This document shows, one piece after another, positions 1 to 64,000 of a stretch of DNA of 64,000 nucleotides. Each line of letters opens with the position of its first letter. Positions within the stretch are counted from its first letter, which is position 1. Made by a program: the position numbers and the translations under genes. The notes beneath the pieces were generated by a model that saw nothing but the letters and a program-made list of their open reading frames with translations, was not told the DNA's origin and ran no database searches. The stretch comes from a virus, in the IMG/VR virus record IMGVR_UViG_3300042923_001092, positions 1-64,000 of that record; one strand, 5' to 3'.

Positions 1-342
1 TTTACTTTTTATGATGTTATAATGATGCTTTTGTTAGCAGCTATTGTATATTTTGTAGGCAAAAAGGTAATAATTAAACTATTATCATTTAAATATAAAC
101 GATCTAGAAGCAGGTTAGAAGCTCGTATAGGCCTTAAACATAGGTTAGCAATTGATTCTACCATAAATAAAAAGACAAGGCCTAGAATTAAAATTAGAAA
201 GGCTAAGAAGGTTAAGGTTGAACAAGCTGCATATAATGAAAATCAAGATGAAAGTACGAATATACCAGAGGATAACAAGATTAAAGATAGAAATTTATCT
301 TTCGATGAAAGGCTTGAGAAAATAAGAACTAAACCAGCTTAG
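1..342 (+). CDS. Partial membrane-anchored basic protein, unknown function
   Basis: The reading frame is open from the first base of the window, so the true start may lie upstream. The first internal ATG codons are at 22 and 25. One hydrophobic segment of about 13 residues (LLLAAIVYF region) near the N-terminus is followed by a long Lys/Arg-rich tail that turns acidic near the C-terminus. This suggests a single-pass membrane protein with a charged cytoplasmic tail. No family is recognised. A GAAAGGAG ribosome site for the next gene follows its stop, so the two genes are probably co-transcribed. Confidence 0.5.
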   Translation, partial: FTFYDVIMMLLLAAIVYFVGKKVIIKLLSFKYKRSRSRLEARIGLKHRLAIDSTINKKTRPRIKIRKAKKVKVEQAAYNENQDESTNIPEDNKIKDRNLSFDERLEKIRTKPA

Positions 343-354
343 AAAGGAGTTACT

Positions 355-555
355 ATGTCTCAGTTAATGATGATGATTGATTTTAAAACTAAAGAAGCTA
401 GGGTAGGACTAGATGAAACTTTAAATGAGGAATATAAATCTTGGATTAACCGGTACCCTAATGGAAGAGAAATAGTCAGGAAGCGTGGCTACAACAGAAG
501 GCTCTGGAATCTATGGAAAGCCGAAGATAACGAACTCTACAGAAATAATTTCTAA
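355..555 (+). CDS. Small conserved-type phage protein, paralogue of the next gene
   Basis: This 66-residue protein starts at an ATG preceded by GAAAGGAG. It shares a pattern with the protein at 631-990: QLM followed by hydrophobic residues and a TKE motif, a Y/F-K-S/N-W motif, then an R-x-Y-N-R/K-x-L-W-x-x-W motif. The shared Trp-rich core suggests a small globular domain. It is followed by a strong promoter for the paralogue, so the two copies can be expressed separately. The function is unknown. Confidence 0.6.
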   Translation: MSQLMMMIDFKTKEARVGLDETLNEEYKSWINRYPNGREIVRKRGYNRRLWNLWKAEDNELYRNNF

Positions 556-573
556 ATTCTGAAAATAAAGGCA

Positions 574-602
574 TTTACAAAAGCATTCTAGTATGTTATA
601 AT
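574..602 (+). promoter_or_regulatory. Consensus-type promoter
   Basis: TTTACA at 574-579 and TATAAT at 597-602 are separated by 17 bp. The spacer contains GCATTCTA, which recurs as GCGTTCTA in the promoter at 1876-1904. It lies 28 bp ahead of the ATG at 631. Confidence 0.75.
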
Positions 603-630
603 TATACTATAAAATAAAGGAGGAACATTA

Positions 631-990
631 ATGGATAACATGCAGCTTATGGCTATTAACTGGATTACTAAAGAAAAGATATGCGGATCCCCTCAAACGG
701 TTACCGATGTCTTTAAAAACTGGCAAACAAGACATGAAGATAATGAAGCAGAATTAAAGAAACTGAATATAAGAGCTTATAATAAAACCCTTTGGGAAGT
801 ATGGAATGAGTTTCCAAATGAAGGGGAAACAATGCACTTGATGTCTTGTCTACAAAAGGATAGAAAAATTGATATCTGTAATTCAGAGGAATATCAACAG
901 GTTACTGAATTCTTATATCTACATAATTCAGGATTTGCAGTTTTAAATATTGATTCAGATGCAGATACTTGTATCATTGAATTGCTCTAA
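631..990 (+). CDS. Small phage protein, longer paralogue of the 355-555 product
   Basis: This 119-residue protein starts 8-10 nt after AAAGGAGG. The first half matches the 355-555 protein (QLM, TKE, KxW, RAYNKTLWEVW pattern). The second half adds about 55 residues not present in the short copy. They contain a Cys and end in an acidic stretch (IDSDADTCIIELL). It has its own promoter at 574-602 and a terminator at 1007-1036, so it forms a single-gene unit. Such small genes near a phage genome end are often host-takeover proteins, but no specific function can be assigned. Confidence 0.65.
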   Translation: MDNMQLMAINWITKEKICGSPQTVTDVFKNWQTRHEDNEAELKKLNIRAYNKTLWEVWNEFPNEGETMHLMSCLQKDRKIDICNSEEYQQVTEFLYLHNSGFAVLNIDSDADTCIIELL

Positions 991-1006
991 AAATAAGCCC
1001 CTCTTT

Positions 1007-1036
1007 ACCCCAGGGTTAAAAGCTCTGGGGTTTTCT
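1007..1036 (+). terminator. Rho-independent terminator
   Basis: CCCCAG (1008-1013) pairs with CTGGGG (1025-1030), with an 11-nt loop, followed by TTTTCTT. It lies 17 bp after the stop of the 631-990 gene. Confidence 0.65.
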
Positions 1037-1284
1037 TATCTAAGAAGATCAGAGCTCGAAGTTTTCTGCAGAGCGCGGCAGACGCGTCGGGCAAAATGTT
1101 CTTTGCAACTTAGAGCACTTTTCTTTAATGAGCTCTGTTTTACTAATAGTCTTGAAAGTTTAAATTGTCCAGAATGTTTAGACAATTGAGACAATGAGCT
1201 CTGGTTCGCTGAGCTCTGAGTTTGACATGCACACCGGTAGAGTTGGTTTATTCACTAACCAAACTAAGTCCCTCGAAAAGCGCT
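1037..1284. repeat. Noncoding block with repeated TGAGCTCTG motifs
   Basis: No credible gene is seen. TGAGCTCTG occurs at 1129-1137, 1195-1203 and 1210-1218. The first two are part of AATGAGCTCTG followed by G/T-TT. A further GAGCTC lies at 1052-1057. An AATTGTC/GACAATT inverted repeat with an 11-nt loop lies between the copies (about 1163-1187). The block also has an unusually GC-rich stretch around 1070-1092. It sits between a + strand terminator and a - strand terminator, so it may be untranscribed. Operator repeats or a packaging/replication site are possible but unproven. Confidence 0.45.
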
Positions 1285-1312
1285 AAAAAAGGGACCCCTT
1301 TTCGAGGTCCCT
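1285..1312 (-). terminator. Rho-independent terminator of the minus-strand gene
   Basis: Read on the - strand, AGGGACC pairs with GGTCCCT around a 9-nt loop, followed by six T residues. It lies 17 bp beyond the stop of the gene at 1330-1704. Confidence 0.8.
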
Positions 1313-1329
1313 ACCAAAGAATTTTGAAA

Positions 1330-1704
1330 TTATACTGCAGCTTCTTTTTCGGCTTTTTCAGCGGCCTGTTCAGCTTTGAAAACCTCAACCATGACTTTCA
1401 GTAATTTCGGGAGTAATTTTACATCTGAGATTTTGGCCAGATATTTCATGGTTCCGAGGTGTTTTTCGTGTGCCTGTTTGGCTGAGATTCTTGTGAGGTT
1501 GTATTCCTTTTCAGTTTCTGAATCCAGAACCACGTTGATTTCGATTGAAAGGGAATTTTTGGATTTTAAGATTTTGCAAAGCCTCTTCTTGCCTTCGAAA
1601 AAACTGGTTCCTGTGGAAATTTCTGAGCTGATGATTTTAGTACCTTTGATTGCTGCTGTGGTATTTTCTACTGCGATTTCAAAAGGGGATTTTACTGCTG
1701 CCAT
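1330..1704 (-). CDS. Minus-strand KHLGT-domain protein, paralogue of the 51301-52149 C-terminus
   Basis: This 124-residue protein has a perfect ATAGGAGG ribosome site, a consensus promoter (1778-1806) and a terminator (1285-1312), so it is a self-contained transcription unit opposite to all its neighbours. Residues about 25-110 match the C-terminal 100 residues of the 51301-52149 product: a TG-x-S/T-F/Y motif, GK-K/R-R-x-x-K, EIN/EFN, then Q-A-x-x-KHLGT followed by Lys and Ala-rich helices. The last 20 residues are Ala/Glu/Lys-rich. Its codon use is richer in G and C than that of most neighbours, as in the capsid gene, which suggests high expression. The function is unknown. A small abundant DNA- or polymerase-associated protein is one guess. 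Confidence 0.75.
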   Translation of the reverse strand: MAAVKSPFEIAVENTTAAIKGTKIISSEISTGTSFFEGKKRLCKILKSKNSLSIEINVVLDSETEKEYNLTRISAKQAHEKHLGTMKYLAKISDVKLLPKLLKVMVEVFKAEQAAEKAEKEAAV

Positions 1705-1777
1705 ATTGGGCCTCCTATGATCCGTGGCCTTGGTGCCACTGCCGATCTAATAATTATTTATTAATTATTATAGATTT

Positions 1778-1806
1778 ATTATAACACAGTAGAGCGGTTT
1801 TGTAAA
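1778..1806 (-). promoter_or_regulatory. Promoter of the minus-strand gene
   Basis: On the - strand, TTTACA (complement of 1801-1806) and TATAAT (complement of 1778-1783) are 17 bp apart, with TG bases upstream of the -10. It is divergent from the promoter at 1876-1904, with about 70 bp between the two. Confidence 0.8.
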
Positions 1807-1875
1807 TACCTTTTTATTATTTTTTTCATTTATTTTTAGCCAAAGAATATCATTAATTTTTGGTCATATTGCCTA

Positions 1876-1904
1876 TTTACAAAGGCGTTCTATTATGGTA
1901 TAAT
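1876..1904 (+). promoter_or_regulatory. Consensus-type promoter
   Basis: TTTACA at 1876-1881 and TATAAT at 1899-1904 have a 17-bp spacer containing GCGTTCTA. It is nearly identical to the promoter at 574-602 and drives the gene at 1933. Confidence 0.8.
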
Positions 1905-1932
1905 TAAGCTATAATTTAAAGGAGGATACAAA

Positions 1933-2127
1933 ATGATTAATTCATATCAAAGCCCTAAAGAAGGCGAAATATTCATATCAATGTGGGATGGCGACTGCAT
2001 GATTTATACCATCTTCGATACAGAGGAAGAGAAGGCAGCAGAAGTGGCCCGAAGGAAGAAGATAAACGATGAGGCTAAAGAAGCTCACCAAAATTACATA
2101 AAGTATTTGGAGTCAATCGGGGAATAA
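1933..2127 (+). CDS. Small acidic protein, unknown function
   Basis: This 64-residue protein has a strong AAAGGAGG ribosome site and a dedicated consensus promoter. The N-terminal half contains aromatic and acidic residues (SMWDGDCMIYTIFDTEEE). The C-terminal half is a charged, helix-prone stretch. No family is recognised. Together with the small genes at 355 and 631 it belongs to a group of short, individually promoted left-end genes, which is the usual arrangement for early host-interaction proteins in phages. Confidence 0.6.
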   Translation: MINSYQSPKEGEIFISMWDGDCMIYTIFDTEEEKAAEVARRKKINDEAKEAHQNYIKYLESIGE

Positions 2128-2552
2128 GACTGGAGTGGAGGACTCGGCTAAAGGGTCCTCCTAAGACCAGCTGACAGGCACCCACCCATGGGCTCAAAAT
2201 TTCGCAGAAAACTGCGCAAAAAATAAAACGCTTTTTAGGCCTCTCTCGGGCGACCAGATTTTTTGACTTTCAGAATGTTCTGTCTATTCTTATCTCTAGT
2301 TAATCAGTTTATCTAAAAGCGCTTTCCCAATTAGTTTTACGGTTCATTATACGGTCATTTGAACTAGGCTAACCAGGGTAACGTTCTATGCGAATCCACA
2401 ATATCCACAATCAGTTCCACAGAGTGCTATAAATGCTATTATAGACTAAATACGACAATTAATTCTTAACGGCCAATACGATTTGTTAACGTTTATTGAA
2501 AAATGAGTTTAAATGAATAGTAATCTTAATAACAAATCTAGGAGGTTATAGA
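2128..2552. other. 425-bp noncoding block, relatively GC-rich at its left end
   Basis: No open frame with a ribosome site is seen. The left part (2130-2260) is clearly more GC-rich than the genome. It contains a GGAGGAC/GTCCTCC hairpin (about 2141-2165), a CCCATGGG palindrome and CGCAG-AAAA-CTGCG (about 2203-2216). AAAGCGCTTT is a perfect palindrome near 2317-2326. The right part is AT-rich and leads to the GGAGG of the gene at 2553. It lies directly upstream of the nuclease and terminase genes, so a packaging (cos/pac) site or structured RNA is conceivable. Neither is shown. Confidence 0.4.
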
Positions 2553-2768
2553 ATGAAATTAGAATTAGTTGAAAACGGGTCAATATTAAATATCGAATTA
2601 AGTAATGGAAAGCATCTATCAATGTCAGAAGAATTCTTAATGCAACTTGCTGATGTACGAGATGAAATGAAACATCGTTCACCGGGCCTAGGTAGACCTA
2701 GCTTCGACGTCTACGAATATATTAAAAATCAAGAAAAAATGATTTTAAAAGAAGGAATAAGATGCTAA
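2553..2768 (+). CDS. Small protein of unknown function ahead of the nuclease-like gene
   Basis: This 71-residue protein is preceded by TAGGAGG. The N-terminus looks like a short beta sheet (LELVENGSILNIELSNGKHLSMS), followed by a helical, charged C-terminal half. Its stop overlaps the start of the next gene by 7 nt, so the two are translationally coupled. This suggests that it works with, or is regulated together with, the nuclease-like protein. The family is not recognised. Confidence 0.6.
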   Translation: MKLELVENGSILNIELSNGKHLSMSEEFLMQLADVRDEMKHRSPGLGRPSFDVYEYIKNQEKMILKEGIRC

Positions 2769-3388
2769 TAACTAAAGCTATAAATAAGAACGAAAGCGTA
2801 GCTCATTATGAGTTGAAGCAAATAGCTAAGTATATTCTATATAGCAAGGGCTTTACATGCATAGCTACAGAAGTTGGAATGGAAAGATATGATAGTTTGC
2901 TTTCAGAATATAAATGGTTTAAGTCTACGCATAAGATCATAATCGATACTATCGGTATTAAAGGTAATTTAGAATCTGTAAGAAATTATGGAAAAAGCCT
3001 AGATAAATATAAATTGATGGGCATAGAAGCTAAAGCTAGTTATGGTGATTTTCTAAATGGATTTTGTTGCCAGAGTGAATATACGTATGTGATAGCCCCT
3101 AAAGGTGTGATTCCTGTAGATAAGATTCCTAATAAAATTGGATTGATAGAAGTAGATTTAGAATCGTATCAGATTCTAAGGACTAGTAAGGGATTCGAAT
3201 TCTATGGAATAGAAACTGTGAAGCAATGTAGCAGTAGAAAGAAAGAGATTTATAGAGGCAGAAATGATTTATTTAGAAAGGATATGTTTAATTACTTAAG
3301 AAAGATAGCTTATAGAAGTTCTGTGAATGATATATTTAAGAAAAATGAAATTCTAATAAAAGGATTTAAAATCAGAAAGGAGCAGTAA
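2762..3388 (+). CDS. PD-(D/E)XK nuclease-like protein (MmcB-type)
   Basis: This 208-residue protein has the layout of the MmcB/restriction-like PD-(D/E)XK group. An N-terminal helix (SVAHYELKQIAKYIL) is followed by an Asp-containing strand (KIIIDTIGI, about residue 60) and then a GIEAKAS strand with the E-x-K pair. Next comes D-F, then the stretch YTYVIAPKGVIPVDKIP-x-K-IGLIEVD, which closely resembles the FYFAVPPGV...LIP...GLIVAD segment of that family. Such proteins cut or bind DNA. The position just before the terminase genes suggests a role in genome processing or in attacking host DNA. Catalysis is inferred only from the motif. Confidence 0.55.
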   Translation: MLITKAINKNESVAHYELKQIAKYILYSKGFTCIATEVGMERYDSLLSEYKWFKSTHKIIIDTIGIKGNLESVRNYGKSLDKYKLMGIEAKASYGDFLNGFCCQSEYTYVIAPKGVIPVDKIPNKIGLIEVDLESYQILRTSKGFEFYGIETVKQCSSRKKEIYRGRNDLFRKDMFNYLRKIAYRSSVNDIFKKNEILIKGFKIRKEQ

Positions 3389-3546
3389 TGGATAGATATG
3401 ATGACGACTTGCAGTTAGAATATCTTAATAATTGGAAAGAAAGACGTGAAGCTAAGAGACTAAAGAGGAAATTCTATGCAAAGCAAGTAAGAATGGATTT
3501 TATATTTCTATTTAGAAACTTAGGGCTTCTATTAAAGAATATGTAG
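3388..3546 (+). CDS. Short basic protein (52 aa), unknown function
   Basis: The ATG at 3388 overlaps the TAA of the nuclease-like gene (TAATG) and follows AGAAAGGAG. The 52-residue product has an acidic N-terminus (MDRYDDDLQLEYL), an Arg/Lys-rich middle (KERREAKRLKRKF) and a hydrophobic C-terminal helix (MDFIFLFRNLGLLL). The good ribosome site and coupling argue that it is real. No function can be named. Confidence 0.55.
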   Translation: MDRYDDDLQLEYLNNWKERREAKRLKRKFYAKQVRMDFIFLFRNLGLLLKNM

Positions 3547-3554
3547 GTGATAAA

Positions 3555-4262
3555 ATGGGTTTAAATGTAGAATATGTATGTGAAAAATGTGGTAAACCTG
3601 CAGATGAAGATTTGTTAAAATCTAATAAGAATTGGAAAGTATATAAAACAGAATGTATTTGTGGTGGAAAGATAGTTGCAAAAGCTGATATGGAGGATGA
3701 TGAAATGGCACAATGTACTGCGAAATGCAAAGCGACTGGTGAAAGATGTAGAAGGAAAGCAGTAGAGGGATATAATGTGTGTACTGTTCATGGCGCTGGT
3801 ACTAAAAAAAGAGTTGAACAAGGCATAAGAAAAAGGCCAGGAGCACCTATTACTACCGGTGGACGAAGTCAGTATATGAAGAAAGAAGTTTTAGACAAAG
3901 TTCATGACTATCAGAATGATCCCGATTTAGAAAAGCTTGATTGGGAATTGGCGTACCTTAAGACTCTTCCAGATAGAGTAGAAAATAGTGATATGTTAGA
4001 AACTGACAAAATATTGTTATTGGAAAAGACATTAACTTCTATATTTAACAATATGGATAAAAGGGAAAAGATTATCGAAGCTAGAAGATATTCTTTTGGT
4101 GTAGAAAAATTGCAATTATTGATTCAATACATGTTTGCTTCTGTTAAAAAGCACGTATCTGACCCTAATGTATTAATTGCTATAGCTAAAGACTTAAGGG
4201 AAATTGCAGGGCAGACAAACAATATTGATGGAAATAGTGCAGGATTTCCTACGATCGAATAA
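3555..4262 (+). CDS. Putative small terminase subunit with zinc-finger motifs
   Basis: This 235-residue protein lies two genes before the large terminase. Residues 10-38 hold two Cys pairs (CEKC and CICGG) as in a zinc ribbon. Residues 55-78 hold CKATGERCRRKAV...NVCTVHGAG, a Cys/His motif common in phage small-terminase-like and packaging proteins. The helical remainder is typical of an oligomeric DNA-recognition subunit. A second in-frame ATG at 3705, eight bases after a perfect GGAGG (3692-3696), could produce a shorter form that begins at MAQCTAKC. The assignment rests on position and motif, not on detailed similarity. Confidence 0.5.
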   Translation: MGLNVEYVCEKCGKPADEDLLKSNKNWKVYKTECICGGKIVAKADMEDDEMAQCTAKCKATGERCRRKAVEGYNVCTVHGAGTKKRVEQGIRKRPGAPITTGGRSQYMKKEVLDKVHDYQNDPDLEKLDWELAYLKTLPDRVENSDMLETDKILLLEKTLTSIFNNMDKREKIIEARRYSFGVEKLQLLIQYMFASVKKHVSDPNVLIAIAKDLREIAGQTNNIDGNSAGFPTIE

Positions 4263-4329
4263 TATAATACCAAAAATTGTTAATTATAATGTGAGGTGCA
4301 AAAATATGAGATAACAGAGGGACAATATT

Positions 4330-4722
4330 ATGTTGAGTGAAAAAGATTTCCTAATAGTTCCAGATGAATATGGCTGGAAATTAATAAATAATCATAAACT
4401 AAAGATTTTAAGAGAAAAGTATAACTCATGCGATCCGGCAGTTTACAAAGGAATCTGGAAACAATGTCATACACATTTACTAAGCAAAAATATGGCTTAT
4501 GTAATGAGAGACAATTTGATTAAATCAAGGATTCCTAAGACTAGAAATAAGAGAATTTTAATGTCTCATATTAGGATTGCAGAAGATGAAATATATATTT
4601 CTAAAATAAAGAAATTAATTTACACAAGAAACAATAAAGGAAAGCAAGAATACTTAAATGAAAGAAGAGAAAGCTCTAATTATAGATTAAGTAAGCAGAA
4701 CAGGATTAGGAGGAAGAAGTAG
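4330..4722 (+). CDS. Basic protein of unknown function between terminase genes
   Basis: This 130-residue protein is preceded by a modest CAGAGGGAC ribosome site. The N-terminal 60 residues contain Trp and Tyr and look folded. The C-terminal half is strongly basic (SKIKKLIYTRNNKGK to NRIRRKK at the end), which is compatible with nucleic-acid binding. It ends an operon segment, and a large inverted repeat follows. No family is recognised. Confidence 0.55.
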   Translation: MLSEKDFLIVPDEYGWKLINNHKLKILREKYNSCDPAVYKGIWKQCHTHLLSKNMAYVMRDNLIKSRIPKTRNKRILMSHIRIAEDEIYISKIKKLIYTRNNKGKQEYLNERRESSNYRLSKQNRIRRKK

Positions 4723-4763
4723 TTTACAATCCAAAAATAAATAAACAATTAAAATTTTATACG

Positions 4764-4793
4764 TTGCTAGACCCTGATAGAGGTAGGTATAAT
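4764..4793 (+). promoter_or_regulatory. Possible promoter inside an inverted repeat
   Basis: TTGCTA (4764-4769) and TATAAT (4788-4793) are separated by 18 bp. The -35 and spacer overlap the left arm of the inverted repeat at 4767-4848, so a transcript started here would carry only the right arm. The sequence GATAGAGGTA just upstream of the -10 recurs in the element at 25289-25372. Confidence 0.5.
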
Positions 4794-4848
4794 TAATTCC
4801 AAATATTAATTTATTAGGATTAAAATATAAATTTCTATCAGGGTCTAG
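4767..4848 (+). repeat. Inverted repeat (14-bp perfect arms) before the terminase operon
   Basis: CTAGACCCTGATAG (4767-4780) pairs perfectly with CTATCAGGGTCTAG (4835-4848) across a 54-nt AT-rich loop. The right arm lies 4 nt ahead of AAATTGGAGG, the ribosome site of the 4867 gene. No T-tract follows, so it is not a terminator. It is one of a family of such elements in this genome. Confidence 0.75.
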
Positions 4849-4866
4849 ATAAATTGGAGGTTAAAA

Positions 4867-5109
4867 ATGAGATTAAAATTCAAAAACTTTAATTCACCAG
4901 AGGAATTATGTGCCTTTGTTAATGACGATGAAAGTTCTATAAATATCTTTGGTATCTGTCAAGATGAGTTTGGTAAATATGTTTTGTTCTTTGGTTCAAA
5001 TTCTACAGAACGAATAAATAATATAGAAGCAGAACCAAGATTAGATGTAGAAGAATTTTGGGCAAGTAGATATGAACGGAGGAACAATAATGGCGGCGAA
5101 AATCAGTAA
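4867..5109 (+). CDS. Small protein of unknown function overlapping terL
   Basis: This 80-residue protein is preceded by TTGGAGG. It has alternating hydrophobic and acidic residues (CAFVNDDESSINIFGICQDEFGKYVLFF), suggesting a small alpha/beta domain. Its last 20 nt overlap the start of the large terminase at 5090, whose ribosome site lies inside it, so the two are coupled. No function is recognised. Confidence 0.6.
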   Translation: MRLKFKNFNSPEELCAFVNDDESSINIFGICQDEFGKYVLFFGSNSTERINNIEAEPRLDVEEFWASRYERRNNNGGENQ

Positions 5110-6952
5110 AAAAAGCAAACAAAATGACGTTTTTGCAGAATTATTTAGTAGTTTAGAAAATATGATGAAAGAAGATGACCCTAAAGAAATGTCATTTGGT
5201 TCTGCTTTAAATCAAATGGCTAATTTTTTTGAAACAGAAACTAATAAGCAAATAGATGCTGGCGAAACATTTGATGAAATTTGGGAATTTGAACCAGTTG
5301 ATTCATATACGTTCTGTACAAGCGAAAAATATCTAAACTTAGGAAGTGAGATTTATCCAGTAGTATTACAAGATTTAGCTGACACATTCCCCGGAGACCC
5401 TAAAAATATGAATCCAGAGCACTCTGAAATTATATTTGATGAAGCGATTGGTTCTGGTAAGTCATTCAAGCTTTCTATATTAGCTTCTTATATGGCATAT
5501 AAACTATTATGCCTTAGAAATCCACAAAAATTCTTTAAATTAGCTCCAGGGTCAAAGATAGCTATAATGAACATGTCAGTTTCTGCATCTCAAGCTAAAA
5601 GAGTTGTATTTGGTGAAATCAAAAATAAAATCGACTATAGTCCATGGTTTCAAGATCACTATCCACCGAACCCTAGAATAAGATCAGAATTACAATTTGA
5701 CCCTTCTCCAGAAAGCATGAATAAAAGAGAGATGGGAAGAATCTATAAAAACATTTATATTATACCAGGTTCATCATCAGGTATGGCACCATTAGGATAT
5801 AATCTGTTTTGTGGGATTATAGATGAAGCAACATTATGGAGAGATACTGAAAATAAAGACTATGTAGAAGATGTTTATGATATAATCCGACGAAGAGTAA
5901 CATCTCGTTTTATGGATAAAGGGCTAATAGTTTTAGGTGGATCGCCAATGTATAGTACTGACTTCCTTGAAAGACGAATTAAAGACGTTAAAGACAGAGA
6001 ACTTAAGAATGTAATGGTAAGAAGAAGAAGTCATTGGCATGCTAAATATCCAGACTATAAAGGACCAATGTTTTATTTTCATTTAGAAGACTGTAAAGTA
6101 TTTAAAACAGAAGAAGAAATGCTTTTAGACAGAGATAAGGTAGCTAAAAGAGCTGGTGATAATTGGGAAAATGCAGTAAAGTTATATGATGATCAAATAC
6201 ATCAAATTCCGATGATGTATTATGATGATTTTCATAAAAATCCCGAAGGTTCTAAGCGAGATTTAGGTGGTTGGCCATCAGATGCTATCAGCTCATTTAT
6301 AGAAAACCAATCTATTATAGAAGAAAATATAAATATGGATAGAGTAGACCCAGTAAGAGCACCTTTTCTATTCAAAAAATGGTTTAGGCCAAAAAATAGA
6401 AAAGCTTGGCACGTAATTCATATTGACCTTGGTATTACCGGAGATGCATGTGGTATTTCGATGGGCCATCCTGAAGGTTTTACTGAAGAAGGTGGGGTTC
6501 TAGTGTGGATAGATTTTATAATGAGAATACAGGGCAGTAAAGAAGAGCCTATTCAGATAGAAAATATTCGAGAAATGATTTATAGATTGTCAAAATTAGG
6601 GTTTCCTATTGGATTAATCACGATGGATGGATTTCAAAGTGTCGATAATATCCAGATTTTAAGAAAAAAGGGATATAATACTGAATATTTATCATTAGAT
6701 AGATCGCTTCTTCCCTATGAAGAATGGAAAGCTGCATTAAATGAGCATAGATTAAATATGTATGAACATGAAACATATATTAAGGAAGCTAAAAAGCTTG
6801 AAAAAATCAAAAATAAGAAAATAGATCACCCTAGGGGTGGTTCTAAAGACTGTACAGATGCCGTTGGTGGTGTTACTTATAATTGTAATATAGTAGCACA
6901 TTGGGATCCACCAACAGATGAGGATGATGAAAGTGAAGTTTACAGTTTTTAA
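5090..6952 (+). CDS. terL: Terminase large subunit
   Basis: This ATP-driven DNA packaging motor and nuclease pumps phage DNA into proheads. The start at 5090 is chosen because GGAGG lies 8-9 nt upstream. The ATG at 5072 in the same frame has none. The ATPase domain shows a Walker A-like EAIGSGKS around residues 118-125 and a Walker B GIIDEAT around 240. The C-terminal RNase H-like nuclease shows acidic strands at HIDLGITGDA (about 445), LITMDG (about 510) and a KDCTDAVGG segment near the end. The length of 620 residues is normal to long for the family. It is followed 12 nt later by the portal gene, the standard order in tailed phages. Confidence 0.9.
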   Translation: MAAKISKKSKQNDVFAELFSSLENMMKEDDPKEMSFGSALNQMANFFETETNKQIDAGETFDEIWEFEPVDSYTFCTSEKYLNLGSEIYPVVLQDLADTFPGDPKNMNPEHSEIIFDEAIGSGKSFKLSILASYMAYKLLCLRNPQKFFKLAPGSKIAIMNMSVSASQAKRVVFGEIKNKIDYSPWFQDHYPPNPRIRSELQFDPSPESMNKREMGRIYKNIYIIPGSSSGMAPLGYNLFCGIIDEATLWRDTENKDYVEDVYDIIRRRVTSRFMDKGLIVLGGSPMYSTDFLERRIKDVKDRELKNVMVRRRSHWHAKYPDYKGPMFYFHLEDCKVFKTEEEMLLDRDKVAKRAGDNWENAVKLYDDQIHQIPMMYYDDFHKNPEGSKRDLGGWPSDAISSFIENQSIIEENINMDRVDPVRAPFLFKKWFRPKNRKAWHVIHIDLGITGDACGISMGHPEGFTEEGGVLVWIDFIMRIQGSKEEPIQIENIREMIYRLSKLGFPIGLITMDGFQSVDNIQILRKKGYNTEYLSLDRSLLPYEEWKAALNEHRLNMYEHETYIKEAKKLEKIKNKKIDHPRGGSKDCTDAVGGVTYNCNIVAHWDPPTDEDDESEVYSF

Positions 6953-6964
6953 GGAGGGAGTAAA

Positions 6965-8674
6965 ATGGCAGAAAAGATCAGAAAAAATAGTCAGCTAGAT
7001 GGTAATACTAAAGCCACTATAATCAAAGATACATCTGGCGATGCTATAGTTGAACTTTCGACTGAAGATATGCTTACAAGTGTTGTTTTTAAACAAAAAG
7101 AAACTTCTAAAAAGATTAAAAAACCAGTTAATGGAACGAGTAAACAGATTGAAGACGAATTTGTTGACTTATATGGTTCTGATATCATAGAACCCCCATA
7201 CAACCAACTTTTATGGGCTAGTTTAATGGAAACTAATACACGATTAGCAAAGCTAATTAGAACATATGCTAGAAATACTGTTGGTTTAGGTTGGAGAATA
7301 GTTCCCAAAAAGGCAATTACTAAAAAAACTACTGCTAAAGAAAAGAAAGCTATTGAAGAAGAAAAGGAAATGCTCGAAGATTTCTTTAATAATATAAGTG
7401 ATATCTTGCCTTTTGAAGAAATATGTTTTAGAGCAAAAGTTGATGAAGAATCTATGGGTAATGGTTATCTTGAAGTTACAAGAGATTTAAAAGGAAAGCC
7501 TATGCATTTATTTCATATTTCCGGACATACAGTTAGAGTCCTTAGAAATAAAAAAGGATTTGTTCAAATAAGAGATGGCCAGAAAGTTTACTTTAAACTT
7601 TTTAATGGCGATTATGATATGAATTATCTAACTGGAGAAATAGTTGCAAAAGGCGCACTGAATTATGAGGAAAGAGCAACTGAAATTATACCTTTTCAGA
7701 TATATACGCCAAGAGATTCATATTATGGAATACCAAGATATGTAAGTACTGCAGATGCTATAGCAGGAAATAAACTTTCTGCAAGAAGAAATTTGTCTTT
7801 CTTTAAAAATGATGCAACTCCAAGAATGGCAATAACAGTTGCCAATGGACAGCTCACTACTGGATCTATACAAGAAATTAAAGATTTTGTAAATAGTGAA
7901 GGTAAAGGTGTAGATAATGCTCATAGAGCTATGATTATTCAAGCAAAAGGTAAAAATATGGGTGATGCTAGCCAAAATAATGTAAAAATTGATGTAGTAC
8001 CTTTGACTGTAGGACAAACTGACGACGGCTCATTTATTAAATATAGAGAGGCAAATGATGAAGAAATAAGAGAAGCATTTGGTATAGGCGAAGTATTTCT
8101 TGGTTCTAAAGGTACTGTTAATAGGGCTACAGCATCTATCCTTAGAGAAATAACTAATAATCAAGAATTTATACCAGATGCTAAAGTAAAAGAATTTATG
8201 ATTAATCAGACAATCTGCAAAGATCTTGGTGCGAGACTTTGTAAATTAGAATTTGTAAGGCCTTCTGCTCTTGGTGAATTAGATATGGCAGATATTTTTG
8301 CAAGATATTTACAGGGTGGTGGTATTACTCCTAATGATATAAGACATCAACTTGGAAAAGATGAATATTCTGAAGAATGGGCAGATAAACCAATACAGAT
8401 AGCATTAGTTGAATATCAAATGGGATTGTTAGCAGAACAAGGCGCTGCCTTAGGTGGCGATAATGGTAAGACTGATTCTAACAACGACGAAAATAATGAA
8501 GGTAATAATACCGATGAAGATGAAAATAATGACTCTAAAGATGGTTCTAATAAATCTAATAAGGAAAAAAATGAACAAGTTGAGAAGATAAGATTGAAAA
8601 TAATAGATACTGTTCAAAAAATGTTAGATCAAAGTATGACAACAGCAATCATCAGCTTAGATGATGATAACTAA
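6965..8674 (+). CDS. Portal protein
   Basis: This 569-residue protein forms the dodecameric ring at the head vertex through which DNA enters and leaves. The recognisable portal features are the LWASLMETNTRLAKLIRTYARNTVGLGWRI helix-strand segment (about 80-115), a GNGYLEVTRD strand region, the PRDSYYGIPRY motif (about 245-258), and the REANDEEIREAFGIGEVFLG segment (about 358-380), all typical of PBSX/HK97-type portals. The C-terminus (about 500-545) is an Asn/Asp/Glu-rich low-complexity linker and then a short helix. It sits directly after terL with a strong AAGGAGGG site. Confidence 0.85.
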   Translation: MAEKIRKNSQLDGNTKATIIKDTSGDAIVELSTEDMLTSVVFKQKETSKKIKKPVNGTSKQIEDEFVDLYGSDIIEPPYNQLLWASLMETNTRLAKLIRTYARNTVGLGWRIVPKKAITKKTTAKEKKAIEEEKEMLEDFFNNISDILPFEEICFRAKVDEESMGNGYLEVTRDLKGKPMHLFHISGHTVRVLRNKKGFVQIRDGQKVYFKLFNGDYDMNYLTGEIVAKGALNYEERATEIIPFQIYTPRDSYYGIPRYVSTADAIAGNKLSARRNLSFFKNDATPRMAITVANGQLTTGSIQEIKDFVNSEGKGVDNAHRAMIIQAKGKNMGDASQNNVKIDVVPLTVGQTDDGSFIKYREANDEEIREAFGIGEVFLGSKGTVNRATASILREITNNQEFIPDAKVKEFMINQTICKDLGARLCKLEFVRPSALGELDMADIFARYLQGGGITPNDIRHQLGKDEYSEEWADKPIQIALVEYQMGLLAEQGAALGGDNGKTDSNNDENNEGNNTDEDENNDSKDGSNKSNKEKNEQVEKIRLKIIDTVQKMLDQSMTTAIISLDDDN

Positions 8675-8730
8675 GTATCAAACTATTTAATTATTATGTG
8701 AACTAAATTTAAAGAAATGGAGATGAAAAT

Positions 8731-9204
8731 ATGGTTAGGGAAGTAGTTCTTAATAAGCAGACTTTTGTAGGATTTGCTTTGGATACTAAACCGTCTGGCA
8801 TAATTGCTTTAAATTCAGAATATATTGAATTTGATGAAGACAATAAAACTATTACTAAATACAAATTCAATGGTATTGACTGGATTCAATTTGAAGTTAA
8901 TACGTATTCCGGTGCATCTACAATAGTTGTTGGGGGAAATGAGGACTTATTGCAGGGAAATATTACTTGTAATGGAGCTAAGCAAGCTATTTCTGCAACT
9001 AGTTTACCTTGTAAAGTAATAACTCTTCAGGCTAATCCAGCTAATACAGCCAATATTTTAGTTGGTAACAGTTTACTTGACGATACACATTATGCATTTA
9101 TTTTAGTGCCCGGCGGAAATATAACACTATCAATTTCTAATGCTAATAAAATATTTATAAAAGGTACGACTTCTGACAAAATAAGTTTTGGTGGTGAAGC
9201 TTAA
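8731..9204 (+). CDS. Putative head decoration/fibre protein
   Basis: This 157-residue, beta-rich protein lies between portal and protease, where many phages encode head accessory proteins. The C-terminal 45 residues (NILVGNSLL...FILVPGGNITLSISNANKIFIKGTTSDKISF) follow the pattern seen in phage capsid-associated beta-sandwich proteins, in which values at a surface are set by a proline-glycine turn and an N-K-I-x-I/V strand. An N-terminal 60-residue beta segment precedes it. It is coupled to the next gene through TAATG. The exact role is inferred from position. Confidence 0.5.
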   Translation: MVREVVLNKQTFVGFALDTKPSGIIALNSEYIEFDEDNKTITKYKFNGIDWIQFEVNTYSGASTIVVGGNEDLLQGNITCNGAKQAISATSLPCKVITLQANPANTANILVGNSLLDDTHYAFILVPGGNITLSISNANKIFIKGTTSDKISFGGEA

Positions 9205-9812
9205 TGCTTTTAAGATCTGGTTTTGGGAACAAAAGAAATAGAATATCTACTCCAGCAGTTTCAAGCCCAAGTATTATAAATCTTTGTATGAATCCTAGTT
9301 TCGAAAGCGATTTTCAAAATTGGGTTTCAGAGATGGAAGATACAAGCCTTGGATGGACTTCTGGAGAAGGTACTGGGATTACTATAGATAGTACAAGACA
9401 TAGTTCTGGTTCTAAATCTATAAAATTAATGGCAGACAGAGTTTTATGTTATGCATCTAGACTGTCTAATGAGATGATTCTTAATCAAACTATTGCAAAA
9501 AAAGTTGCTTTTGAAGCTGATTTTTATTTTGACAATATGGGTGATTATAGAACTTTTGAAACTAAATTGGAAATTTATTATAAAGGGGGAGGCTGGTTAA
9601 CTACTATCCCTGATAATAAATCTTGGCAATCCGGGACTCTTACACCTCCTAGCAATTCGCCAAATGGTGTATGGATGCATTATAATGCGGTTTTAGATAT
9701 GGGAGTCGAACCTATATCTTCATTAAAACTTCATTTTATTCTTACAAATGGATGGACTTCTCAAAAAATATTTGTTAATATTGATAATATTAAAGTTTAC
9801 GAAATTGATTAG
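9204..9812 (+). CDS. Carbohydrate-binding-like (jelly-roll) structural protein
   Basis: This 202-residue protein begins with NLCMNPSFESDFQNWV, the classic opening of CBM4/9-type galactose-binding jelly-rolls (N-P-S/G-F-E, then W). It continues with SSGSKSIKLMA, another hallmark of that fold, and ends with NIDNIKVYEID, the typical last strand. It consists of essentially one domain plus a 25-residue N-terminus. Placed among head genes, it may be a surface decoration protein that binds host or environmental glycans. Similar NPSFE-like modules also occur in the tail fibre at 31452. Confidence 0.6.
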   Translation: MLLRSGFGNKRNRISTPAVSSPSIINLCMNPSFESDFQNWVSEMEDTSLGWTSGEGTGITIDSTRHSSGSKSIKLMADRVLCYASRLSNEMILNQTIAKKVAFEADFYFDNMGDYRTFETKLEIYYKGGGWLTTIPDNKSWQSGTLTPPSNSPNGVWMHYNAVLDMGVEPISSLKLHFILTNGWTSQKIFVNIDNIKVYEID

Positions 9813-9902
9813 ACAAAAGAATTAAATCAATTATGATTTAATATATAATTACTATTTTAATCTATAATAATGAAAATAATTTTTAAGAAAGGAGGATATA
9901 TA

Positions 9903-11969
9903 ATGGCAACAATAGATATTAATAAATCTTTTGAGTTTGGAGTTAGACCTATAAGTGTTTGGAAAGATGATTCTACAAATAAACATTATGTTAATGCAGT
10001 CGCTTCTGATACAGAAGAAGATTATCATGGTGAAAGATTATCTTTAAATGCTTTAAATGGTCTAGTTAAGTGCATAAATAACAAAGAACCATATGCAGTA
10101 ACATTACTTCCAAGTCATTGGGATGCTTTCGAAATAGGAGTTTGTGAAAGTTCAAAAGTAATAGATAGTCAAGATGTATCAGGAGCTAAAGCATTATCCG
10201 TTGATATTGAACTTGATCTTGATTATCCGGAAGCCAGGTCATTATATAATGATGTCAAAAAAGGCAAATCTAAAAAGCAGCTTTCTATAGGAGGCTATTT
10301 AAATCCTGACAATGAGAATGCTTATTATTGGGAACCAAAGATGAAATATGATGATAATGGAAATTTAGTTCAAGATTGGGTCTTAGTGCTTGATGATGTT
10401 ATTTTAGAGCACATAGCAGTAACAAGAGCAAATAAGGCTGCTAATAATAGATCTGGTTTTGTAGGCACAATTGCCAAGTCTTTAGGACTAGAAAAACCAA
10501 AGGATTTTATCATTAAAGAGCAAGGTTTTAATGTTCTTAACGATACTAAAAATAAGTTCTGGGAAGTTAAAAATTCCGCTAAAAATAAAGGTGAAATTTT
10601 CATTTATGGAGACATTGTTAGCTATAAATGGTGGGATGAAGATGTTTCCGCAAACAGCCTTATTAAAGATGTAAAAGATCTTGGAGATATTTCAGAACTT
10701 GATATTAGAATTAACTCCGGTGGTGGAAGTGTATTTGCTGCTGCTGCTATTTTAAGTTATTTAAGAAGTCATAAAGCATTTAAAACTGTTTATATAGACG
10801 GTTTAGCTGCTTCAGCTGCTTCTGTAATAGCTATGGCTGGAGATAAAATTTGTATGCCTTCTCATGCTATGATGATGATTCACAACCCAGCTACTATTGC
10901 ATGGGGCGATTCAAGAGAAATGAGGAAAACTGCAGATACTTTAGATAAGATTAGAGACTCTATTGTAAATGCATATCAGACAAAATGTGGTAAAGATTAC
11001 GAAACCATTTGCAATTTAATGGATGAAGAGACATGGATGACTGGTAAAGAAGCGGTAGAACAAGGGTTTGCAGATGTTGTTCTTGATAATGTAGAAATAT
11101 CAGCATACTATGAAAAAGATATTTTAAATGTAAACGGTTTGAGCATTGAATCTTCAAGATTCAAGAATAAATCAAAAATTACAGAAATTATGAAATCAAT
11201 AGAAAAGGAGGGAGGCATTAGCATGGCCAAAAACGGTGTAAACAAAGGTATGGCAAATGGATGGGGTAAAGCCGTTAATAATTTCTTAAATCCTGCAAAC
11301 AATGAAAATGAGAAAGCTAAAGCTGAAGAAGCTGCTAAAATCGAAAATGCTAGAAAAGCATTAGAGGTTTTAAATTCGCTAAACGGGCTGGATAACTTAC
11401 CCGAAGATTTAAAAGCTGCTATTAACAGTCTTAATACTGCTCCTGCAGCTAATACTGATGAAGTTGATCCTGTTAATTCCGGTTCAGAAGATCCTGTTGT
11501 AGATCCCGAAAATACTGAAGGTTCTGAAGAACCTGTTACAGAAGATAATCCTACAGACAATCCTGAAAATACTGAGGGATCTGAAGGGCCTGAAACTAAT
11601 CCTGCTACAGAGCCTGAAAACTTTAATCCTGAGTCTTTTAAAGATTCAATTATGGATGAGGTTAAAAACTTAATTAATGGTATTCAGGAAGAAAATAAAA
11701 AATCAATGGAAAGTGTTGGAGCTTCTGTTGGAAAAATTATCGGAGAAGTTGTTAAGCAGCAGCTGGAACCTTTAAATTCCAAAATTTCTGCTATTGAAAA
11801 ATCTGCTGGTGGAAGTAAAAGTTTAAGCGGTCAGGAAAAGCCTGCTGTTACTAAGCAGAAAACCACTACTGAAGATACAGTTGATGAAAGCAACATGTGG
11901 GATGGTTTTATTAAAAACGCACTTCCTACAGATTTTAAAAACAAATATAATGAAACGGAGGAACAATAA
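9903..11969 (+). CDS. Prohead protease-scaffold polyprotein with two protease domains
   Basis: The start at 9903 follows AAAGGAGG; the in-frame ATG at 9870 lacks a ribosome site. Residues 20-190 resemble an HK97-family prohead protease: ASDTEEDYHGERLS, SHWDAFEIG with His72, KKQLSIGGYL with Ser128, and HIAVTRANKAANN. Residues 215-400 are a ClpP-like protease: INSGGGSVFAAAAI oxyanion region, GLAASAAS with Ser304, MMIHNPA with His327, and a GFADVV Asp. After residue 440 comes a helical, acidic scaffold region with PENTEGSE repeats (about 535-565). Maturation proteases cut scaffold and capsid inside the prohead. Two protease folds in one chain is unusual. The major capsid gene follows after 2 nt. 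Confidence 0.75.
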   Translation: MATIDINKSFEFGVRPISVWKDDSTNKHYVNAVASDTEEDYHGERLSLNALNGLVKCINNKEPYAVTLLPSHWDAFEIGVCESSKVIDSQDVSGAKALSVDIELDLDYPEARSLYNDVKKGKSKKQLSIGGYLNPDNENAYYWEPKMKYDDNGNLVQDWVLVLDDVILEHIAVTRANKAANNRSGFVGTIAKSLGLEKPKDFIIKEQGFNVLNDTKNKFWEVKNSAKNKGEIFIYGDIVSYKWWDEDVSANSLIKDVKDLGDISELDIRINSGGGSVFAAAAILSYLRSHKAFKTVYIDGLAASAASVIAMAGDKICMPSHAMMMIHNPATIAWGDSREMRKTADTLDKIRDSIVNAYQTKCGKDYETICNLMDEETWMTGKEAVEQGFADVVLDNVEISAYYEKDILNVNGLSIESSRFKNKSKITEIMKSIEKEGGISMAKNGVNKGMANGWGKAVNNFLNPANNENEKAKAEEAAKIENARKALEVLNSLNGLDNLPEDLKAAINSLNTAPAANTDEVDPVNSGSEDPVVDPENTEGSEEPVTEDNPTDNPENTEGSEGPETNPATEPENFNPESFKDSIMDEVKNLINGIQEENKKSMESVGASVGKIIGEVVKQQLEPLNSKISAIEKSAGGSKSLSGQEKPAVTKQKTTTEDTVDESNMWDGFIKNALPTDFKNKYNETEEQ
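11223..11969 (+). CDS. Nested in-frame scaffold protein
   Basis: An ATG at 11223 lies in the frame of the 9903-11969 polyprotein, 7 nt after GGAGG within AAAGGAGGGAGG (11205-11215). This is as strong as any true start here. It would give a 248-residue protein beginning MAKNGVNKGMANGW, with an Ala/Glu-rich helix, an acidic Pro/Glu/Thr repeat region and a C-terminal coiled-coil-like stretch. This mirrors lambda C/Nu3, where the scaffold is made separately from the 3' end of the protease gene. It would supply excess scaffold over protease. The internal start is inferred from sequence alone. Confidence 0.65.
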   Translation: MAKNGVNKGMANGWGKAVNNFLNPANNENEKAKAEEAAKIENARKALEVLNSLNGLDNLPEDLKAAINSLNTAPAANTDEVDPVNSGSEDPVVDPENTEGSEEPVTEDNPTDNPENTEGSEGPETNPATEPENFNPESFKDSIMDEVKNLINGIQEENKKSMESVGASVGKIIGEVVKQQLEPLNSKISAIEKSAGGSKSLSGQEKPAVTKQKTTTEDTVDESNMWDGFIKNALPTDFKNKYNETEEQ

Positions 11970-11971
11970 CA

Positions 11972-13285
11972 ATGGCTAATGAATTAAATAACAGTCAGGA
12001 AGAAGTCCTGAAGACCATTGAGACTGCTGACTTTGGTAATGGAGGTTTACTTGACCCCAAGCGCCAGAAACAATTTCTTACTTATATAAGGGATTACGGT
12101 AAAATGCTTCCCATGGTAAGATTTGAGAGGCTTTCACAGTCTCAGATGACTCTCGATAAGTTATATATCGGAGAACCTGTTACAGAATCTGTTGAAGAAA
12201 ACAGCAACGCTGCTAATCCTGCCAAAGTAGCTACAAGCCAATTACATTTACAGACAAAGAAGCTGAAATCCAGCTGGAACATTACCACAGAAACCCTCGT
12301 TGATAACATCGAACAGAAGGGTTTTGAAACTACAATGATGCAGGGAATGACCAAAAGAATTTCCACTGATATCGAATTACTGGCTATCCAGGGTGACAGA
12401 ACTAAGTATAACGGTGCAACAGATACATTCGGTCGCTTATTAAAAAGAGCAAACGGCTGGGATGCACTTACAGAATCTGCACATATCTTGGATGTTGGTG
12501 GTGCTACAATTCAGAAGGGTATTTTTGCTGAAATGGTAAGAATGATGCCTCAGCAGTATCTTCAGGATGCTGACTTAAGATGGTTCGTTTCCAAATCTGT
12601 AGCAATTGACTGGATGGATCTTCTGGCTGACAGAGGAACTGCAGTTGGTGATAATGCTCTTAACGGAAACAGTGTATCTCCTTACGGTATTCCATTAGTT
12701 GAAGTTCCTTTACTTCCTGATAATAAGCCTGTTACATCATATTCCGGTAAAGCTGCAGTAGTAATTGGAAATCAGCCCGATCCGTTTGAAATTGTTGCTG
12801 GCGAAAATGATAAGATTAAAATCTCCATAGATGGCGTTACCGCTGTTACTGTAACTCTTAAACCCGGTACACATCGTGTAGGTGCAATTGCGGCTATGAT
12901 TAATGCTACTACAGGCTTGGCAGGTATTGCTTCTGATGATACACATGGTCGTTTGGTTCTTAAATCAAAGACAGTTGGAAATTCATCTTCTATTGCTTTA
13001 ACTTCTATTGCCGCCGATGCTTATGATGAACTTGGGTTATCTGAAGGCACCAATACTGGTACTTCCAGCGGATCCTTAACTACTACAAACGACGGTTCAT
13101 TTATCTGGTTGGCAAATCCTAAGAACTTTATTGCTGCCATGAGAGGTACCACCAGAATTTATACTGAGTTCAACAAGGACTATGACCGCGTTGAAACAGT
13201 TATCTACAATGAAGTTGACTTCTCAGTAGAAAATGATGATGCTATCGTTAAGGCCGTTAACCTTAGAAAACGCGATTTAATCTAA
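11972..13285 (+). CDS. Major capsid protein (HK97 fold) with inserted domain
   Basis: This 437-residue protein follows the protease/scaffold. The N-terminal half has the phage capsid pattern of an ordered N-arm, KLKSSWNITTETLVDNIEQKGFE and the long DIELLAIQGD helix. The C-terminal IYNEVDFSVENDDAIVKAVNL strand closes the fold. Residues about 258-370 look inserted between the PYGIPLVEVPLLPDN loop and FIWLANPKNFIAAM. The insert resembles the IN-type beta module (KIKISIDGVTAVTVTL, an AAMINATTGLAG helix, GRLVLKSKTVGNSSSI) found in phage sheath and flagellar proteins, and is probably surface exposed. Codons are richer in G/C than in neighbours, as expected for the most abundant virion protein. A terminator follows. 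Confidence 0.85.
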   Translation: MANELNNSQEEVLKTIETADFGNGGLLDPKRQKQFLTYIRDYGKMLPMVRFERLSQSQMTLDKLYIGEPVTESVEENSNAANPAKVATSQLHLQTKKLKSSWNITTETLVDNIEQKGFETTMMQGMTKRISTDIELLAIQGDRTKYNGATDTFGRLLKRANGWDALTESAHILDVGGATIQKGIFAEMVRMMPQQYLQDADLRWFVSKSVAIDWMDLLADRGTAVGDNALNGNSVSPYGIPLVEVPLLPDNKPVTSYSGKAAVVIGNQPDPFEIVAGENDKIKISIDGVTAVTVTLKPGTHRVGAIAAMINATTGLAGIASDDTHGRLVLKSKTVGNSSSIALTSIAADAYDELGLSEGTNTGTSSGSLTTTNDGSFIWLANPKNFIAAMRGTTRIYTEFNKDYDRVETVIYNEVDFSVENDDAIVKAVNLRKRDLI

Positions 13286-13313
13286 AGTTAAAAACATATA
13301 GGCCCTACTGAAA

Positions 13314-13347
13314 GGCCATTAGTCTTAAATGGCTAATGGCCTTTTTT
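13314..13347 (+). terminator. Terminator after the major capsid gene
   Basis: GGCCATTAG (13314-13322) pairs with CTAATGGCC (13333-13341), with a 10-nt loop, followed by six T residues. It lies 28 bp after the capsid stop and probably limits transcription of the downstream connector genes. Confidence 0.85.
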
Positions 13348-13372
13348 ATTAAGATATTAGGAGGAAAATAAT

Positions 13373-13555
13373 ATGTCTACTATTAAAAAGCAAATTGGTA
13401 AAGCTTTGGCACATATGCCTGAACTTGCAGAAGGTTTGTATAGCATCATTGACGATCTTGAAGAACTTAAAGCTGCATTGGAAAATCATAAACATGATGG
13501 AACTACCGGCGAATCAGATGCAGACGTGACTTTAAAAACTAAAAAGGAAATTTAG
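13373..13555 (+). CDS. Small coiled-coil protein, unknown function
   Basis: This 60-residue protein is preceded by TAGGAGG. It consists of a helical N-terminal part (LYSIIDDLEELKAALE) followed by NHKHDGTTGESDADV. The H-K-H-D-G pattern is frequent in phage fibre-like proteins, where it can bind a metal ion. The position after the capsid gene suggests a head or neck accessory role. No family is assigned. Confidence 0.55.
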   Translation: MSTIKKQIGKALAHMPELAEGLYSIIDDLEELKAALENHKHDGTTGESDADVTLKTKKEI

Positions 13556-13582
13556 AATATAAATTTTAAGGAGGAATAAATA

Positions 13583-14080
13583 ATGGCTGTTTTAACTTAT
13601 TTTGATCTAAAATCGGCGCATAGTTACAAAATGTCAGGTCTTTCTGGAAGAAGATATTGTTTTTATAAAGGTAAACCTGTTGAAGTAACAGATGAAGAAG
13701 ATGCCAATAAATTTAGGGCGCACACAGATTTATTTTTTGAATGTGATGAAAGCGGAAAGCCTATCGCAACAAATGCTCAACATAATAATGCTAAAACTTT
13801 TGTTACATTTCGAAAACACATTGCTGACAGGGATGAAGTTATCGAAGAGAGTAACAAGCAAGCAATGGAACAAAGGAAAGCGGGAGTTGATGTAAATGCT
13901 ATTCTTGAAGAGGCAAGTAAAGATGCTATTAAGTCTGAGTCTTCTACAAAAAATGTAACTAAAAAATCTAAGGTAGCTAAAAAAGACAAAAATCCTCTTG
14001 AGTGCGAACTTTGTGGATATGTTGCTAAAGATCAGGAAGATCTTAAAGCTCACCTTGACCAGCACAGTGAAGAGGATTAA
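13583..14080 (+). CDS. Head/neck accessory protein with a C-terminal C2H2 zinc finger
   Basis: This 165-residue protein has three parts. An N-terminal beta-rich domain (residues 1-75) is followed by a charged helical linker with many Lys. The C-terminus is a textbook C2H2 finger: Cys141, Cys144, His157 and His161, with spacing C-x2-C-x12-H-x3-H. A single classical finger in a phage structural operon is uncommon. It could bind DNA at the head vertex or be a protein-protein contact. It has a GGAGG ribosome site and ends 6 nt before the next gene. Confidence 0.6.
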   Translation: MAVLTYFDLKSAHSYKMSGLSGRRYCFYKGKPVEVTDEEDANKFRAHTDLFFECDESGKPIATNAQHNNAKTFVTFRKHIADRDEVIEESNKQAMEQRKAGVDVNAILEEASKDAIKSESSTKNVTKKSKVAKKDKNPLECELCGYVAKDQEDLKAHLDQHSEED

Positions 14081-14085
14081 TAAAT

Positions 14086-14886
14086 ATGGCTATTCTCGCT
14101 TATTCAACAATTAAATCTGTTAGGGAAATGCAAATCTCTGAAGCTAAAATGTCTGATAGCGAGGTGTTAAAGCTAATTCATCAATATTCTGCTTCAGTAT
14201 CAAGATTAGTCAATTCTTGGTTTGTTCCTGTAAACGTAAAGCAGAGGTTTAATGGTGGAGGTAATGTCATTTATACTGGCTTACCTCCAGTTATTAAATT
14301 ATTTAGCGCAAATATAGTTGAGTGGAACCAATCTAGAACCCTTATAGACCCATTAGAATATGATGGCGTAGGTAAAATTATTAGGTTCAAAAAAAGAACT
14401 CAAGAAGGGATTAAGAATATTGAGATCGATGGGCTATTTGGTCATATCGATAATAATAAAGTAGTCCCAGTTAAGACAACTACAGATATATCTCAAGGCT
14501 CTGTTTCGTTTGGAGTTGAAGATGCCTCAGAACTTGAAGAGAGAGATGTATTTATTTTTAATAATAGAGTTATAATTGCTAATTCAATTGATTATGAAAA
14601 TAATACTGTTATAATAGATAAACAATTATCATCTAAAATCATAGAATCTGGATCAGAAACTATATGTTTTGGTTGTGTCCCTTTTGATATTGAAAGAGCA
14701 ATAAATCTTATGATAAAGAATGGTAAAAAATTAGAAAAACTTATTGGTGGTAAATTAAAATCAGAAAAAACAGATGATTATGAGTATGAAGTTTTCCAAT
14801 CCGGAGATATGAGTACCGGTATTCCTGAAGTTGATAGAATATTGCAGACTTATCTTGAAGGTGAAGTAACAATAAATTATTTTTAG
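14086..14886 (+). CDS. Putative head-tail connector protein
   Basis: This 266-residue protein lies immediately after the head accessory genes and before the neck proteins, where the adaptor that binds the portal is encoded. The N-terminal helices (SDSEVLKLIHQYSASVSRLVNSWF) are like the helical start of gp6/gp15-type adaptors. They are followed by a beta-rich middle and a helical C-terminal region. Close to the C-terminus is FDIERAINLMIKNGKKLEKLIGGKLKSEKTDDYEYEV, which matches the adaptor pattern of a helix followed by a sentence of Ser/Glu residues. Only position and secondary structure support the call. Confidence 0.5.
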   Translation: MAILAYSTIKSVREMQISEAKMSDSEVLKLIHQYSASVSRLVNSWFVPVNVKQRFNGGGNVIYTGLPPVIKLFSANIVEWNQSRTLIDPLEYDGVGKIIRFKKRTQEGIKNIEIDGLFGHIDNNKVVPVKTTTDISQGSVSFGVEDASELEERDVFIFNNRVIIANSIDYENNTVIIDKQLSSKIIESGSETICFGCVPFDIERAINLMIKNGKKLEKLIGGKLKSEKTDDYEYEVFQSGDMSTGIPEVDRILQTYLEGEVTINYF

Positions 14887-14896
14887 GAGGGATATT

Positions 14897-15352
14897 ATGA
14901 GTCCAATTATGATGAATACAATGGATATAGAAGTTAGAGTCCTTATAAACGATTCTAATAAAGATGCTTTCCCTTCCTATCAACACACAGAATATGATGA
15001 TATTTTTAGACAACCTACAACTCCTGGTGGAAAGAAATATACAGACCCTATATTGTTAGAAGATATAGCTCAATTTAGAAATAAAAAAATGAAAAAATGG
15101 AATTTTAAAGATTCTGATAATCTTACTTTAGAAAGTGAAGCTCATTTAACATTTTCTAAAGAAGATTGGGATGATGCTACGTCTCAATTAGGCTGTGAGC
15201 TAAAAAAAGGCGATCTTGTTGTTTCCGTGGCTGACAACCCAGTGGATTTAATAATAAATGAAATAAGACCTACTGGATTTTTAAATGGAGAAAATACACT
15301 GATAATGCTAACTTTATCTGATAATACAAAATCTATGGGAGGCGTTATTTAG
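14897..15352 (+). CDS. Putative head closure/neck protein
   Basis: This 151-residue protein has a TAGGAGG site and lies between connector and tail-completion genes. The C-terminal half (LKKGDLVVSVADNPVDLIINEIRPTGFLNGENTLIMLTLSD) has the alternating pattern of a small beta barrel, like head-closure (stopper) proteins that report offset, rotation or depth values in a beta barrel. The N-terminus is polar. The stop overlaps the GTG start of the next gene. The role is inferred from gene order. Confidence 0.45.
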   Translation: MSPIMMNTMDIEVRVLINDSNKDAFPSYQHTEYDDIFRQPTTPGGKKYTDPILLEDIAQFRNKKMKKWNFKDSDNLTLESEAHLTFSKEDWDDATSQLGCELKKGDLVVSVADNPVDLIINEIRPTGFLNGENTLIMLTLSDNTKSMGGVI

Positions 15353-15984
15353 TGGCTCAAGTTTATGTGAAATATACTGGACAATGGGAAGAATTCAGAA
15401 TAATTATAAAAAATATGACTCCAAGGATTAGATCAGCTTTAAAAGCAGCTGCAAGAAAAAATGCAATATTGATTTTAAAAGAAATTAGAAATGGTATAAG
15501 AGAGCAGGCTCCAGGTGGTGAAGCATTTCCTCCTTTACATACATTAACAGTTATTGAAAAATCTCAAATTAGAGGTGTTGGCAGTGTAAAATCTAACCAA
15601 GCTCTTATAAGATATGGAGACTTATTAAGATTATTAACTTATTTTATAGATGAAGGTAATCCTGGATCTTTTAAAGTAGGCTATCCAGAAGGAGCTACAA
15701 ACAGATACGGGATTGATATAAATATGATTGCTGCTGCTATGGAAAAAGGCTTTACTGTTAATGTAACAGAAAAACTAAGAGGATATTTTGCAGCTAATGG
15801 AAGACCACTTAAGAAAGAAACTACACATCTTGATATACCGGCAAGACCATATTTTGAACCAGTATTAAAGAAATATAGAGATGATATAGTTATGAACTAT
15901 GTAATAGCTTTAGATAATGTTTTCAAAGCAAATCCTAATTTAGGATCTATTGTAGATGGTGATGAGAGTGGAGGTTGGATATAA
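15352..15984 (+). CDS. Tail-completion protein, HK97 gp10/virion morphogenesis type
   Basis: This 210-residue protein starts at a GTG that overlaps the previous TAG. The helical segment ALKAAARKNAILILKEIRNGIREQAP followed by G-EAFPPL and, later, PARPYFEPVLKKYRDDI is the signature of HK97-gp10/gpS-like proteins. In these, an N-terminal helix is followed by an R-P-F/Y-x-P motif before the last helix. These proteins join the tail to the neck. The stop overlaps the next start (TAATG). Confidence 0.65.
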   Translation: MAQVYVKYTGQWEEFRIIIKNMTPRIRSALKAAARKNAILILKEIRNGIREQAPGGEAFPPLHTLTVIEKSQIRGVGSVKSNQALIRYGDLLRLLTYFIDEGNPGSFKVGYPEGATNRYGIDINMIAAAMEKGFTVNVTEKLRGYFAANGRPLKKETTHLDIPARPYFEPVLKKYRDDIVMNYVIALDNVFKANPNLGSIVDGDESGGWI

Positions 15985-16547
15985 TGGCTGGAAATGACAC
16001 ATTGATTAATGCAATTGGAGTAATCTGTACTGCTATGAAAAATAAAATATGTGAAAATGTATCATTTCATCCTCAAGCAGATTTTGTTGAAATTTCTAAT
16101 GAAAGAAAAGATAAATTTCCAGCCATTATAGTTAGAGGGCCTCAAATAGATGAAGATTTATTATTTAGAATAGAAGATCCCAAAATAGTATTTGAATTAC
16201 AATATGGAAGATATATTAAGACTCCAACTCCTGTAGTTTGTGATGTATATTTTAATGTTATAATCTTATGTGAAAGTGATATCGAAGGGTTGCAAACTTT
16301 ATCAAAAGTTATTTCATTTTTTAAATCTATGCCTCAAATCACTGTAAAAGACAGTCCAAATGACACCAAAGGTAAAATATATAATGTAATTTTAAAAGGC
16401 TCTCTATCGGAGTCTAGGACAGCAAATATTTCTGATATAGTTAGATATGAAACAAAATTTTTAATTGAAGGTATAGAGTTCTCGTCTGGTGAGGATACTA
16501 TAGGTAAAATTGCTAAAGAAGTTAATCTTAACATTAACAGCAAATAA
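15984..16547 (+). CDS. Putative tail terminator protein
   Basis: The start at 15984 is chosen because GTGGAGG lies 9 nt upstream. The in-frame ATG at 15975 is inside that site. This 187-residue protein lies after the HK97-gp10-like gene and two genes before the sheath, which is the usual place of the tail terminator that caps tail length. It has mixed alpha/beta composition, with a LQTLSKVISFFKSMPQ helix and a final strand with a PNDTKGKIYNVILKGSL pattern. Similarity is weak, so gene order is the main support. Confidence 0.45.
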   Translation: MAGNDTLINAIGVICTAMKNKICENVSFHPQADFVEISNERKDKFPAIIVRGPQIDEDLLFRIEDPKIVFELQYGRYIKTPTPVVCDVYFNVIILCESDIEGLQTLSKVISFFKSMPQITVKDSPNDTKGKIYNVILKGSLSESRTANISDIVRYETKFLIEGIEFSSGEDTIGKIAKEVNLNINSK

Positions 16548-16570
16548 AATATAGATGGGAGGTCATGAGA

Positions 16571-16828
16571 ATGGTTAAAGTGAAAAATAAAAACAATTTT
16601 CCTTTAGTGATTAACCTTAAAAAAGGCAGATCTGTTCACCTTCCTCCATTTGGAGAGGTTGAAATTCCGGATGAAGATAGCAAGTCGCCTGATCTTTTAA
16701 CTAAGATCAAAAGGAAAATGATTGAAGAATTAACTTCTACACCGCAAAAGGCTGAAGTTAAAGAAGCTGAAGAATCAGCACAATTTACACCAAAACAAAA
16801 AATTAAGAAAGAGGAGGTTGACAAATAA
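16571..16828 (+). CDS. Small basic/acidic protein before the sheath gene
   Basis: The start at 16571 is 8 nt from GGAGG. The ATG at 16565 is too close. This 85-residue protein has a short beta-like N-terminus (FPLVINLKKGRSVHLPPFGEVEIPDE) that looks like the small strand-exchange proteins often encoded just before phage sheath genes. It ends in a charged, unstructured Lys/Glu-rich tail. The stop overlaps the sheath start (TAATG). The function is unknown. Confidence 0.6.
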   Translation: MVKVKNKNNFPLVINLKKGRSVHLPPFGEVEIPDEDSKSPDLLTKIKRKMIEELTSTPQKAEVKEAEESAQFTPKQKIKKEEVDK

Positions 16829-18345
16829 TGGCTCGTAAAACACCTAACGTTTATATTAACGAAGGTTCAGGCGGATCTAAACCTGTTACTGGTGCTTCTA
16901 CTGGTATAGCTGCTTTTATAGGCTGTGCTCAAAAAGGAGAACCCGGAGTTGCTACATTAGTTAAGTCATTTAAAGAATTTACTGGAATATTTGGTTCCTA
17001 TATTTCTAATGGCTGGCTAGCTTATGCAGTAGAAAATTTCTTTATTGAAGCTGGAGATGGAGCAGATTGCTATGTTGTAAGAACTGTACATTATACAGAT
17101 ATTACAGATCGCGATACTAATACAAATAGTGTTGCTTCTGTAATACTTAAAGATGCAGCTACTACTCCACAGAATGCATTAAAAGCTGAAACTCTTACAG
17201 ATGAAGCAAGCGATCTTAAAGTAACTATTGCTGCTGCAACGTCTGGAACTACAGATAAATTTAAAGTAGAAATATACAAAGGCAGCGGTTCTACGGCTAT
17301 TGCTTCTTTAGATGAGCAAACTAATTCAGAAATAGATGGGGTTACTCTCGGCGGAGTTAAATTTACAATGATAACTACAACAAGACCCGCAAATATTGCA
17401 AAAGCTGCTCTTACTGGAGGTAGTGATGGTTTAACTGGAATTACAGACAATGATTATATTGGAAGTCAGGCAAGTAATACTGGACTCTATGCGCTTGACT
17501 TTATTGATGAAAATATGAACATAGTAGTTCCGGGTATTACTTCTAGATCAGTTTTATTAGCTACGGCTTCATACGCTGCTAATAAAAAATGCTTCCAAAT
17601 CGGCGATGAACCTATTGGACTTGATTATTTAGAAGCTAGAGATTTTAAGCAGGCAATTGGAGATTATAGTTCAGAAGCTGCTATTGACAGCGATTTTTCT
17701 GCATTATATTATCCTTGGATTTATATCAAAGACCCCGTTACAGGAGGTAAGAAACTATTTCCTCCGGCAGCAGCTATGGCTGGTGTTTATGCAAGAGTTG
17801 CTGGTTCAAGAGGAGTTCATAAAGCTCCAGCCGGTGTTGAAGATGGTAAATTAAGATGTGCTATTGGAGTTGAAAGAGTTATTAATGATACTCAACAGGC
17901 AGAACTTAATCCCAATGGAGTTAATGTTATAAGGTCTTTCTCAGATGCAGGTATTGTGGCATGGGGAGCAAGAACTACTTCTTCCAATGCTTCTTGGAGA
18001 TATATTAACAACAGGCTTCACTTTAACTATATCGGCTCTACTTTAAGAAAAGCATTTAGATGGGCAGTATTTCAGCCTAATGATTCTATATTATGGGGTC
18101 AACTGAAACTGGCTGCTGAATCTTTCTTAGAAAGAGAATATAGAAAAGGTGCTTTTAACGATGGTGGTTCTGGTGACCCTGCGGATGCATATTATGTAAA
18201 TTGCGATTCCAAGAATAATACCAGAGAAACAATTGATCTTGGTGAAGTTCATCTCGATGTGGGAGTCGCTCAATCAAAGCCCGGAGAATTTATCGAGATT
18301 GGAATAAATCAGTGGGATGGTGGAAGTTCTGTTACCGAGTCCTAA
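16828..18345 (+). CDS. Contractile tail sheath protein
   Basis: This 505-residue protein shows the sheath hallmarks. The N-terminal PNVYINEGSGGSKPVTGASTGIAAFIGCAQKGEPGVATLVKSFKEFTGIFG is the standard start of the family. SDFSALYYPWIYIKDP, ...PPAAAMAGVYARVAGSRGVHKAPAG and the C-terminal NDSILWGQLKLAAESFLEREYRKGAF mark the conserved core. An inserted beta domain (about residues 105-220) between the N- and C-terminal parts is typical of outer sheath decoration. Contraction of the sheath drives the tube into the host. Together with the tube gene that follows, it defines a myovirus-type tail. Confidence 0.95.
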   Translation: MARKTPNVYINEGSGGSKPVTGASTGIAAFIGCAQKGEPGVATLVKSFKEFTGIFGSYISNGWLAYAVENFFIEAGDGADCYVVRTVHYTDITDRDTNTNSVASVILKDAATTPQNALKAETLTDEASDLKVTIAAATSGTTDKFKVEIYKGSGSTAIASLDEQTNSEIDGVTLGGVKFTMITTTRPANIAKAALTGGSDGLTGITDNDYIGSQASNTGLYALDFIDENMNIVVPGITSRSVLLATASYAANKKCFQIGDEPIGLDYLEARDFKQAIGDYSSEAAIDSDFSALYYPWIYIKDPVTGGKKLFPPAAAMAGVYARVAGSRGVHKAPAGVEDGKLRCAIGVERVINDTQQAELNPNGVNVIRSFSDAGIVAWGARTTSSNASWRYINNRLHFNYIGSTLRKAFRWAVFQPNDSILWGQLKLAAESFLEREYRKGAFNDGGSGDPADAYYVNCDSKNNTRETIDLGEVHLDVGVAQSKPGEFIEIGINQWDGGSSVTES

Positions 18346-18369
18346 AATTTAAGAAGGAGGTAGAATATA

Positions 18370-18846
18370 ATGGCAGTTGAAGCTTATAAGACTAATTACT
18401 ATGACAAATATGCATTTCAAATTGTTATAGGTGGCTTTGTAAGAGCTGGATTTTCAAAAGCTGATGGACTTGAAGAAAGTGCAGAAGTAATTGAATATAA
18501 CGAAGGCGGGCATTTAAGAGCACATAAGAGTCCAGGCAAAATCTCATCTAAAGATGTAACCCTTGAAAGAGGTGAGACTGATGCAATTGACATGTTTAAC
18601 TGGTGGAAACAGGTTGCAAACAGAGCATCAGATTCTGGTGGAGTAGTTGATTCTGATTATAAAAAAGATATTCAGATCATACAGTTAGATAGAGCTGGAA
18701 CGGTAAGGAAGACATGGAATGTATATGGTTGCTGGCCAAGTACATTTGGTGTTGATGACTGGGATGGTGGTTCTTCTGAAAAGCATGTTGAAAAACTCGT
18801 GCTTGCTACAGATGGAATTGAATTTGTTTCAGGAACATCAAAATAG
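18370..18846 (+). CDS. Tail tube protein
   Basis: This 158-residue protein directly follows the sheath. It has the gp19/FII-type tube pattern: YAFQIVIGGFVRAGFSKADGLEESAEVIEYNEGGHLRAHKSPGK, DVTLERGETD and a C-terminal strand ending in VLATDGIEFV. It polymerises into the inner tube through which DNA passes. The strong AAGGAGG site and a terminator after it fit a highly expressed gene. Confidence 0.9.
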   Translation: MAVEAYKTNYYDKYAFQIVIGGFVRAGFSKADGLEESAEVIEYNEGGHLRAHKSPGKISSKDVTLERGETDAIDMFNWWKQVANRASDSGGVVDSDYKKDIQIIQLDRAGTVRKTWNVYGCWPSTFGVDDWDGGSSEKHVEKLVLATDGIEFVSGTSK

Positions 18847-18888
18847 CTAAAACTTATCGCTTAGTTTGAAAAATCAAATATAAATATT

Positions 18889-18927
18889 CAATGCCTTCAT
18901 ATTTTATTATGAAGGCATTGTTTTATT
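18889..18927 (+). terminator. Terminator after the tail tube gene
   Basis: A 12-bp perfect stem, CAATGCCTTCAT (18889-18900) with ATGAAGGCATTG (18909-18920), an 8-nt loop and TTTTATT. It separates the abundant tube and sheath from the lower-copy tail assembly genes. Confidence 0.85.
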
Positions 18928-18947
18928 ATAATAAGGAGGATTATTCT

Positions 18948-19709
18948 ATGGAAAATTCAGAATTAAATGTTATTGGTACCGGCATGCCAACTGACAAACC
19001 AAAAGAAGAAAAAAAGATAAAGTCTGAGGTTGTACCGTTACCTTCCGGTCATTGGGTTGAATTAAGAGGTATGAAAACTCAGGAAATGGATATTCTTGCT
19101 AATAAAAAACAGATGAAAGATGGAGAAGGAATTAATGATATAGCTAAAAATTGTATCATGGCGTCTTCAGATGGATTTGATTACGACACGGCTTTACAGG
19201 GCGATAGATACAAGATAATTATATTCTTAAGAAAAATTACTTATTCAGGTCCTTATGAATTTGAAATTTCAGAGTGTCCTGAATGTGGAGATAAACATGA
19301 ATTTAGAGTAAATCTTGATACTTTAGAAGAAAAGAAACTTGATGGACGGCCTACTAAAGATATAGAATTTAAGTTCCCAGTTTGTGGAGTTAAAATTAAA
19401 TATCACCTTCCTACCGGTACTGATGAAGCTGAAATTATAAAAGTAAGAAAACAGTATCCCGATAGTACAATAACACTTGCTCTTATGGTTTATACTGACT
19501 GGATTGAAGGAGTTAAATTCAAAAGCCTTGAGTGGTTTAGAGATCTCGATGCAGAAGACGTATTAGCATTTCAGGAAGATCTCGACGCACATAACTGTGG
19601 TCTTGAAACCACCATTAATCTAACTTGCCCTTTTGAAAAAGAAGAGTTTGAAATGGAACTCCCTATTACAAAAAATTTTTTCTTACCCAAAAAAGCAAAG
19701 AAGCTCTAA
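18948..19709 (+). CDS. Tail assembly chaperone, short form
   Basis: The start at 18948 follows AAGGAGG; the upstream in-frame ATG at 18891 lies inside the terminator and is rejected. The 253-residue protein sits between tube and tape measure, the position of lambda gpG-like chaperones. It contains a zinc-ribbon-like set: CPECGDKHEF, and later CG and CPF cysteines. Near the end, a T TTT TTC slippery heptamer (19676-19682) allows a -1 shift into a second frame. Tail assembly chaperones coat the tape measure protein before the tube polymerises. Confidence 0.75.
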   Translation: MENSELNVIGTGMPTDKPKEEKKIKSEVVPLPSGHWVELRGMKTQEMDILANKKQMKDGEGINDIAKNCIMASSDGFDYDTALQGDRYKIIIFLRKITYSGPYEFEISECPECGDKHEFRVNLDTLEEKKLDGRPTKDIEFKFPVCGVKIKYHLPTGTDEAEIIKVRKQYPDSTITLALMVYTDWIEGVKFKSLEWFRDLDAEDVLAFQEDLDAHNCGLETTINLTCPFEKEEFEMELPITKNFFLPKKAKKL

Positions 19710-19867
19710 GAGAACAAATATTCGTACTTGCTTATGGAGGGTTAGTTACTATTGGATACAGAGATGTCATGGAATGGTGCGAAGAAGAGCGAGAATGGTA
19801 TCTTAATAGATTAATAGAAGAAAAACAAAAAGAACAATCTGAAATAAATAAGACAGGAAGGAAGTAA
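18948..19867 (+). CDS. Tail assembly chaperone, -1 frameshift fusion form
   Basis: After slipping at 19676-19682, translation would continue in the -1 frame from 19682 to the TAA at 19865-19867, adding 61 residues. The total is about 306 residues. The added segment (LREQIFVLAYGGLVTIGYRDVMEWCEEEREWYLNRLIEEKQKEQ) is a well-formed helical domain with no start codon or ribosome site of its own, as in gpGT-type fusions. The tape measure ATG lies 9 nt after the new stop. The fusion form is thought to bind the tape measure, while the short form is more abundant. Confidence 0.75.
19676..19682 (+). promoter_or_regulatory. -1 programmed frameshift slippery site
   Basis: T TTT TTC is in the correct zero-frame phase (codons TTT 19677-19679 and TTC 19680-19682). 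It is followed 15 nt later by a CCAAAAAAG stretch and 27 nt downstream by the zero-frame stop. This matches the known U UUU UUC heptamer class. Confidence 0.7.
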
Positions 19868-19875
19868 GTTGATAA

Positions 19876-22800
19876 ATGGGGCTTAATACATTAGGACTTG
19901 GAATAATTTTATCATTAAGAGACGGTGCATCTATTCCAGCTAATAGAGCAGCTGCCTCATTGGGCCAGTTAGATAGTGCAGCACAAACATTTTCTAAAAA
20001 CTTTAATTCAGCAATGGCTACTGCTTTTGAAGGAATGAATATGTTAGCTGCTGGTGCAATGATGCTTGCAGCCCCAGTTGACTTTGTTAAATCTACTTTA
20101 GAGACTCAAAAAGCATTAGCTTATGTTGCGTCTTCCGGTATTGAAGATTTAAACTTGATGAAGGAGGCTGCTGAAGATTTTACTAATTATTGGGCTGGAA
20201 CTACACAAGCCTCCTTCTTAAATACTGCATACGAAATAAAATCTGGTTTATATGAATTGTCAGATGATATGGTTGCTAAGATGACTAAAACAACTGGTAT
20301 TTTAGCAAAAGGTACTAAATCAACAGTTGATGAAATGCAAGAGTTATTACCTATCATGTGGGGTATCTTAAGGCCTTCTAGAGGTGGAATAACCGACGAA
20401 GCATTTATGAATGAATTATCTGGTGCCTTAGCTGAATCAGTTAAAATATATAGGGCTACAGGTAAATATATGGGTGATGCTTTTTCACAAGCAACAGCCA
20501 TTGCAACACAGCAAGGTATTTCAATGCAAGAGCAATTTGCTATTTTAGGTCAGTTACAGCAAACCATGACTGGTTCAGAAGCTGGTACTAAATTAAGAGC
20601 ATTAGCAGTTAATACTCCTAGAGCAGTTGAACTTGCAAAAGAAAATAATATAGATATTAAGCTTATAGATGAAAAAGGTATGATTTTACCTTTGATTGAT
20701 ATTATACAAAATGTAAGAGATAGATATGGTGAAAAACTTAACGCTACAGCTATGGAAGAACTAAGAAAAGTATTTGGCTCAAGAGAAGCAACGGCTACTA
20801 TTATTAACTTGTTACCATATGTAGATAAATTAAAACAAGATTCTGCAGCAATTAAAGCAGCTATGAATGATGGTATGCCAGTAGCAATGGAAATGGCAGA
20901 GACAGCTGCTGACAATATGGGAGATGCATGGGAGATATTTGCTCAGAGAGTAAATAATGCTAAGCAAGCTATTGGTGAAGCTATCATACCAATTTTTAGG
21001 CCTGTATTAGATATCATAGGTAAAATATTTATTGGTGTCCAAAGCTTTGCTGAAGCTTATCCATGGGTAATAAGAATAGCCAGTGCAATAGTTTCATTAG
21101 TTGGAACAATGTTAATCTTAACAGGTGCTTTATTCATTTTAAGTGCCGGGTTTAAAATAGTAAACGCCTCTATTGAATTAATGAAATCAAGAATAACTTT
21201 GCTTAGAGCTGAGTTTCAAAAATTTATGTTGACTATGTGGCCATTTTTACTAATGGCTGGATTGATGTATATAGCATTTAAATCTAACTTCATGGGAATT
21301 GGTGATGGGGTTATGAATTTAATAGAAAAATTTAAAAAATTCTGGAACAATGTTAAATTAGTATTTCAAGGTTTATCTGAACTTATTGGATCGTTTAGTA
21401 ATGATAAAGGTATGATCTCAGAAGACTTAAAGAATAAATTGGAAGATGCTGGTTTATGGGATTTAACTGTAAAATTATTTATGCTCTATACAAGGTTAAG
21501 ATATCTTTGGAATGGTATTGTACAAGGTTTCAGTGATTTTTGGCATGCACTTGTAATAGTACTTACTCCAATAGGAAAAGGGCTTAAAAAATATGTATTA
21601 ATTCCATTTACAAATTTACTTGCAAAATTAGGAATTGTAGTACCATTATTAAATAAACTTATTGAACCAAATCAAGAAAATGCTAATACATGGGAAAAAG
21701 TTGGATACTGGATTGGTGTTGCTGCTAGTGCGCTTATGACTTTTGCTATTGCATCCGCGATAATAAAATCAGTAGTTGGAGTATTTAAAACTGTATTAGC
21801 TGTTGCTAAGGCTTTTGGTAAAGTAGCTAAGGCAGTTCAAGCGGTATGGAAATTCTTATCTAAGTTTGCTCCAGTATTTAGGTTTATAGGAAAGATATTA
21901 TTAGGAGTAGGTAAGGCATTATGGTCAGTATTTATATGGGTCGCTGGTATAGTTGCCGGATTACTTGGAGTTCCTGTTTGGGTCGGAGCAATAATAGTTG
22001 CTGCTGTTGTAGCAGCAATAGCATTAGTTATAATATTTAGAAAGCAAGTTGTAGCAATAATAAAAACTATATTTTATGTAATTGTTGGTATAATAATGGC
22101 TATTGGTGCCATTTTAGCAGCTGCAGTTTATGCTGGAGCTTTATTAATAGCTACTGTAATAGCTGCAGTAATAGGAATAATCTGGGGAATACTGAATGTT
22201 ATAATCTCTATAGGTGCTGGGATATTTGGAGTATTAGCAACAGTATTTGCTATATTCCAAGGAGTATGGCAAGCTATTAAAGCAGTAATTGTTGGAATAG
22301 TTAAATCAGTAATTGCTATTGTAAAAGCTATCTTTACTGGCGATTTTTCTACACTTGGTGAAACTTTAAAAGGTATTTGGAAAGGCGTTTGGGATAAAAT
22401 CAAAGATATAGTTTCAAATACTGTAGAAAAGATTAAAGGTATTTGGGAAGGCGTTGGAGATTTTATCAGTGGCGTTTGGGATGGACTAAAATCTGAAGCT
22501 AAGAAATTCTTTGACTGGATTGGAGAAAAATTTGAATACTTTGGTGGTTTAATAGATACTCTTAAAAAGGGCTTTGGATGGGTAGGAGATAAAATAGGTC
22601 AGGCTTGGAATAAAGTAACTGGAGGCGAAAAAACAAATATAGAACCTCATGCCACTGGTGGTTTATTTAATGGACCAAGTATTATACAAATTGGTGAGCA
22701 AGCTGGAGTTAATGAAGCTGCTATCCCATTATCCGGAAAACATATGATTCCTTTTGCAAATGCAATTGCTTCAGTAATGCCAAAGCCTAAATTAGATACC

Positions 22801-23007
22801 CCTACTACCAATTCTAACACAGGAACTGTTAACACCATTATAAATAATAATTACAATACAACAAATAATAACCAGAATGGTTCTAGCAGCAATACAGCAG
22901 CAGATCCTGAACCAAAAATTTATAAAATTGAAGTTCCAGTTAAGCTCAATAATAGAGAAATTGCTAGAGGCGTTGCAGAATTTGTAACACAAGAAAGAAA
23001 TAGGTGA
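19876..23007 (+). CDS. Tail tape measure protein
   Basis: This 1,043-residue protein sets tail length and is ejected with the DNA. The first 350 residues follow the TP901-type tape measure pattern (ALAYVASSGIEDLNLMKEAAEDF, QTMTGSEAGTKLRALAVN, TAMEELRKVFGSREATATI, and ETAADNMGDAWEIFAQRVNNAKQAIGEAIIP). The middle holds several long hydrophobic stretches (about 395-420, 430-455, 610-640 and 680-800) that could span the host membrane. The C-terminal 70 residues have an Asn/Thr-rich linker, and residues 925-960 have the GLFNGPSIIQIGEQAGVNEAAIPLSG signature common at tape measure C-termini. It is preceded by the frameshifting chaperone, as expected. Confidence 0.9.
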   Translation: MGLNTLGLGIILSLRDGASIPANRAAASLGQLDSAAQTFSKNFNSAMATAFEGMNMLAAGAMMLAAPVDFVKSTLETQKALAYVASSGIEDLNLMKEAAEDFTNYWAGTTQASFLNTAYEIKSGLYELSDDMVAKMTKTTGILAKGTKSTVDEMQELLPIMWGILRPSRGGITDEAFMNELSGALAESVKIYRATGKYMGDAFSQATAIATQQGISMQEQFAILGQLQQTMTGSEAGTKLRALAVNTPRAVELAKENNIDIKLIDEKGMILPLIDIIQNVRDRYGEKLNATAMEELRKVFGSREATATIINLLPYVDKLKQDSAAIKAAMNDGMPVAMEMAETAADNMGDAWEIFAQRVNNAKQAIGEAIIPIFRPVLDIIGKIFIGVQSFAEAYPWVIRIASAIVSLVGTMLILTGALFILSAGFKIVNASIELMKSRITLLRAEFQKFMLTMWPFLLMAGLMYIAFKSNFMGIGDGVMNLIEKFKKFWNNVKLVFQGLSELIGSFSNDKGMISEDLKNKLEDAGLWDLTVKLFMLYTRLRYLWNGIVQGFSDFWHALVIVLTPIGKGLKKYVLIPFTNLLAKLGIVVPLLNKLIEPNQENANTWEKVGYWIGVAASALMTFAIASAIIKSVVGVFKTVLAVAKAFGKVAKAVQAVWKFLSKFAPVFRFIGKILLGVGKALWSVFIWVAGIVAGLLGVPVWVGAIIVAAVVAAIALVIIFRKQVVAIIKTIFYVIVGIIMAIGAILAAAVYAGALLIATVIAAVIGIIWGILNVIISIGAGIFGVLATVFAIFQGVWQAIKAVIVGIVKSVIAIVKAIFTGDFSTLGETLKGIWKGVWDKIKDIVSNTVEKIKGIWEGVGDFISGVWDGLKSEAKKFFDWIGEKFEYFGGLIDTLKKGFGWVGDKIGQAWNKVTGGEKTNIEPHATGGLFNGPSIIQIGEQAGVNEAAIPLSGKHMIPFANAIASVMPKPKLDTPTTNSNTGTVNTIINNNYNTTNNNQNGSSSNTAADPEPKIYKIEVPVKLNNREIARGVAEFVTQERNR

Positions 23008-23011
23008 TAAG

Positions 23012-23461
23012 ATGGGCGTTTATGAAAAAGTATTTAAAGCTGCGATAGTTGATTATAATACACAAGAAATGAAAGAATTTCAATATAATCCTAGTAGTTT
23101 TTCAAATAATAAGTCAATAAATTTTTCTGCAATTACTATACCAGGGTTGAATATGCCAATTTATCAGTTCGTATCTGGTGGCGAAGAAATAATTGATATT
23201 AAACTATTTTTAAACGCTCTAAATCACCCAAAAGGTGGCGCTGGAATTAAAAGTGATTATTTATGGTATAAAAAAAGAACAGTTGCTAAGAGAGCTTCTA
23301 ATATGCTTGATGTTGCTCCTCCAAAAGTTCTTTTTGTATGGCCTAAGATAGGCACTTCTAAATGTATTATTTCTTCATGCAATGTAGAATGGACTTCTTT
23401 TTTTAAAAATGGATTACCAAAAACTGGAGAATTAACATTGGAACTTAAAAAAACTTATTAA
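23012..23461 (+). CDS. Baseplate/tube-initiator protein (CIS tube type)
   Basis: This 149-residue protein has the EFQYNPSSFSNNKSINFSAITIPGLNMPIYQFVSGGEEIIDIKLFLNAL pattern. This matches contractile-injection-system tube-initiator proteins, in which NP-x-S is followed by a PGL-x-x-P turn and a G-G-x-E-x-L/I-x-x-x-L/F strand. It follows the tape measure and precedes a LysM-like protein, the usual order for baseplate hub genes. It probably links the tube to the hub. Confidence 0.65.
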   Translation: MGVYEKVFKAAIVDYNTQEMKEFQYNPSSFSNNKSINFSAITIPGLNMPIYQFVSGGEEIIDIKLFLNALNHPKGGAGIKSDYLWYKKRTVAKRASNMLDVAPPKVLFVWPKIGTSKCIISSCNVEWTSFFKNGLPKTGELTLELKKTY

Positions 23462-23477
23462 GAGGAGGTGAATAATA

Positions 23478-23771
23478 ATGTCTGTATTGGAAGGTTCTAG
23501 ATATGAAGGAGCTACTGTTTATAGTCACGAAGATAAATATTATATAGGTTCAAGAATAATATTACAATATAAAGAATACCCAGACAATATTATTCATACA
23601 GTATCTGAAAGTGAAAGGCTTGATACTATAGCTTATAAATATTGGAAAAACTCAGAATGGTGGTATATAATCTGTGATTGGAATGATATTTTTAATCCAT
23701 TTGAGCCCTTAGTGGCTGGTACTATTCTGAGTTTACCAAGTTTTAATAGAATTGCAGGAGGTGAGTTATAA
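23478..23771 (+). CDS. Baseplate protein of the tail protein X/LysM-like type
   Basis: This 97-residue protein carries HTVSESERLDTIAYKYWKNSEWWYIICDWNDIFNPFEPLVAGTILSLPS, the LysM-like pattern (D-T-I-A-x-x-Y, W-x-x-I, N, G-x-x-L-x-x-P) of gpX/gp53-like baseplate proteins. These bind peptidoglycan or hub partners. It has an AAGAGGAGG site and overlaps the next start (TAATG). Confidence 0.7.
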   Translation: MSVLEGSRYEGATVYSHEDKYYIGSRIILQYKEYPDNIIHTVSESERLDTIAYKYWKNSEWWYIICDWNDIFNPFEPLVAGTILSLPSFNRIAGGEL

Positions 23772-25282
23772 TGCCAATACCTGAGGCTTATGATCCATTT
23801 TTTTATATAAAAGTAGACGGTAAGTCACTAAATTCTAAGCTTGCTACAAAAATTAGTAAATTCGAATTTGAAGAAATTGATGATAAAACAGATATTCTAA
23901 CATTTATTGTTGACAATCAATCGCTTGAATTTACTGATGAAGATGCATTGGATGTTGGTGGAACAGTCACTTTTCAATTTGGTTATTTAAACAGAAGAGG
24001 TAAAATAAGAAAAGGTATAATTAAAAATTATGAAGGATTTGAAGAAATAAAAATTGAAGTATACCAGACTAAAGTTGGCAGTGCAGATCCGGCAAAACCA
24101 ACTACAAAAACTGCTCCTTCAAAAGTTACTTCAACTCAGTCATCTCCTAAAAAATATACAGTAATTAAAGGTGATAATCTTTCATCTATTGCTAAAAAAT
24201 TCGGTTTATCAAAGTGGCAAGACTTATATGAAGTAAATAAAAGCATAATTGGCAAAAACCCAAACTTAGTTTATCCGGGACAGAAACTTACTATACCTGG
24301 TACTGAAGAAAAAGTTTCATCTGCCACTAAAAAAACAACAACTTCTAAATCAACAAATGTTTCTTCTAATACTTCTAAAAGTTCACCTGCTGTTAAAACT
24401 TCTAATCCTTTAGCTCAAAAATCTAGAGTATGGAAGAAAAAGACATATTCTGAAATAGCAAAAAGTATTGCTACAGAAATGGGATTATTAGCTGATATAC
24501 AGACTACAAAGATAAAATATGATAGTGTTCCCCAAACAAATGAAGACAATATAGAATTTTTAAGAAGATTAGCTAAAAAAATTGGATATACAGTAAATAT
24601 ATATGGAGACTATTTATTTTTTAGAAAACAAGATTATAGTTCAAAAACTCAAAGAACTTTAGTTTATTTTATCGATGGAGCAGGTGAAGTTGAAAAATTT
24701 TCTCCATCGATAAAGACTAGTGGATCTACATCAGCAGCTTCTTCAAGTACAGTCGATCCAGCTTCAAAAAGTGAAGTTAGTAGCAAATCAAATGGTACAA
24801 AAGATACACATTTAGGAAAATACTCATATGTAGTTGATGGTATTACTGGTGAAGAAAAAAGAGTTTTAACTCCAGAATCTTCAGCTTCAAATGACTCTGT
24901 AAAAACTAATACTGATTCAGATACAAGCACTTCTACAAATAGTAAAATGTCATCTTCTGAAAAGAAATGGCAAGAAGCTGAAATAACTTGTGTTGGTATT
25001 CCAGAAATAGAAGCCGGTAAATTAGTAACAATCAAAGGCGTAGGGAAAAGATGGTCTGGAAATTGGTATGTAAAGACAGTTAGACACACGTTAGACAGTG
25101 ATGGTTATAGAACAGTTTTAGAATGTACGCGCGATGCTTCTGGAAAAGCTGCAAAAATATCAGAAGAAGTAGATGGCGCTGTTAATGACACTCCGGCTAA
25201 AACTGATTCGTCTAAAAAAGCTGCTAAAGTAGTTATTGTTGATGGTATTACAGGAAAAGAAACAGTAGGCGAAATGCCTTAA
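23771..25282 (+). CDS. Baseplate hub protein (gpD-type) with LysM insert
   Basis: This 503-residue protein begins with a gpD/gp27-like hub fold (PFFYIKVDGKSLNSKLATKISKFEFEEIDDKTDILTFIVDN...FTDEDALDVGGTVTFQFGY). A LysM domain follows at about residues 130-180 (KYTVIKGDNLSSIAKKFGLSKWQDLYEVN...NPNLVYPGQKLTIPG), flanked by Ser/Thr/Lys-rich linkers. The second half of the hub continues with MGLLADIQTTKIKYDSVPQTNEDNIEFLRRLAKKIGY and ends with a beta-barrel segment. Two Ser-rich linkers carry the motif VDGITG-E/K-E, at about residues 355 and 494. The LysM probably binds the cell wall during infection. An inverted repeat follows the stop. Confidence 0.8.
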   Translation: MPIPEAYDPFFYIKVDGKSLNSKLATKISKFEFEEIDDKTDILTFIVDNQSLEFTDEDALDVGGTVTFQFGYLNRRGKIRKGIIKNYEGFEEIKIEVYQTKVGSADPAKPTTKTAPSKVTSTQSSPKKYTVIKGDNLSSIAKKFGLSKWQDLYEVNKSIIGKNPNLVYPGQKLTIPGTEEKVSSATKKTTTSKSTNVSSNTSKSSPAVKTSNPLAQKSRVWKKKTYSEIAKSIATEMGLLADIQTTKIKYDSVPQTNEDNIEFLRRLAKKIGYTVNIYGDYLFFRKQDYSSKTQRTLVYFIDGAGEVEKFSPSIKTSGSTSAASSSTVDPASKSEVSSKSNGTKDTHLGKYSYVVDGITGEEKRVLTPESSASNDSVKTNTDSDTSTSTNSKMSSSEKKWQEAEITCVGIPEIEAGKLVTIKGVGKRWSGNWYVKTVRHTLDSDGYRTVLECTRDASGKAAKISEEVDGAVNDTPAKTDSSKKAAKVVIVDGITGKETVGEMP

Positions 25283-25288
25283 GCATAA

Positions 25289-25372
25289 TTAGAATGCTGA
25301 TAGAGGTATTTATAATTAGTTTTTAATATATTAATATGTATAAAGTTTTATTTATTTCTATAAGCATTCTAA
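25289..25372 (+). repeat. Inverted repeat with an internal -10 box before the spike gene
   Basis: TTAGAATGCT (25289-25298) pairs with AGCATTCTAA (25363-25372). Pairing extends by six further positions with one mismatch and one G-U. A TATAAT box lies in the loop at 25311-25316, preceded by GATAGAGGTA as in the 4767 element. The right arm directly precedes GGAGG of the 25388 gene. No T-tract follows. Confidence 0.7.
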
Positions 25373-25387
25373 AGGAGGTTTAAAATA

Positions 25388-25918
25388 ATGGATGTGTTAG
25401 ATGTATTTGGAAAATTTGAGTCTCAAGATGATAATAAATTTTTCGGAAAGTTCAGAGCAGTTGTATCAAAAATTGATGACCCGGAAAAATTAGGTAGAAT
25501 AAAAGTTACATGCCCGGATATTTACGGCGATGATGAATCTCCTTGGGCTTGGCCTTGCTTCCCTATTGGTGGTTCTTTAGAAATAGGGTATTTTGGAATA
25601 CCTGAAAAGGGAGCAGGGGTTTGGGTTGAATTTGAGCAAGGTCATACTACAAATCCTATATGGTCTGGATGTTGGTATACTAAACCAAAAAATAAAAATG
25701 AAGTTCCAAAAGAAGCTAAGGATAAATATGGAGACACACAAGTAATAAAAACAAAAACTGGCCATATTATAGAAATTTCAGATAAAAAAGGCGATGAATA
25801 TATACATCTATATAATGGTAAAACTAAGTCATCTGTTAAAATAGAAAAAGATATTACTTTTCATTCAGAAGGTAATGTTATTATAGAAGTTCCCAATGGA
25901 CACGTAGATGTGAGGTGA
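25388..25918 (+). CDS. Baseplate spike protein (gp5/gpV OB-fold)
   Basis: This 176-residue protein begins with an OB-fold typical of gpV/gp5 spikes: FGKFRAVVSKIDDPEKLGRIKVTCPDIYGDDESPWAWPCFPIGGSLEIGYFGIPEKGAGVWVEFEQGHTTNPIWSGCWY. The C-terminal part (GHIIEISDKKGDEYIHLYNGKTKSSVKIEKDITFHSEGNVIIEVPNGHVDV) is a repetitive beta-helix-like needle. It forms the membrane-piercing spike. The PAAR tip gene follows after 4 nt. Confidence 0.85.
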   Translation: MDVLDVFGKFESQDDNKFFGKFRAVVSKIDDPEKLGRIKVTCPDIYGDDESPWAWPCFPIGGSLEIGYFGIPEKGAGVWVEFEQGHTTNPIWSGCWYTKPKNKNEVPKEAKDKYGDTQVIKTKTGHIIEISDKKGDEYIHLYNGKTKSSVKIEKDITFHSEGNVIIEVPNGHVDVR

Positions 25919-25922
25919 TAAA

Positions 25923-26267
25923 ATGCCAGCTGTAGCAGTAAAAGGTGGAAGTATTTTAGGTATGACTACTGGTGAGCATGGAGGGCATACTAATCCAAAT
26001 GGTACTCCAATGCATGGACCAGGTACATTAACAGGAACTATTACATCCGGAACAGATAAGTTAAGAATTAATGGTATTTTTGTTGCTCTAGAAGATGAAG
26101 ATACTGAAGAAAGTGATAACTGCGATTCTGATACTGGAAAATTAGGAAATATTGAACATAAATTAAAAGTAAATGGTAAGTCAGTTCAATGCTTAGGAGA
26201 TAATACTAAACCTCATAACGGGACTGCTAAAATATCAACAGGTAATTCTAAAATAACTACTGTATAA
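25923..26267 (+). CDS. PAAR-type spike tip protein
   Basis: This 114-residue protein has the opening AVAVKGGSILGMTTGEHGGHTNP followed by GTPMHGPG, with several His residues placed as in metal-binding PAAR-like caps. The C-terminus (INGIFVALEDED..., VNGKSVQCLGDNTKPHNGTAKISTGNSKITT) repeats the strand-turn pattern of the PAAR fold. It would sharpen the spike made by the preceding gene. Confidence 0.75.
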   Translation: MPAVAVKGGSILGMTTGEHGGHTNPNGTPMHGPGTLTGTITSGTDKLRINGIFVALEDEDTEESDNCDSDTGKLGNIEHKLKVNGKSVQCLGDNTKPHNGTAKISTGNSKITTV

Positions 26268-26277
26268 GGAGGTAAAT

Positions 26278-26646
26278 ATGTCTAAGCTTGGTATAATATT
26301 CCCATTAACTTCTGATTATAAAGGATCAGTTGAATATAATGAAAATTTAATTAATTCAATAGAATCTTCTATAAAACAAATTTTGTTGACTACAAAAGGT
26401 GAAAGACCTATGAATCCTGAATTTGGATGTAATCTTAGAAGATTAAATTTTGAATATGATATAGATATTATAGAAGAATTAGGTAAGCAGTATATAACAG
26501 AGTCTATAGAAGAGTTTGAAACTAGAGTTCAAATAGAAGATATAACATTTTCAAAGAGTGACGATACTATATTTATCCAGTTAGTATATTCAATCAGATA
26601 TTCTAATTTACCATTACAAGCTTTAGATATTCCATATAAGTTATAA
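26278..26646 (+). CDS. Baseplate wedge protein, gp25-like
   Basis: This 122-residue protein shows the gp25/gpW lysozyme-like family core: INSIESSIKQILLTTKGERPMNPEFGCNLRRLNFE. The central G-E-R-P-M-N-P-E-F-G motif is the family signature (usually GE-R/E-P). It belongs to the wedge that surrounds the hub. The baseplate J gene follows. Confidence 0.85.
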   Translation: MSKLGIIFPLTSDYKGSVEYNENLINSIESSIKQILLTTKGERPMNPEFGCNLRRLNFEYDIDIIEELGKQYITESIEEFETRVQIEDITFSKSDDTIFIQLVYSIRYSNLPLQALDIPYKL

Positions 26647-26680
26647 TTAATATGAAACAATAAATAAAGGAGGCGATAAA

Positions 26681-28066
26681 ATGGCAATAGATTATACATC
26701 TCGCGATTTTCAATCATTAAAAAGAGACATGATAAATGCTTTATTAGTAAAAGCTCCAGAGCTTTCTAATAAAAATGATTCAGAGTTTGCAGTAGCAATG
26801 ATTGAACTTTTTGCGTATGTAGGCGATTTGTTATCATATGCATTGGACAGATATAAAAACGAGGTTTATTTACCTTCTGCTATTCAGAAAGAAAATGTTT
26901 CTAAAATATGCAGTATGTTAGACTATAGACTTTATAACTATGAACCATCAAAAGTCTTATTAACATTTTCTATAATAGAGCCTCATGATAAACGTATCAT
27001 TATACCGGCAAAAACAACATGTATGACAGAAGGTATGAGCCCTGTAGTATTTGAAACTGATGAGATTTCTTTTATTGAAATAGGAGAAACGTCAGTAACG
27101 ATAAAAGCTACTCAAGGAGAAACTCATGAAGAAATACTTGGATATAGCGATGGTTCTTCAAATCAGGAATATAATTTGACTTATTCTCAAGTATTAGATG
27201 GTATTCAGATATTTGTAGAAAGCGAATCATATACTGAAATTGATAACTTTATTAATAGCAATAAGGATAGCAAATATTTTGTAGTTGAAAGATCTGGAGA
27301 TAAAAAATCAAAAATATCATTTGGAAATGGTGTAAATGGTTATATTCCAGAAGAAAATTATCAAATACTTGCTTCTTATAGAGTTGGCGGCGGGTTAGTT
27401 GGAAACGTAAGTATGAATTCTATAAATTCGATAATTGATCAAATATATGATGAAGACGGTGATATGGTTGATGTATCGGTTACAAATGAAGAAGATGCTA
27501 CTGGTGGATTAGATGAAGAATCAATAGCTTCAGCTAAAGCTAAAGCCCCAGCTCAAGTTTATACATTGTGGAGGGCAGTTACTAAAGAAGATTTTGTTAA
27601 ATTAGCTCTTACTATTTCAGACGTTCAGCAAGCAGTCGCTATATTAGATTCAGTATCTAGTAGTACTACAGTTTATCTTTATATTAAATTATTAAATAGA
27701 GATGATATACCAACTGTAAGATTACAAGAACTATATGATTTTTTTAATGAAAGAAAGTTAATAGGAGTTGTAGTAATAATAAATGAACCAGTTTATAGAG
27801 AAGCAGTTGTTAATATAAATGTACTTGCTCATACAGGGTATTTAAACTCAGAAGTTAAAACTAAAATTGAAGATTATATTAATCAAAATTATACAGCTGG
27901 TTCATTAGGATTTGGAGAGCAGATTTTAGATGGTGAAATAGTAGATGAATTAATGGATTGGGATGAAATAAAAAATGCAAGAGTTACAATAAACAATGGT
28001 GAAACTTTAGAAAATGAAATCATTAAGATAGGAAGTTTAAATATTGTAGTAACAGGAGGCAAATAA
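26681..28066 (+). CDS. Baseplate wedge protein J (gp6-like)
   Basis: This 461-residue protein begins YTSRDFQSLKRDMINALLVKAPELSNKNDSEFAVAMIELFAYVGDLLSYALDRYKNEVYLPSA, typical of gp6/gpJ proteins. A middle section with GGLVGNVSMNSINSI...EDATGGLDEESIASAKAKAPAQVYTLWRAVTKEDFVKLAL is the conserved baseplate J core. The protein builds the inner ring of the baseplate. It precedes the gpI-like gene by one base. Confidence 0.9.
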   Translation: MAIDYTSRDFQSLKRDMINALLVKAPELSNKNDSEFAVAMIELFAYVGDLLSYALDRYKNEVYLPSAIQKENVSKICSMLDYRLYNYEPSKVLLTFSIIEPHDKRIIIPAKTTCMTEGMSPVVFETDEISFIEIGETSVTIKATQGETHEEILGYSDGSSNQEYNLTYSQVLDGIQIFVESESYTEIDNFINSNKDSKYFVVERSGDKKSKISFGNGVNGYIPEENYQILASYRVGGGLVGNVSMNSINSIIDQIYDEDGDMVDVSVTNEEDATGGLDEESIASAKAKAPAQVYTLWRAVTKEDFVKLALTISDVQQAVAILDSVSSSTTVYLYIKLLNRDDIPTVRLQELYDFFNERKLIGVVVIINEPVYREAVVNINVLAHTGYLNSEVKTKIEDYINQNYTAGSLGFGEQILDGEIVDELMDWDEIKNARVTINNGETLENEIIKIGSLNIVVTGGK

Positions 28067-28067
28067 A

Positions 28068-29960
28068 ATGGATAAGGATTTTTTATACAATAGTTTGCCT
28101 GAAATATATAGGACTTTAGATGTTGATCAAAAATTAATTCTTAAAAGATTTTTAGAAGCAATACAAGAAGGCGGAGCAGAACCAATGCTTGACGCTATTG
28201 TTGAATTTGCTAATATAAATAATATTGACAAATTAGACGAAGAACAATTAAGGCTTTTAGGTAGAACATTTGGTTATGAATATAATGAAAATCTATCATT
28301 ATTTAATCAAAGAAGACTTATTAAAAATCTTATAGTAATATACAAAAGAAAAGGTACTAATTCTTCTGTAATTTATGTGACAAGAGAAATAACAGAATTT
28401 GACGCCGAAATAGTACCATTAATGAACAAAATGTTTAAAACTTGGTCTAATAAAAATCATATGGAGATACCGGGGTATGAATTATCCAAGACTTTTACTA
28501 GTTTTGGAGATACACAGTCACATTATTTACCTGGTACTAAATATTCAAAGACTAATATATTCTTAAAGCTTATTCCATTATTTGATATTGGACTTCAATT
28601 TGAAAGAAGTTTAGCTTTAAGTGAAATACTTCAAATGCTATTACCAGTTTATACAAAAGCATTTTTACTTCTATCGAGTAATGAAGGTGATGAAGCATTA
28701 GATGTAAAAGTCGATGAAAGTAAAGACAGATTATCAATTTATCAAGAAGAAACAGATTATACTATCAATGCTGATATTGAATATTTAAATATAAATATAG
28801 ATATAATTGCATCTATTGAAGAAAATTCAAATAATAAACATATAGAAGATTCAGAAGTGACTGCAATTAGGTTTTCACCAGACCAGTATGATGTAAGCAC
28901 ACAGAATTTTAATGACGATTTTGAACATTTTAGATTTGGAGAACTTGGAGAGTCTGTAACTTCAAATCTTGAAGAATCTGATGATATTTCTTCAATTCAA
29001 TTTAAAACAGAAGATGAAACAAAAAATTCTATCAATTCTACAACTACAGAAACAAATGAAGATACACATATTAAGTTTTCAGAATTGATAGAGGATGAAT
29101 ATACAACCAACAAGCAAGAAGACGGAGATTTTATTTTTATTAATTCATTAGATTCAGAAGATTTAAGTTCTATTTCCAGCTTAACAAGTGAAAGTGATAA
29201 TATGATAATATCTTCTGATGATATAGAAGTTTCTAATACTTTGGCAGAACACGATGGTATTGACATGGTTAGAAATAATAATGAAATAATGGTTTTATTT
29301 AGCGAAGCAAATCCTATTAAAATTACTAGAATAGAAGGAAGTAGTAGACAAGATACTGTTATTTATGACCCTGCAACACAAGTTCCTATAGTTTCTGCTT
29401 CACATTTTAATATAATATCAAGCGATGGAGATACTTTAAGTGATTCTGTAAATGTTCCGATAGACTTAAGATCAATGCCAAATGGCACTAAAGATACATA
29501 TGACATAGTAAATGGAACAGGTATTAAAGCAAAAAGAATAAATACTATTTTATTTGATGGTAGTGCAGATGAAAATTGGATAAAAGCTCAGATAGGTACT
29601 GGAAGTAGGTGGAGATTTTATATTTCTATAGCTGATAAAAAAATTAATGCTGCAGCTGATAGTATTTTATGCGATAGATTAAGACCTGCAGCATTTAACC
29701 TAGCCAGTCCTCCGACTTCACCATCAATATCCGGACACAATACAGTAAGTACCATTAATATATTTGGTACAATGTTTGACTCGATGTCTTTGACAGATTT
29801 TAGATCTTACATTTCCTTATATCCTTTGCTTGTGCAATATGAAACTTTAACTACTACTACAGAAATAGTAGGAGATTTAATTGTTAGCGGTTATGCTGAT
29901 GCAACATATCTTTCGACAGATTCAGATCCTGAAGTAAAATTTTATATAAGATATCAATAA
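28068..29960 (+). CDS. Tail protein I-like protein fused to a fibre-type C-terminus
   Basis: This 630-residue protein has residues 1-200 of gpI type: YNSLPEIYRTLD, then LDEEQLRLLGRTFGYEYNENLSLFNQRRLIKNLIVIYKRKGTNSSVIYV. Residues 220-400 are a long acidic, Ser/Asn/Glu-rich region with repeated F-x-E/D segments. The last 180 residues form a beta-rich module (KAKRINTILFDGSADENWI...RWRFYISIADKK...) that recurs in Bacillota phage fibres and probably participates in host recognition or fibre attachment. It therefore joins baseplate and fibre functions in one chain. Confidence 0.75.
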   Translation: MDKDFLYNSLPEIYRTLDVDQKLILKRFLEAIQEGGAEPMLDAIVEFANINNIDKLDEEQLRLLGRTFGYEYNENLSLFNQRRLIKNLIVIYKRKGTNSSVIYVTREITEFDAEIVPLMNKMFKTWSNKNHMEIPGYELSKTFTSFGDTQSHYLPGTKYSKTNIFLKLIPLFDIGLQFERSLALSEILQMLLPVYTKAFLLLSSNEGDEALDVKVDESKDRLSIYQEETDYTINADIEYLNINIDIIASIEENSNNKHIEDSEVTAIRFSPDQYDVSTQNFNDDFEHFRFGELGESVTSNLEESDDISSIQFKTEDETKNSINSTTTETNEDTHIKFSELIEDEYTTNKQEDGDFIFINSLDSEDLSSISSLTSESDNMIISSDDIEVSNTLAEHDGIDMVRNNNEIMVLFSEANPIKITRIEGSSRQDTVIYDPATQVPIVSASHFNIISSDGDTLSDSVNVPIDLRSMPNGTKDTYDIVNGTGIKAKRINTILFDGSADENWIKAQIGTGSRWRFYISIADKKINAAADSILCDRLRPAAFNLASPPTSPSISGHNTVSTINIFGTMFDSMSLTDFRSYISLYPLLVQYETLTTTTEIVGDLIVSGYADATYLSTDSDPEVKFYIRYQ

Positions 29961-29980
29961 TAAATAAACTAAACATTATA

Positions 29981-30058
29981 AAACCCTTATAGAGCTATTA
30001 AAAATAAAATTAAACATAAAAATACAACATAAATAATTTAATCAATCTATAAGGGTTT
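29981..30058 (+). repeat. Inverted repeat (13-bp perfect arms) before the 30175 gene
   Basis: AAACCCTTATAGA (29981-29993) pairs with TCTATAAGGGTTT (30046-30058), with a 52-nt AT-rich loop. Unlike other elements, the distance to the next ribosome site is about 105 nt. The stretch 30059-30164 between is AT-rich and holds TATAAT-like boxes but no clear promoter. Confidence 0.7.
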
Positions 30059-30174
30059 AAATAAATATAATACTTATGACTAAGATAAATCAATAATAAG
30101 TTTATAATATAGACAAGTAAAAACGTTTTATTTAGATATAATTTTATTGAACAAATAATAGGAGGTAATTTAAT

Positions 30175-30717
30175 ATGAGTAAAAATACAATTATCGAAAA
30201 TTTACCTAATGTCAGAGATATTATGCAGGGTGAGTTTAGGGACGTAATACGCTACAAAGATGGCAGAATAGAAGAAAGGCCTTGGCAAAGGAATTTAATT
30301 GTTAATGATATTATTAAAGCAATTGCTTGCGCACTAAAAGGCGATGCGGGAATTAAATACTGGGCAATTGGAAAAGGATTGGATTCCTGGGATGATGTTA
30401 CTCCTCCTGCTCCTGCGGCAACAGATTCACAATTAGTCCAAGAAATAGGTAGAAAAGCCTTGACTTCTGGTTCATTTCAATATGTTGATGGAAGTGGAAA
30501 TGTTTCTACTCCTATGACTAATAGACTACTTATTACAGTAACTTTTGGATACGAAGAATGCAATGGTAATTGGAGAGAATTTTCTATTGTTGGTGGAAGC
30601 AGTGCAACTGCCACCTTAAATACCGGCGTATTATTAAACCATAAGACTCATGGTTTGATCGTAAAAACAAACAGTATGGAAATTGAAAGACAGATAAGAT
30701 TTACGTTTAATAACTAA
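30175..30717 (+). CDS. Tail-associated structural protein
   Basis: This 180-residue protein has a TAGGAGG site. It contains IIENLPNVRDIMQGEFRDVIRYKDGRIEERPWQRNLIVNDIIKAIACALKGDAGIKYWAIGKGLDSW, a pattern seen in phage tail proteins lying between the baseplate and fibre genes: a hydrophobic strand, then I-x-Y/W-A-I-G-x-G. The rest is beta-rich (REFSIVGG, LLNHKTHGLIVKT). The most likely role is a fibre adaptor or collar. The assignment rests on context. Confidence 0.5.
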   Translation: MSKNTIIENLPNVRDIMQGEFRDVIRYKDGRIEERPWQRNLIVNDIIKAIACALKGDAGIKYWAIGKGLDSWDDVTPPAPAATDSQLVQEIGRKALTSGSFQYVDGSGNVSTPMTNRLLITVTFGYEECNGNWREFSIVGGSSATATLNTGVLLNHKTHGLIVKTNSMEIERQIRFTFNN

Positions 30718-30737
30718 TTTAACAGGAGGTAAGATAA

Positions 30738-31436
30738 ATGGCAGACTTTTCTATAGAAGATAGATTTAAAAAAGAAGCCGCATTTTCCTCAGTTAAGTTT
30801 GGTGGTGATTCTTATATTCTTGGTGAAGAATTAAATGAAATGCAAGAAATAATGAGAGAAAGAATTAGAAGCATTTTTCGAAATTATTTCGGAGATGGCG
30901 TCTTTGGAACTGGTACATTAAATTATAATGCCGAAACTAAGGAATTTTCTATTGAAGATGAAAGTGTTGTAATTGATGGTGAAATCATATATATAAAAAA
31001 TATGGTTTTAGAAAATGTGGAAGAAGGCGCCATAATTTATCTTGAAGTATGGGATGAAGAAGCAAACTTTAATTCAACTTTAAAAAAATGGGGAAATCAG
31101 CAATCAGATGAAACAGTAGAAAATACTATGCTTGATCCAAGAGTTCTTGAAGAAACTACAAGAAGAATGGTTTTGTGTAATCGCTTGACTTTAGATAATT
31201 CAAATGAAAATCATAGATTCATAAGATTAGCACATATAGAAGATGGATTTGCAGAAACAGATGCAGTAAGTATAGGTGGCATGGTTAATAGACATGGAGA
31301 TCAGATGCAAGGAGTACTTAAAGCTAATAATAACAATCAATATAATGTCCCTCAGGTAAGAAATTTTGTATTATCTACAGACCCGCCAACAGATGATATA
31401 GGGCAAAACGGTGATATTTGGTTGATGTATGAATAA
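30738..31436 (+). CDS. Putative baseplate/fibre adaptor protein
   Basis: This 232-residue protein has a N-terminal helical section with GEELNEMQEIMRERIRSIFRNYFGDGVFGTGTL, which is frequent in phage fibre-connecting proteins. A beta domain follows (IDGEIIYIKNMVLENVEEGAIIYLEVWDEE) and then a stretch DPRVLEETTRRMVLCNRLTL. The C-terminus (GMVNRHGDQMQGVLKANNNNQYNVPQVRNFVLSTDPPTD...GDIWLMYE) matches the fibre/neck module with an N-G-D-I-W-L-x-x-x ending. It precedes the large fibre by 15 nt and is likely part of the same apparatus. Confidence 0.5.
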   Translation: MADFSIEDRFKKEAAFSSVKFGGDSYILGEELNEMQEIMRERIRSIFRNYFGDGVFGTGTLNYNAETKEFSIEDESVVIDGEIIYIKNMVLENVEEGAIIYLEVWDEEANFNSTLKKWGNQQSDETVENTMLDPRVLEETTRRMVLCNRLTLDNSNENHRFIRLAHIEDGFAETDAVSIGGMVNRHGDQMQGVLKANNNNQYNVPQVRNFVLSTDPPTDDIGQNGDIWLMYE

Positions 31437-31451
31437 GGAGCGTGTTAATAG

Positions 31452-34400
31452 ATGGCCGGCAATTTAATTTTAAATCCTAATATGTTAGAAGTAACAGATC
31501 AGAATTATGATGTGCTGACATCTGACTGCCTTGATAGGACTGTACAAGGGAAAATCACAGACCCAAAATATTATTTCTACTTAGGAGGTTGTGATTTTCC
31601 CGACTATCCAAATGGACTACCAGCTGGAGTAACAATGAGTAGTTTTGAGTATGCTGGAGGTGAACTGGCTAATGATTCAGTAGATAATGACCCTTTAATA
31701 TCTAAAAGTATTATGCTAGATGCTTCTAACCCTCTTACGAATTTTGGAAGTATAGGAAAAGAACATAATCCTATATATGGTGGTTCTGGTGGTGTTACTC
31801 AAGTCGTTTATATAGGACAAACAGAAGCTAAACCTTTTAGGTTTTCATGTTATTGTAAATGTGAGGATGTTGTAGGTAACGCTAGAGTATTATTTGATGT
31901 TGTAGGCTTTGATAATACTGGTTCTGGGACATATTTGTCATATGTTTCAGGTACTCATGATTTTCAAAAATTATCAGAATTAAAAACGTTTAGCTTTCCA
32001 GTAAAATATGCATTTCTTCATTTTTCTGTTCAAAATATGTCATCAGGAAAAGCATGGTTTGCTAAACCTCTAATAGAAGAAATAGATATGGACCTTATTG
32101 TTCCGGATCCTGATGAAAGAGTAATGAATCCGATATTTGTTCATACAAGCAATGAAGTCGATACGGTGGCTTGGGAAACTACAAATTGTGAAAGATTTGA
32201 AGATATAGATTTAATTTATTTAAACCCTTATATGGGGACAATGTTAAAAATGACAAGCGGTTCTTCCTTACAGCAAAATGCTATTATTGTAAGCGATGTT
32301 TCTCACGCTATATTAAACGTAAAATGTACTTTAAGAAGTTTTGGTCATACTGTTGTCAAAATAACTCTTACAGAAAGAGGAAGACACAGAAACAAAATGA
32401 ATGAAGTTTCTAGAATATATAATATATCTTCTGATGATATTTGGAGACAAATAAGATTAATGACTTATTCAAATGTATTGATAGAAAAAATAGATTTGAA
32501 AATAGAGCATATTTCAGGAGATGATATATTAATATGCAATGCATCAATAACTGAAAACACTATACCACCTTCTAATATATCTGAAGATAAGGTTTTTACT
32601 AAAATCGAAAGTGATGTTGAAATACCTAATTTACCTAATTATGATGATACTCTATCTATCAAATTGGAAAATGAATTAAGTCCTAAATATTTAGAGCTTA
32701 ATCCTAATGATGAATTTAATGGAGTTGCATACTTAACAAATGGCATGATAGGTAAATTTGTACCTTATAAAGAATTATCTGGATACAGTTTATATCAAAA
32801 CAAAAAATTAACTAAAATAGATGATGATTCATATTACTTAACTCCATGGGACCCAAATATTGTCGAATTAAAAACTCCGGACGAACGCCTAAGAAATTTC
32901 TTACCTGCACCTCATATCAACGAAACAGAAGATGTAGTTATAGAAGTAGATGGACATATTAAGGCCGGAGACAGAAGGTATTATTGTGCCACTGCATATA
33001 ATGAATTTGGAGAGTCTACTAAATCAAATGATGTAAGATATATAATACCAGACAGTTATTCTGATTATAATGTAATAAATTTAGAAATAACTCCAGTTAA
33101 AGGAGCAACTGGATATAGAATTTATATGTCAAAAGCATATGATAATGAAGACCCTAATATGCCTGGAGATTGGGCACAATACGGAGCTGATTATGTGTTG
33201 TGGGGAGAAAATGCTTTATTAGATACTATATCTCATGAGCAGCTAAGATCAAATGGATATTTTTATTATGATTATGGTTCTAATGATGATAATATGAAAC
33301 CAGGTACTCCAAGTATGACAGTAAATACTGCTAAATTCTGGTACAAAGATGATGCTTATCAAACTGTCCATTTAACTAGTACTTATTATAGTAAATATGA
33401 CATTTATGCTGGATGCTTAATTGAAGATTATATTATTCAGGCTATTAAATATTTACCTCATAAACGAAAACTCTATTTGGCCACTAATAAAGGCGTTTTT
33501 GAATCCGATGATAAATATACAAACAAGCTATACAAGGTTTTAGACAGTAATCTAATACATTCTATGTCATATGTAGAAAGTGGACTTAAATATTATACAA
33601 ATGCAAATATTGGCTTTTTACAAACTGAAACTAATAAGTATTATCTCAATTATGTTACCGGAGTTTTGACAATTAATGATTTAAATAATACTTATATAAG
33701 CTCAAGTGAAATAGAGGTTCCAGATGCTATATTGAATGGATTTTCTAAATATTATGATAAATTCATAACTCATAATAAAACTAACGGAACTTTTATAATA
33801 TTTGAAGAAAACGGCACTATAGATAAGATATTACCTTTTGTAATAACTGATTTTGAAAAATGGGATATTACTGGTTCTATTTTGTCAGTTCTTATGAATG
33901 ATGGAGTAGTAAAATTATTTGGAATTTTCGCAGAAGAGTATTATGGAAGATTTAATAGTTTAGATACTGCTTATAGAGGTTTACATTTCCCTGCGTTATG
34001 CAAACCAAGACTTCCAGATGAATCAGTTGAAACTGATGATCATGAAGCTTTAGTAAATGGGACATTTACAGTTTGGAATGGTCAAAAAACTTCTCCTGAA
34101 GGTTTTCATATTATTTATGATACGCAAAGTGTAGTAAACTTAGGACAATCAGACGATGTAGCTATAGTAAATACTAAAGCACATGTTTATAAAACTTTAG
34201 TAAATTCATGGGGAAGTATTTATAAGCAAGATGTTGAAGTAGATGCTGATTCAACGTATATAATATCTCTCTATACTAAAGCTTCGATAAAATCATTTGG
34301 TTCTTTAGGAGTAAAAGTCAAAAATGCTCAAGGGCAAGGTGAAGAAATATATTATAGTTTCGATTGCGAAACTGAATATGAAAAAAGATCGTTTGAAATA

Positions 34401-37088
34401 CATTGTGATGAAAATGCAACTGCAATTGATTTCAGAGTATTTTATTATGGTACAGACGATCACCCTATAACTTATTACACTAATATGTTATCTGTAATGT
34501 TAAAAGAAGATCAGCCAAAAGAGCTTGACTTTAGTTATATTTCCAATGGCGACTTTTTAAATTATGGCCAATCTGGAAGTAGTCCTGATGGGTGGTCACA
34601 TTTTAATGATGTTTCTTCGGCAATTGAAAATAGTAGCATGGGAAGTATAGGAAAAGCTTGGAAATTAACTTTGCCTATAGCACCGGCAGAACCAGTAATA
34701 ATTACACCAAGATTTTCAGCAGAACAGGGTGACAATTTAGAATTAAAATTTTTATATAAAACTACAGATCCATCCAATGGAATTATTGGTTGTGGCATAG
34801 AATATTTTGATATAAACAATAACTATATAGACTCCAACTTTAAAGATATTTCTATATCTGGAAATAATGTAACAAATGAAGTGTTAGCAAGATTTGATAT
34901 TAATTATAATTCTGCTTATTGTCATATTAAAATAGTTATTAAGAATTATAATTGCATATCTTGGTTTGAAAACATGACAGCACTGCCTTATATCAATATC
35001 GATGCTAATGAAAAGGTTGTAAATCCAAGATTTGAAGAAGGTTTATATGGCTGGAATCATTCTCCAAACGTATATATAGGGGACTCCATAAGAAACTTAG
35101 AAGGTGGATATAAAGAATTAATACCAAATTGTGCTATATGTAAAATAGATTCTATTTTGGACCCTGATACTACTTATACAGAACTAAGGCAAGAAGTATT
35201 TATAAACCAGTTGACAAACAATAGAATACATGTAAAACATAAAAGTAGATCTGTTAGCAAAACTCCAACTGGAAATATACCTTCAAGATGCGACATGGTA
35301 ATATCTTATATGGATAATACTTCAACTTATAATAATTTTGAACTTTCAGATGGGTCAATGTACAATGCAGAACCTTATTTAAAACTACCTTATGATAATT
35401 GGACTAATATAGATTTTTATATAGACCCTATAAAACCAGTTAAGTCTATAATTTTTATTTTTGCTACTGGTTTTGGACATGAAGGAACTTTATATGTTAA
35501 AAGCACTTCGATTGAAGAGATCACACAAGAACTACCGTTTAATGATATTGACCTTCAATTATCTGATTACAGTTTAGTTAATTTAAATTTAAGGGAATCT
35601 TTTTATAAAGAAATAAATGGAAGTGCTAAATTATTATATAATGGCAATCCAGTTTATGCTAAAAATAAAAATATAGATATTGAAATTTCTCCAGTTGCTT
35701 TTGACTATATATTTACAACTACAAATAAATTTGGTAAAGCTAAATTCAAATTTAATATTATTAATTTTGTTGGAATATTAACAGTCACTGCAAAATTAGG
35801 TGGAGTATCAGTATCTAAAACTATTACTGTAACAACCGGTACATTTAAATCAAAATTAAGAAATTTCTTAAGACCAAAACCTATTGGACTTCCAGATTCT
35901 ATAAGCAATATTTATTTAGAGGTAATTGCACAAAGGACTAAAAAACCTGTACAAAGAGTTCATGATAGAATAGGTACTTGGGAAGTATTTAGAAGATCAG
36001 TAGTAAGTCCTGCACAAACAGAAGATTATGATATACATTGGGCTGAAAACAGTTCAGAATATGCTTTTGTATATCCTAATTCTTTGTATATAGACTATTA
36101 TGATTATTTAAGTTTTTATCCATCTTATGGCGCAGCTACTGAAATAGCTGAAAAAAGAAGCGAATGGAGATGTGTTGAGCCAACTGGTATTTCTCAACCG
36201 TTTGGAGATGGAAGAAGTTATTATAATTGGAAAGACCCTGAATGTAGAGCATGGTTTGCAGGAAGAATGATACAACGTACTTCTGAAGTTACAAATTGGT
36301 CTGATGGAACTTATTTGGATGATTTTTGGGCTGAAAGTTATGAAGCTGATGGATTTGACTGGGGTGCTAAAGCATCATGGTTATTAAATTTTAGAACTAT
36401 TAAAGAAAGACTTGAAAATCAAGGAGAAGGGTTAAGGCTTACTGCAAAAGAATATCATAAATATGGTTTATATTTTACTTCTAATTATGGTGATTCTAGA
36501 AAAATTGATTATAGTAAGTCAGAACCAGATTTAGACGAAGGAAGTAAAACACTTGCTGATAAATTTGATGGTTATTTAAGAGAAGTTTGGTTTTATGGTG
36601 ATTTAAGGCCGCCAATTGAAGCTAGATTTCAAATATCTAAAGTAAGAGATGAAATTGAATTTTTAAGATATTGCAATAAAAATAATAAATTTGTTGCTTG
36701 TCTTGCTGGTCAGTTAATGCATGGTTATGATGCAAGAATATTTGCATTAGCAACTTTATTATTTGGAAAAGGTGATTATACTTATTTTGCTTGGAGAAGT
36801 TGGGACTTTAGTTATTGGCATTATGGAATGGCTAATCATCAAACTATCCTTCCGGAGCAAACAATTTACGTTGGAGAGCCTAAATCTGAATATGTGTATG
36901 ATAATGACGGATTTTTTAGTAGAGAATTTGATAATTGTATAGCTCTATTAAATGTAAATCCTAATGCAAATTCAAAAACTTATACATTACCAGATGGTGT
37001 ATGGTTTACTACTAGAGGCCAAATGTTTACTGGTTCTATTACTGTAACTTTTCAAAAAGCATATGTTTTAGTTAAAGAAAGACCATAA
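31452..37088 (+). CDS. Giant tail fibre with glycosidase-like C-terminal domain
   Basis: This 1,878-residue protein is the largest in the window. The N-terminal third contains CBM/jelly-roll-like modules (ERVMNPIF, later TEYEKRSFEIHC and VVNPRFEEGLYGWNHS). The middle holds an Fn3-like module (RRYYCATAYNEFGES, VKGATGYRIYMSKAYD, about residues 510-575) and an unknown section with many Tyr residues. Residues about 1,530-1,860 resemble a TIM-barrel glycosidase-like family (GHL15-type): NSLYIDYYDYLSFYP, CRAWFAGRMIQRT, SDGTYLDDFWAE with an acidic cluster, then YLREVWFYGDLRPP. It probably recognises and perhaps degrades surface polysaccharide. The glycosidase call is inferred from the pattern. Confidence 0.65.
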   Translation: MAGNLILNPNMLEVTDQNYDVLTSDCLDRTVQGKITDPKYYFYLGGCDFPDYPNGLPAGVTMSSFEYAGGELANDSVDNDPLISKSIMLDASNPLTNFGSIGKEHNPIYGGSGGVTQVVYIGQTEAKPFRFSCYCKCEDVVGNARVLFDVVGFDNTGSGTYLSYVSGTHDFQKLSELKTFSFPVKYAFLHFSVQNMSSGKAWFAKPLIEEIDMDLIVPDPDERVMNPIFVHTSNEVDTVAWETTNCERFEDIDLIYLNPYMGTMLKMTSGSSLQQNAIIVSDVSHAILNVKCTLRSFGHTVVKITLTERGRHRNKMNEVSRIYNISSDDIWRQIRLMTYSNVLIEKIDLKIEHISGDDILICNASITENTIPPSNISEDKVFTKIESDVEIPNLPNYDDTLSIKLENELSPKYLELNPNDEFNGVAYLTNGMIGKFVPYKELSGYSLYQNKKLTKIDDDSYYLTPWDPNIVELKTPDERLRNFLPAPHINETEDVVIEVDGHIKAGDRRYYCATAYNEFGESTKSNDVRYIIPDSYSDYNVINLEITPVKGATGYRIYMSKAYDNEDPNMPGDWAQYGADYVLWGENALLDTISHEQLRSNGYFYYDYGSNDDNMKPGTPSMTVNTAKFWYKDDAYQTVHLTSTYYSKYDIYAGCLIEDYIIQAIKYLPHKRKLYLATNKGVFESDDKYTNKLYKVLDSNLIHSMSYVESGLKYYTNANIGFLQTETNKYYLNYVTGVLTINDLNNTYISSSEIEVPDAILNGFSKYYDKFITHNKTNGTFIIFEENGTIDKILPFVITDFEKWDITGSILSVLMNDGVVKLFGIFAEEYYGRFNSLDTAYRGLHFPALCKPRLPDESVETDDHEALVNGTFTVWNGQKTSPEGFHIIYDTQSVVNLGQSDDVAIVNTKAHVYKTLVNSWGSIYKQDVEVDADSTYIISLYTKASIKSFGSLGVKVKNAQGQGEEIYYSFDCETEYEKRSFEIHCDENATAIDFRVFYYGTDDHPITYYTNMLSVMLKEDQPKELDFSYISNGDFLNYGQSGSSPDGWSHFNDVSSAIENSSMGSIGKAWKLTLPIAPAEPVIITPRFSAEQGDNLELKFLYKTTDPSNGIIGCGIEYFDINNNYIDSNFKDISISGNNVTNEVLARFDINYNSAYCHIKIVIKNYNCISWFENMTALPYINIDANEKVVNPRFEEGLYGWNHSPNVYIGDSIRNLEGGYKELIPNCAICKIDSILDPDTTYTELRQEVFINQLTNNRIHVKHKSRSVSKTPTGNIPSRCDMVISYMDNTSTYNNFELSDGSMYNAEPYLKLPYDNWTNIDFYIDPIKPVKSIIFIFATGFGHEGTLYVKSTSIEEITQELPFNDIDLQLSDYSLVNLNLRESFYKEINGSAKLLYNGNPVYAKNKNIDIEISPVAFDYIFTTTNKFGKAKFKFNIINFVGILTVTAKLGGVSVSKTITVTTGTFKSKLRNFLRPKPIGLPDSISNIYLEVIAQRTKKPVQRVHDRIGTWEVFRRSVVSPAQTEDYDIHWAENSSEYAFVYPNSLYIDYYDYLSFYPSYGAATEIAEKRSEWRCVEPTGISQPFGDGRSYYNWKDPECRAWFAGRMIQRTSEVTNWSDGTYLDDFWAESYEADGFDWGAKASWLLNFRTIKERLENQGEGLRLTAKEYHKYGLYFTSNYGDSRKIDYSKSEPDLDEGSKTLADKFDGYLREVWFYGDLRPPIEARFQISKVRDEIEFLRYCNKNNKFVACLAGQLMHGYDARIFALATLLFGKGDYTYFAWRSWDFSYWHYGMANHQTILPEQTIYVGEPKSEYVYDNDGFFSREFDNCIALLNVNPNANSKTYTLPDGVWFTTRGQMFTGSITVTFQKAYVLVKERP

Positions 37089-37098
37089 GGAGGAATAT

Positions 37099-37614
37099 AT
37101 GTCAACTATAAAAATGTTTACTCCAGGAGAAATTCAAAGAATTGAAGTTAATTCTAATAAGAGTTATATAATACATGGTAAAGCTGTAGTAGATCAAGAT
37201 TTTACTCATATATATACAAAAGAAGAAGATTTATTACCTCATGATGGTTTATTACCTTATGACGGCGTATATCCAGCTTATAAAGTAATTTTATTTAATG
37301 CAAATAATCAAATTATAAGAACTGATTTAACACTTTTAGGAGCAGGAGTTGGAGTTTATGATATGCTTCATAAACTCACAATAACTGCAAGTACAAAATA
37401 TATAGAAATAGAAACAGTTAACTGCGATATAGTTGAACTTTATTATAATGAAGTCAACTTATCCGGAATTATATACAAAGGTAATAGCGGATTAAGATTT
37501 AAAGAAAATAATTACTATCAAAATATAATCAATGCTTGGTGTAAGATCGATGGAACTTGGAGAATGATAAGATATATTTACTTAAAGCAAAAAAGAGAAT
37601 ATAAACAGCTTTAA
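37099..37614 (+). CDS. Fibre-associated protein, unknown function
   Basis: This 171-residue, beta-rich protein lies 10 nt after the giant fibre and has an AAGGAGG site. The last third holds NLSGIIYKGNSGLRFKENNYYQNIINAWCKIDGTWRMIRYIYLK, a segment resembling the short pattern N-A-W-x-K-x-x-G-x-W-R at the end of many phage tail/fibre proteins. It may be a fibre tip or a fibre chaperone. No function is established. Confidence 0.5.
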   Translation: MSTIKMFTPGEIQRIEVNSNKSYIIHGKAVVDQDFTHIYTKEEDLLPHDGLLPYDGVYPAYKVILFNANNQIIRTDLTLLGAGVGVYDMLHKLTITASTKYIEIETVNCDIVELYYNEVNLSGIIYKGNSGLRFKENNYYQNIINAWCKIDGTWRMIRYIYLKQKREYKQL

Positions 37615-37615
37615 T

Positions 37616-37732
37616 TGGAATAAATTTACTAATGTTTAAATAGACGTAATTAGTATTTATACTGCTGAATCTGGAATTAGTCTGATTATTAATTTCAATT
37701 AAATATTAATATTTATGAGTAAATTTATTCCA
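37616..37732 (+). repeat. Inverted repeat (15-bp perfect arms) before the lysis cassette
   Basis: The arm at 37616-37630 (TGGAATAAATTTACT) pairs with 37718-37732 across an 87-nt loop. Inside the loop, TTTAAA (37635-37640) and TATACT (37658-37663) are 17 bp apart and could be a promoter. The right arm ends 2 nt before GAGAGGAG of the next gene. No T-tract follows. Confidence 0.7.
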
Positions 37733-37750
37733 TGAGAGGAGTATAAATGG

Positions 37751-38188
37751 ATGGCGGAAGAATTTATAAGTAGCGACTTTTGCAAAGGTTGCAAAGAAGG
37801 ATTCGATAAGCAGATTGAGGAGCTTAAAAGAGTGACTGAAAAAAGATTAGATGCTCATTCTGCTGATATAGCAGGGCTTAAATTATTATCCGAAAGATTA
37901 ACAGTTGTTTCAGAACAAAATACAGAATTATTAAAAGAATTAAGAGACAGGACAAATGAAGATGTTAAAGAATTAAGGGCTGAAATAAAAGAATTTATGA
38001 AAAAAAGTCCAGAACCTACAAAATCAGAAAAGAAAGAGACATTTTGGAACTCTGAAGCTGGAAAACAATTACCCAAATGGGTAGCTATAGCTTTTATTAT
38101 TATTGTAATTTTTATTGTGGCAGCATTAGTTGGAACTAACCTTGTAGAATTCATAAAAGAATCCAAAAGTATTGTTCCAACTAGTTAA
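37751..38188 (+). CDS. Putative lysis-associated membrane protein (XhlA-like)
   Basis: This 145-residue protein begins at 37751, 9 nt after GAGGAG; the out-of-frame ATG at 37747 is ignored. Residues 1-90 form a coiled coil with a CKGC pair near the N-terminus. One membrane segment of about 22 hydrophobic residues (VAIAFIIIVIFIVAALVGTNLV) follows at about 112-133, and a short charged tail. This coiled-coil-plus-TM layout is that of haemolysin XhlA-type proteins, which assist holin function. It opens the lysis cassette (endolysin, then holin). Confidence 0.6.
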   Translation: MAEEFISSDFCKGCKEGFDKQIEELKRVTEKRLDAHSADIAGLKLLSERLTVVSEQNTELLKELRDRTNEDVKELRAEIKEFMKKSPEPTKSEKKETFWNSEAGKQLPKWVAIAFIIIVIFIVAALVGTNLVEFIKESKSIVPTS

Positions 38189-38247
38189 TATTATAAAGCT
38201 GTAAAATGTTACTAGAAATGGTTCTAATGCGCTAAGGAGGTATGTAT

Positions 38248-38988
38248 ATGGCAATTAAAATTGGTCACGCTTCAATTGATGAAAACGGCAAAGTTTCCGG
38301 CGGTAAGGTAGGAGATCAAACTAAAAAAGAGATATGTACAAGACTTTGGTACAATAAGCCTTGGAATGTATATCTTGTTTGTACTGACGAAAAAATAGCT
38401 AATATAGCAGCAACATTTATGGAGCAAATTTGTGCTGATGAAAATTATGGATATGATCAGGGAGAAAGACTTACTGGTTATAATTCTATAATTAAAAATG
38501 GTGGAAAGGTAAAAGGTGGTAAAGGTGAGTTTGATTGTTCGTCTCTCATTTCTGCTTGCTATATTTTTGCTGGACTTAAATTATCACCAGCATGTACAAC
38601 GCGTTCATTAAAAGCTGCATTACTTGCAACAGGCAAATTTATTGCTTATACTGAAAGCAAATATCTAACTAGTGACATTTATGCAAAACGTGGTGGAATT
38701 TATTTAAAAGAAGGAAGCCATGTAGTAATGGCGCTTGAAAATGCAGTTCAAAAGAAAAAGAATAATCCTTATGTTGAACCTAAAGATTCTGTAGAATTTG
38801 GTGAATTAGGTATTAGCGTAAGATGGGCACAATGGGAACTTAATTATGCCGGATTTGCTACAAAAGTAGATGGAGAATTTGGATCTAATACAGACAAACA
38901 AGTAAAAGCATTTCAAGAAAAATATAATCTTAAAATAGACGGCAAAGTTGGTCCTATAACAAGAGCTAAACTTAAAAGTTTAGTTTAA
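38248..38988 (+). CDS. Endolysin, NlpC/P60-like with peptidoglycan-binding domain
   Basis: The start at 38248 is 7 nt after AAGGAGG; the ATG at 38242 overlaps the spacing region. This 246-residue enzyme has an NlpC/P60-type core: EFDCSSLISACYIFAG with catalytic Cys97, a later T-R-S-L region, and GSHVVMALENA with His. A C-terminal peptidoglycan-binding domain follows (ISVRWAQWELNYAGFATKVDGEFGSNTDKQVKAFQEKYNLKIDGKVGPITRAKL). It would cleave peptidoglycan peptides at the end of infection. Lack of a signal peptide fits release through the holin. Confidence 0.8.
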   Translation: MAIKIGHASIDENGKVSGGKVGDQTKKEICTRLWYNKPWNVYLVCTDEKIANIAATFMEQICADENYGYDQGERLTGYNSIIKNGGKVKGGKGEFDCSSLISACYIFAGLKLSPACTTRSLKAALLATGKFIAYTESKYLTSDIYAKRGGIYLKEGSHVVMALENAVQKKKNNPYVEPKDSVEFGELGISVRWAQWELNYAGFATKVDGEFGSNTDKQVKAFQEKYNLKIDGKVGPITRAKLKSLV

Positions 38989-39004
38989 GAAAGTGAGGAT
39001 AATT

Positions 39005-39418
39005 ATGGAACAGGTTATTTTTAATCATGCTATTGATATTGCAGCAGCGATTTTTCAAGCTATTATGCTTGGTATTATAGCATATGGATTTGCATTATTG
39101 CAATCTAAAATAAAAGATGACAAAATTAAAAACGCACTTAATTCTGTTCAGAATGCTGTAAATATTACAGTAAATGAACTTAATCAAATGTTTGTTAAAG
39201 ACTGGAAAGCTGCAGGCGGGGGAAAGCTTACAGCAGCTCAAATCGACGAATTAAAAACTCGGTCTGTACATTTAATATATGAAAAATTAACTGACCCTAC
39301 GATAAAATTGCTTGATGCATCATATTCTAATTTAGATAACCTTATTCAATCTATGATACAGGCAAAAATTGATGAGATTAAAAGCCAGCCAGCATCAACT
39401 CCTTTGCCGGGGAATTGA
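39005..39418 (+). CDS. Holin, LLH type
   Basis: The start at 39005 is chosen because of GTGAGGA 6 nt upstream. The 137-residue protein has one N-terminal membrane segment (IDIAAAIFQAIMLGIIAYGFALL) followed by a helical domain rich in N/Q/K residues (NALNSVQNAVNITVNELNQMFVKDWK). A later stretch (LTAAQIDELKTRSVHLIYEKLTDPTIKLLDASYSNLDNLIQSMIQAKIDEIK) matches LLH-family phage holins. The gene ends the lysis cassette and is followed by a terminator. Confidence 0.75.
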   Translation: MEQVIFNHAIDIAAAIFQAIMLGIIAYGFALLQSKIKDDKIKNALNSVQNAVNITVNELNQMFVKDWKAAGGGKLTAAQIDELKTRSVHLIYEKLTDPTIKLLDASYSNLDNLIQSMIQAKIDEIKSQPASTPLPGN

Positions 39419-39448
39419 TGATATAATATTTATAGCCTCCTTATAGCA

Positions 39449-39476
39449 GGGAGCCTCATTTGAGGCTCCCATTTTT
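39449..39476 (+). terminator. Strong terminator after the lysis cassette
   Basis: GGGAGCCTC (39449-39457), loop ATTT, GAGGCTCCC (39462-39470), then a T-run. It marks the end of the structural/lysis transcription unit. Confidence 0.9.
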
Positions 39477-39560
39477 ATTTATTTGAGATTTAAATTTAGA
39501 CTTTTACTAAGCAAAAATAATATGGTTAATGATTTTTTTATTTAGGAAGCATTTTTTATT

Positions 39561-39643
39561 TATCTATCAGCGTTCTAAATAGGTATAGTTATTTTTAGAA
39601 ATGCTAACTTAATCCAAAATAATTAAAATATTTCTAAAAATAA
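39561..39643 (+). promoter_or_regulatory. Putative promoter joined to an inverted repeat before the SF2 helicase
   Basis: TATCTA (39561-39566) and TATAGT (39584-39589) are 17 bp apart. The spacer has GCGTTCTAAATAGG, like the promoters at 574 and 1876 and the motif at 54175. Immediately after it, TTATTTTTAGAAAT (39589-39602) pairs with ATTTCTAAAAATAA (39630-39643) across a 27-nt loop, so the transcript would begin with this hairpin. A second -10-like TATAAT lies at 39666-39671 without a good -35. Confidence 0.5.
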
Positions 39644-39704
39644 TTAAAAAAGAACTCATAAATGATATAATAATAAATATCGAATTAAATAGGAGGAACT
39701 TCTA

Positions 39705-41213
39705 ATGATCGAAGTTATTATAGACAGTAGAATAAGACTTAATTGGAAAGAACTTCCAAAAGAAATGTTTAAAGAATTAAAAGAATCTTTAACTTATAAA
39801 AACCCTTTATATCAAAAAGGTTTAATGATGGGATATGGTACTAAAGGCGTTCCTCAGACTATAACTAGCTATGACATAGAAAAAGAAATAATGACAATAT
39901 CCAGAGGTGCTAGCTATAAGTTAAAAGAAATTGCAAGAAATAATGATATAGAAATTAAATTCATAGACAATAGGATATCACTACCTTATGAATTTAATTC
40001 AGATATTGAACTAAGAGATTATCAAAAAAAGCCTTCTAATCAATTATTTCATTTTGAAAACGGTTTAGTTCAGGGACCTTGTGGTTGTGGTAAAACTATT
40101 ATTCTTTTAAAAACAATAGAAAGAATAGGACAAAAAACATTAATTATAGTTCATGAACAAAAGCTTCAACAACAATGGTTCGATGAAATTCATACTTTAT
40201 TTAAAATCCCTAAAGAAGAGATTGGATTAATTGGTGGAATTTCTAAAGGAAAGAATAAGGTTAAACCAATAACTGTAGCACTTCAACAATCACTTTTAAG
40301 ATCTGCTGGTAAATATAAAGATGAATTTGGATGTATCGTTTGCGATGAAGTTCACAGATATGCAGCTTCAACATTTCAAGAAGTAGTAGATGTATTTCCT
40401 GCAAAATTTAGAATAGGTGCCACTGCAACTCCAAAAAGAAAGGACGGCAAACATTTTCTTGTTTTTGATCAATTTGGAAAAATACTTCATGAAATTACTG
40501 AAGAAACACTTAAAGAAAATAATATGACTATGGATATTAAAGTTGTAGTAGTATTTACAGAATTTGAATATACCGGAATTATGGAAAGACATAAAAATAG
40601 AATATTTAAAGGGAACGATTCTAATGGAAAAGCTATTTGGGAAGAACAAGAAATAGAATATGTAAATAACAATGAATATTTAGAACAAATAATTTTAGAT
40701 CAAAATAGAAATAGATTAATTTATAGATTTTTAAAAGAAGAAGTTGAAAATAAACAATACTGTATTTTATTATCAGACAGAAGAAGATTTTGCCATAATT
40801 GGCAAAGATGGTTAGAACAAAAAGGTATTGAATCTAAACTTTTAGTTGGTGGTTCTGAATATAAAGAAGAAGGTGATAATGCTATAAAGAGGATTGAAAA
40901 AGATGGCGATCTTTATGTTGTTATTGGAACTACAGTAGCAGACGAAGGTCTAAACATTAAAAAGCTTAGTAGAGGTTTCACTTCTACACCAACAGCCACT
41001 AACGAAAGAAGAATAATTCAACAAACTGGTAGAATAAAGCGAATCTGTGAAGGCAAAAAAGATGCTATTTGGTATTATTTTTTAGATCATAAAGTTAAAG
41101 GTTCTGAAAAGCAATTAAAAATGTTAAAAAAACTTTTTAAAAATATTGAAATTCTTGAAACACCGGAAGATATAGATGAATATTTTCACATAATGAAAGA
41201 AATAAAAGGATAA
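39705..41213 (+). CDS. SF2 DNA helicase (XPB/UvsW-like)
   Basis: This 502-residue protein contains the SF2 motifs: QGPCGCGKT (I), DEVHR (II), GATATPKRKD (III), and QQTGRIKR (VI). The N-terminal 100 residues contain an extra domain (TYKNPLYQKGLMMGYG). Phage SF2 helicases of this type unwind branched DNA (R-loops, forks) and help replication, repair or recombination. It opens the replication region and has an AGGAGG site. A terminator-like hairpin overlaps its stop. Confidence 0.9.
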   Translation: MIEVIIDSRIRLNWKELPKEMFKELKESLTYKNPLYQKGLMMGYGTKGVPQTITSYDIEKEIMTISRGASYKLKEIARNNDIEIKFIDNRISLPYEFNSDIELRDYQKKPSNQLFHFENGLVQGPCGCGKTIILLKTIERIGQKTLIIVHEQKLQQQWFDEIHTLFKIPKEEIGLIGGISKGKNKVKPITVALQQSLLRSAGKYKDEFGCIVCDEVHRYAASTFQEVVDVFPAKFRIGATATPKRKDGKHFLVFDQFGKILHEITEETLKENNMTMDIKVVVVFTEFEYTGIMERHKNRIFKGNDSNGKAIWEEQEIEYVNNNEYLEQIILDQNRNRLIYRFLKEEVENKQYCILLSDRRRFCHNWQRWLEQKGIESKLLVGGSEYKEEGDNAIKRIEKDGDLYVVIGTTVADEGLNIKKLSRGFTSTPTATNERRIIQQTGRIKRICEGKKDAIWYYFLDHKVKGSEKQLKMLKKLFKNIEILETPEDIDEYFHIMKEIKG

Positions 41214-41243
41214 ATTCTTTATCACCCGATAAAGAATTTTCTT
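41213..41243 (+). terminator. Terminator-like hairpin after the SF2 helicase
   Basis: AATTCTTTATC (41213-41223), loop ACCC, GATAAAGAATT (41228-41238), followed by TTCTT. It begins at the last base of the stop codon. Confidence 0.6.
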
Positions 41244-41576
41244 GTTATCTTTAGATAACAGCTCACTTCTATTTCCTCTGGTAAGTTTTAAATTTTAGAG
41301 CTTCCCCTCCCCATACCCCTCCCTTATATATATTTAAATATAGCTTTATATATATAATCATTTCTAAAATAAATATTTTAGAAATGGAAGATAAAATCTT
41401 TCAGATTTTATATTCTATCTTTTAAAAGATCTTTTAAATATCTTTAAATAAACTTCTAATCTTATTTAAATCTTTTATAAGTCTATAATATAAGACTAGA
41501 ATATAAGATTAATAGAAATAACTGTAGAATTTAGAACAGCGCTGACGTTTAAATTTATTTTATTTTTTCTTTAGAA
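41244..41576. other. AT-rich intergenic block with clustered palindromes, candidate replication origin
   Basis: No gene is seen. GTTATC-TTTA-GATAAC lies at 41244-41259. A C-rich pyrimidine tract (CTTCCCCTCCCC and ACCCCTCCC) lies at 41301-41323 and is exceptional in this genome. It is followed by TATATATATTTAAATATA, an 11-bp palindromic stem at 41360-41385 (ATTTCTAAAAT), a 9-bp stem at 41391-41411, and TCTTTTAAAAGA at 41418-41429. The region sits beside the helicase, loader and DnaB genes. Origin activity is inferred from composition and position only. Confidence 0.4.
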
Positions 41577-41605
41577 GTTAATAAATGAGTTTTTTGTGAT
41601 ATAAT
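41577..41605 (+). promoter_or_regulatory. GTTAAT-type promoter
   Basis: GTTAAT (41577-41582) and TATAAT (41600-41605) have a 17-bp spacer that begins AAATGA, as in the promoters at 52239 and 57062. It leads to the replication operon at 41672. Confidence 0.65.
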
Positions 41606-41671
41606 TTAATTATGGACCAAAATTTATTTGATAGACAGTAATATCAAAACATATTTCATGAGGTGGATAAG

Positions 41672-42256
41672 TTGAAAAAAATAAAGAAAGCAGTGCCAAT
41701 TAGGCCTGTTAAAAACTGTTCAAAACCAGATGATTTATTATCATTCATAAAAACAGATAAGAAAAAACAAACTCGAGCTAAAAATGGTGAACGAGTTAAA
41801 ATTGATAGATCAGCACCATCTAAATACCCTTCGCTTACACATTGGAAAAATAAAGAAATAGATAAGTGGATAAGCAACGATTTTATTGGTTTTTATTTAT
41901 TTGTCTATAACGAAGTTGTTGGCGAAGAAGATATTACTTTTGCTGGAAGAAAAGCAGACGATACGATGGGAAAAGAAAAAGGCTGCTTAAATAGATGCCT
42001 TAAAAATTTCTTTTTAGAAAATAACAACGAAATGAAAAATTACATCGAATACATAATAAGATGGTGGATATCACCGGATTCATTTCCAGATTCATTGCCT
42101 TCATTCTGGTCTATATTCGGAACTAATGGAACTTTCGTTAAACAATATCGATCAACAAAAATTATTAAAAAGAAAAGCTTAAAAAGCAGAAAAGAAATTG
42201 ATAATCATTATGCTGACAAACAAGCATGGGATAATTATTTTGATAAGGAGGATTAA
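41672..42256 (+). CDS. Replication-module protein, unknown function (possible initiator)
   Basis: The TTG at 41672, 6 nt after GAGGTGG, is preferred over the GTG at 41663, which lies inside that site. The 194-residue protein has a basic N-terminus (about 50 residues with many Lys/Arg), then a helical Trp-rich domain (KYPSLTHWKNKEIDKWISNDFIGFYLFVYNEVVGE) and a basic tail. It directly precedes the DnaC-like loader, which is where replisome organizers or initiators are often found in Gram-positive phages. Only position supports this. Confidence 0.5.
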   Translation: MKKIKKAVPIRPVKNCSKPDDLLSFIKTDKKKQTRAKNGERVKIDRSAPSKYPSLTHWKNKEIDKWISNDFIGFYLFVYNEVVGEEDITFAGRKADDTMGKEKGCLNRCLKNFFLENNNEMKNYIEYIIRWWISPDSFPDSLPSFWSIFGTNGTFVKQYRSTKIIKKKSLKSRKEIDNHYADKQAWDNYFDKED

Positions 42257-42258
42257 TA

Positions 42259-42954
42259 ATGTATCAAGCTAATAAACTTATCTCATCAGCTTATAGAAAA
42301 TATTCTAAATCTAATTTGCCAATGAAATATATTGATCATAATATTGAAGATTTTAGAATATTAGGAGATACTACAAAAGAAAAAAAGCATAATCAACAAA
42401 TGTTTGATAAATTTATGAATTATTATAATAATCTTGAAGAAAATTTAAAAAACGGACGAGGTATAATACTTTGTGGGTCTGTAGGTATTGCAAAAACATG
42501 GCTACTTACTCATTTATCAAAAAAAATTATTTCTATATTCGAAGAAGAAAATATAAACATACAAGAAAAAGAACAAGAAGGCGACCTCAAATCAAATTCA
42601 AAATATAACAATTTTTATTATATACAGGCTACTACATTAAGTCAAATGGTTTTTACAACAGGACTTAATGAAGATGAGCTTAAAGTAAGAAGGGGAATAA
42701 AAACAATAGCAGGGCTGTGGATAGATGATATATCTAAACTTGCTGAAACAAAATCTGGCCATGAAATATCTTTTTTGGATGATATAATTAGGTGGAGAGA
42801 TTTAAATCTTCTTTCGACATTTTATACTTCACAACTTCCATTTGATTCGTCCGGAGAACTTGAAGGATTAGATTCAGCTTTATCAAAACCTATTCACGAT
42901 ATGATAAGAGGTAATTGTGAAATAATAACTTTTAGAGGAGAGAGTCAAAGATAA
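42259..42954 (+). CDS. DnaC-like helicase loader ATPase
   Basis: This 231-residue AAA+ protein has a Walker A-like GIILCGSVGIAKTWL (G-x-x-G-x-x-K-T) near residue 70, a Walker B-like GLWIDDISKL, and a sensor stretch LLSTFYTSQLPFDSSGEL. The arrangement matches DnaC/IstB-type loaders. A non-canonical P-loop (SVGIAKT instead of GVGTGKT) is odd but keeps Gly, Lys and Thr. Its stop overlaps the next start. The DnaB helicase gene lies downstream, so it probably loads that helicase. Confidence 0.75.
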   Translation: MYQANKLISSAYRKYSKSNLPMKYIDHNIEDFRILGDTTKEKKHNQQMFDKFMNYYNNLEENLKNGRGIILCGSVGIAKTWLLTHLSKKIISIFEEENINIQEKEQEGDLKSNSKYNNFYYIQATTLSQMVFTTGLNEDELKVRRGIKTIAGLWIDDISKLAETKSGHEISFLDDIIRWRDLNLLSTFYTSQLPFDSSGELEGLDSALSKPIHDMIRGNCEIITFRGESQR

Positions 42955-43139
42955 TGGAATTTAATAGAGACGAATATTGTAAAGCAAAAAAATGTGGAGT
43001 CATGATATGTATGGAGGATGATGAAATAAAAGAAGAATGGAAAACGTTTGAAGTAGTAAAAAATAGTTGTTTAAAATGTGAAGCTTTTAAATTTCATAAA
43101 TGGCTTTTAGAAAATGATTATAGAATAGTAAAAGAATAG
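42954..43139 (+). CDS. Small Cys-containing protein, unknown function
   Basis: This 61-residue protein starts on the A of the previous TAA (TAATG). It has five Cys residues (EYCKAKKCGVMICM and SCLKCEAF), suggesting a small zinc- or metal-binding fold, and an acidic-basic linker. It sits between loader and helicase genes. The function is unknown. It could be a helicase-loading accessory protein. Confidence 0.5.
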   Translation: MEFNRDEYCKAKKCGVMICMEDDEIKEEWKTFEVVKNSCLKCEAFKFHKWLLENDYRIVKE

Positions 43140-43152
43140 GCGGGTAATTGGT

Positions 43153-44574
43153 ATGGCTGAAAAGATCAAAACAGCTTCATTTAATATACAAAACGAAATG
43201 ATTGTTTTAGCTAACATGATAAAATCTACAAAAGTAAGAAGAAAACTTTCTAAGGAATTAAAACCATATCATTTTATTGGAAAGAAACATAGGACTATAT
43301 TTAATATCTTATGTAGATTGGTTGAAAAAAATCTTGAATTCGATTTAGATGTTTTTGAAACATTAGCTAAAGACGATGAAGAATATGGTAGTTTAACTTA
43401 TATACAAAAAATAGAAAAGCTATTTCAAGAAAGCGATAATATTGAATTTCATGTAAATCAATTGAAAGTAGATTCTCTTAAAGCACATATAAAAGAAAGA
43501 AGACTTGGTAAACTATCAGATGCTATAGAAGATCCACATTCAGAATTAACTAAAGTAGTAGAAATAGTTGACCAGATAAAAAGAGAGATAGCTGAAAATA
43601 CAAGTAAAGCAAATATGTTATCTGGTATAGATTTAAGAAAAGGTTGGTGGAAAGATTATCAACAAAGAAAGAAAGAATCTATATATACTCCAACTGGAAT
43701 AAGTGGCCTTGATAGAAGATTAACAGAAGGATTGGCTAGAACAAAATGTTCTATATGGTCTGCTAGGCCAGGTATGGGGAAAACAACTACAATGGCAAAT
43801 ATAGCATTAAGATTATCAACTGGATTAGATTATAATGGTATTCAGTTGTGCGAGCCAAAAAAAGTTTTATTAGTACCTTTGGAAACTGGTTATGTATCAT
43901 ATATTGATATTATGGTTTCAATGTTAGTTAAACAAAAAATAAAGAAAGAACTTGAACAAAAAAGCGAAATAATGCCAAATGGTACTTATGGAATAAAATT
44001 AGAAAAACTTGTAAGATATACTGATCAAATAACAGTAGAAGAAGATAAATATATTAAATGGGCATTAGATCAAATATTTTGTAATAACAATTTAGTAGTT
44101 ACAGATAATCCAAGCATGAAATTAAGTGAATGCGAAACTATACTTGAGGAGAATAATTTTGATATCTGTATAATGGATTTATGGGAAAAGTTTACAGATA
44201 TCAAAATAGATGCAGCAAGCATTGCTGAAAAACTCAATAAAACTCAAGCTATAGCCAAGGAATGTAATACACATATGGCTATAGTTCAACAGATAAAAAG
44301 AAGTGAAGATAAAAAAGGTAAAAAAAATAAGAGACCAACTATAGATATGCTTAAAAATTCTGGTGGATATGAAGAAATTGCCGATTTGATTATCATGATG
44401 CATAGAGAAAGATATTATGATCCAGAAATTGATGACGATATTATTGAATATATTATAGGTAAGCAAAGACGAGGTGCTATGAATAAGACAGCATATCATA
44501 TATTTGATGCAGATTATGGTATAATTGGAGATTATGTTAAAGCATACTCTAATAACAATGACGATGTATTTTAG
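43153..44574 (+). CDS. Replicative DNA helicase, DnaB-like
   Basis: This 473-residue protein has the DnaB N-terminal helical domain (QNEMIVLANMIKSTKVRRKLSKELKPYHFIGKKHRTIFNILCRLVEKN) and a RecA-like C-terminal domain. The domain has TPTGISGLDRRLTEGLARTKCSIWSARPGMGKTTTMANIALRLS (Walker A APG-M-GKTT), ICIMDLW (Walker B), a VQQIKR motif and KNSGGYEEIADLIIMMHR near the end. It unwinds DNA at the phage replication fork. The OGG1-like gene follows after 8 nt. Confidence 0.9.
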   Translation: MAEKIKTASFNIQNEMIVLANMIKSTKVRRKLSKELKPYHFIGKKHRTIFNILCRLVEKNLEFDLDVFETLAKDDEEYGSLTYIQKIEKLFQESDNIEFHVNQLKVDSLKAHIKERRLGKLSDAIEDPHSELTKVVEIVDQIKREIAENTSKANMLSGIDLRKGWWKDYQQRKKESIYTPTGISGLDRRLTEGLARTKCSIWSARPGMGKTTTMANIALRLSTGLDYNGIQLCEPKKVLLVPLETGYVSYIDIMVSMLVKQKIKKELEQKSEIMPNGTYGIKLEKLVRYTDQITVEEDKYIKWALDQIFCNNNLVVTDNPSMKLSECETILEENNFDICIMDLWEKFTDIKIDAASIAEKLNKTQAIAKECNTHMAIVQQIKRSEDKKGKKNKRPTIDMLKNSGGYEEIADLIIMMHRERYYDPEIDDDIIEYIIGKQRRGAMNKTAYHIFDADYGIIGDYVKAYSNNNDDVF

Positions 44575-44582
44575 GTGATAAT

Positions 44583-45416
44583 ATGAAAATAAGAAAAGGC
44601 AATGATTATATTGATTTAATTGGATTAAATAATTTTTCATTAAAAGATACATTTGAATGTGGTCAATGTTTTAGATGGAAATTAATATCTGAGAATTTGT
44701 ATCATGGGATAGCATATGGAAAGCCTTTAATAATTGAGCAAAAAGATGATTTTATTAGACTGTATACTAGCGGTAATGAATTTAGAAAATTCTGGAAAGA
44801 TTATTTTGATCTTGATAGAGATTATAATAATATACGTAAAAAGATTCAATATGACAAATTCTTAAAAAAAGCTTCTCATTATGGAAAAGGTATTAAGATA
44901 TTAAAACAAGAACCATGGGAAGTACTTTGTTCATTTATTATATCGCAGCAAAATAATATTCCAAGAATCAAAAATATAGTAGAAAGAATTTCAGAAAAAC
45001 ATGGTGAAGTAATATATAAATATAATACAAAATTTTATGCCTTTCCAACACCGGAAAAAATTATAGAACTTGGAATAGTTGGACTTAAAGAATTTGGTTT
45101 GGGTTATAGAGACACATATTTAATAGATGCTGCTTATGCTGTATTTAACAAAGAAATTGACTTAGAAAATCTTAAATATATATCTTCTGAACAATCTTTA
45201 AAAGAATTAATGAAACTTAGAGGAGTAGGAACTAAAGTAGCAAATTGCGTTAACTTATTTGGATTACAACATATAGATTCATTTCCAATTGATGTTTGGA
45301 TTCAAAGAGTCATTGACGTTTATTATAATGGTCATATTGATATTATACCATATAAGGAAGTTGCTGGAATAGTACAACAATATATGTTTTATTATATTAG
45401 AAATAAAGAGGTATAA
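44583..45416 (+). CDS. 8-oxoguanine DNA glycosylase/AP lyase, OGG1 type
   Basis: This 277-residue protein follows OGG1: FECGQCFRWKLI near the N-terminus, ILKQEPWEVLCSFIISQQNNIPRIKNIVERIS, and an HhH-GPD motif LMKLRGVGTKVANCVNLFGLQHIDSFPIDVWIQRV. The catalytic lysine is Lys218 and the aspartate is Asp237; their 19-residue spacing equals that of human K249/D268. It would excise oxidised or other modified bases from DNA. A phage-coded copy within the replication operon is unusual. It may protect phage DNA or act on altered bases. Confidence 0.85.
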   Translation: MKIRKGNDYIDLIGLNNFSLKDTFECGQCFRWKLISENLYHGIAYGKPLIIEQKDDFIRLYTSGNEFRKFWKDYFDLDRDYNNIRKKIQYDKFLKKASHYGKGIKILKQEPWEVLCSFIISQQNNIPRIKNIVERISEKHGEVIYKYNTKFYAFPTPEKIIELGIVGLKEFGLGYRDTYLIDAAYAVFNKEIDLENLKYISSEQSLKELMKLRGVGTKVANCVNLFGLQHIDSFPIDVWIQRVIDVYYNGHIDIIPYKEVAGIVQQYMFYYIRNKEV

Positions 45417-45419
45417 AGC

Positions 45420-46679
45420 ATGTCTGATATTATGAACAATATAGTTAAAAGAGGTAAACTTAAAAAAATTAAAAAAATGATAAATATGAAAGTGCTTCTT
45501 AAAGCAATTAATGTCACAACTAAATCAGCAAATATATATGGAGAGGAGTTATATGATTTATGTCCAGATCCAAAACATAAAGATTCATCTCCAAGTTGGT
45601 CTATAAATATTGAGCCAGAAAGTGAAAAGTTTGGTGTTCACAGTTGCTTTAGTTGTGGATATCGTGGCAACTTTATAACATTGACAAGAGATAAACTGTC
45701 TCAATCCACCGGTAAGAAATTAACAAATGCAGATGCTATAGAATTTATTGTCAAATTATTCTCATTAGGAGATATTGATGAAGATTCGTTATATGGATTA
45801 ATACTTGATGAAAGAGAACAGATGTTGGAAGATTTTGAAAAAGAGCCAGAAGGTCCTAAAGAGTCAAGCTTACCAAATGATGAAAAATCAGGTTTTTTTA
45901 AACTTTTAAAACCTGAAAATAAATTATATTGGAATTACCTTACGAAGCCTATTTTAGAGGGCGGTAGAGGCATACCTGCCAACTTAATTGATAAATATCA
46001 TATTGGATTTTGTGATAGTGGTCTATATAGGAAAAGAATTATAATACCTTTTTGGCAAGAAGGTAAATTAATATCATTTCTTGCAAGAAGTGTATTACCA
46101 ACTATAAAATCTCAAAAGAAAAATGGAGAAGATTTTATAATTTGTCCAGAGTGTGGTAAATTAAATGCTTTTATAAATAAAGAATGTACGAAGTGCGATT
46201 GTATTTTAACCGGATATGTTGTTAAGAAAGCTAGATCAAGATATCCAAAAGGAAGTACAATGGAATATATGCTTTGGGCATATGATGAGTTAGATTATAG
46301 TTTAGATTATGTAATTCTTTGTGAAGGGGCTATGGATAAACTAAGATTAGAAAGTCTTGGTTATAAAAATGTAATGTGCGTATTTGGAAATAAAATATCA
46401 GATTTTCAAGTAGAACTTCTTAAAAAGTTTGAACAAAAGATAGGTAAAAAATTAAGAGTTTTTTTATTTCCAGATGCTGACGAAGGTGGAGATATTTTAA
46501 TAGATTTTGCTAACCAGAAAATAAAATATTTATTTCAAGCATTTGTTATAGAATTACCATGGATTGAGTCTAATCCATTAGATCCAGGAAGCGCAACAGA
46601 AAAGCAAATACGTATAGCAGTTAATACTTGTGAAAAATTATATAAAGTTTATATGAGAAAATTTGAAAAAAATTACTAG
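45420..46679 (+). CDS. DNA primase (DnaG-type)
   Basis: This 419-residue protein has a CHC2-type zinc finger (LCPDPKHKDSSPSWSINIE...HSCFSCGYRGNFI, about residues 42-80). A TOPRIM core follows, with LCEGAMDKLRLESLGYKNVMCVFG and LFPDADEGGD (about 290-355). An extra zinc ribbon (ICPECGKLNAFINKECTKCDCIL) is inserted about residues 237-260, which is not typical of DnaG and is absent from most phage primases. It makes RNA primers for the C-family polymerase encoded later. The start at 45420 lies 4 nt after the OGG1 stop. Confidence 0.8.
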   Translation: MSDIMNNIVKRGKLKKIKKMINMKVLLKAINVTTKSANIYGEELYDLCPDPKHKDSSPSWSINIEPESEKFGVHSCFSCGYRGNFITLTRDKLSQSTGKKLTNADAIEFIVKLFSLGDIDEDSLYGLILDEREQMLEDFEKEPEGPKESSLPNDEKSGFFKLLKPENKLYWNYLTKPILEGGRGIPANLIDKYHIGFCDSGLYRKRIIIPFWQEGKLISFLARSVLPTIKSQKKNGEDFIICPECGKLNAFINKECTKCDCILTGYVVKKARSRYPKGSTMEYMLWAYDELDYSLDYVILCEGAMDKLRLESLGYKNVMCVFGNKISDFQVELLKKFEQKIGKKLRVFLFPDADEGGDILIDFANQKIKYLFQAFVIELPWIESNPLDPGSATEKQIRIAVNTCEKLYKVYMRKFEKNY

Positions 46680-46685
46680 GTCTAC

Positions 46686-46714
46686 ATTTATTTTTAAATT
46701 TCTTAGGATATAAT
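46686..46714 (+). promoter_or_regulatory. Possible promoter
   Basis: ATTTAT (46686-46691) and TATAAT (46709-46714) with a 17-bp spacer, just after the primase gene. The -10 is perfect and the -35 is weak, following the pattern of the other replication-half promoters. Confidence 0.45.
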
Positions 46715-46735
46715 ATAATTAAGGTGGTATTTCAA

Positions 46736-46936
46736 ATGCGAAATATAGTAAGTTTTAAAATGAAGGATGGTACTATAAAATATAAATTTAGTTGGGTCGA
46801 TTTAACAAGTGATTCTGAAGAACCTATAGTTGAATGGGCAACTGAAGAAGAATTTTGGTCGATGATGGATACAGCATCTTTCCAAGAATATGCATGGATA
46901 AAGTTTTGGCCAGTTTGTACTAAATGTAGAAAATAG
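46736..46936 (+). CDS. Small acidic protein with a CxxC end, unknown function
   Basis: The ATG at 46736 follows AAGGTGG; the GTG at 46724 in the same frame lies inside that site. The 66-residue protein is acidic with several Trp (VEWATEEEFWSMMDTASFQEYAWIKFWPVCTKCRK), and the final CTKC suggests a metal site. No function is recognised. Confidence 0.5.
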   Translation: MRNIVSFKMKDGTIKYKFSWVDLTSDSEEPIVEWATEEEFWSMMDTASFQEYAWIKFWPVCTKCRK

Positions 46937-46946
46937 GGGGTAATAA

Positions 46947-47249
46947 ATGTATTCTTTAGAACAAATTAATAATTTATCTGATACTATAGTTAAAGAATTT
47001 TATGATATGAATGATCAGCAAAGATGGTTTATATCATCACTTGTACAAAATGAAAAATTAAAATGGACTAGAATAGAATTAATGAAGATGCTTATGATTT
47101 TTAATTATTCTGTAGAAATAAAATGCGATATTGCTTCAGAAGAAGTAAATCAGCTTTCTAAATTTATTGATGATAATTCTAAAATAATAAGTGATATTTT
47201 TAGTCTTTCAGATAATAAATTTAGAAAAGAGCATGGAGCTTATAATTAA
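46947..47249 (+). CDS. Small helical protein, unknown function
   Basis: This 100-residue protein has an AGGGGGT ribosome site. It is nearly all helical, with polar residues and an aromatic NDQQRWFISSLVQNEKLKWTR segment. No motif is recognised. It lies among small replication-region genes and ends 9 nt before the next, so it is probably in the same operon. Confidence 0.5.
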   Translation: MYSLEQINNLSDTIVKEFYDMNDQQRWFISSLVQNEKLKWTRIELMKMLMIFNYSVEIKCDIASEEVNQLSKFIDDNSKIISDIFSLSDNKFRKEHGAYN

Positions 47250-47258
47250 GGAGAAAAT

Positions 47259-47507
47259 ATGGTTAAAAAATGTGGGGTTTTTAAATGTAATAATAAAATT
47301 GATTTTAGTGTATTATGCTTAAGCTGCGTTACAAAAGACAATATTGTATGTAATATTAAAAATCAGTGTAATTATTGTAAACAAAAATCGTATTGTACAT
47401 TTAAATGTATCGTTTGTCCGGAATGTGGAGAAGAGTTTCATAAATCTCCTATAATGAATAAGTTCGAATGTCCAAATTGTAAAAAGGAGCTTAATGATGG
47501 AATATAA
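47259..47507 (+). CDS. Cys-rich zinc-ribbon protein
   Basis: This 82-residue protein has 14 Cys residues. They are arranged as CGVFKC, CLSC, CNYC, YCTFKC, CIVCPEC and CPNC. It therefore appears to consist of two or three small zinc-binding knuckles. Such proteins often bind nucleic acids or adapt RNA polymerase. It overlaps the start of the YyaC-like gene by 11 nt, indicating coupling. Confidence 0.6.
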   Translation: MVKKCGVFKCNNKIDFSVLCLSCVTKDNIVCNIKNQCNYCKQKSYCTFKCIVCPECGEEFHKSPIMNKFECPNCKKELNDGI

Positions 47508-48120
47508 ATATAATAGTACATATAAGGTATTGAAAACAATTTCTTTTACTAAAGAAATAAGTACAACAAGAATTTTTAAAAATGATAAAAATTATAAAGA
47601 GACAATAAATAATACACTATATTCTTTAATAAGTTCATTAGGTAAAGAATATAATAAAATATGTATTGTTTGTATAGGATCTGATAGAGCAACAGGAGAT
47701 TGTCTAGGTCCTATTGTTGGAAAGTTTTTAAGTGAAAAATTTGAAGACGATGATTTTATAAAAGTGTATGGAACTTTATTAAATCCTATTCATGCAAAAA
47801 ATATTGAAGAACTAATGGATTCGTTAGATTATTCTAATTCATTAGTAATAGCGATCGATGCTTCTGTAGGAGATGACCAAAATCCTTTGCATGAAGTTGG
47901 TAGTATAATTATAAGAGATGCTGCATTAATGCCTGGTAAAGGTTGTGGTAAAGATCTTGGTCATATAGGAGATATCTCAATCACTGGTATTACTACACAT
48001 AATGCTTTTTATTTAAGAGATGTAAGACTATTATATGTTTTTGATATGGCAGAAAAGATTTATAAAGGATTAAAACCAGTATTAAATACTTTAAAGAAAG
48101 AATTTGTTTTAAGGGGATAA
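47497..48120 (+). CDS. YyaC-like spore protease family protein (DUF1256)
   Basis: The start at 47497 is 7 nt after AAGGAG; ATG 47494 is possible. This 207-residue protein matches YyaC/DUF1256 in order: IGSDRATGDCLGPIVGKFLSE, VYGTLLNPIHAKNIEELMDSLDY, VIAIDASVGDDQNP, and a PGKGCGKDLGHIGDISITGIT section. The family is related to GPR-type germination proteases, and its members occur in spore-forming bacteria. A phage copy implies a spore-forming host, and may interfere with or exploit sporulation. That the phage one is active is unproven. Confidence 0.75.
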   Translation: MEYKYNSTYKVLKTISFTKEISTTRIFKNDKNYKETINNTLYSLISSLGKEYNKICIVCIGSDRATGDCLGPIVGKFLSEKFEDDDFIKVYGTLLNPIHAKNIEELMDSLDYSNSLVIAIDASVGDDQNPLHEVGSIIIRDAALMPGKGCGKDLGHIGDISITGITTHNAFYLRDVRLLYVFDMAEKIYKGLKPVLNTLKKEFVLRG

Positions 48121-48122
48121 AT

Positions 48123-48296
48123 ATGAAAAGCTCAAAATCTTATTTTAAATTATCTAAACAAGAAAATGTCTTTTGTCCTAAATGTAATAAAGTAGTATAT
48201 AGGCTTTCAGACGACAAAAGACAAGATAGTCCAAAATTTTATATATGTTTTGATTGCAAATTTATTGGACATATTGGAGTTGGCCAAGTCACTTAA
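48123..48296 (+). CDS. Small zinc-ribbon protein (57 aa)
   Basis: The ATG at 48123 follows the preceding TAA with an overlapping AAGGGG site. The 57-residue protein carries CPKC at residues 18-21 and CFDC at 42-45, a single zinc ribbon with 20 residues between. It is too short for an obvious enzyme. It may be a nucleic-acid-binding or polymerase accessory protein, like the larger zinc protein at 47259. A promoter for the next gene follows. Confidence 0.55.
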   Translation: MKSSKSYFKLSKQENVFCPKCNKVVYRLSDDKRQDSPKFYICFDCKFIGHIGVGQVT

Positions 48297-48333
48297 ATCA
48301 AAGAGTAATATGATTCAAAATAAACGTTCTTTT

Positions 48334-48362
48334 GTTAAAAAAAGAAATTATTTTGATATTAT
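48334..48362 (+). promoter_or_regulatory. GTTAAA-type promoter before the UvrD-like helicase
   Basis: GTTAAA (48334-48339) and TATTAT (48357-48362) are 17 bp apart. It follows the spacing of the GTTAAT series. Confidence 0.5.
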
Positions 48363-48391
48363 TATATTAGGTTATAAAAAGGAGTGACGAA

Positions 48392-50293
48392 ATGGCTGTA
48401 AAATTATTAAAACAAAAAAAAGAATTTAATGAACAGCAACAAGAAGTAATAAACCATAATTATGGGGCATGTGTAGTAGTAGCCGTTGCTGGAGCTGGTA
48501 AAACTACAGCTGTTGTTGAAAGAATAAATAGAATGTTAAGAAATGGAATAGCAAGACCAAGTCAGATTTGTGCTACTACATTTACGAAAAAAGCTGCTGG
48601 TGAAATGAATGACAGACTTAAAGCTTTAGGTGTAGATACTGACGAAATGCAAGTTTCTACTTTTCATTCAATTTGTTATAAAATAATGCTCGAGGAGCTT
48701 AAAAAAGTCAAAGCCAAATACGATTTAGATGCCACTGGAAGTAAGTCTAAAGCGCTTTTAAAATATGTATTGGGTTATCAATGTATGGATTGGAAAACAG
48801 CTAATATCAGTGAAGTAGATATGTTTATATCCAATTGTAAAAATTCATTATTAAGACCTAAAGATTTAGATATAAATGTATGTGGTTATTATTTAAAACA
48901 AGCATATGAGTTATATGAAAAAAATAGAGAAGAAAGACAATTTTTAACATTTGACGATATGCTTATTAGATGTTGGGAAATATTTGATGAACATCCAGAA
49001 ATTTTAAAATATTGGCAATCTAAATTTAAATTTGTAATTGTAGATGAGTTTCAAGATACTAATAAGGCACAATATGAAATAATGAAAATGCTATCATATC
49101 CGGAAAATAATTTAATGGTGGTTGGCGATGATGACCAGTCTATATATAAGTTCAGAGGAGCAGTACCAGAATATATGATTAATTTTGAAAATGATTTTAA
49201 TGCTAGAGTAATAAGGATGGAAAAAAACTATAGATGCCCTCAAATTATTGGTAAATTAGCTAATCCTCTTATTTCTAATAATGAAAAAAGATTAATTAAA
49301 GTTCTTTCTGCACAAAAACAAAATGAAGGCAATTTAAAAATTATAGATTGTTATGATTTTGACGAGGAAGCTGCTATGGTAACTGAATATATAAAATCGT
49401 TACCCGAATTTATAAATAAACAGTATGGAAAAATATCAGTTCTATATCGTGCTAATGCCCAATCTAGGGCGATCGAAGATATGCTTATAATGGAAAATAT
49501 ACCTTACGAATTAGTTGGTGGTATGAACTTCTATCAAAGAAAAGAAATAAAAGATATATTACATTATTTTTATGCAGCATTTGATTCTCAAGGCAGGGGC
49601 GAGGAGGGATATGAAAGAATTATAAATGTCCCTTTTAGATATATAGGCAAAGCATTTATGGAAGATTTACAAAAATTTAGAAAAAATACTGGATGTAGCT
49701 TTGAAAGAGCCTTAAAAGATATGAGAATGACTCCAAATCAAGAAAGATCTATAGATAGTCTTTTAGATGTTATAGATACTATAAGAAAAAGAAAGCAAGA
49801 AAATCCTCAAATATTGATTTCCTGGTTAGTAAATGAGATTGGCTATTATGATTATCTCGTTAAACAAGAAGGTGATAAAGAAGAAGAAAGTAGTAGATCT
49901 TCTAATATAAAAGAATTGATACGTGCATCTGGTAAATTTAGTACTGTAGAAAAATTTATAGAATATATAGATATGTTAAATACTAAGAAAAAGAAAAATG
50001 GTCCAAAAAATAAAGTTATACTTTCTACTATACATAGATCAAAAGGGCTTGAATGGGATAATGTAATTATAATAGGATTAAACGAATTATTACTCCCACA
50101 TAGCAGGAGTTTAGATCCAGAATCTATTGAAGAAGAAAGAAGACTTGCATATGTAGCTATAACAAGATCAAAAGAAAGACTATTATTAAGTTTTGTTCAA
50201 ACTGCATCTGTTGGTGGAGGAATTAGAGAATTAAAGCCTAGTAGATTTATTTCGGAAATGGGATTAGCTGGTAAAGGTAAATATTTATATTAA
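48392..50293 (+). CDS. SF1 DNA helicase, UvrD/Rep family
   Basis: This 633-residue protein starts 5-6 nt after AAAGGAG. It has the family motifs: VVAVAGAGKTTAVVERI (I), VDEFQDTNKAQ (II), VVGDDDQSIYKFRGA (III), MEKNYRCPQII (IV), LSTIHRSKGLEWDNVIIIGLNE (V), and EEERRLAYVAITRSKERLLLS (VI). It is full length for a UvrD/PcrA/Rep-like helicase. It would displace proteins or unwind DNA in phage replication and repair. The promoters flanking it make it an independent unit. Confidence 0.95.
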   Translation: MAVKLLKQKKEFNEQQQEVINHNYGACVVVAVAGAGKTTAVVERINRMLRNGIARPSQICATTFTKKAAGEMNDRLKALGVDTDEMQVSTFHSICYKIMLEELKKVKAKYDLDATGSKSKALLKYVLGYQCMDWKTANISEVDMFISNCKNSLLRPKDLDINVCGYYLKQAYELYEKNREERQFLTFDDMLIRCWEIFDEHPEILKYWQSKFKFVIVDEFQDTNKAQYEIMKMLSYPENNLMVVGDDDQSIYKFRGAVPEYMINFENDFNARVIRMEKNYRCPQIIGKLANPLISNNEKRLIKVLSAQKQNEGNLKIIDCYDFDEEAAMVTEYIKSLPEFINKQYGKISVLYRANAQSRAIEDMLIMENIPYELVGGMNFYQRKEIKDILHYFYAAFDSQGRGEEGYERIINVPFRYIGKAFMEDLQKFRKNTGCSFERALKDMRMTPNQERSIDSLLDVIDTIRKRKQENPQILISWLVNEIGYYDYLVKQEGDKEEESSRSSNIKELIRASGKFSTVEKFIEYIDMLNTKKKKNGPKNKVILSTIHRSKGLEWDNVIIIGLNELLLPHSRSLDPESIEEERRLAYVAITRSKERLLLSFVQTASVGGGIRELKPSRFISEMGLAGKGKYLY

Positions 50294-50322
50294 AATAAAT
50301 GATAATATTTTGTCAAAATGGG

Positions 50323-50351
50323 TTTACAAATTGTTTCTTATTAATTATAAT
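50323..50351 (+). promoter_or_regulatory. Consensus-type promoter before the sigma-like gene
   Basis: TTTACA (50323-50328) and TATAAT (50346-50351) with a 17-bp spacer. It lies 81 bp ahead of the ATG at 50433, with an untranslated leader of about 75 nt. Confidence 0.7.
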
Positions 50352-50432
50352 AATATTATAAATTTAAATTATAACCAAATAGATAATACATTATAACGAA
50401 ATAAGAAAATTTGTAAATTTGGGAGGTTACAT

Positions 50433-51173
50433 ATGGAGGAGAAGAAATTTGACGAGTCTAAAATTCTTTTATATAAAGAGACTGGAGACGAGTCAATATT
50501 TGAAGAAATTATTTCAAATAAAGATATAAAGAAATATATATATTCAGTATGTCATGACAAAATGAGGAATTATCCTAGTTCTTTAATGGGATTTGATGAT
50601 TTCGAAAGTCAAGCTTATTTAGTGTTATGGCAATGTATTAAGAAATATAAATTTCGATGTCCAATATGTGGTATTCAAGCTAAAACCGAATCGGTATATA
50701 AACTTCATATGCTAACAAAACACAATGAATATCGAGAACCAGCAACGAGTATATCTAAATACATAAAGTTTAATCTCGGTGCATATCTTCAAAATGAATT
50801 AAGGAAAGAATATAGTGAAGAAAGAAAGTCTAATATAATGACTGTTAGTATTTATTCCGGCCAAAACAGTGAAGAAAAAGATGAGACTATTAATGATAGA
50901 GTTGAATTTGAATTTTGTCAATCAAATGGTTTTGAAGATGATGTTGTTTTTAAACAATTTTTGAATGATCTTGTCGATAAATTTGATTCTCAAACAAAAG
51001 AGATTTTTATAATGATGTTTTTAGAAAATATGAAACAAATAGATATAGCTAATACTTTATATAGACAAGGAAGATATGCAAGCGAACAATCGGCTTCTGT
51101 AGTAGTCTCTAGGACTATAAAAACTAAAATATATCCTGCTATAACTGAGATATATAGCAAGACTAATATTTAG
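50433..51173 (+). CDS. Sigma-70-like factor with inserted C2H2 zinc finger
   Basis: This 246-residue protein has a region 2-like N-terminal half (SVCHDKMRNYPSSLMGFDDFESQAYLVLWQCIKKYKF, then SISKYIKFNLGAYLQNELRKEYSEE) and a region 4-like C-terminal half (DLVDKFDSQTKEIFIMMFLENMKQIDIANTL, then SVVVSRTIKTKIYPAITEIY). Between the two parts of region 2 lies a C2H2 finger with Cys76, Cys79, His92 and His97 (C-x2-C-x12-H-x4-H). It probably redirects host RNA polymerase to late phage promoters. The zinc finger insertion is uncommon. The ribosome site is GGGAGG. Confidence 0.7.
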   Translation: MEEKKFDESKILLYKETGDESIFEEIISNKDIKKYIYSVCHDKMRNYPSSLMGFDDFESQAYLVLWQCIKKYKFRCPICGIQAKTESVYKLHMLTKHNEYREPATSISKYIKFNLGAYLQNELRKEYSEERKSNIMTVSIYSGQNSEEKDETINDRVEFEFCQSNGFEDDVVFKQFLNDLVDKFDSQTKEIFIMMFLENMKQIDIANTLYRQGRYASEQSASVVVSRTIKTKIYPAITEIYSKTNI

Positions 51174-51218
51174 TATTATTGTTAGTTTTGTATAATATAA
51201 ATTTTTTTACTAAAAATC

Positions 51219-51247
51219 GTTTATTTTTGTAGTTAAGATGATATATT
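51219..51247 (+). promoter_or_regulatory. GTTTAT-type promoter before the 51301 gene
   Basis: GTTTAT (51219-51224) and TATATT (51242-51247) with a 17-bp spacer. A TATTAT at 51244-51249 offers an alternative -10. Confidence 0.45.
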
Positions 51248-51300
51248 ATTAATATACGGAAATAAACACGTAAATTCCAAATTTAAAAGGAGATTTCAAA

Positions 51301-52149
51301 ATGGGAAAAATTACTGTATCAGCTTTGCAGGAAGGATGCAAAGAATTAGGAATTGAAACAAATTCTAAAAAGTTAAAAGAGTTAGAGACTCTTATCGACA
51401 AAAAACTTTTTGAAACTGAACTCGGTTACGAATGCCCATCTTGTGGCAAGGATATTCCGGATGTTAAAAAATGCCCGTATTGTGGAGAGTCTTTTGAAGA
51501 AGCTGAAGATGAAGAAGTAGTTGAAGAAAATGATGAAACAGCTGAAGAAAATGATGAAGCAGAAAACGACACAGCTGAAGAAGATGAAGAAAATGATGAA
51601 GCTGATGACAATGAAGATGGCGATGCCACAGATGCAGAGAGCGATGCCGATGAAGAAATTAAAAAAGCAGCAGAAGAGGTTGCTGGAAAAGTAGTTGACA
51701 AAAAAGGCAAATCATCTGATAAAAAAGAAGACAAAAAGGCCGATAAAAAAGAAGACAAAAAGGCCGATAAAAAAGAAGACAAAAAGGCTGAGAAAAAGGG
51801 CCGTCCTGAAGGGACTTCTGCGGATACTCAGAAGAAAAATGAAGAATTTGAACAGCTTGTTGCAGAGATTGATAAAGTTATCGGTAAAGATTTTGAAAAA
51901 AGAGAAAGAAAAACCGGTATTACTTATGTCAAAGATGGCAAGAGAATCCTCAAAGCTGTAAAAACTGGTAAAGTTCTGGTAGTTGAATTTAATGCCGAAG
52001 TTGAATCCGATGTTGATGGCTTAACTAAATATACCGAGGAACAGGCAAAGCAGAAACACCTCGGAACTACAAAAGCAGTTTATGATGGCGGCGACACCAA
52101 AGTTGTTACAAAGTTAGTTAAAGAAGCTTTAAAGAACTTTGGTAAATAA
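51301..52149 (+). CDS. Modular KHLGT-domain protein with zinc ribbon and charged linkers
   Basis: This 282-residue protein starts 8 nt after AAAGGAG. It has four parts. A short helical N-terminal segment is followed by a zinc ribbon at residues 44-63 (CPSCGKDIPDVKKCPYCG). Then come a very acidic region (about 64-120) and a Lys/Asp/Glu-rich repeat (about 140-165). The C-terminal 100 residues contain an AKQKHLGTTKA motif also found in the minus-strand gene at 1330-1704. Its codon use is relatively rich in G/C, like the capsid gene, so it is likely abundant. A terminator follows. It may be a DNA-binding or replisome protein. The function is unknown. Confidence 0.65.
   Translation: MGKITVSALQEGCKELGIETNSKKLKELETLIDKKLFETELGYECPSCGKDIPDVKKCPYCGESFEEAEDEEVVEENDETAEENDEAENDTAEEDEENDEADDNEDGDATDAESDADEEIKKAAEEVAGKVVDKKGKSSDKKEDKKADKKEDKKADKKEDKKAEKKGRPEGTSADTQKKNEEFEQLVAEIDKVIGKDFEKRERKTGITYVKDGKRILKAVKTGKVLVVEFNAEVESDVDGLTKYTEEQAKQKHLGTTKAVYDGGDTKVVTKLVKEALKNFGK
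51718..51789 (+). repeat. Three in-frame 24-bp tandem repeats
   Basis: Three copies of a 24-bp unit occupy 51718-51741, 51742-51765 and 51766-51789. The last copy ends in T instead of C. Each unit encodes DKKEDKKA. The repeats form the basic linker of the 51301-52149 protein and could vary in number between relatives through slippage or recombination. Confidence 0.9.
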
Positions 52150-52171
52150 TATATTTCTTCTCCTTAATTAA

Positions 52172-52195
52172 GGGAGGCACCAGGCCTCCCTTTTT
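52172..52195 (+). terminator. Terminator after the 51301 gene
   Basis: GGGAGGC (52172-52178), loop ACCAG, GCCTCCC (52184-52190), followed by five T residues. Confidence 0.9.
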
Positions 52196-52238
52196 GAATG
52201 TTTAAGCATCTACATATAATAAATTTTATTTGCTCAAC

Positions 52239-52267
52239 GTTAATAAATGACAAATGAATAATATTAT
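52239..52267 (+). promoter_or_regulatory. GTTAAT-type promoter of the redox/nucleotide block
   Basis: GTTAAT (52239-52244) and TATTAT (52262-52267) are 17 bp apart, and the spacer begins AAATGA, as in the promoters at 41577 and 57062. Confidence 0.65.
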
Positions 52268-52292
52268 AATATTATATAAAGGAGGTTAAAAC

Positions 52293-53210
52293 GTGTCTAA
52301 ATACATAATTGGTGGTGGAATAACTGGATTAATAGCTTCTTTTTATAATCCAGACTATCGAATTATAACAGATAAAATTGGTGGCCAGATGGCTGCTAAT
52401 ACTGCTGGTCCTAGGATTCTTGAAGTAAATGAATATTCAAGAATGTTTTTAAAAGATTTGGGATTTGAAAACGTAAATACTAAATTTGCTAAGATTGGAT
52501 ATAAAGTAAGAGGCAAGATAGTAGATTCTATAAGTAAAAGCTTAAGAAATAAATATTATTTAAAATCAAGATGCCTTGATGACGCCAATTTAATACCAAA
52601 TTCTATAATGTCAGACGGAAAGAATACTATTGAATATTTTGATATAAGTTGGGATGAAATAATTGAAAGACTTATATCAAATATCAAAAAGCCAGTAATT
52701 AATAAAATAACTTCAATAGACACTGAAGAAAAAATAATCGTTTTAGATGGTCTTCCATTTAGATATGAAAAATTAATATCGACAATTCCTGCACCGGCTT
52801 TTTTTAAAGCATCTAAGCTTAATCCAGAAAAAGAGCTAAAATTTATTCAAAAGGTATTTATCATAGTAGATAGTAGTACCATTGATATGAGAGAATATGA
52901 ATATATTTATTATCCAGAATGTCAATACCCATATCATAGGATATCGAAAGTTGGTTCTAATAAGCTTTCGATAGAATTTACTACTAATGAAGATACATCT
53001 AAGATACTTAATTATTGGAAACATATTTCCATACAAAATATAATTATACCAATAGGTCAGATACAATCTGGAATGATTAGTAAAGTTAAAGATATATCTT
53101 TTTTTGGCAGATACGCTTGCTGGGATCATGATTTAAAAGTTGATGATGTTATTAGGCAGAGCATAGACTATAATGATACAGAAAGGAAAAATATTTATGA
53201 TGGAATATAA
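52293..53210 (+). CDS. FAD/NAD(P)-binding amine-oxidase-like oxidoreductase
   Basis: The GTG start at 52293 lies 9 nt after AAAGGAGG. The 305-residue protein begins with a dinucleotide-binding fingerprint GGGITGLIASF and has KIGGQMAANTAGPRI after the first strand. A typical second FAD motif follows near the C-terminus (ISFFGRYACWDHDLKVDDVI). It resembles the UDP-galactopyranose mutase/amine oxidase fold, but is short for these enzymes. It would oxidise an amine or another small substrate. It opens the nucleotide/redox block and overlaps the next gene by 14 nt. Confidence 0.65.
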   Translation: MSKYIIGGGITGLIASFYNPDYRIITDKIGGQMAANTAGPRILEVNEYSRMFLKDLGFENVNTKFAKIGYKVRGKIVDSISKSLRNKYYLKSRCLDDANLIPNSIMSDGKNTIEYFDISWDEIIERLISNIKKPVINKITSIDTEEKIIVLDGLPFRYEKLISTIPAPAFFKASKLNPEKELKFIQKVFIIVDSSTIDMREYEYIYYPECQYPYHRISKVGSNKLSIEFTTNEDTSKILNYWKHISIQNIIIPIGQIQSGMISKVKDISFFGRYACWDHDLKVDDVIRQSIDYNDTERKNIYDGI

Positions 53211-54150
53211 AGATAAGCTTAAACATATATGGGATGTTCAATTAGACTTTAATAAAAAGTTTTATAAGTCTAAAATAGGTAAAGATATGAATGATATGAC
53301 TATGGAAGAAAAGGTATTTTGGTCAAAAAATCAATTACTTTCTATAGTTAAAGAATCTATGGAAGTACTTGATGAAATTCCTAATTGGAAGGAGCATAGA
53401 AACATAGCTACAGAATTTATACCATCAAATCTTTTTGAAGAGATTATCGATGTTAATAAGTTCTCTTTAGGGCTTGCTCAAATATGGGGTATGACTTTCG
53501 AGGATTATTATAAAGAATACCTTAGAAAAAGTTGGGTTGTTGATCAGCGTTGGACTCAAGAACATGACTTAAAATCTATAAACGAAGACGATAAGATTGT
53601 TGGAATAGATATTGATGGAATATTAGGAGATTATCCAAAATGGTTTCTTAAATTTGTTTATGAAAAAACTGGTAAAGAGTTTAATACACTTGAGCAAGTT
53701 AAAAATTGTTTCGGTACTTCGGAATATGAGGGATTAAAGTCTTTATACAGACAGTCAGGATGGAAAGCAACAATGCCTGTTTGTGAACATGCATCTGAAT
53801 TTACAAATCTTCTTCATAACAAAGGATATAAAATAATAATACTTACAGCTAGACCTTATAAGGATTATTATACTATTTATCCGGATACATTACAATTTCT
53901 TAAAGAAAATGAAATATATTTTGATGCTATAATTTGGGATGAAGAAAAACATTTAAGGATTATTAAAGAATTTCCGAAAATGCTTTTTATGATTGATGAT
54001 ACACTTGAAGTGGCAGAAGCAGTTGCAGCAGAAGGATATGTTGTATTTTTAAAACAGACAGAGCCTTTTGTCAATATCGATCCTAAATTTTGGGATAAAA
54101 TTATTACATTTAGTGACCTATTAGAAATACCCGAAAAATGGAATATATAA
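53197..54150 (+). CDS. All-alpha dUTPase/MazG-like domain fused to a HAD phosphatase
   Basis: The start at 53197 is chosen from AGAAAGGAAAAA; an earlier in-frame start at 53173 has no site. Of 317 residues, the first 130 resemble dimeric dUTPase-like NTP pyrophosphatases (NQLLSIVKESMEVLDEIPNWKEHRN, FEEIIDVNKFSLGLAQIWGM). The second part is a HAD domain (VGIDIDGILGDYP, ILTARPYKDYY, KMLFMIDDTLEVAEAVAAEGY). A dNTP-to-dNMP and then dNMP-to-nucleoside activity in one chain would remove an unwanted nucleotide from the pool. This is an inference. It could also act on another substrate. Confidence 0.65.
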   Translation: MMEYKDKLKHIWDVQLDFNKKFYKSKIGKDMNDMTMEEKVFWSKNQLLSIVKESMEVLDEIPNWKEHRNIATEFIPSNLFEEIIDVNKFSLGLAQIWGMTFEDYYKEYLRKSWVVDQRWTQEHDLKSINEDDKIVGIDIDGILGDYPKWFLKFVYEKTGKEFNTLEQVKNCFGTSEYEGLKSLYRQSGWKATMPVCEHASEFTNLLHNKGYKIIILTARPYKDYYTIYPDTLQFLKENEIYFDAIIWDEEKHLRIIKEFPKMLFMIDDTLEVAEAVAAEGYVVFLKQTEPFVNIDPKFWDKIITFSDLLEIPEKWNI

Positions 54151-54174
54151 ACCATTAGGTGCATTATTTTGAGC

Positions 54175-54203
54175 TGTCTATAAAGGTTCTAAATAGGTTA
54201 AAT
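54175..54203 (+). promoter_or_regulatory. Promoter-like GTTCTAAATAGG element
   Basis: GTCTATAAAGGTTCTAAATAGG followed by TTAAAT (54198-54203) matches the element at 39561-39589 in sequence and spacing, but its -10 (TTAAAT) is weak. It lies about 24 bp before the dNMP kinase. Confidence 0.35.
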
Positions 54204-54226
54204 TTATTATTGGAAGGGGTTTTAAA

Positions 54227-54673
54227 ATGGCTATTTTATTTTTTGTAGGTGTTGATAAAACAGGTAAAACTACTTTATTAAAAAATGTTTTAAAAGAAAC
54301 TAATCGTCATATATGTATTGATAGATTTACTCCATGTCAAGTAGTATACGGAAGAATACATGATAAAAAAGACACACCAAAAGTTAAAGAATTTAGAGAA
54401 TTAGAAACATTTTTACGATATTCTCCTATACCAGCTGCATTTGTTTATGTGTCAGCAGAGACAGATATGATAATAAAAAGATTTAAGCAGCATGATGAAA
54501 AAGATATAGATATTAGTCAAATAAGTATTGTTAAAATTTTATATGATCAGTACTTAAGTTCATCTCCGCTACCATGTTTACGTATTGATACAACCGGAGA
54601 CTCAATAGAAAAATGCACTAATACGATTATCGAGTTTGCAGATAGGCTTGATAGAAAGGAGATTTATATATGA
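54227..54673 (+). CDS. Thymidylate kinase-like dNMP kinase
   Basis: This 148-residue P-loop protein begins MAILFFVGVDKTGKTTLLKNVL (GVDKTGKTT), with CIDRFTPCQVVYGR in the DRF position and a later LRIDTTGDSIEK stretch. These are features of the thymidylate kinase family, although the length is short (usual about 200), so part of the lid region may be missing. It would phosphorylate a deoxynucleoside monophosphate, perhaps a modified one. The stop overlaps the next gene's start (ATGA). Confidence 0.65.
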   Translation: MAILFFVGVDKTGKTTLLKNVLKETNRHICIDRFTPCQVVYGRIHDKKDTPKVKEFRELETFLRYSPIPAAFVYVSAETDMIIKRFKQHDEKDIDISQISIVKILYDQYLSSSPLPCLRIDTTGDSIEKCTNTIIEFADRLDRKEIYI

Positions 54674-55686
54674 AAGCAAAATTAGGGCTTGGTGGATATT
54701 TTACAGACACCAAAGACAATCCAGCTTCCATTATAAGATATGCTTATGATTTTGGTGGAGTAAGATTTTTTGATACTTCACCAGTATATGGAACTAGTGA
54801 GCAAATTTTTGGACATGCACTAAAAGATTATCCAAGAGAATCTTATGAACTTTCAACAAAAACAAAAGCTAAAACTGTTGAAGAGCTTCATTCTTCGTTT
54901 TTACAAAGCTTATTTAATCTTAACACTAATTATATAGATATGTATTTTGGTCATTCAGCTATAGATGATGATAATACATGGAAAGATTTTCAAAAGATAA
55001 TAAATGAACTTTTAAGATTAAAGTCAATCAATTATATCAAAAAGATTGGAGTATCTGGACATTCTGTTTCTGCAGCTATAAAAGCGATAAACAGTGGTTT
55101 GATTGATGTTATAATGGTACCTCATTCTATAATGTACAGAAAATTTGAAGGAGTGATTCAATTAGCTAAGTCCAAAAACATAGAAGTAATTACTATGAAA
55201 AACTTTGCTAGTGGAATATTGCTTGGTGGTCCGGATACTAATGAATATAAAAAAGACGTATCAATGCAGGATATTATCAATTTTTCTTCTTATTGCGGAG
55301 ATATAATAATACCAACTCCAAGATCTATTAATCAATTTAAAGAAATAAGTAACTGTTATCTAAATGCAGCTGAACTTAATACATCTAAATTAATTAATAT
55401 AGAAAGTAAGATAATAAAACATCTTGGCACGGATTTTTGCAGATTTTGTAATGAATGCAGACCCTGCCCTAAGCATGGATGGCAAATGTCACAACCAAGC
55501 ATCTTAAAGGCAATGTTATATCAGTCAAAGTTAGGAATAGATGGAAAAGAAAGATATTCTAATTTTGCTTATAATGTAAATCATTGCGAAGGATGTGATA
55601 GCGAATGCTCGCATATGTGCCCTTTTGGTATAGATATTAAAGAAAAAATGCAAAATGCACACAACATTTTTACAGGAGGAAAATAA
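54670..55686 (+). CDS. Aldo-keto reductase with C-terminal ferredoxin-like domain
   Basis: This 338-residue protein shows aldo-keto reductase features: RFFDTSPVYGTSEQIFGHAL (Asp and Tyr of the family's catalytic set), TKTKAKTVEELHSSFLQSLFNLNTNYIDMYFGHS, and IIIPTPRSINQF near the end of the barrel. The C-terminus contains Cys257, Cys260, Cys263, Cys266 and a second Cys group (NHCEGCDSECSHMCPFGIDI), as in 4Fe-4S-bearing AKR proteins. It would reduce a carbonyl or another group. Its position directly before the radical SAM gene suggests consecutive steps on one substrate. Confidence 0.75.
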   Translation: MKAKLGLGGYFTDTKDNPASIIRYAYDFGGVRFFDTSPVYGTSEQIFGHALKDYPRESYELSTKTKAKTVEELHSSFLQSLFNLNTNYIDMYFGHSAIDDDNTWKDFQKIINELLRLKSINYIKKIGVSGHSVSAAIKAINSGLIDVIMVPHSIMYRKFEGVIQLAKSKNIEVITMKNFASGILLGGPDTNEYKKDVSMQDIINFSSYCGDIIIPTPRSINQFKEISNCYLNAAELNTSKLINIESKIIKHLGTDFCRFCNECRPCPKHGWQMSQPSILKAMLYQSKLGIDGKERYSNFAYNVNHCEGCDSECSHMCPFGIDIKEKMQNAHNIFTGGK

Positions 55687-56754
55687 ATGGATGTAGTTAA
55701 TGAAAAAGCAGCTAAAAAAATATTGCCATATGTAAAGTCAATAGAAAATGGTACTATAAAAGGCCCAATTTCGTTGCACTTATTAATAACTGACTTTTGT
55801 GTTAATAAGTGCAACATGTGTGGACATTGGAAGACTAAATGCAAAAAAAGTTTAAGTCTTGATGTTATAAAAAACATTTGGTCAGAGATGAACGAAAATG
55901 ATTGTGAATCAGTTTGTCTTACTGGCGGAGATCCAATTTTGCATCCAAATTTTGAGGAAATATTAGATCTTAAAAGAAATTTTGACCTTGGTGTTATTTG
56001 TACCGGAAATTTTAATCCAAAATTTGATTTTGAAAAGCTTTCCAAACTTAAATGGTTACGCTTTTCTATTGATTCTTTAAACCTTGATAGATATATGGAA
56101 ATAAGAGGTTTGAGTAATTTATATTCAGTTATAATTCCTAATCTTATAAAGGCTAAGAATTATATAGATCAGGTCGGTATAAATTTCACTATACAAAAGA
56201 AAAATATTATGGATGTAAGAGATATTGTAAAATTTGCTTATAATGAAGAAATTTATAGACTTATGATATATCCAATGCATGGTGATAGTGACTTATGCTT
56301 AAATTCTGAAGATATTAAAGTTGTTTTAGAACAATTAAGAGAAGTAATTAAGTACGGATTTCATAAAGAAATACCAGAAAATAATATTGTATTTTTGTAT
56401 CAAAGTTTAAAAGCAGCTTTAGAAAAAGACACTGAAGTAAGAAAAGCAGTTTTTGATTATTCTAAATATCCTTGTATTATAAATAAAATACATTTATCTG
56501 TAGGTTCTGATGGAAATGTATTTCCTTGTGAAATGATTGCAGATGATACAGATGCATATGGAGAAAGAGATTTTTGGGATACACATTCACATTATAATAG
56601 TCTTGGAAACGTGAATGAAGAAAGTTTGATGAAAATATGGAAAAATAATTTTGACAACTCCTTTTGTTCCGGAAAATGTGAAAATTGCTTCAGTAGATAT
56701 TTACCTATTAATAAAGCTTATTATGAAAATATTGGAAAGAGGATATTTATATGA
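55687..56754 (+). CDS. Radical SAM/SPASM-like enzyme
   Basis: This 355-residue protein has the radical SAM cluster motif C38-x3-C42-x2-C45 (LITDFCVNKCNMCGHWKT). SVCLTGGDPILHPNFEEI follows as the GGxP SAM-binding element. The C-terminus has CIINKIHLSVGSDGNVFPCEMI and FCSGKCENCFSRY, like a SPASM/twitch auxiliary cluster. Enzymes of this type modify peptides, nucleotides or small molecules. It starts at the codon following the AKR gene and overlaps the following small gene by 4 nt, which supports co-function. Confidence 0.75.
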   Translation: MDVVNEKAAKKILPYVKSIENGTIKGPISLHLLITDFCVNKCNMCGHWKTKCKKSLSLDVIKNIWSEMNENDCESVCLTGGDPILHPNFEEILDLKRNFDLGVICTGNFNPKFDFEKLSKLKWLRFSIDSLNLDRYMEIRGLSNLYSVIIPNLIKAKNYIDQVGINFTIQKKNIMDVRDIVKFAYNEEIYRLMIYPMHGDSDLCLNSEDIKVVLEQLREVIKYGFHKEIPENNIVFLYQSLKAALEKDTEVRKAVFDYSKYPCIINKIHLSVGSDGNVFPCEMIADDTDAYGERDFWDTHSHYNSLGNVNEESLMKIWKNNFDNSFCSGKCENCFSRYLPINKAYYENIGKRIFI

Positions 56755-57053
56755 GAATAACAGGTATATATAGTCCATTAAAAATATATTTTGATCTTGG
56801 TGGCCAGATGGCTGGTAAGAGATGTTTTACATTATGCAAAGATACTTATTCTGAAAACGACAGGTATACTATTTGGCTTGATGGTTCCAGATTAAAATGC
56901 AAAAGAGAACAGATAATAGATACAATGAATGAACATTTAAGAATAATTGACAAAAATGTTAAATTGTCTAATGAACAAATTGACTTTATTAATGAAATAA
57001 TAAAAAATCATAAATTCGAAATGAATTATTATTTTGCGATAGAAACAATTTAA
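56751..57053 (+). CDS. Small protein coupled to the radical SAM gene, unknown function
   Basis: This 100-residue protein overlaps the radical SAM stop (ATGA). The N-terminal half has a strand-rich FDLGGQMAGKRCFTLCKDTY...RYTIWLDGSRLKCKR segment with three Cys. The C-terminal half is helical with NEHLRIIDKNVKLSNEQIDFINEIIKNHKFEM. It could be a partner or substrate carrier for the radical SAM enzyme, but no known family is recognised. Confidence 0.5.
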   Translation: MRITGIYSPLKIYFDLGGQMAGKRCFTLCKDTYSENDRYTIWLDGSRLKCKREQIIDTMNEHLRIIDKNVKLSNEQIDFINEIIKNHKFEMNYYFAIETI

Positions 57054-57061
57054 TTTTAGAC

Positions 57062-57090
57062 GTTAATAAATGATTCTAATATGATATAAT
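57062..57090 (+). promoter_or_regulatory. GTTAAT-type promoter before the divergent ThyX gene
   Basis: GTTAAT (57062-57067) and TATAAT (57085-57090) with a 17-bp spacer beginning AAATGA. Of the series it is the closest to the 41577 copy. Confidence 0.75.
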
Positions 57091-57119
57091 ATTATTATAA
57101 AACAATAAAGGAGGAAATA

Positions 57120-58166
57120 ATGGAAAACTCAATTCAAAAAATAAATGAATTAAGAAGTGTTATGGGAACTTTACCAGATCAGGACCCGCAGCTTAAAACT
57201 GAATTTATTAAGGGCGTTACTGGAATTTCAGTTGAACTTATCGGAACAGTAGAAAATCCGTATAAGCCGATGTTTATATTAGGGACTACATGCTGGGGTA
57301 AGAAAGTTAATAAATGGGAAGAAACATTACCCGAACACAGGTTTGAAGTAGTAAAGGCGGCTTTAAGGGGTCAGGCATTACCTCTTGCATTGGAAACTCC
57401 TCAGTTTTCATTTGCTATTGAAGGTCCATCAAGAGCGGCATTTGATCAGATTGCAAGAGCAAGGCTTGGTGTTGTATTTTCTGCCAGAGGTATGAGAGAT
57501 AATAATTGGAAAGACGCTTCAATTCGTATTCCGACTTCTTTGTGGCCTACAAAAAAAGAAGATATTTTGCATGATGAATATCTTCTTGATGGCAAAAGAA
57601 GCGATGAACATAATAATGCTTATATAAAGGTTGAAAACTTTAAAAATATAGAAATTACAATGCTTGAAGTAAAACAACTTTACGCTGATATTGTAGATGT
57701 TGGAAAAGGTTCTTGGCAGGCTGCAAGGAGCGTATTGCCTTTATATGTAGTTTATGGTTTTTCAATGGGAATTAATTTCCAAGCATTAAGAAGCTTATGC
57801 AGCTCAAGAATGAAATTTTGCGAAATGGAAGATACAGTTGCAGTAGCATGGCTTTTAGCAAAAGCAGTATCTGAAAAATTCCCTTTACTTGGTTCTTATT
57901 TAAGACCCGGATGTGACTGGTCTGGTAAATGTCAGTACCATAAAGCTTATTCTTTATCTGAAATGTTCGGTTGTTTATTTAAAGAATGTGGCAGAAACGA
58001 ATGCACCGATACAAATGATTATGCAGAATTTAATGAAACATGTACAAATTATCGTGATCTTGAGGAACAGCTTGGTATTCATATTACAAGGCCAAATGAG
58101 TGGCCTAAATTTGAAAATTTCGATGATTTGTCGGATATAGATAAAGCATTATTTATGCAGGATTAA
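57120..58166 (+). CDS. Divergent ThyX homologue with altered active-site motif and Cys-rich tail
   Basis: This 348-residue protein has the order of flavin-dependent thymidylate synthase: LALETPQFSFAIEGPSRAAFDQIARARLG in place of the LEH-x-x-FSF-x-I/V-EGVSRA-x-x-HQ-x-VRHR segment, and SWQAARSVLPLYVVYGFSMGINFQALRSLCSSRM in place of ARxxLPxxxYTEFYxxxNARxLxHFLxLR. The signature RHR is R113-A114-R115, and the S-x-R element that follows is not conserved. The C-terminal 60 residues carry many Cys (CDWSGKCQYH, GCLF-x-ECGRNEC), possibly a metal site. The gene is relatively GC-rich and probably highly expressed. It may act on dUMP or another nucleotide in a modified way. The function is unproven. Confidence 0.65.
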   Translation: MENSIQKINELRSVMGTLPDQDPQLKTEFIKGVTGISVELIGTVENPYKPMFILGTTCWGKKVNKWEETLPEHRFEVVKAALRGQALPLALETPQFSFAIEGPSRAAFDQIARARLGVVFSARGMRDNNWKDASIRIPTSLWPTKKEDILHDEYLLDGKRSDEHNNAYIKVENFKNIEITMLEVKQLYADIVDVGKGSWQAARSVLPLYVVYGFSMGINFQALRSLCSSRMKFCEMEDTVAVAWLLAKAVSEKFPLLGSYLRPGCDWSGKCQYHKAYSLSEMFGCLFKECGRNECTDTNDYAEFNETCTNYRDLEEQLGIHITRPNEWPKFENFDDLSDIDKALFMQD

Positions 58167-58168
58167 TT

Positions 58169-58277
58169 TTAAGGTGTGGCTATAGATTAATAGTTTATAC
58201 CACACCTTAATTAACTTATTATAGAAGATTAGTCGCTTTATTTTAATAGTATTAATCTTCTATAATAAGTTAATTAA
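58169..58277 (+). repeat. Two overlapping hairpins before the ThyA-like gene
   Basis: The first hairpin pairs TTAAGGTGTGG (58169-58179) with CCACACCTTAA (58200-58210). The second has 25 perfect bp, 58207-58231 with 58253-58277, around a 21-nt loop. They share 58207-58210, so the outer base pairs are mutually exclusive. Neither is followed by a T-run. Confidence 0.8.
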
Positions 58278-58301
58278 AATAAAGAAATGGAGAAATAGAT
58301 T

Positions 58302-58850
58302 ATGCATGGATTAGGTTTAAGACAAATGATAGAAAATCTTGAAACTTTTATAGTTGAAAAAGGAAAACCTGTTGTTGTAGACAATCAGGGAACTATAGAA
58401 GTTTTAAATCATAGTTTCAATATTACTTATAATAGTATTATTGATATTGAAGATATACAAAAGCATATGAAAGATTATTATGACGTAAATGGTATTGATT
58501 ATTCTAAAATTGAGGAACTTGAAAAAAATGAATATTCGTTAATCGAAAACGAACTTTATAGCAAGTTTGCTTTATTCAATGATGATATTCATTCAAGAAG
58601 GGTCCTTTGGTCTGATGATTGCTGTATCAGTTTAATTCATTATCTCATCCGGGATAAGAAAATCTATTGCTTTGTTCATTTAAGAAGTTCTGACATCGTA
58701 AATAAGTTATTTTCTGATCTATTTTTAATTCATAAGATAACAAGGCAACTTCAGGATGATCTTGATATTAAAGATGTTAATATTTGTGTAAACGGTCACA
58801 GCATGCACAAGCTGGTATTAAACAATATGAACAAGTGTAAAAATGAGTAA
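58302..58850 (+). CDS. Small ThyA-superfamily-like protein
   Basis: This 182-residue protein is preceded by a weak AAATGGAG site. The C-terminal half resembles the thymidylate synthase/dCMP hydroxymethylase core: DDCC (Cys107/Cys108) near the catalytic Cys position, then IHYLIRDKKIYCFVHLRSSDIVNKLFSDLFLIHKI, corresponding to the Q-F-x-V-x-x-G-x-L-x-x-x-x-x-QRS-x-D-x-x-x-G-x-P-x-N segment, and finally NGHSMHKL, like G-D-x-H-x-Y. It is short compared with the usual 260-320 residues. It may be a nucleotide C5-methylation/hydroxymethylation enzyme or a noncatalytic relative. The stop overlaps the polymerase start by 8 nt. Confidence 0.5.
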   Translation: MHGLGLRQMIENLETFIVEKGKPVVVDNQGTIEVLNHSFNITYNSIIDIEDIQKHMKDYYDVNGIDYSKIEELEKNEYSLIENELYSKFALFNDDIHSRRVLWSDDCCISLIHYLIRDKKIYCFVHLRSSDIVNKLFSDLFLIHKITRQLQDDLDIKDVNICVNGHSMHKLVLNNMNKCKNE

Positions 58851-61800
58851 GTTCTGCCCAAAAATTAATGGCCCTGTAGTCTATCTCGATTGCCTTGAGT
58901 GTGACTACAGGGTTTGTGTTAAAGGAGGAAAAGAATTGGCAAAGATAATAAAAAAAATAAAACAACCAGAACAAGAGGTACCAGACAAAAAGGTAAAAAA
59001 AATTAAATCGTCTGAAATAGATGAACAAGTAAAAGAAGCTAAAAAAAATATTCGACAAAAATCAGTACCTGTTATGGAGTCAAAATATTCTGGTATAATA
59101 AAACCAAGAAATGTGGCTATCCCAACTCGAGACCTAATTCAATTTATTCCGGAACATATACATACAGATTATTCAACAAAAGATGCTGCTATGTCTATTG
59201 ATGAATATATTGAGTCACTTAAAGAAATGGGATTTAAAGGTGGTACAATTACTGAACATGGAAATATGTCAAGTTCAGTAAAGTTTTATAAAGCTATGAA
59301 GGCTAATGGGCTTAAACCTATTTTAGGTAATGAAATCTATACGGATGATAATATCGAGCTTAAAATAGAGGCTTCATTAGAAAGGTCAAAGAGGAAAAAG
59401 GACGATGAGGCAGCAGAAGGTGGATATTTGGATGATGAGTATGGTCATCTTGTAGTATTAGCTCCAACTAATGAAGCTTATAATGAATTATTATTAACTA
59501 CTGCTAAAGGATTTAGAGATGGTTTTTATAAGAGGCCAAGAGTTACACACGAATGGATTTTAAATGAAGCTTCAAAACACCAGATTACCACTACAGCCTG
59601 CCTTGCATCGAAGTTTAATTATTATATAAGGTGCGGCCAGGATAAGGAGGCTAAACAGCTTCTTAGTGATTATAAGTCAGCTTTTGGTGATAGGTTTTAT
59701 GCTGAACTTCATTTTAATGAATTAGAAATACAAAGATATTGTACTAATAAGTTATTAGAATTTTGCAAAGAACTTAAAATACCTTGGATGATTGGTCTTG
59801 ATGCACATTATGCAAAAAAAGAACATGCTGAGTATCATGACTATATGAAAGATATGTTTTATAAGGGTTCATTATCTAAACCATCTTCTTTAAGATATAA
59901 TACTAGAGAATTATATCTTAAAAATTCAAATGAAGTTCTTCATTCAGCACTAAAATGGGACTATGGAATTGATCAAAAAGATATAATAATTGGATTGAAT
60001 AGAACTAATGAATTATACGATAGAACAACATTTGAAATGGAAATGGGAAAGTTAAGGTTTCCAAAATTTAGTAATGATCCTAATTTTGATCCAGTAGCAG
60101 AGTTAAAAAAGAAATGTATAAGAGGATATAATAAAAGAAAGAAACAAGGATTACTTCCTGCACCGGGATATGCAGATCAAGACTATAAGGATAGGTTTAA
60201 TAAAGAATTTCCAGTAATAGTTAGTAAAGGTTATGCTGATTACTTTTTAATAGTTTCTGAATATACAGATTATTGTGTACAGACTGAATTATTTAAAGGT
60301 CCCGGAAGAGGTAGTGCTGCAGGTGCTTTGATTTCTTGGTTGCTTGATATTACTAAGATTGACCCTATAAGATATGGACTATTCTTTGAAAGGTTTCTTA
60401 ATGAAGAACGTGCTGATCCACCAGATATTGACCTCGATTTTGATTCTGAAAGAAGATTTGAAATTGAAGAACTTTTAATAAGAAAAAATGGTCCAGAAAA
60501 GGTTGCTCACATTATGTCATTTGGTACATGGGGATGTAAAAGTATTCTTGGAGAATTATCAAAAGTATTTGAACTTCCTTGGGGTGTTGTAGATAAACTT
60601 AAAAAATTATGTAATGATGATCAATCGCTGCAGGAAAATATTGATAGAATATTAGGAATAAAGCCAGTTAAAAAGATAAAGAAAGATGGTACAGTGCAAG
60701 AAATATTTGAAATACCATCTCCAGATATAAAGGAGTTTATTGAGAATAATGAAAAATTCTTTACTGTATGTAAATTTTTTGAAGGTAAAGTTAGGAACTA
60801 TTCAATGCATGCTTCTGGTGTAGTTGTAACTCCAGGACCTATGGAAGAACTTGCTCCAATAAACAGAGCTTCTGGGCAAATAGTTACTGGTCTTCAAGAA
60901 GGTGGAGATATAAGAGAAATATCAGATATAGGGTTACTTAAATTTGATATTTTGGGTCTTAATAACTGTACTATAGTTAATAGGACTTTAAAGTCTATTA
61001 AAAGAAGAAAAGGCATAACCATTGATATAGATGCTATTGATCTTGAAGACGATAATTTATTAGAAAGATTTAGAAAAGGGCATACAACGGGAATATTTCA
61101 GTTTGAGTCTACCGGTATTACTAAATTTATGAAAGATATTCAGCCACAAAGACTTGAAGATTTAATTATAGTTAATGCTGCTTATCGACCAGGTACATTA
61201 AGAGCTGGTGGTGTTGATGCTATCATAGAAAATAGGCATTCAGATAATATTGATTATATGCATCCAGCTATTGAAGAAGTTTTAGGTCCAACATATAATG
61301 TTTTAGTTTATCAAGAACAGCAGATGGCTTTAATGGCTCAAGTTGGTGGATTTACAATGGTTGAAGCTGATAAATCTAGGAAGACTATTAAGTTAATTAA
61401 TAAAGCTTCTACTGCTTCACCAGAACAGTTAAAGAAATTTTATGATATGATCGAGCATTTTAAGCAAGGTGCTCATGAAAAAACTGGACTCTCGCATGAA
61501 AAATTACAAAAGCTTGTTGATGCAATGGCTGCGGCTGCTGACTATTCATTTAATAAATCTCATAGTTGTAGTTATGCTATTATAGCAATGCAGGATATGT
61601 ATTTGAAGCATTATTATCCAGCTGACTATGCAGCTGCTTTCCTAAGTAGGACTAAAAATGAAGAAAAGAAAGGTAAAGCAGGACATAAGACTGGGGAGAA
61701 CAAAATTGAAAAATATGTAAAAATGGCAATAATTGAAATGGATTTAAACATTGCTCCTCCGGATGTTTCAATTTCTGGAGTAGATTGGATACCTAAAGAC

Positions 61801-62532
61801 GATAAGACTATAATACCTTCATTAACTTTTATTAAAGGTGTTGGTGAAGCTGCAGTTCCTCAAATTGTTAAGCACCAGCCATATGCCACTTTAGAGTCAT
61901 TCTTTGAATGTGATATGGATTGGAGGTTAGTTAATAAAAGGGTTGTTGAAGCATTAATCCAGACAGGGTCTTTTAACAATCTATATCCGTATAGGAAAAC
62001 ATTATTGGAGGTATATACAAAGTGGAATGCTGCTGGTAAAAAGAACTTTTCAAAAATACTTGAAAAAGTAGAAAATGAAATGGGTCAAGTTGATATAGAC
62101 TTTGACGAGGGAATGATTATTGAAAAAGAATTATTTGGATTTTATTTCAGTGCTAATCCATTAGACAAATATAAAGAAATTGTAAAAGAAAGAGAAATAA
62201 AAGAAGTAAGTGACTTAGCAAAAGGTAAGAAATGGAAAAAAGGGACACTTTATGGAATAATTACTAAAGCATTTCCATATAAGATTGCAAAAGGTAACAT
62301 GTGTTTTGTAGATATACAAGGAAAAGATGAAACAAAAGCAAATATTACAGTTTGGCCAGAAATATATGAACAATATAAAGATATTATAAAAGAAGGAAAT
62401 GTAGTCGCTATAAAAGTCAAACCCGGTAAAGGTAAAAATGATGAACCTTGTTTTTATGTTGATGAAAGCGACGAGCGAAAGAAGGTAATCTTAATGGAGC
62501 AATTATTAAAAATTAAATCAAAGCAACGTTAA
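58843..62532 (+). CDS. C-family DNA polymerase (DnaE-like polymerase III alpha)
   Basis: This 1,229-residue protein starts at ATG 58843. Residues 106-345 are a PHP domain (HIHTDYSTKDAAMSIDEYI, ITEHGN, ILGNEIY, IGLDAHYAKKEH) with its metal-binding His/Asp residues apparently kept, so proofreading is possible. The polymerase core shows FKGPGRGSAAGALISWLLDI, PPDIDLDFDSERR (catalytic Asp residues near 529), and KFDILGLNNCTIV. The later VYQEQQMALMAQVGGFTMVEADKSRK is characteristic. The C-terminus holds an HhH region and an OB-fold. A Cys-rich N-terminus (FCPKING...CLECDYRVC) is followed by GGAGG and an in-frame TTG at 58936 that might start a shorter form. Confidence 0.9.
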   Translation: MSKFCPKINGPVVYLDCLECDYRVCVKGGKELAKIIKKIKQPEQEVPDKKVKKIKSSEIDEQVKEAKKNIRQKSVPVMESKYSGIIKPRNVAIPTRDLIQFIPEHIHTDYSTKDAAMSIDEYIESLKEMGFKGGTITEHGNMSSSVKFYKAMKANGLKPILGNEIYTDDNIELKIEASLERSKRKKDDEAAEGGYLDDEYGHLVVLAPTNEAYNELLLTTAKGFRDGFYKRPRVTHEWILNEASKHQITTTACLASKFNYYIRCGQDKEAKQLLSDYKSAFGDRFYAELHFNELEIQRYCTNKLLEFCKELKIPWMIGLDAHYAKKEHAEYHDYMKDMFYKGSLSKPSSLRYNTRELYLKNSNEVLHSALKWDYGIDQKDIIIGLNRTNELYDRTTFEMEMGKLRFPKFSNDPNFDPVAELKKKCIRGYNKRKKQGLLPAPGYADQDYKDRFNKEFPVIVSKGYADYFLIVSEYTDYCVQTELFKGPGRGSAAGALISWLLDITKIDPIRYGLFFERFLNEERADPPDIDLDFDSERRFEIEELLIRKNGPEKVAHIMSFGTWGCKSILGELSKVFELPWGVVDKLKKLCNDDQSLQENIDRILGIKPVKKIKKDGTVQEIFEIPSPDIKEFIENNEKFFTVCKFFEGKVRNYSMHASGVVVTPGPMEELAPINRASGQIVTGLQEGGDIREISDIGLLKFDILGLNNCTIVNRTLKSIKRRKGITIDIDAIDLEDDNLLERFRKGHTTGIFQFESTGITKFMKDIQPQRLEDLIIVNAAYRPGTLRAGGVDAIIENRHSDNIDYMHPAIEEVLGPTYNVLVYQEQQMALMAQVGGFTMVEADKSRKTIKLINKASTASPEQLKKFYDMIEHFKQGAHEKTGLSHEKLQKLVDAMAAAADYSFNKSHSCSYAIIAMQDMYLKHYYPADYAAAFLSRTKNEEKKGKAGHKTGENKIEKYVKMAIIEMDLNIAPPDVSISGVDWIPKDDKTIIPSLTFIKGVGEAAVPQIVKHQPYATLESFFECDMDWRLVNKRVVEALIQTGSFNNLYPYRKTLLEVYTKWNAAGKKNFSKILEKVENEMGQVDIDFDEGMIIEKELFGFYFSANPLDKYKEIVKEREIKEVSDLAKGKKWKKGTLYGIITKAFPYKIAKGNMCFVDIQGKDETKANITVWPEIYEQYKDIIKEGNVVAIKVKPGKGKNDEPCFYVDESDERKKVILMEQLLKIKSKQR

Positions 62533-62556
62533 TTTTTGAATCTATACCAATATAAT
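62528..62556 (+). promoter_or_regulatory. GTTAAT-type promoter before thyX
   Basis: GTTAAT (62528-62533) and TATAAT (62551-62556) with a 17-bp spacer. The -35 overlaps the polymerase stop codon. Confidence 0.65.
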
Positions 62557-62578
62557 AATATTATAAAGGAGGTATAAA

Positions 62579-63283
62579 ATGCGAGTTATTAAACCATCGT
62601 TTGAAATTAAACGCAATTTGAGTGGGGAAGAAATTTTAAAGAATATTGAAAGAGCTGGCAGGATTTGTTATAAATCCGAAGATTTAATAACTTCAGATTC
62701 TGCAAAAAAATTTGTAAAAGGCCTTTTAAATAGAGGCCATGAAGCAATGATCGAACATGCTTTTGCTACCGTTATTATAGTTTGTGATAGAGGAGTTTCT
62801 CATGAAATTGTTCGCCATAGAGTTGCATCATATGCTCAGGAAAGTACAAGATATTGCAATTATGGAAAAGAAAAACATGATCAGGAATTGAAATTTATTG
62901 ATATAGGACCAGTTATTGATAGTAAAATTGGTACTACAGTAAAAGATTCAAATGGTGAAAATGTTCTGGTAACAGGTGATTTAGCAGCTTCATGGATTAT
63001 AAGCTGGCTTGATTCAATAGCTGATTCAGAAATAGCATACATGAATATGGTAAATTCAGGATGTCCTGCAGAACTTGCAAGATCAGTTCTTCCTAATTCA
63101 ATAAAAACAGAAATAGTTGTCACAATGAATTTAAGAGAATGGCGACATTTCTTTAAGCTTAGGGCTATAGGTACAACGGGAAAACCTCATCCTCAAATGG
63201 TAGAAATAGCTAAACCTTTATTAAGGGAAATGGCTGAATACATACCAGTTGTATTTGACGATCTTATTGAATTGATTAGTTAG
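62579..63283 (+). CDS. thyX: Flavin-dependent thymidylate synthase
   Basis: This 234-residue protein converts dUMP to dTMP using FAD and methylene-tetrahydrofolate. It has the full ThyX signature: IEHAFATVIIVCDRGVSHEIVRHRVASYAQESTRYCNYG, with RHR at residues 79-81 followed by S and S-x-R, and later CPAELARSVLPNSIKTEIVVTMNLREWRHFFKLRAIG. This is the canonical copy, unlike the divergent homologue at 57120-58166. It has an AAAGGAGG site and its own promoter. Having two ThyX-type genes plus one ThyA-like gene within 6 kb is notable. Confidence 0.95.
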   Translation: MRVIKPSFEIKRNLSGEEILKNIERAGRICYKSEDLITSDSAKKFVKGLLNRGHEAMIEHAFATVIIVCDRGVSHEIVRHRVASYAQESTRYCNYGKEKHDQELKFIDIGPVIDSKIGTTVKDSNGENVLVTGDLAASWIISWLDSIADSEIAYMNMVNSGCPAELARSVLPNSIKTEIVVTMNLREWRHFFKLRAIGTTGKPHPQMVEIAKPLLREMAEYIPVVFDDLIELIS

Positions 63284-63293
63284 GAGAAGTCAT

Positions 63294-63974
63294 ATGGGCG
63301 AAGTCATAATTGGTAGTAAAACTAAAAAGGTAATTAAAAGAAGCGACTCAACCATTGAAAAGGAAGAAAAAGACTGGGATGAAGTTACACCAGAGGATGA
63401 GTATCATTATTATCAAACTGATTTAGATAATGAAGATCTTGATGCACCGGTAACTAAGTTTGGGTTTTTAACTAAAGACTTAAATAATCTTGATATTGAA
63501 GATATTTATAAGCATTTAAAAAAGAATATGAAAGTTGGAAAAGATAGATTGGATCCAGATGTATTATCTGAAGCAATTGATTCTGCTCCAGAATGGTCTT
63601 TTAAGGCAACTCAAATTTATCTTATAGCAAAAGAAAGATTGGCAAAGTTTAATGATCTTACCTTTAAAGTTAAATATGCTGACTTATCCAATAAAGCATC
63701 TGACGAGTTAGAAAAAATGCGTAAAGATAAAAAGTTAAATGGCCAAATAACTAAGGAAAAAATTGAAAACTGGATTGTTGCTAATGTACCAGAATATAAA
63801 AAGTTACTTAGAGAAAAAAGGGAACTTGAAACTGCAGTTGAACTTCTTAAATCTTTAGCAGCTCAGTTTGAAAGTAAAAAATCAATGCTTCAAACACAAG
63901 GACGTTTAGCTGAAAAGAAAAAGTTTGTTGTAACACCAAAAGGAGGTGAGAAAAATAGAGAAGAAGAAGATTAA
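63294..63974 (+). CDS. Phage protein of unknown function, possible recombination-mediator type
   Basis: This 226-residue protein has an acidic N-terminal third, then a PEWSFKATQIYLIAKERLAKFNDLTFKVKYADLSNKASDELEK helix-rich core and a long helical C-terminal stretch (YKKLLREKRELETAVELLKSLAAQFESKKSMLQTQG) with a basic end. The pattern of alanine/lysine-rich helices with RE/KRELE repeats resembles phage proteins of the UvsY-like or single-stranded-DNA accessory class, but the resemblance is weak. It starts 10 nt after thyX. A GGAGGTG ribosome site for another gene lies inside its C-terminus. Confidence 0.45.
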   Translation: MGEVIIGSKTKKVIKRSDSTIEKEEKDWDEVTPEDEYHYYQTDLDNEDLDAPVTKFGFLTKDLNNLDIEDIYKHLKKNMKVGKDRLDPDVLSEAIDSAPEWSFKATQIYLIAKERLAKFNDLTFKVKYADLSNKASDELEKMRKDKKLNGQITKEKIENWIVANVPEYKKLLREKRELETAVELLKSLAAQFESKKSMLQTQGRLAEKKKFVVTPKGGEKNREEED

Positions 63975-64000
63975 AGCGGTGGTTAATCCAGATAAGGAAA
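63946..64000 (+). CDS. Possible start of the next gene (partial)
   Basis: An open frame runs from about 63946 to the window end in a different frame from the 63294 gene. AAAGGAGGTGA (63938-63949) is a strong ribosome site, but no ATG follows at the right spacing. The candidate starts are GTG 63946, which lies inside the site, or a non-standard ATA at 63955. The predicted residues (IEKKKIKAVVNPDKE) are basic. The gene continues beyond the window. Confidence 0.3.
   Translation, partial: MRKIEKKKIKAVVNPDKE

Follow-up and report, generated by a model that had tools for sequence, protein, structure and literature searches.

In phage lambda, an in-frame internal start at the end of the protease gene C yields the scaffold, Nu3, as a protein of its own. 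Among the described systems, those closest to the locus presented here fall on either side of a division between two types of head protease. ClpP-type head maturation proteases with a scaffold tail (PHROG 94; NF045542) are found in Paenibacillus and Vibrio phages, among others. XkdF/HK97-type prohead proteases with a fused or adjacent scaffold (Drs3, Annadreamy, Trina, Vibrio D4 and others) are about 200 aa long, lie between the portal and an XkdG-like capsid gene, and carry an H...S(I/V)G...E order. Fusions of a prohead protease with the major capsid protein (NF045540, NF045541) also place head-maturation genes in one frame. Tailed phages draw their head protease from two unrelated folds, herpesvirus-like and Clp-like. 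Each type has repeatedly displaced the other (Liu and Mushegian 2004, cited by PMC5694885), an account at odds with the premise of a preliminary description of this DNA, that maturation proteases are normally of one fold. According to PMC7824862, XkdF and an S77-type peptidase show complementary patterns in jumbo phages, and T4 gp21 is described in PMC9958956 as cutting off its own N-terminal residues.

The gene described here joins a prohead-protease-like domain, a ClpP-type protease and a scaffold. It resembles the ClpP-type systems in residues 215–405, in the Ser/His/Glu set and in the scaffold tail; unlike it, the ClpP-type genes of 52 IMG/VR loci begin at the ClpP domain, with no S78/XkdF-like domain in front. 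With the XkdF/HK97-type phages it shares homologous portal and capsid proteins, and its N-terminal domain agrees with their proteases in position, size and residue order, but it is too divergent for their models, and no ClpP-family protein occurs in 13 of their whole records. As in lambda, an in-frame start with a ribosome-binding site, recognised here from sequence, marks the protease/scaffold border; lambda has one protease, whereas here there are two, with two internal starts in the relatives G001 and G002. The NF045540 and NF045541 fusions combine a single protease with the capsid protein, whereas here two protease classes are joined to a scaffold and the capsid gene is separate. We found no description of a fusion of both protease classes in the full-text literature, as screened by title and abstract and mostly other than subscription papers. 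Protease displacement is already in print; one gene with both classes is the unusual part.

Organisation of the head module

We analysed a stretch of 64,000 bases (the window), which comprises bases 1–64000 of a virus record 107,581 bases long. The frame of 688 codons is intact, without an internal stop, and its ATG at 9903 is preceded by AAAGGAGG at a spacing of 7. The record holds a single copy of the gene and no further ClpP-family gene. It sits between the portal and capsid genes, with two small genes separating portal from protease (Table 1). Sheath and tube genes downstream in the window, recognised by Pfam and PHROG matches, indicate a contractile-tailed phage. The anatomy of the gene is real and well supported, the N-terminal domain being assigned by predicted fold only.

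Table 1. Features of the protease–scaffold gene and its neighbours in the window
Feature	Coordinates	Strand	Basis or remark
Portal protein, same head module	6965..8674	+	PF04860, phrog_12
Shine-Dalgarno site AAAGGAGG of whole gene	9888..9895	+	Sequence; start-site scan
Whole gene, 688 aa: prohead-protease-fold domain, ClpP-type protease, scaffold	9903..11969	+	Open frame
HK97/gp21/XkdF-type prohead protease domain (predicted fold), residues 1–205	9903..10517	+	AlphaFold2, Foldseek, VIA-align; NCBIfam TIGR01543 E 0.018; invariant blocks and spacing
N-domain candidate active site, H72, S128, E169	10116-10118; 10284-10286; 10407-10409	+	
Junction, residues 206–214	10518..10544	+	Relatives carry AAAGGAGG(T) and an in-frame ATG opening the ClpP part; lost in window
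ClpP-type head maturation protease, residues 215–405	10545..11117	+	Pfam, PHROG, NCBIfam, residue alignment
ClpP-part active-site set, S304, H327, E376	10812-10814; 10881-10883; 11028-11030	+	
Internal Shine-Dalgarno site AAAGGAGGGAGG of scaffold start	11204..11215	+	Sequence; start-site scan
Nested scaffold frame, codon 441 to end, 248 aa	11223..11969	+	Start common to both relatives (codons 447, 453)
Major capsid protein, HK97 fold, XkdG-like group	11972..13285	+	PF05065, phrog_1623

The capsid protein has relatives in 209 phage records, and its matches to Streptomyces phage capsids start at residue 1, so that it lacks a long N-terminal pro-region. Directly 3′ of the capsid gene, the loci of G001 and G002 carry an additional gene of about 185 aa (L002:8538-9098, L003:8485-9042), which in L002 matches no Pfam family; the window's list of open reading frames holds none of such size at that place. 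A resemblance of an extra region of the capsid protein to the next gene of relatives was not supported (E 0.12).

Elsewhere in the window, all on the plus strand where a strand is given, several genes deserve mention. A DUF1256 protein (47494-48117, +; PF06866, E 2.5e-42), which we take to be of the YyaC type of spore-forming Bacillota, would hint at such a host and is the sole host clue. An aldo/keto reductase gene, whose product has cysteine clusters that by eye resemble Fe-S motifs, adjoins a radical SAM/SPASM gene (54670-56754, +; PF00248, PF04055, PF13186); upstream lies an FAD-oxidoreductase-like frame without a Pfam match (52293-53210), and the three form a possible metabolic gene cluster. 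Two ThyX-family proteins (PF02511) are encoded at 57120-58166 (+; E 3.8e-12) and 62579-63283 (+; E 6.7e-42), the former being longer and divergent. A protein of 1878 aa (31452-37088, +) has no Pfam match; its last third is glycosidase-like by eye, and it is possibly a fibre or depolymerase.

The ClpP-type protease domain

By sequence, residues 215–405 form a head maturation protease of the ClpP type in which Ser304, His327 and Glu376 are intact. The ClpP part matches Pfam CLP_protease PF00574 (E 9.7e-31), phrog_94, head maturation protease (E 1.1e-84; residues 213–642 of the 688-aa protein), and NCBIfam NF045542, 'head maturation protease, ClpP-related' (E 8.1e-64; 214.5 bits against a cut-off of 120). 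All 54 proteins of a ClpP-type alignment, from the window and 53 IMG/VR loci, keep the three active-site residues. Glu376 aligns with an aspartate of solved ClpP sequences, the catalytic Asp of ClpP. The preliminary description had assigned residues 215–400 to this type, and both the class and its numbering of S304 and H327 hold. The 688-aa gene has matches in 1466 records of the phage collection; among the matches listed (60 of the 1466) it is the ClpP part that is matched, from residue 171 onward, and coverage of the gene reaches 80% in none of the records.

Sequence and predicted fold of the N-terminal domain

At E<=1, residues 1–205 matched neither a Pfam family nor any of 50,697 phage records; the best PHROG match, phrog_18978, was insignificant (E 0.08), and a sequence search of the PDB returned two ScdA rows only, at E of about 1. 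The sole NCBIfam match was to the HK97 prohead protease TIGR01543, at E 0.018 and 15.2 bits, where the cut-off is 59; it covers residues 57–130 and includes His72 and Ser128. The N-terminal domains of G001 and G002 gave no NCBIfam match, and the Pfam S78 and S78_2 models found nothing at E<=10 in the records G000, G001 and G002. Comparison with S78/XkdF sets was not significant by hhalign, and MAFFT did not align the domain with them consistently. With a home-made S78 model of eight sequences, the score of the window domain was reached by 3 of 3000 shuffles, that of G001 by 86/3000 and that of G002 by 185/3000. With no significant match to a family profile, the domain is not filed in S78 or XkdF.

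Constraint on the domain shows in its three known members: amino-acid identity among them is 0.64–0.70 in the N-terminal part, close to the 0.69–0.80 of the ClpP part and higher than the 0.40–0.47 of the scaffold. None of the three departs from His72, Ser128 and Glu169. Their His-Ser-acid order is that of prohead proteases, and the H-to-S spacing of 56 falls within the 49–58 of eight reference proteases, whereas the S-to-acid spacing is 41 against 27–30 in the same eight. Three runs of at least six residues are invariant in this part: KQLSIGGY, which holds Ser128, LVLDDVILEHIAVTR, which holds Glu169, and GFVGTIAKSLG.

The best AlphaFold2 model of the domain reached a pLDDT of 68.9 and a pTM of 0.66 from an alignment of three sequences; the remaining four models were much poorer, and residues 63–74, including His72, lie below a pLDDT of 50 even in the best one. 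A full-length model of the 688-aa protein (pLDDT 38.7) was set aside. Against the BFVD viral models, Foldseek gave 28 matches at E<=1e-3 (best E 1.4e-10), and 16 of the 20 that are named are prohead, head-maturation or XkdF-type proteases. Against the PDB, the T4 capsid protease gp21 ranked first (E 0.0078). VIA-align superposed gp21 at Z 6.6 over 140 residues with an rmsd of 4.5, the next entry having Z 4.0, with the caution that a Z under 8 may reflect merely a common arrangement; the absence of HK97 gp4 from its list is uninformative. These comparisons reject a chance resemblance. On the predicted model, the N-terminal domain has the HK97/T4 gp21/XkdF prohead-protease fold, which is of the herpesvirus-protease-like type, and its candidate active site is probably working. 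The preliminary description had called residues 20–190 HK97-type; prohead proteases are indeed the closest folds, its residue numbers H72 and S128 are right, and the refuting outcome that it named, an N-terminal region without a protease fold, did not come out of AlphaFold2, Foldseek and VIA-align.

Two BFVD matches, A0A6J5RFH1 and A0A6J5N5R9, are prohead-protease-like folds in viral proteins of 622 and 679 residues named for Dps/ferritin domains. Judging from the models, these are perhaps further prohead protease fusions in uncultured phages.

Internal starts and the nested scaffold

The preliminary description had placed a scaffold start at 11223. This ATG is in frame, as codon 441, behind AAAGGAGGGAGG, and it is kept in both relatives. 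In-frame starts with a Shine-Dalgarno (SD) match of at least 5 nt are codons 1 and 441 in the window, 1, 211 and 447 in G001, and 1, 212 and 453 in G002. As a control, the 48 plus-strand frames of at least 150 codons in the window hold 22 ATGs with an SD match of at least 7 nt; 21 of these lie at most 26 codons from the first codon of the frame, leaving 11223 as the sole deep internal one. In G001, the two internal starts share the ATGGCCAAAAA context.

The middle start of the relatives, preceded by AAAGGAGG and AAAGGAGGT, lies eight codons before the ClpP match in G002 and coincides with the place where stand-alone ClpP genes start. Because the relatives keep both SD site and ATG at this junction, one gene is able to give three nested products there. 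Aligned to them, the junction DNA of the window reads AAAGAGCAAGGTTTTAATGTT, with GTT replacing ATG. We also scanned 35 long ClpP-type genes from elsewhere for a start preceded by an SD match of at least 6 nt in codons 185–260. Such a start occurs in 15 of the 35, and by this sequence measure a nested scaffold is common but not universal in the ClpP-type protease class.

Distribution and origin of the two parts

Full-length homologues were found in IMG/VR only in G001 (111,051 b) and G002 (42,641 b), at 59% identity; scans with the N domain, with its alignment and with a capsid alignment returned the same two contigs. Three members are known in all, every one uncultivated. When 53 IMG/VR loci were fetched by the ClpP part, the long N-terminal domain appeared only in the locus that is G002, and the other 52 ClpP frames extend no further than about 110 codons ahead of their ClpP match. 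A separate S78 or XkdF gene was found in none of the 53 loci (1,818 frames) with two home-made models, which may miss divergent domains; the open-frame lengths of the 52 loci are independent of these models. Many of the loci are short, 28 of the 52 having 1.6 kb on the upstream side as well as 1.5 kb on the downstream side. PF04586 matched 0/50 ClpP records, a count of little weight by itself since the N domain of the window escapes this model too. The N-domain alignment found none among 32 stretches in the genome_contigs scan, and the N-domain model found no relative in 398 bacterial genomes; two weak matches there are false, both being proteins about 220 aa long that by eye are of the corrinoid type. 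A Lachnospiraceae genome and a Dehalococcoidia MAG with ClpP loci were looked over, with nothing gained.

We then read 13 head regions, chosen by capsid match from the 209 phage records, among which are XkdG-named ones. In 9 of the 13 the gene directly before scaffold or capsid is annotated as a prohead, XkdF or serine protease, and in the other four (PhiCh1, PA_L9, CGphi46 and HJ05) the gene in the protease slot has, by eye, the same motifs. The window's capsid model matches all 13 of these S78/XkdF-slot phages, by construction, and its portal model 12; ClpP occurs in 0/13, in loci and whole records alike. Conversely, the capsid, portal and S78/XkdF models each matched 0/52 of the other ClpP loci. 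As this capsid and portal, in the loci sampled outside the group, accompany the S78/XkdF slot and not ClpP, the N-terminal domain would be native to the head module, with the ClpP-scaffold part as a newcomer.

Discussion

We think it probable that the gene encodes a head-maturation polyprotein, in which a native prohead protease has been fused in frame to an incoming, complete ClpP-scaffold gene. Most likely, this gene landed behind the head module's own protease and the two then fused, the prohead protease having been there first and the ClpP-scaffold gene having come second. The relatives would make three nested products: two proteases with scaffold, ClpP with scaffold, and scaffold. With its middle start gone, the window would make two, namely few long protease-scaffold chains and many short scaffold chains. 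The long chains would enter the prohead by their scaffold tails, co-assembling with free scaffold, and after closure of the shell proteolysis would clear out the scaffold, freeing space for DNA. In this reading both domains would cut. The scaffold is the likelier substrate, because the capsid protein lacks a long N-terminal pro-region. Since ClpP has no start of its own in the window, the fused form may work as is or the prohead-type domain may cut itself off, much as gp21 sheds its N-terminal residues (PMC9958956).

It is conceivable, though we put it forward only tentatively, that the group is a displacement intermediate with both proteases active in one chain and dividing the work, the relatives making three nested products. 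The prohead-type domain might, for instance, free or activate the ClpP-scaffold part, while the ClpP part digests the scaffold; such freeing would be needed in the window since the separate ClpP start is lost. Rather doubtful is a reading in which ClpP alone cuts and the N domain, a prohead protease that has decayed and lost catalysis, persists for a structural role, in portal or capsid docking or as a pro-domain of ClpP. In its favour, every ClpP chain of the window would bear the N domain, as it would a pro-domain, and ClpP-type genes elsewhere work without one, no comparable domain or S78/XkdF match having been found in the 52 other loci. Against it stand the invariance of His72, Ser128 and Glu169, with the last two in two of the longest invariant runs, and the near-equal identity of N-terminal and ClpP parts; coming from three sequences at about 65% identity, this evidence is weak. 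The guess in the preliminary description that one protease is inactive finds no support in the sequences, since neither set of residues is broken or varies among the three members.

That the domain is a small non-protease barrel, an SSB-like OB fold adding a binding function to the ClpP protease, seems to us highly improbable. OB-fold and SSB chains do appear in the lower ranks of the Foldseek PDB list, and no protease family matches the domain significantly by sequence. However, gp21 ranks above them in both Foldseek and VIA-align, where SSB reaches a Z of about 3 or less, the BFVD matches are mostly prohead proteases, H, S and E come in the expected order with a typical H-to-S spacing, and the domain equals XkdF in size and in gene position beside an XkdG-like capsid. 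It is likewise improbable that the internal starts are due to chance, with a full-length chain only and free scaffold arising by proteolysis. This would suit the long ClpP-type genes from elsewhere, 20 of 35 of which showed no such start in the corresponding zone, but a deep, strong SD site with an in-frame ATG occurs once in 48 long plus-strand frames of the window, both relatives have a counterpart at the corresponding place, and the ATGGCCAAAAA context is repeated in G001.

If the polyprotein reading is right, G001 and G002 still show the start site of the incoming ClpP gene legibly at the junction, and the window shows it erased. The group would then make the route of displacement testable, by asking which of the two proteases the phage requires and if it can do without the older. 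It lends itself to an evolutionary question that is already recognised, and it looks like a protease swap halted midway.
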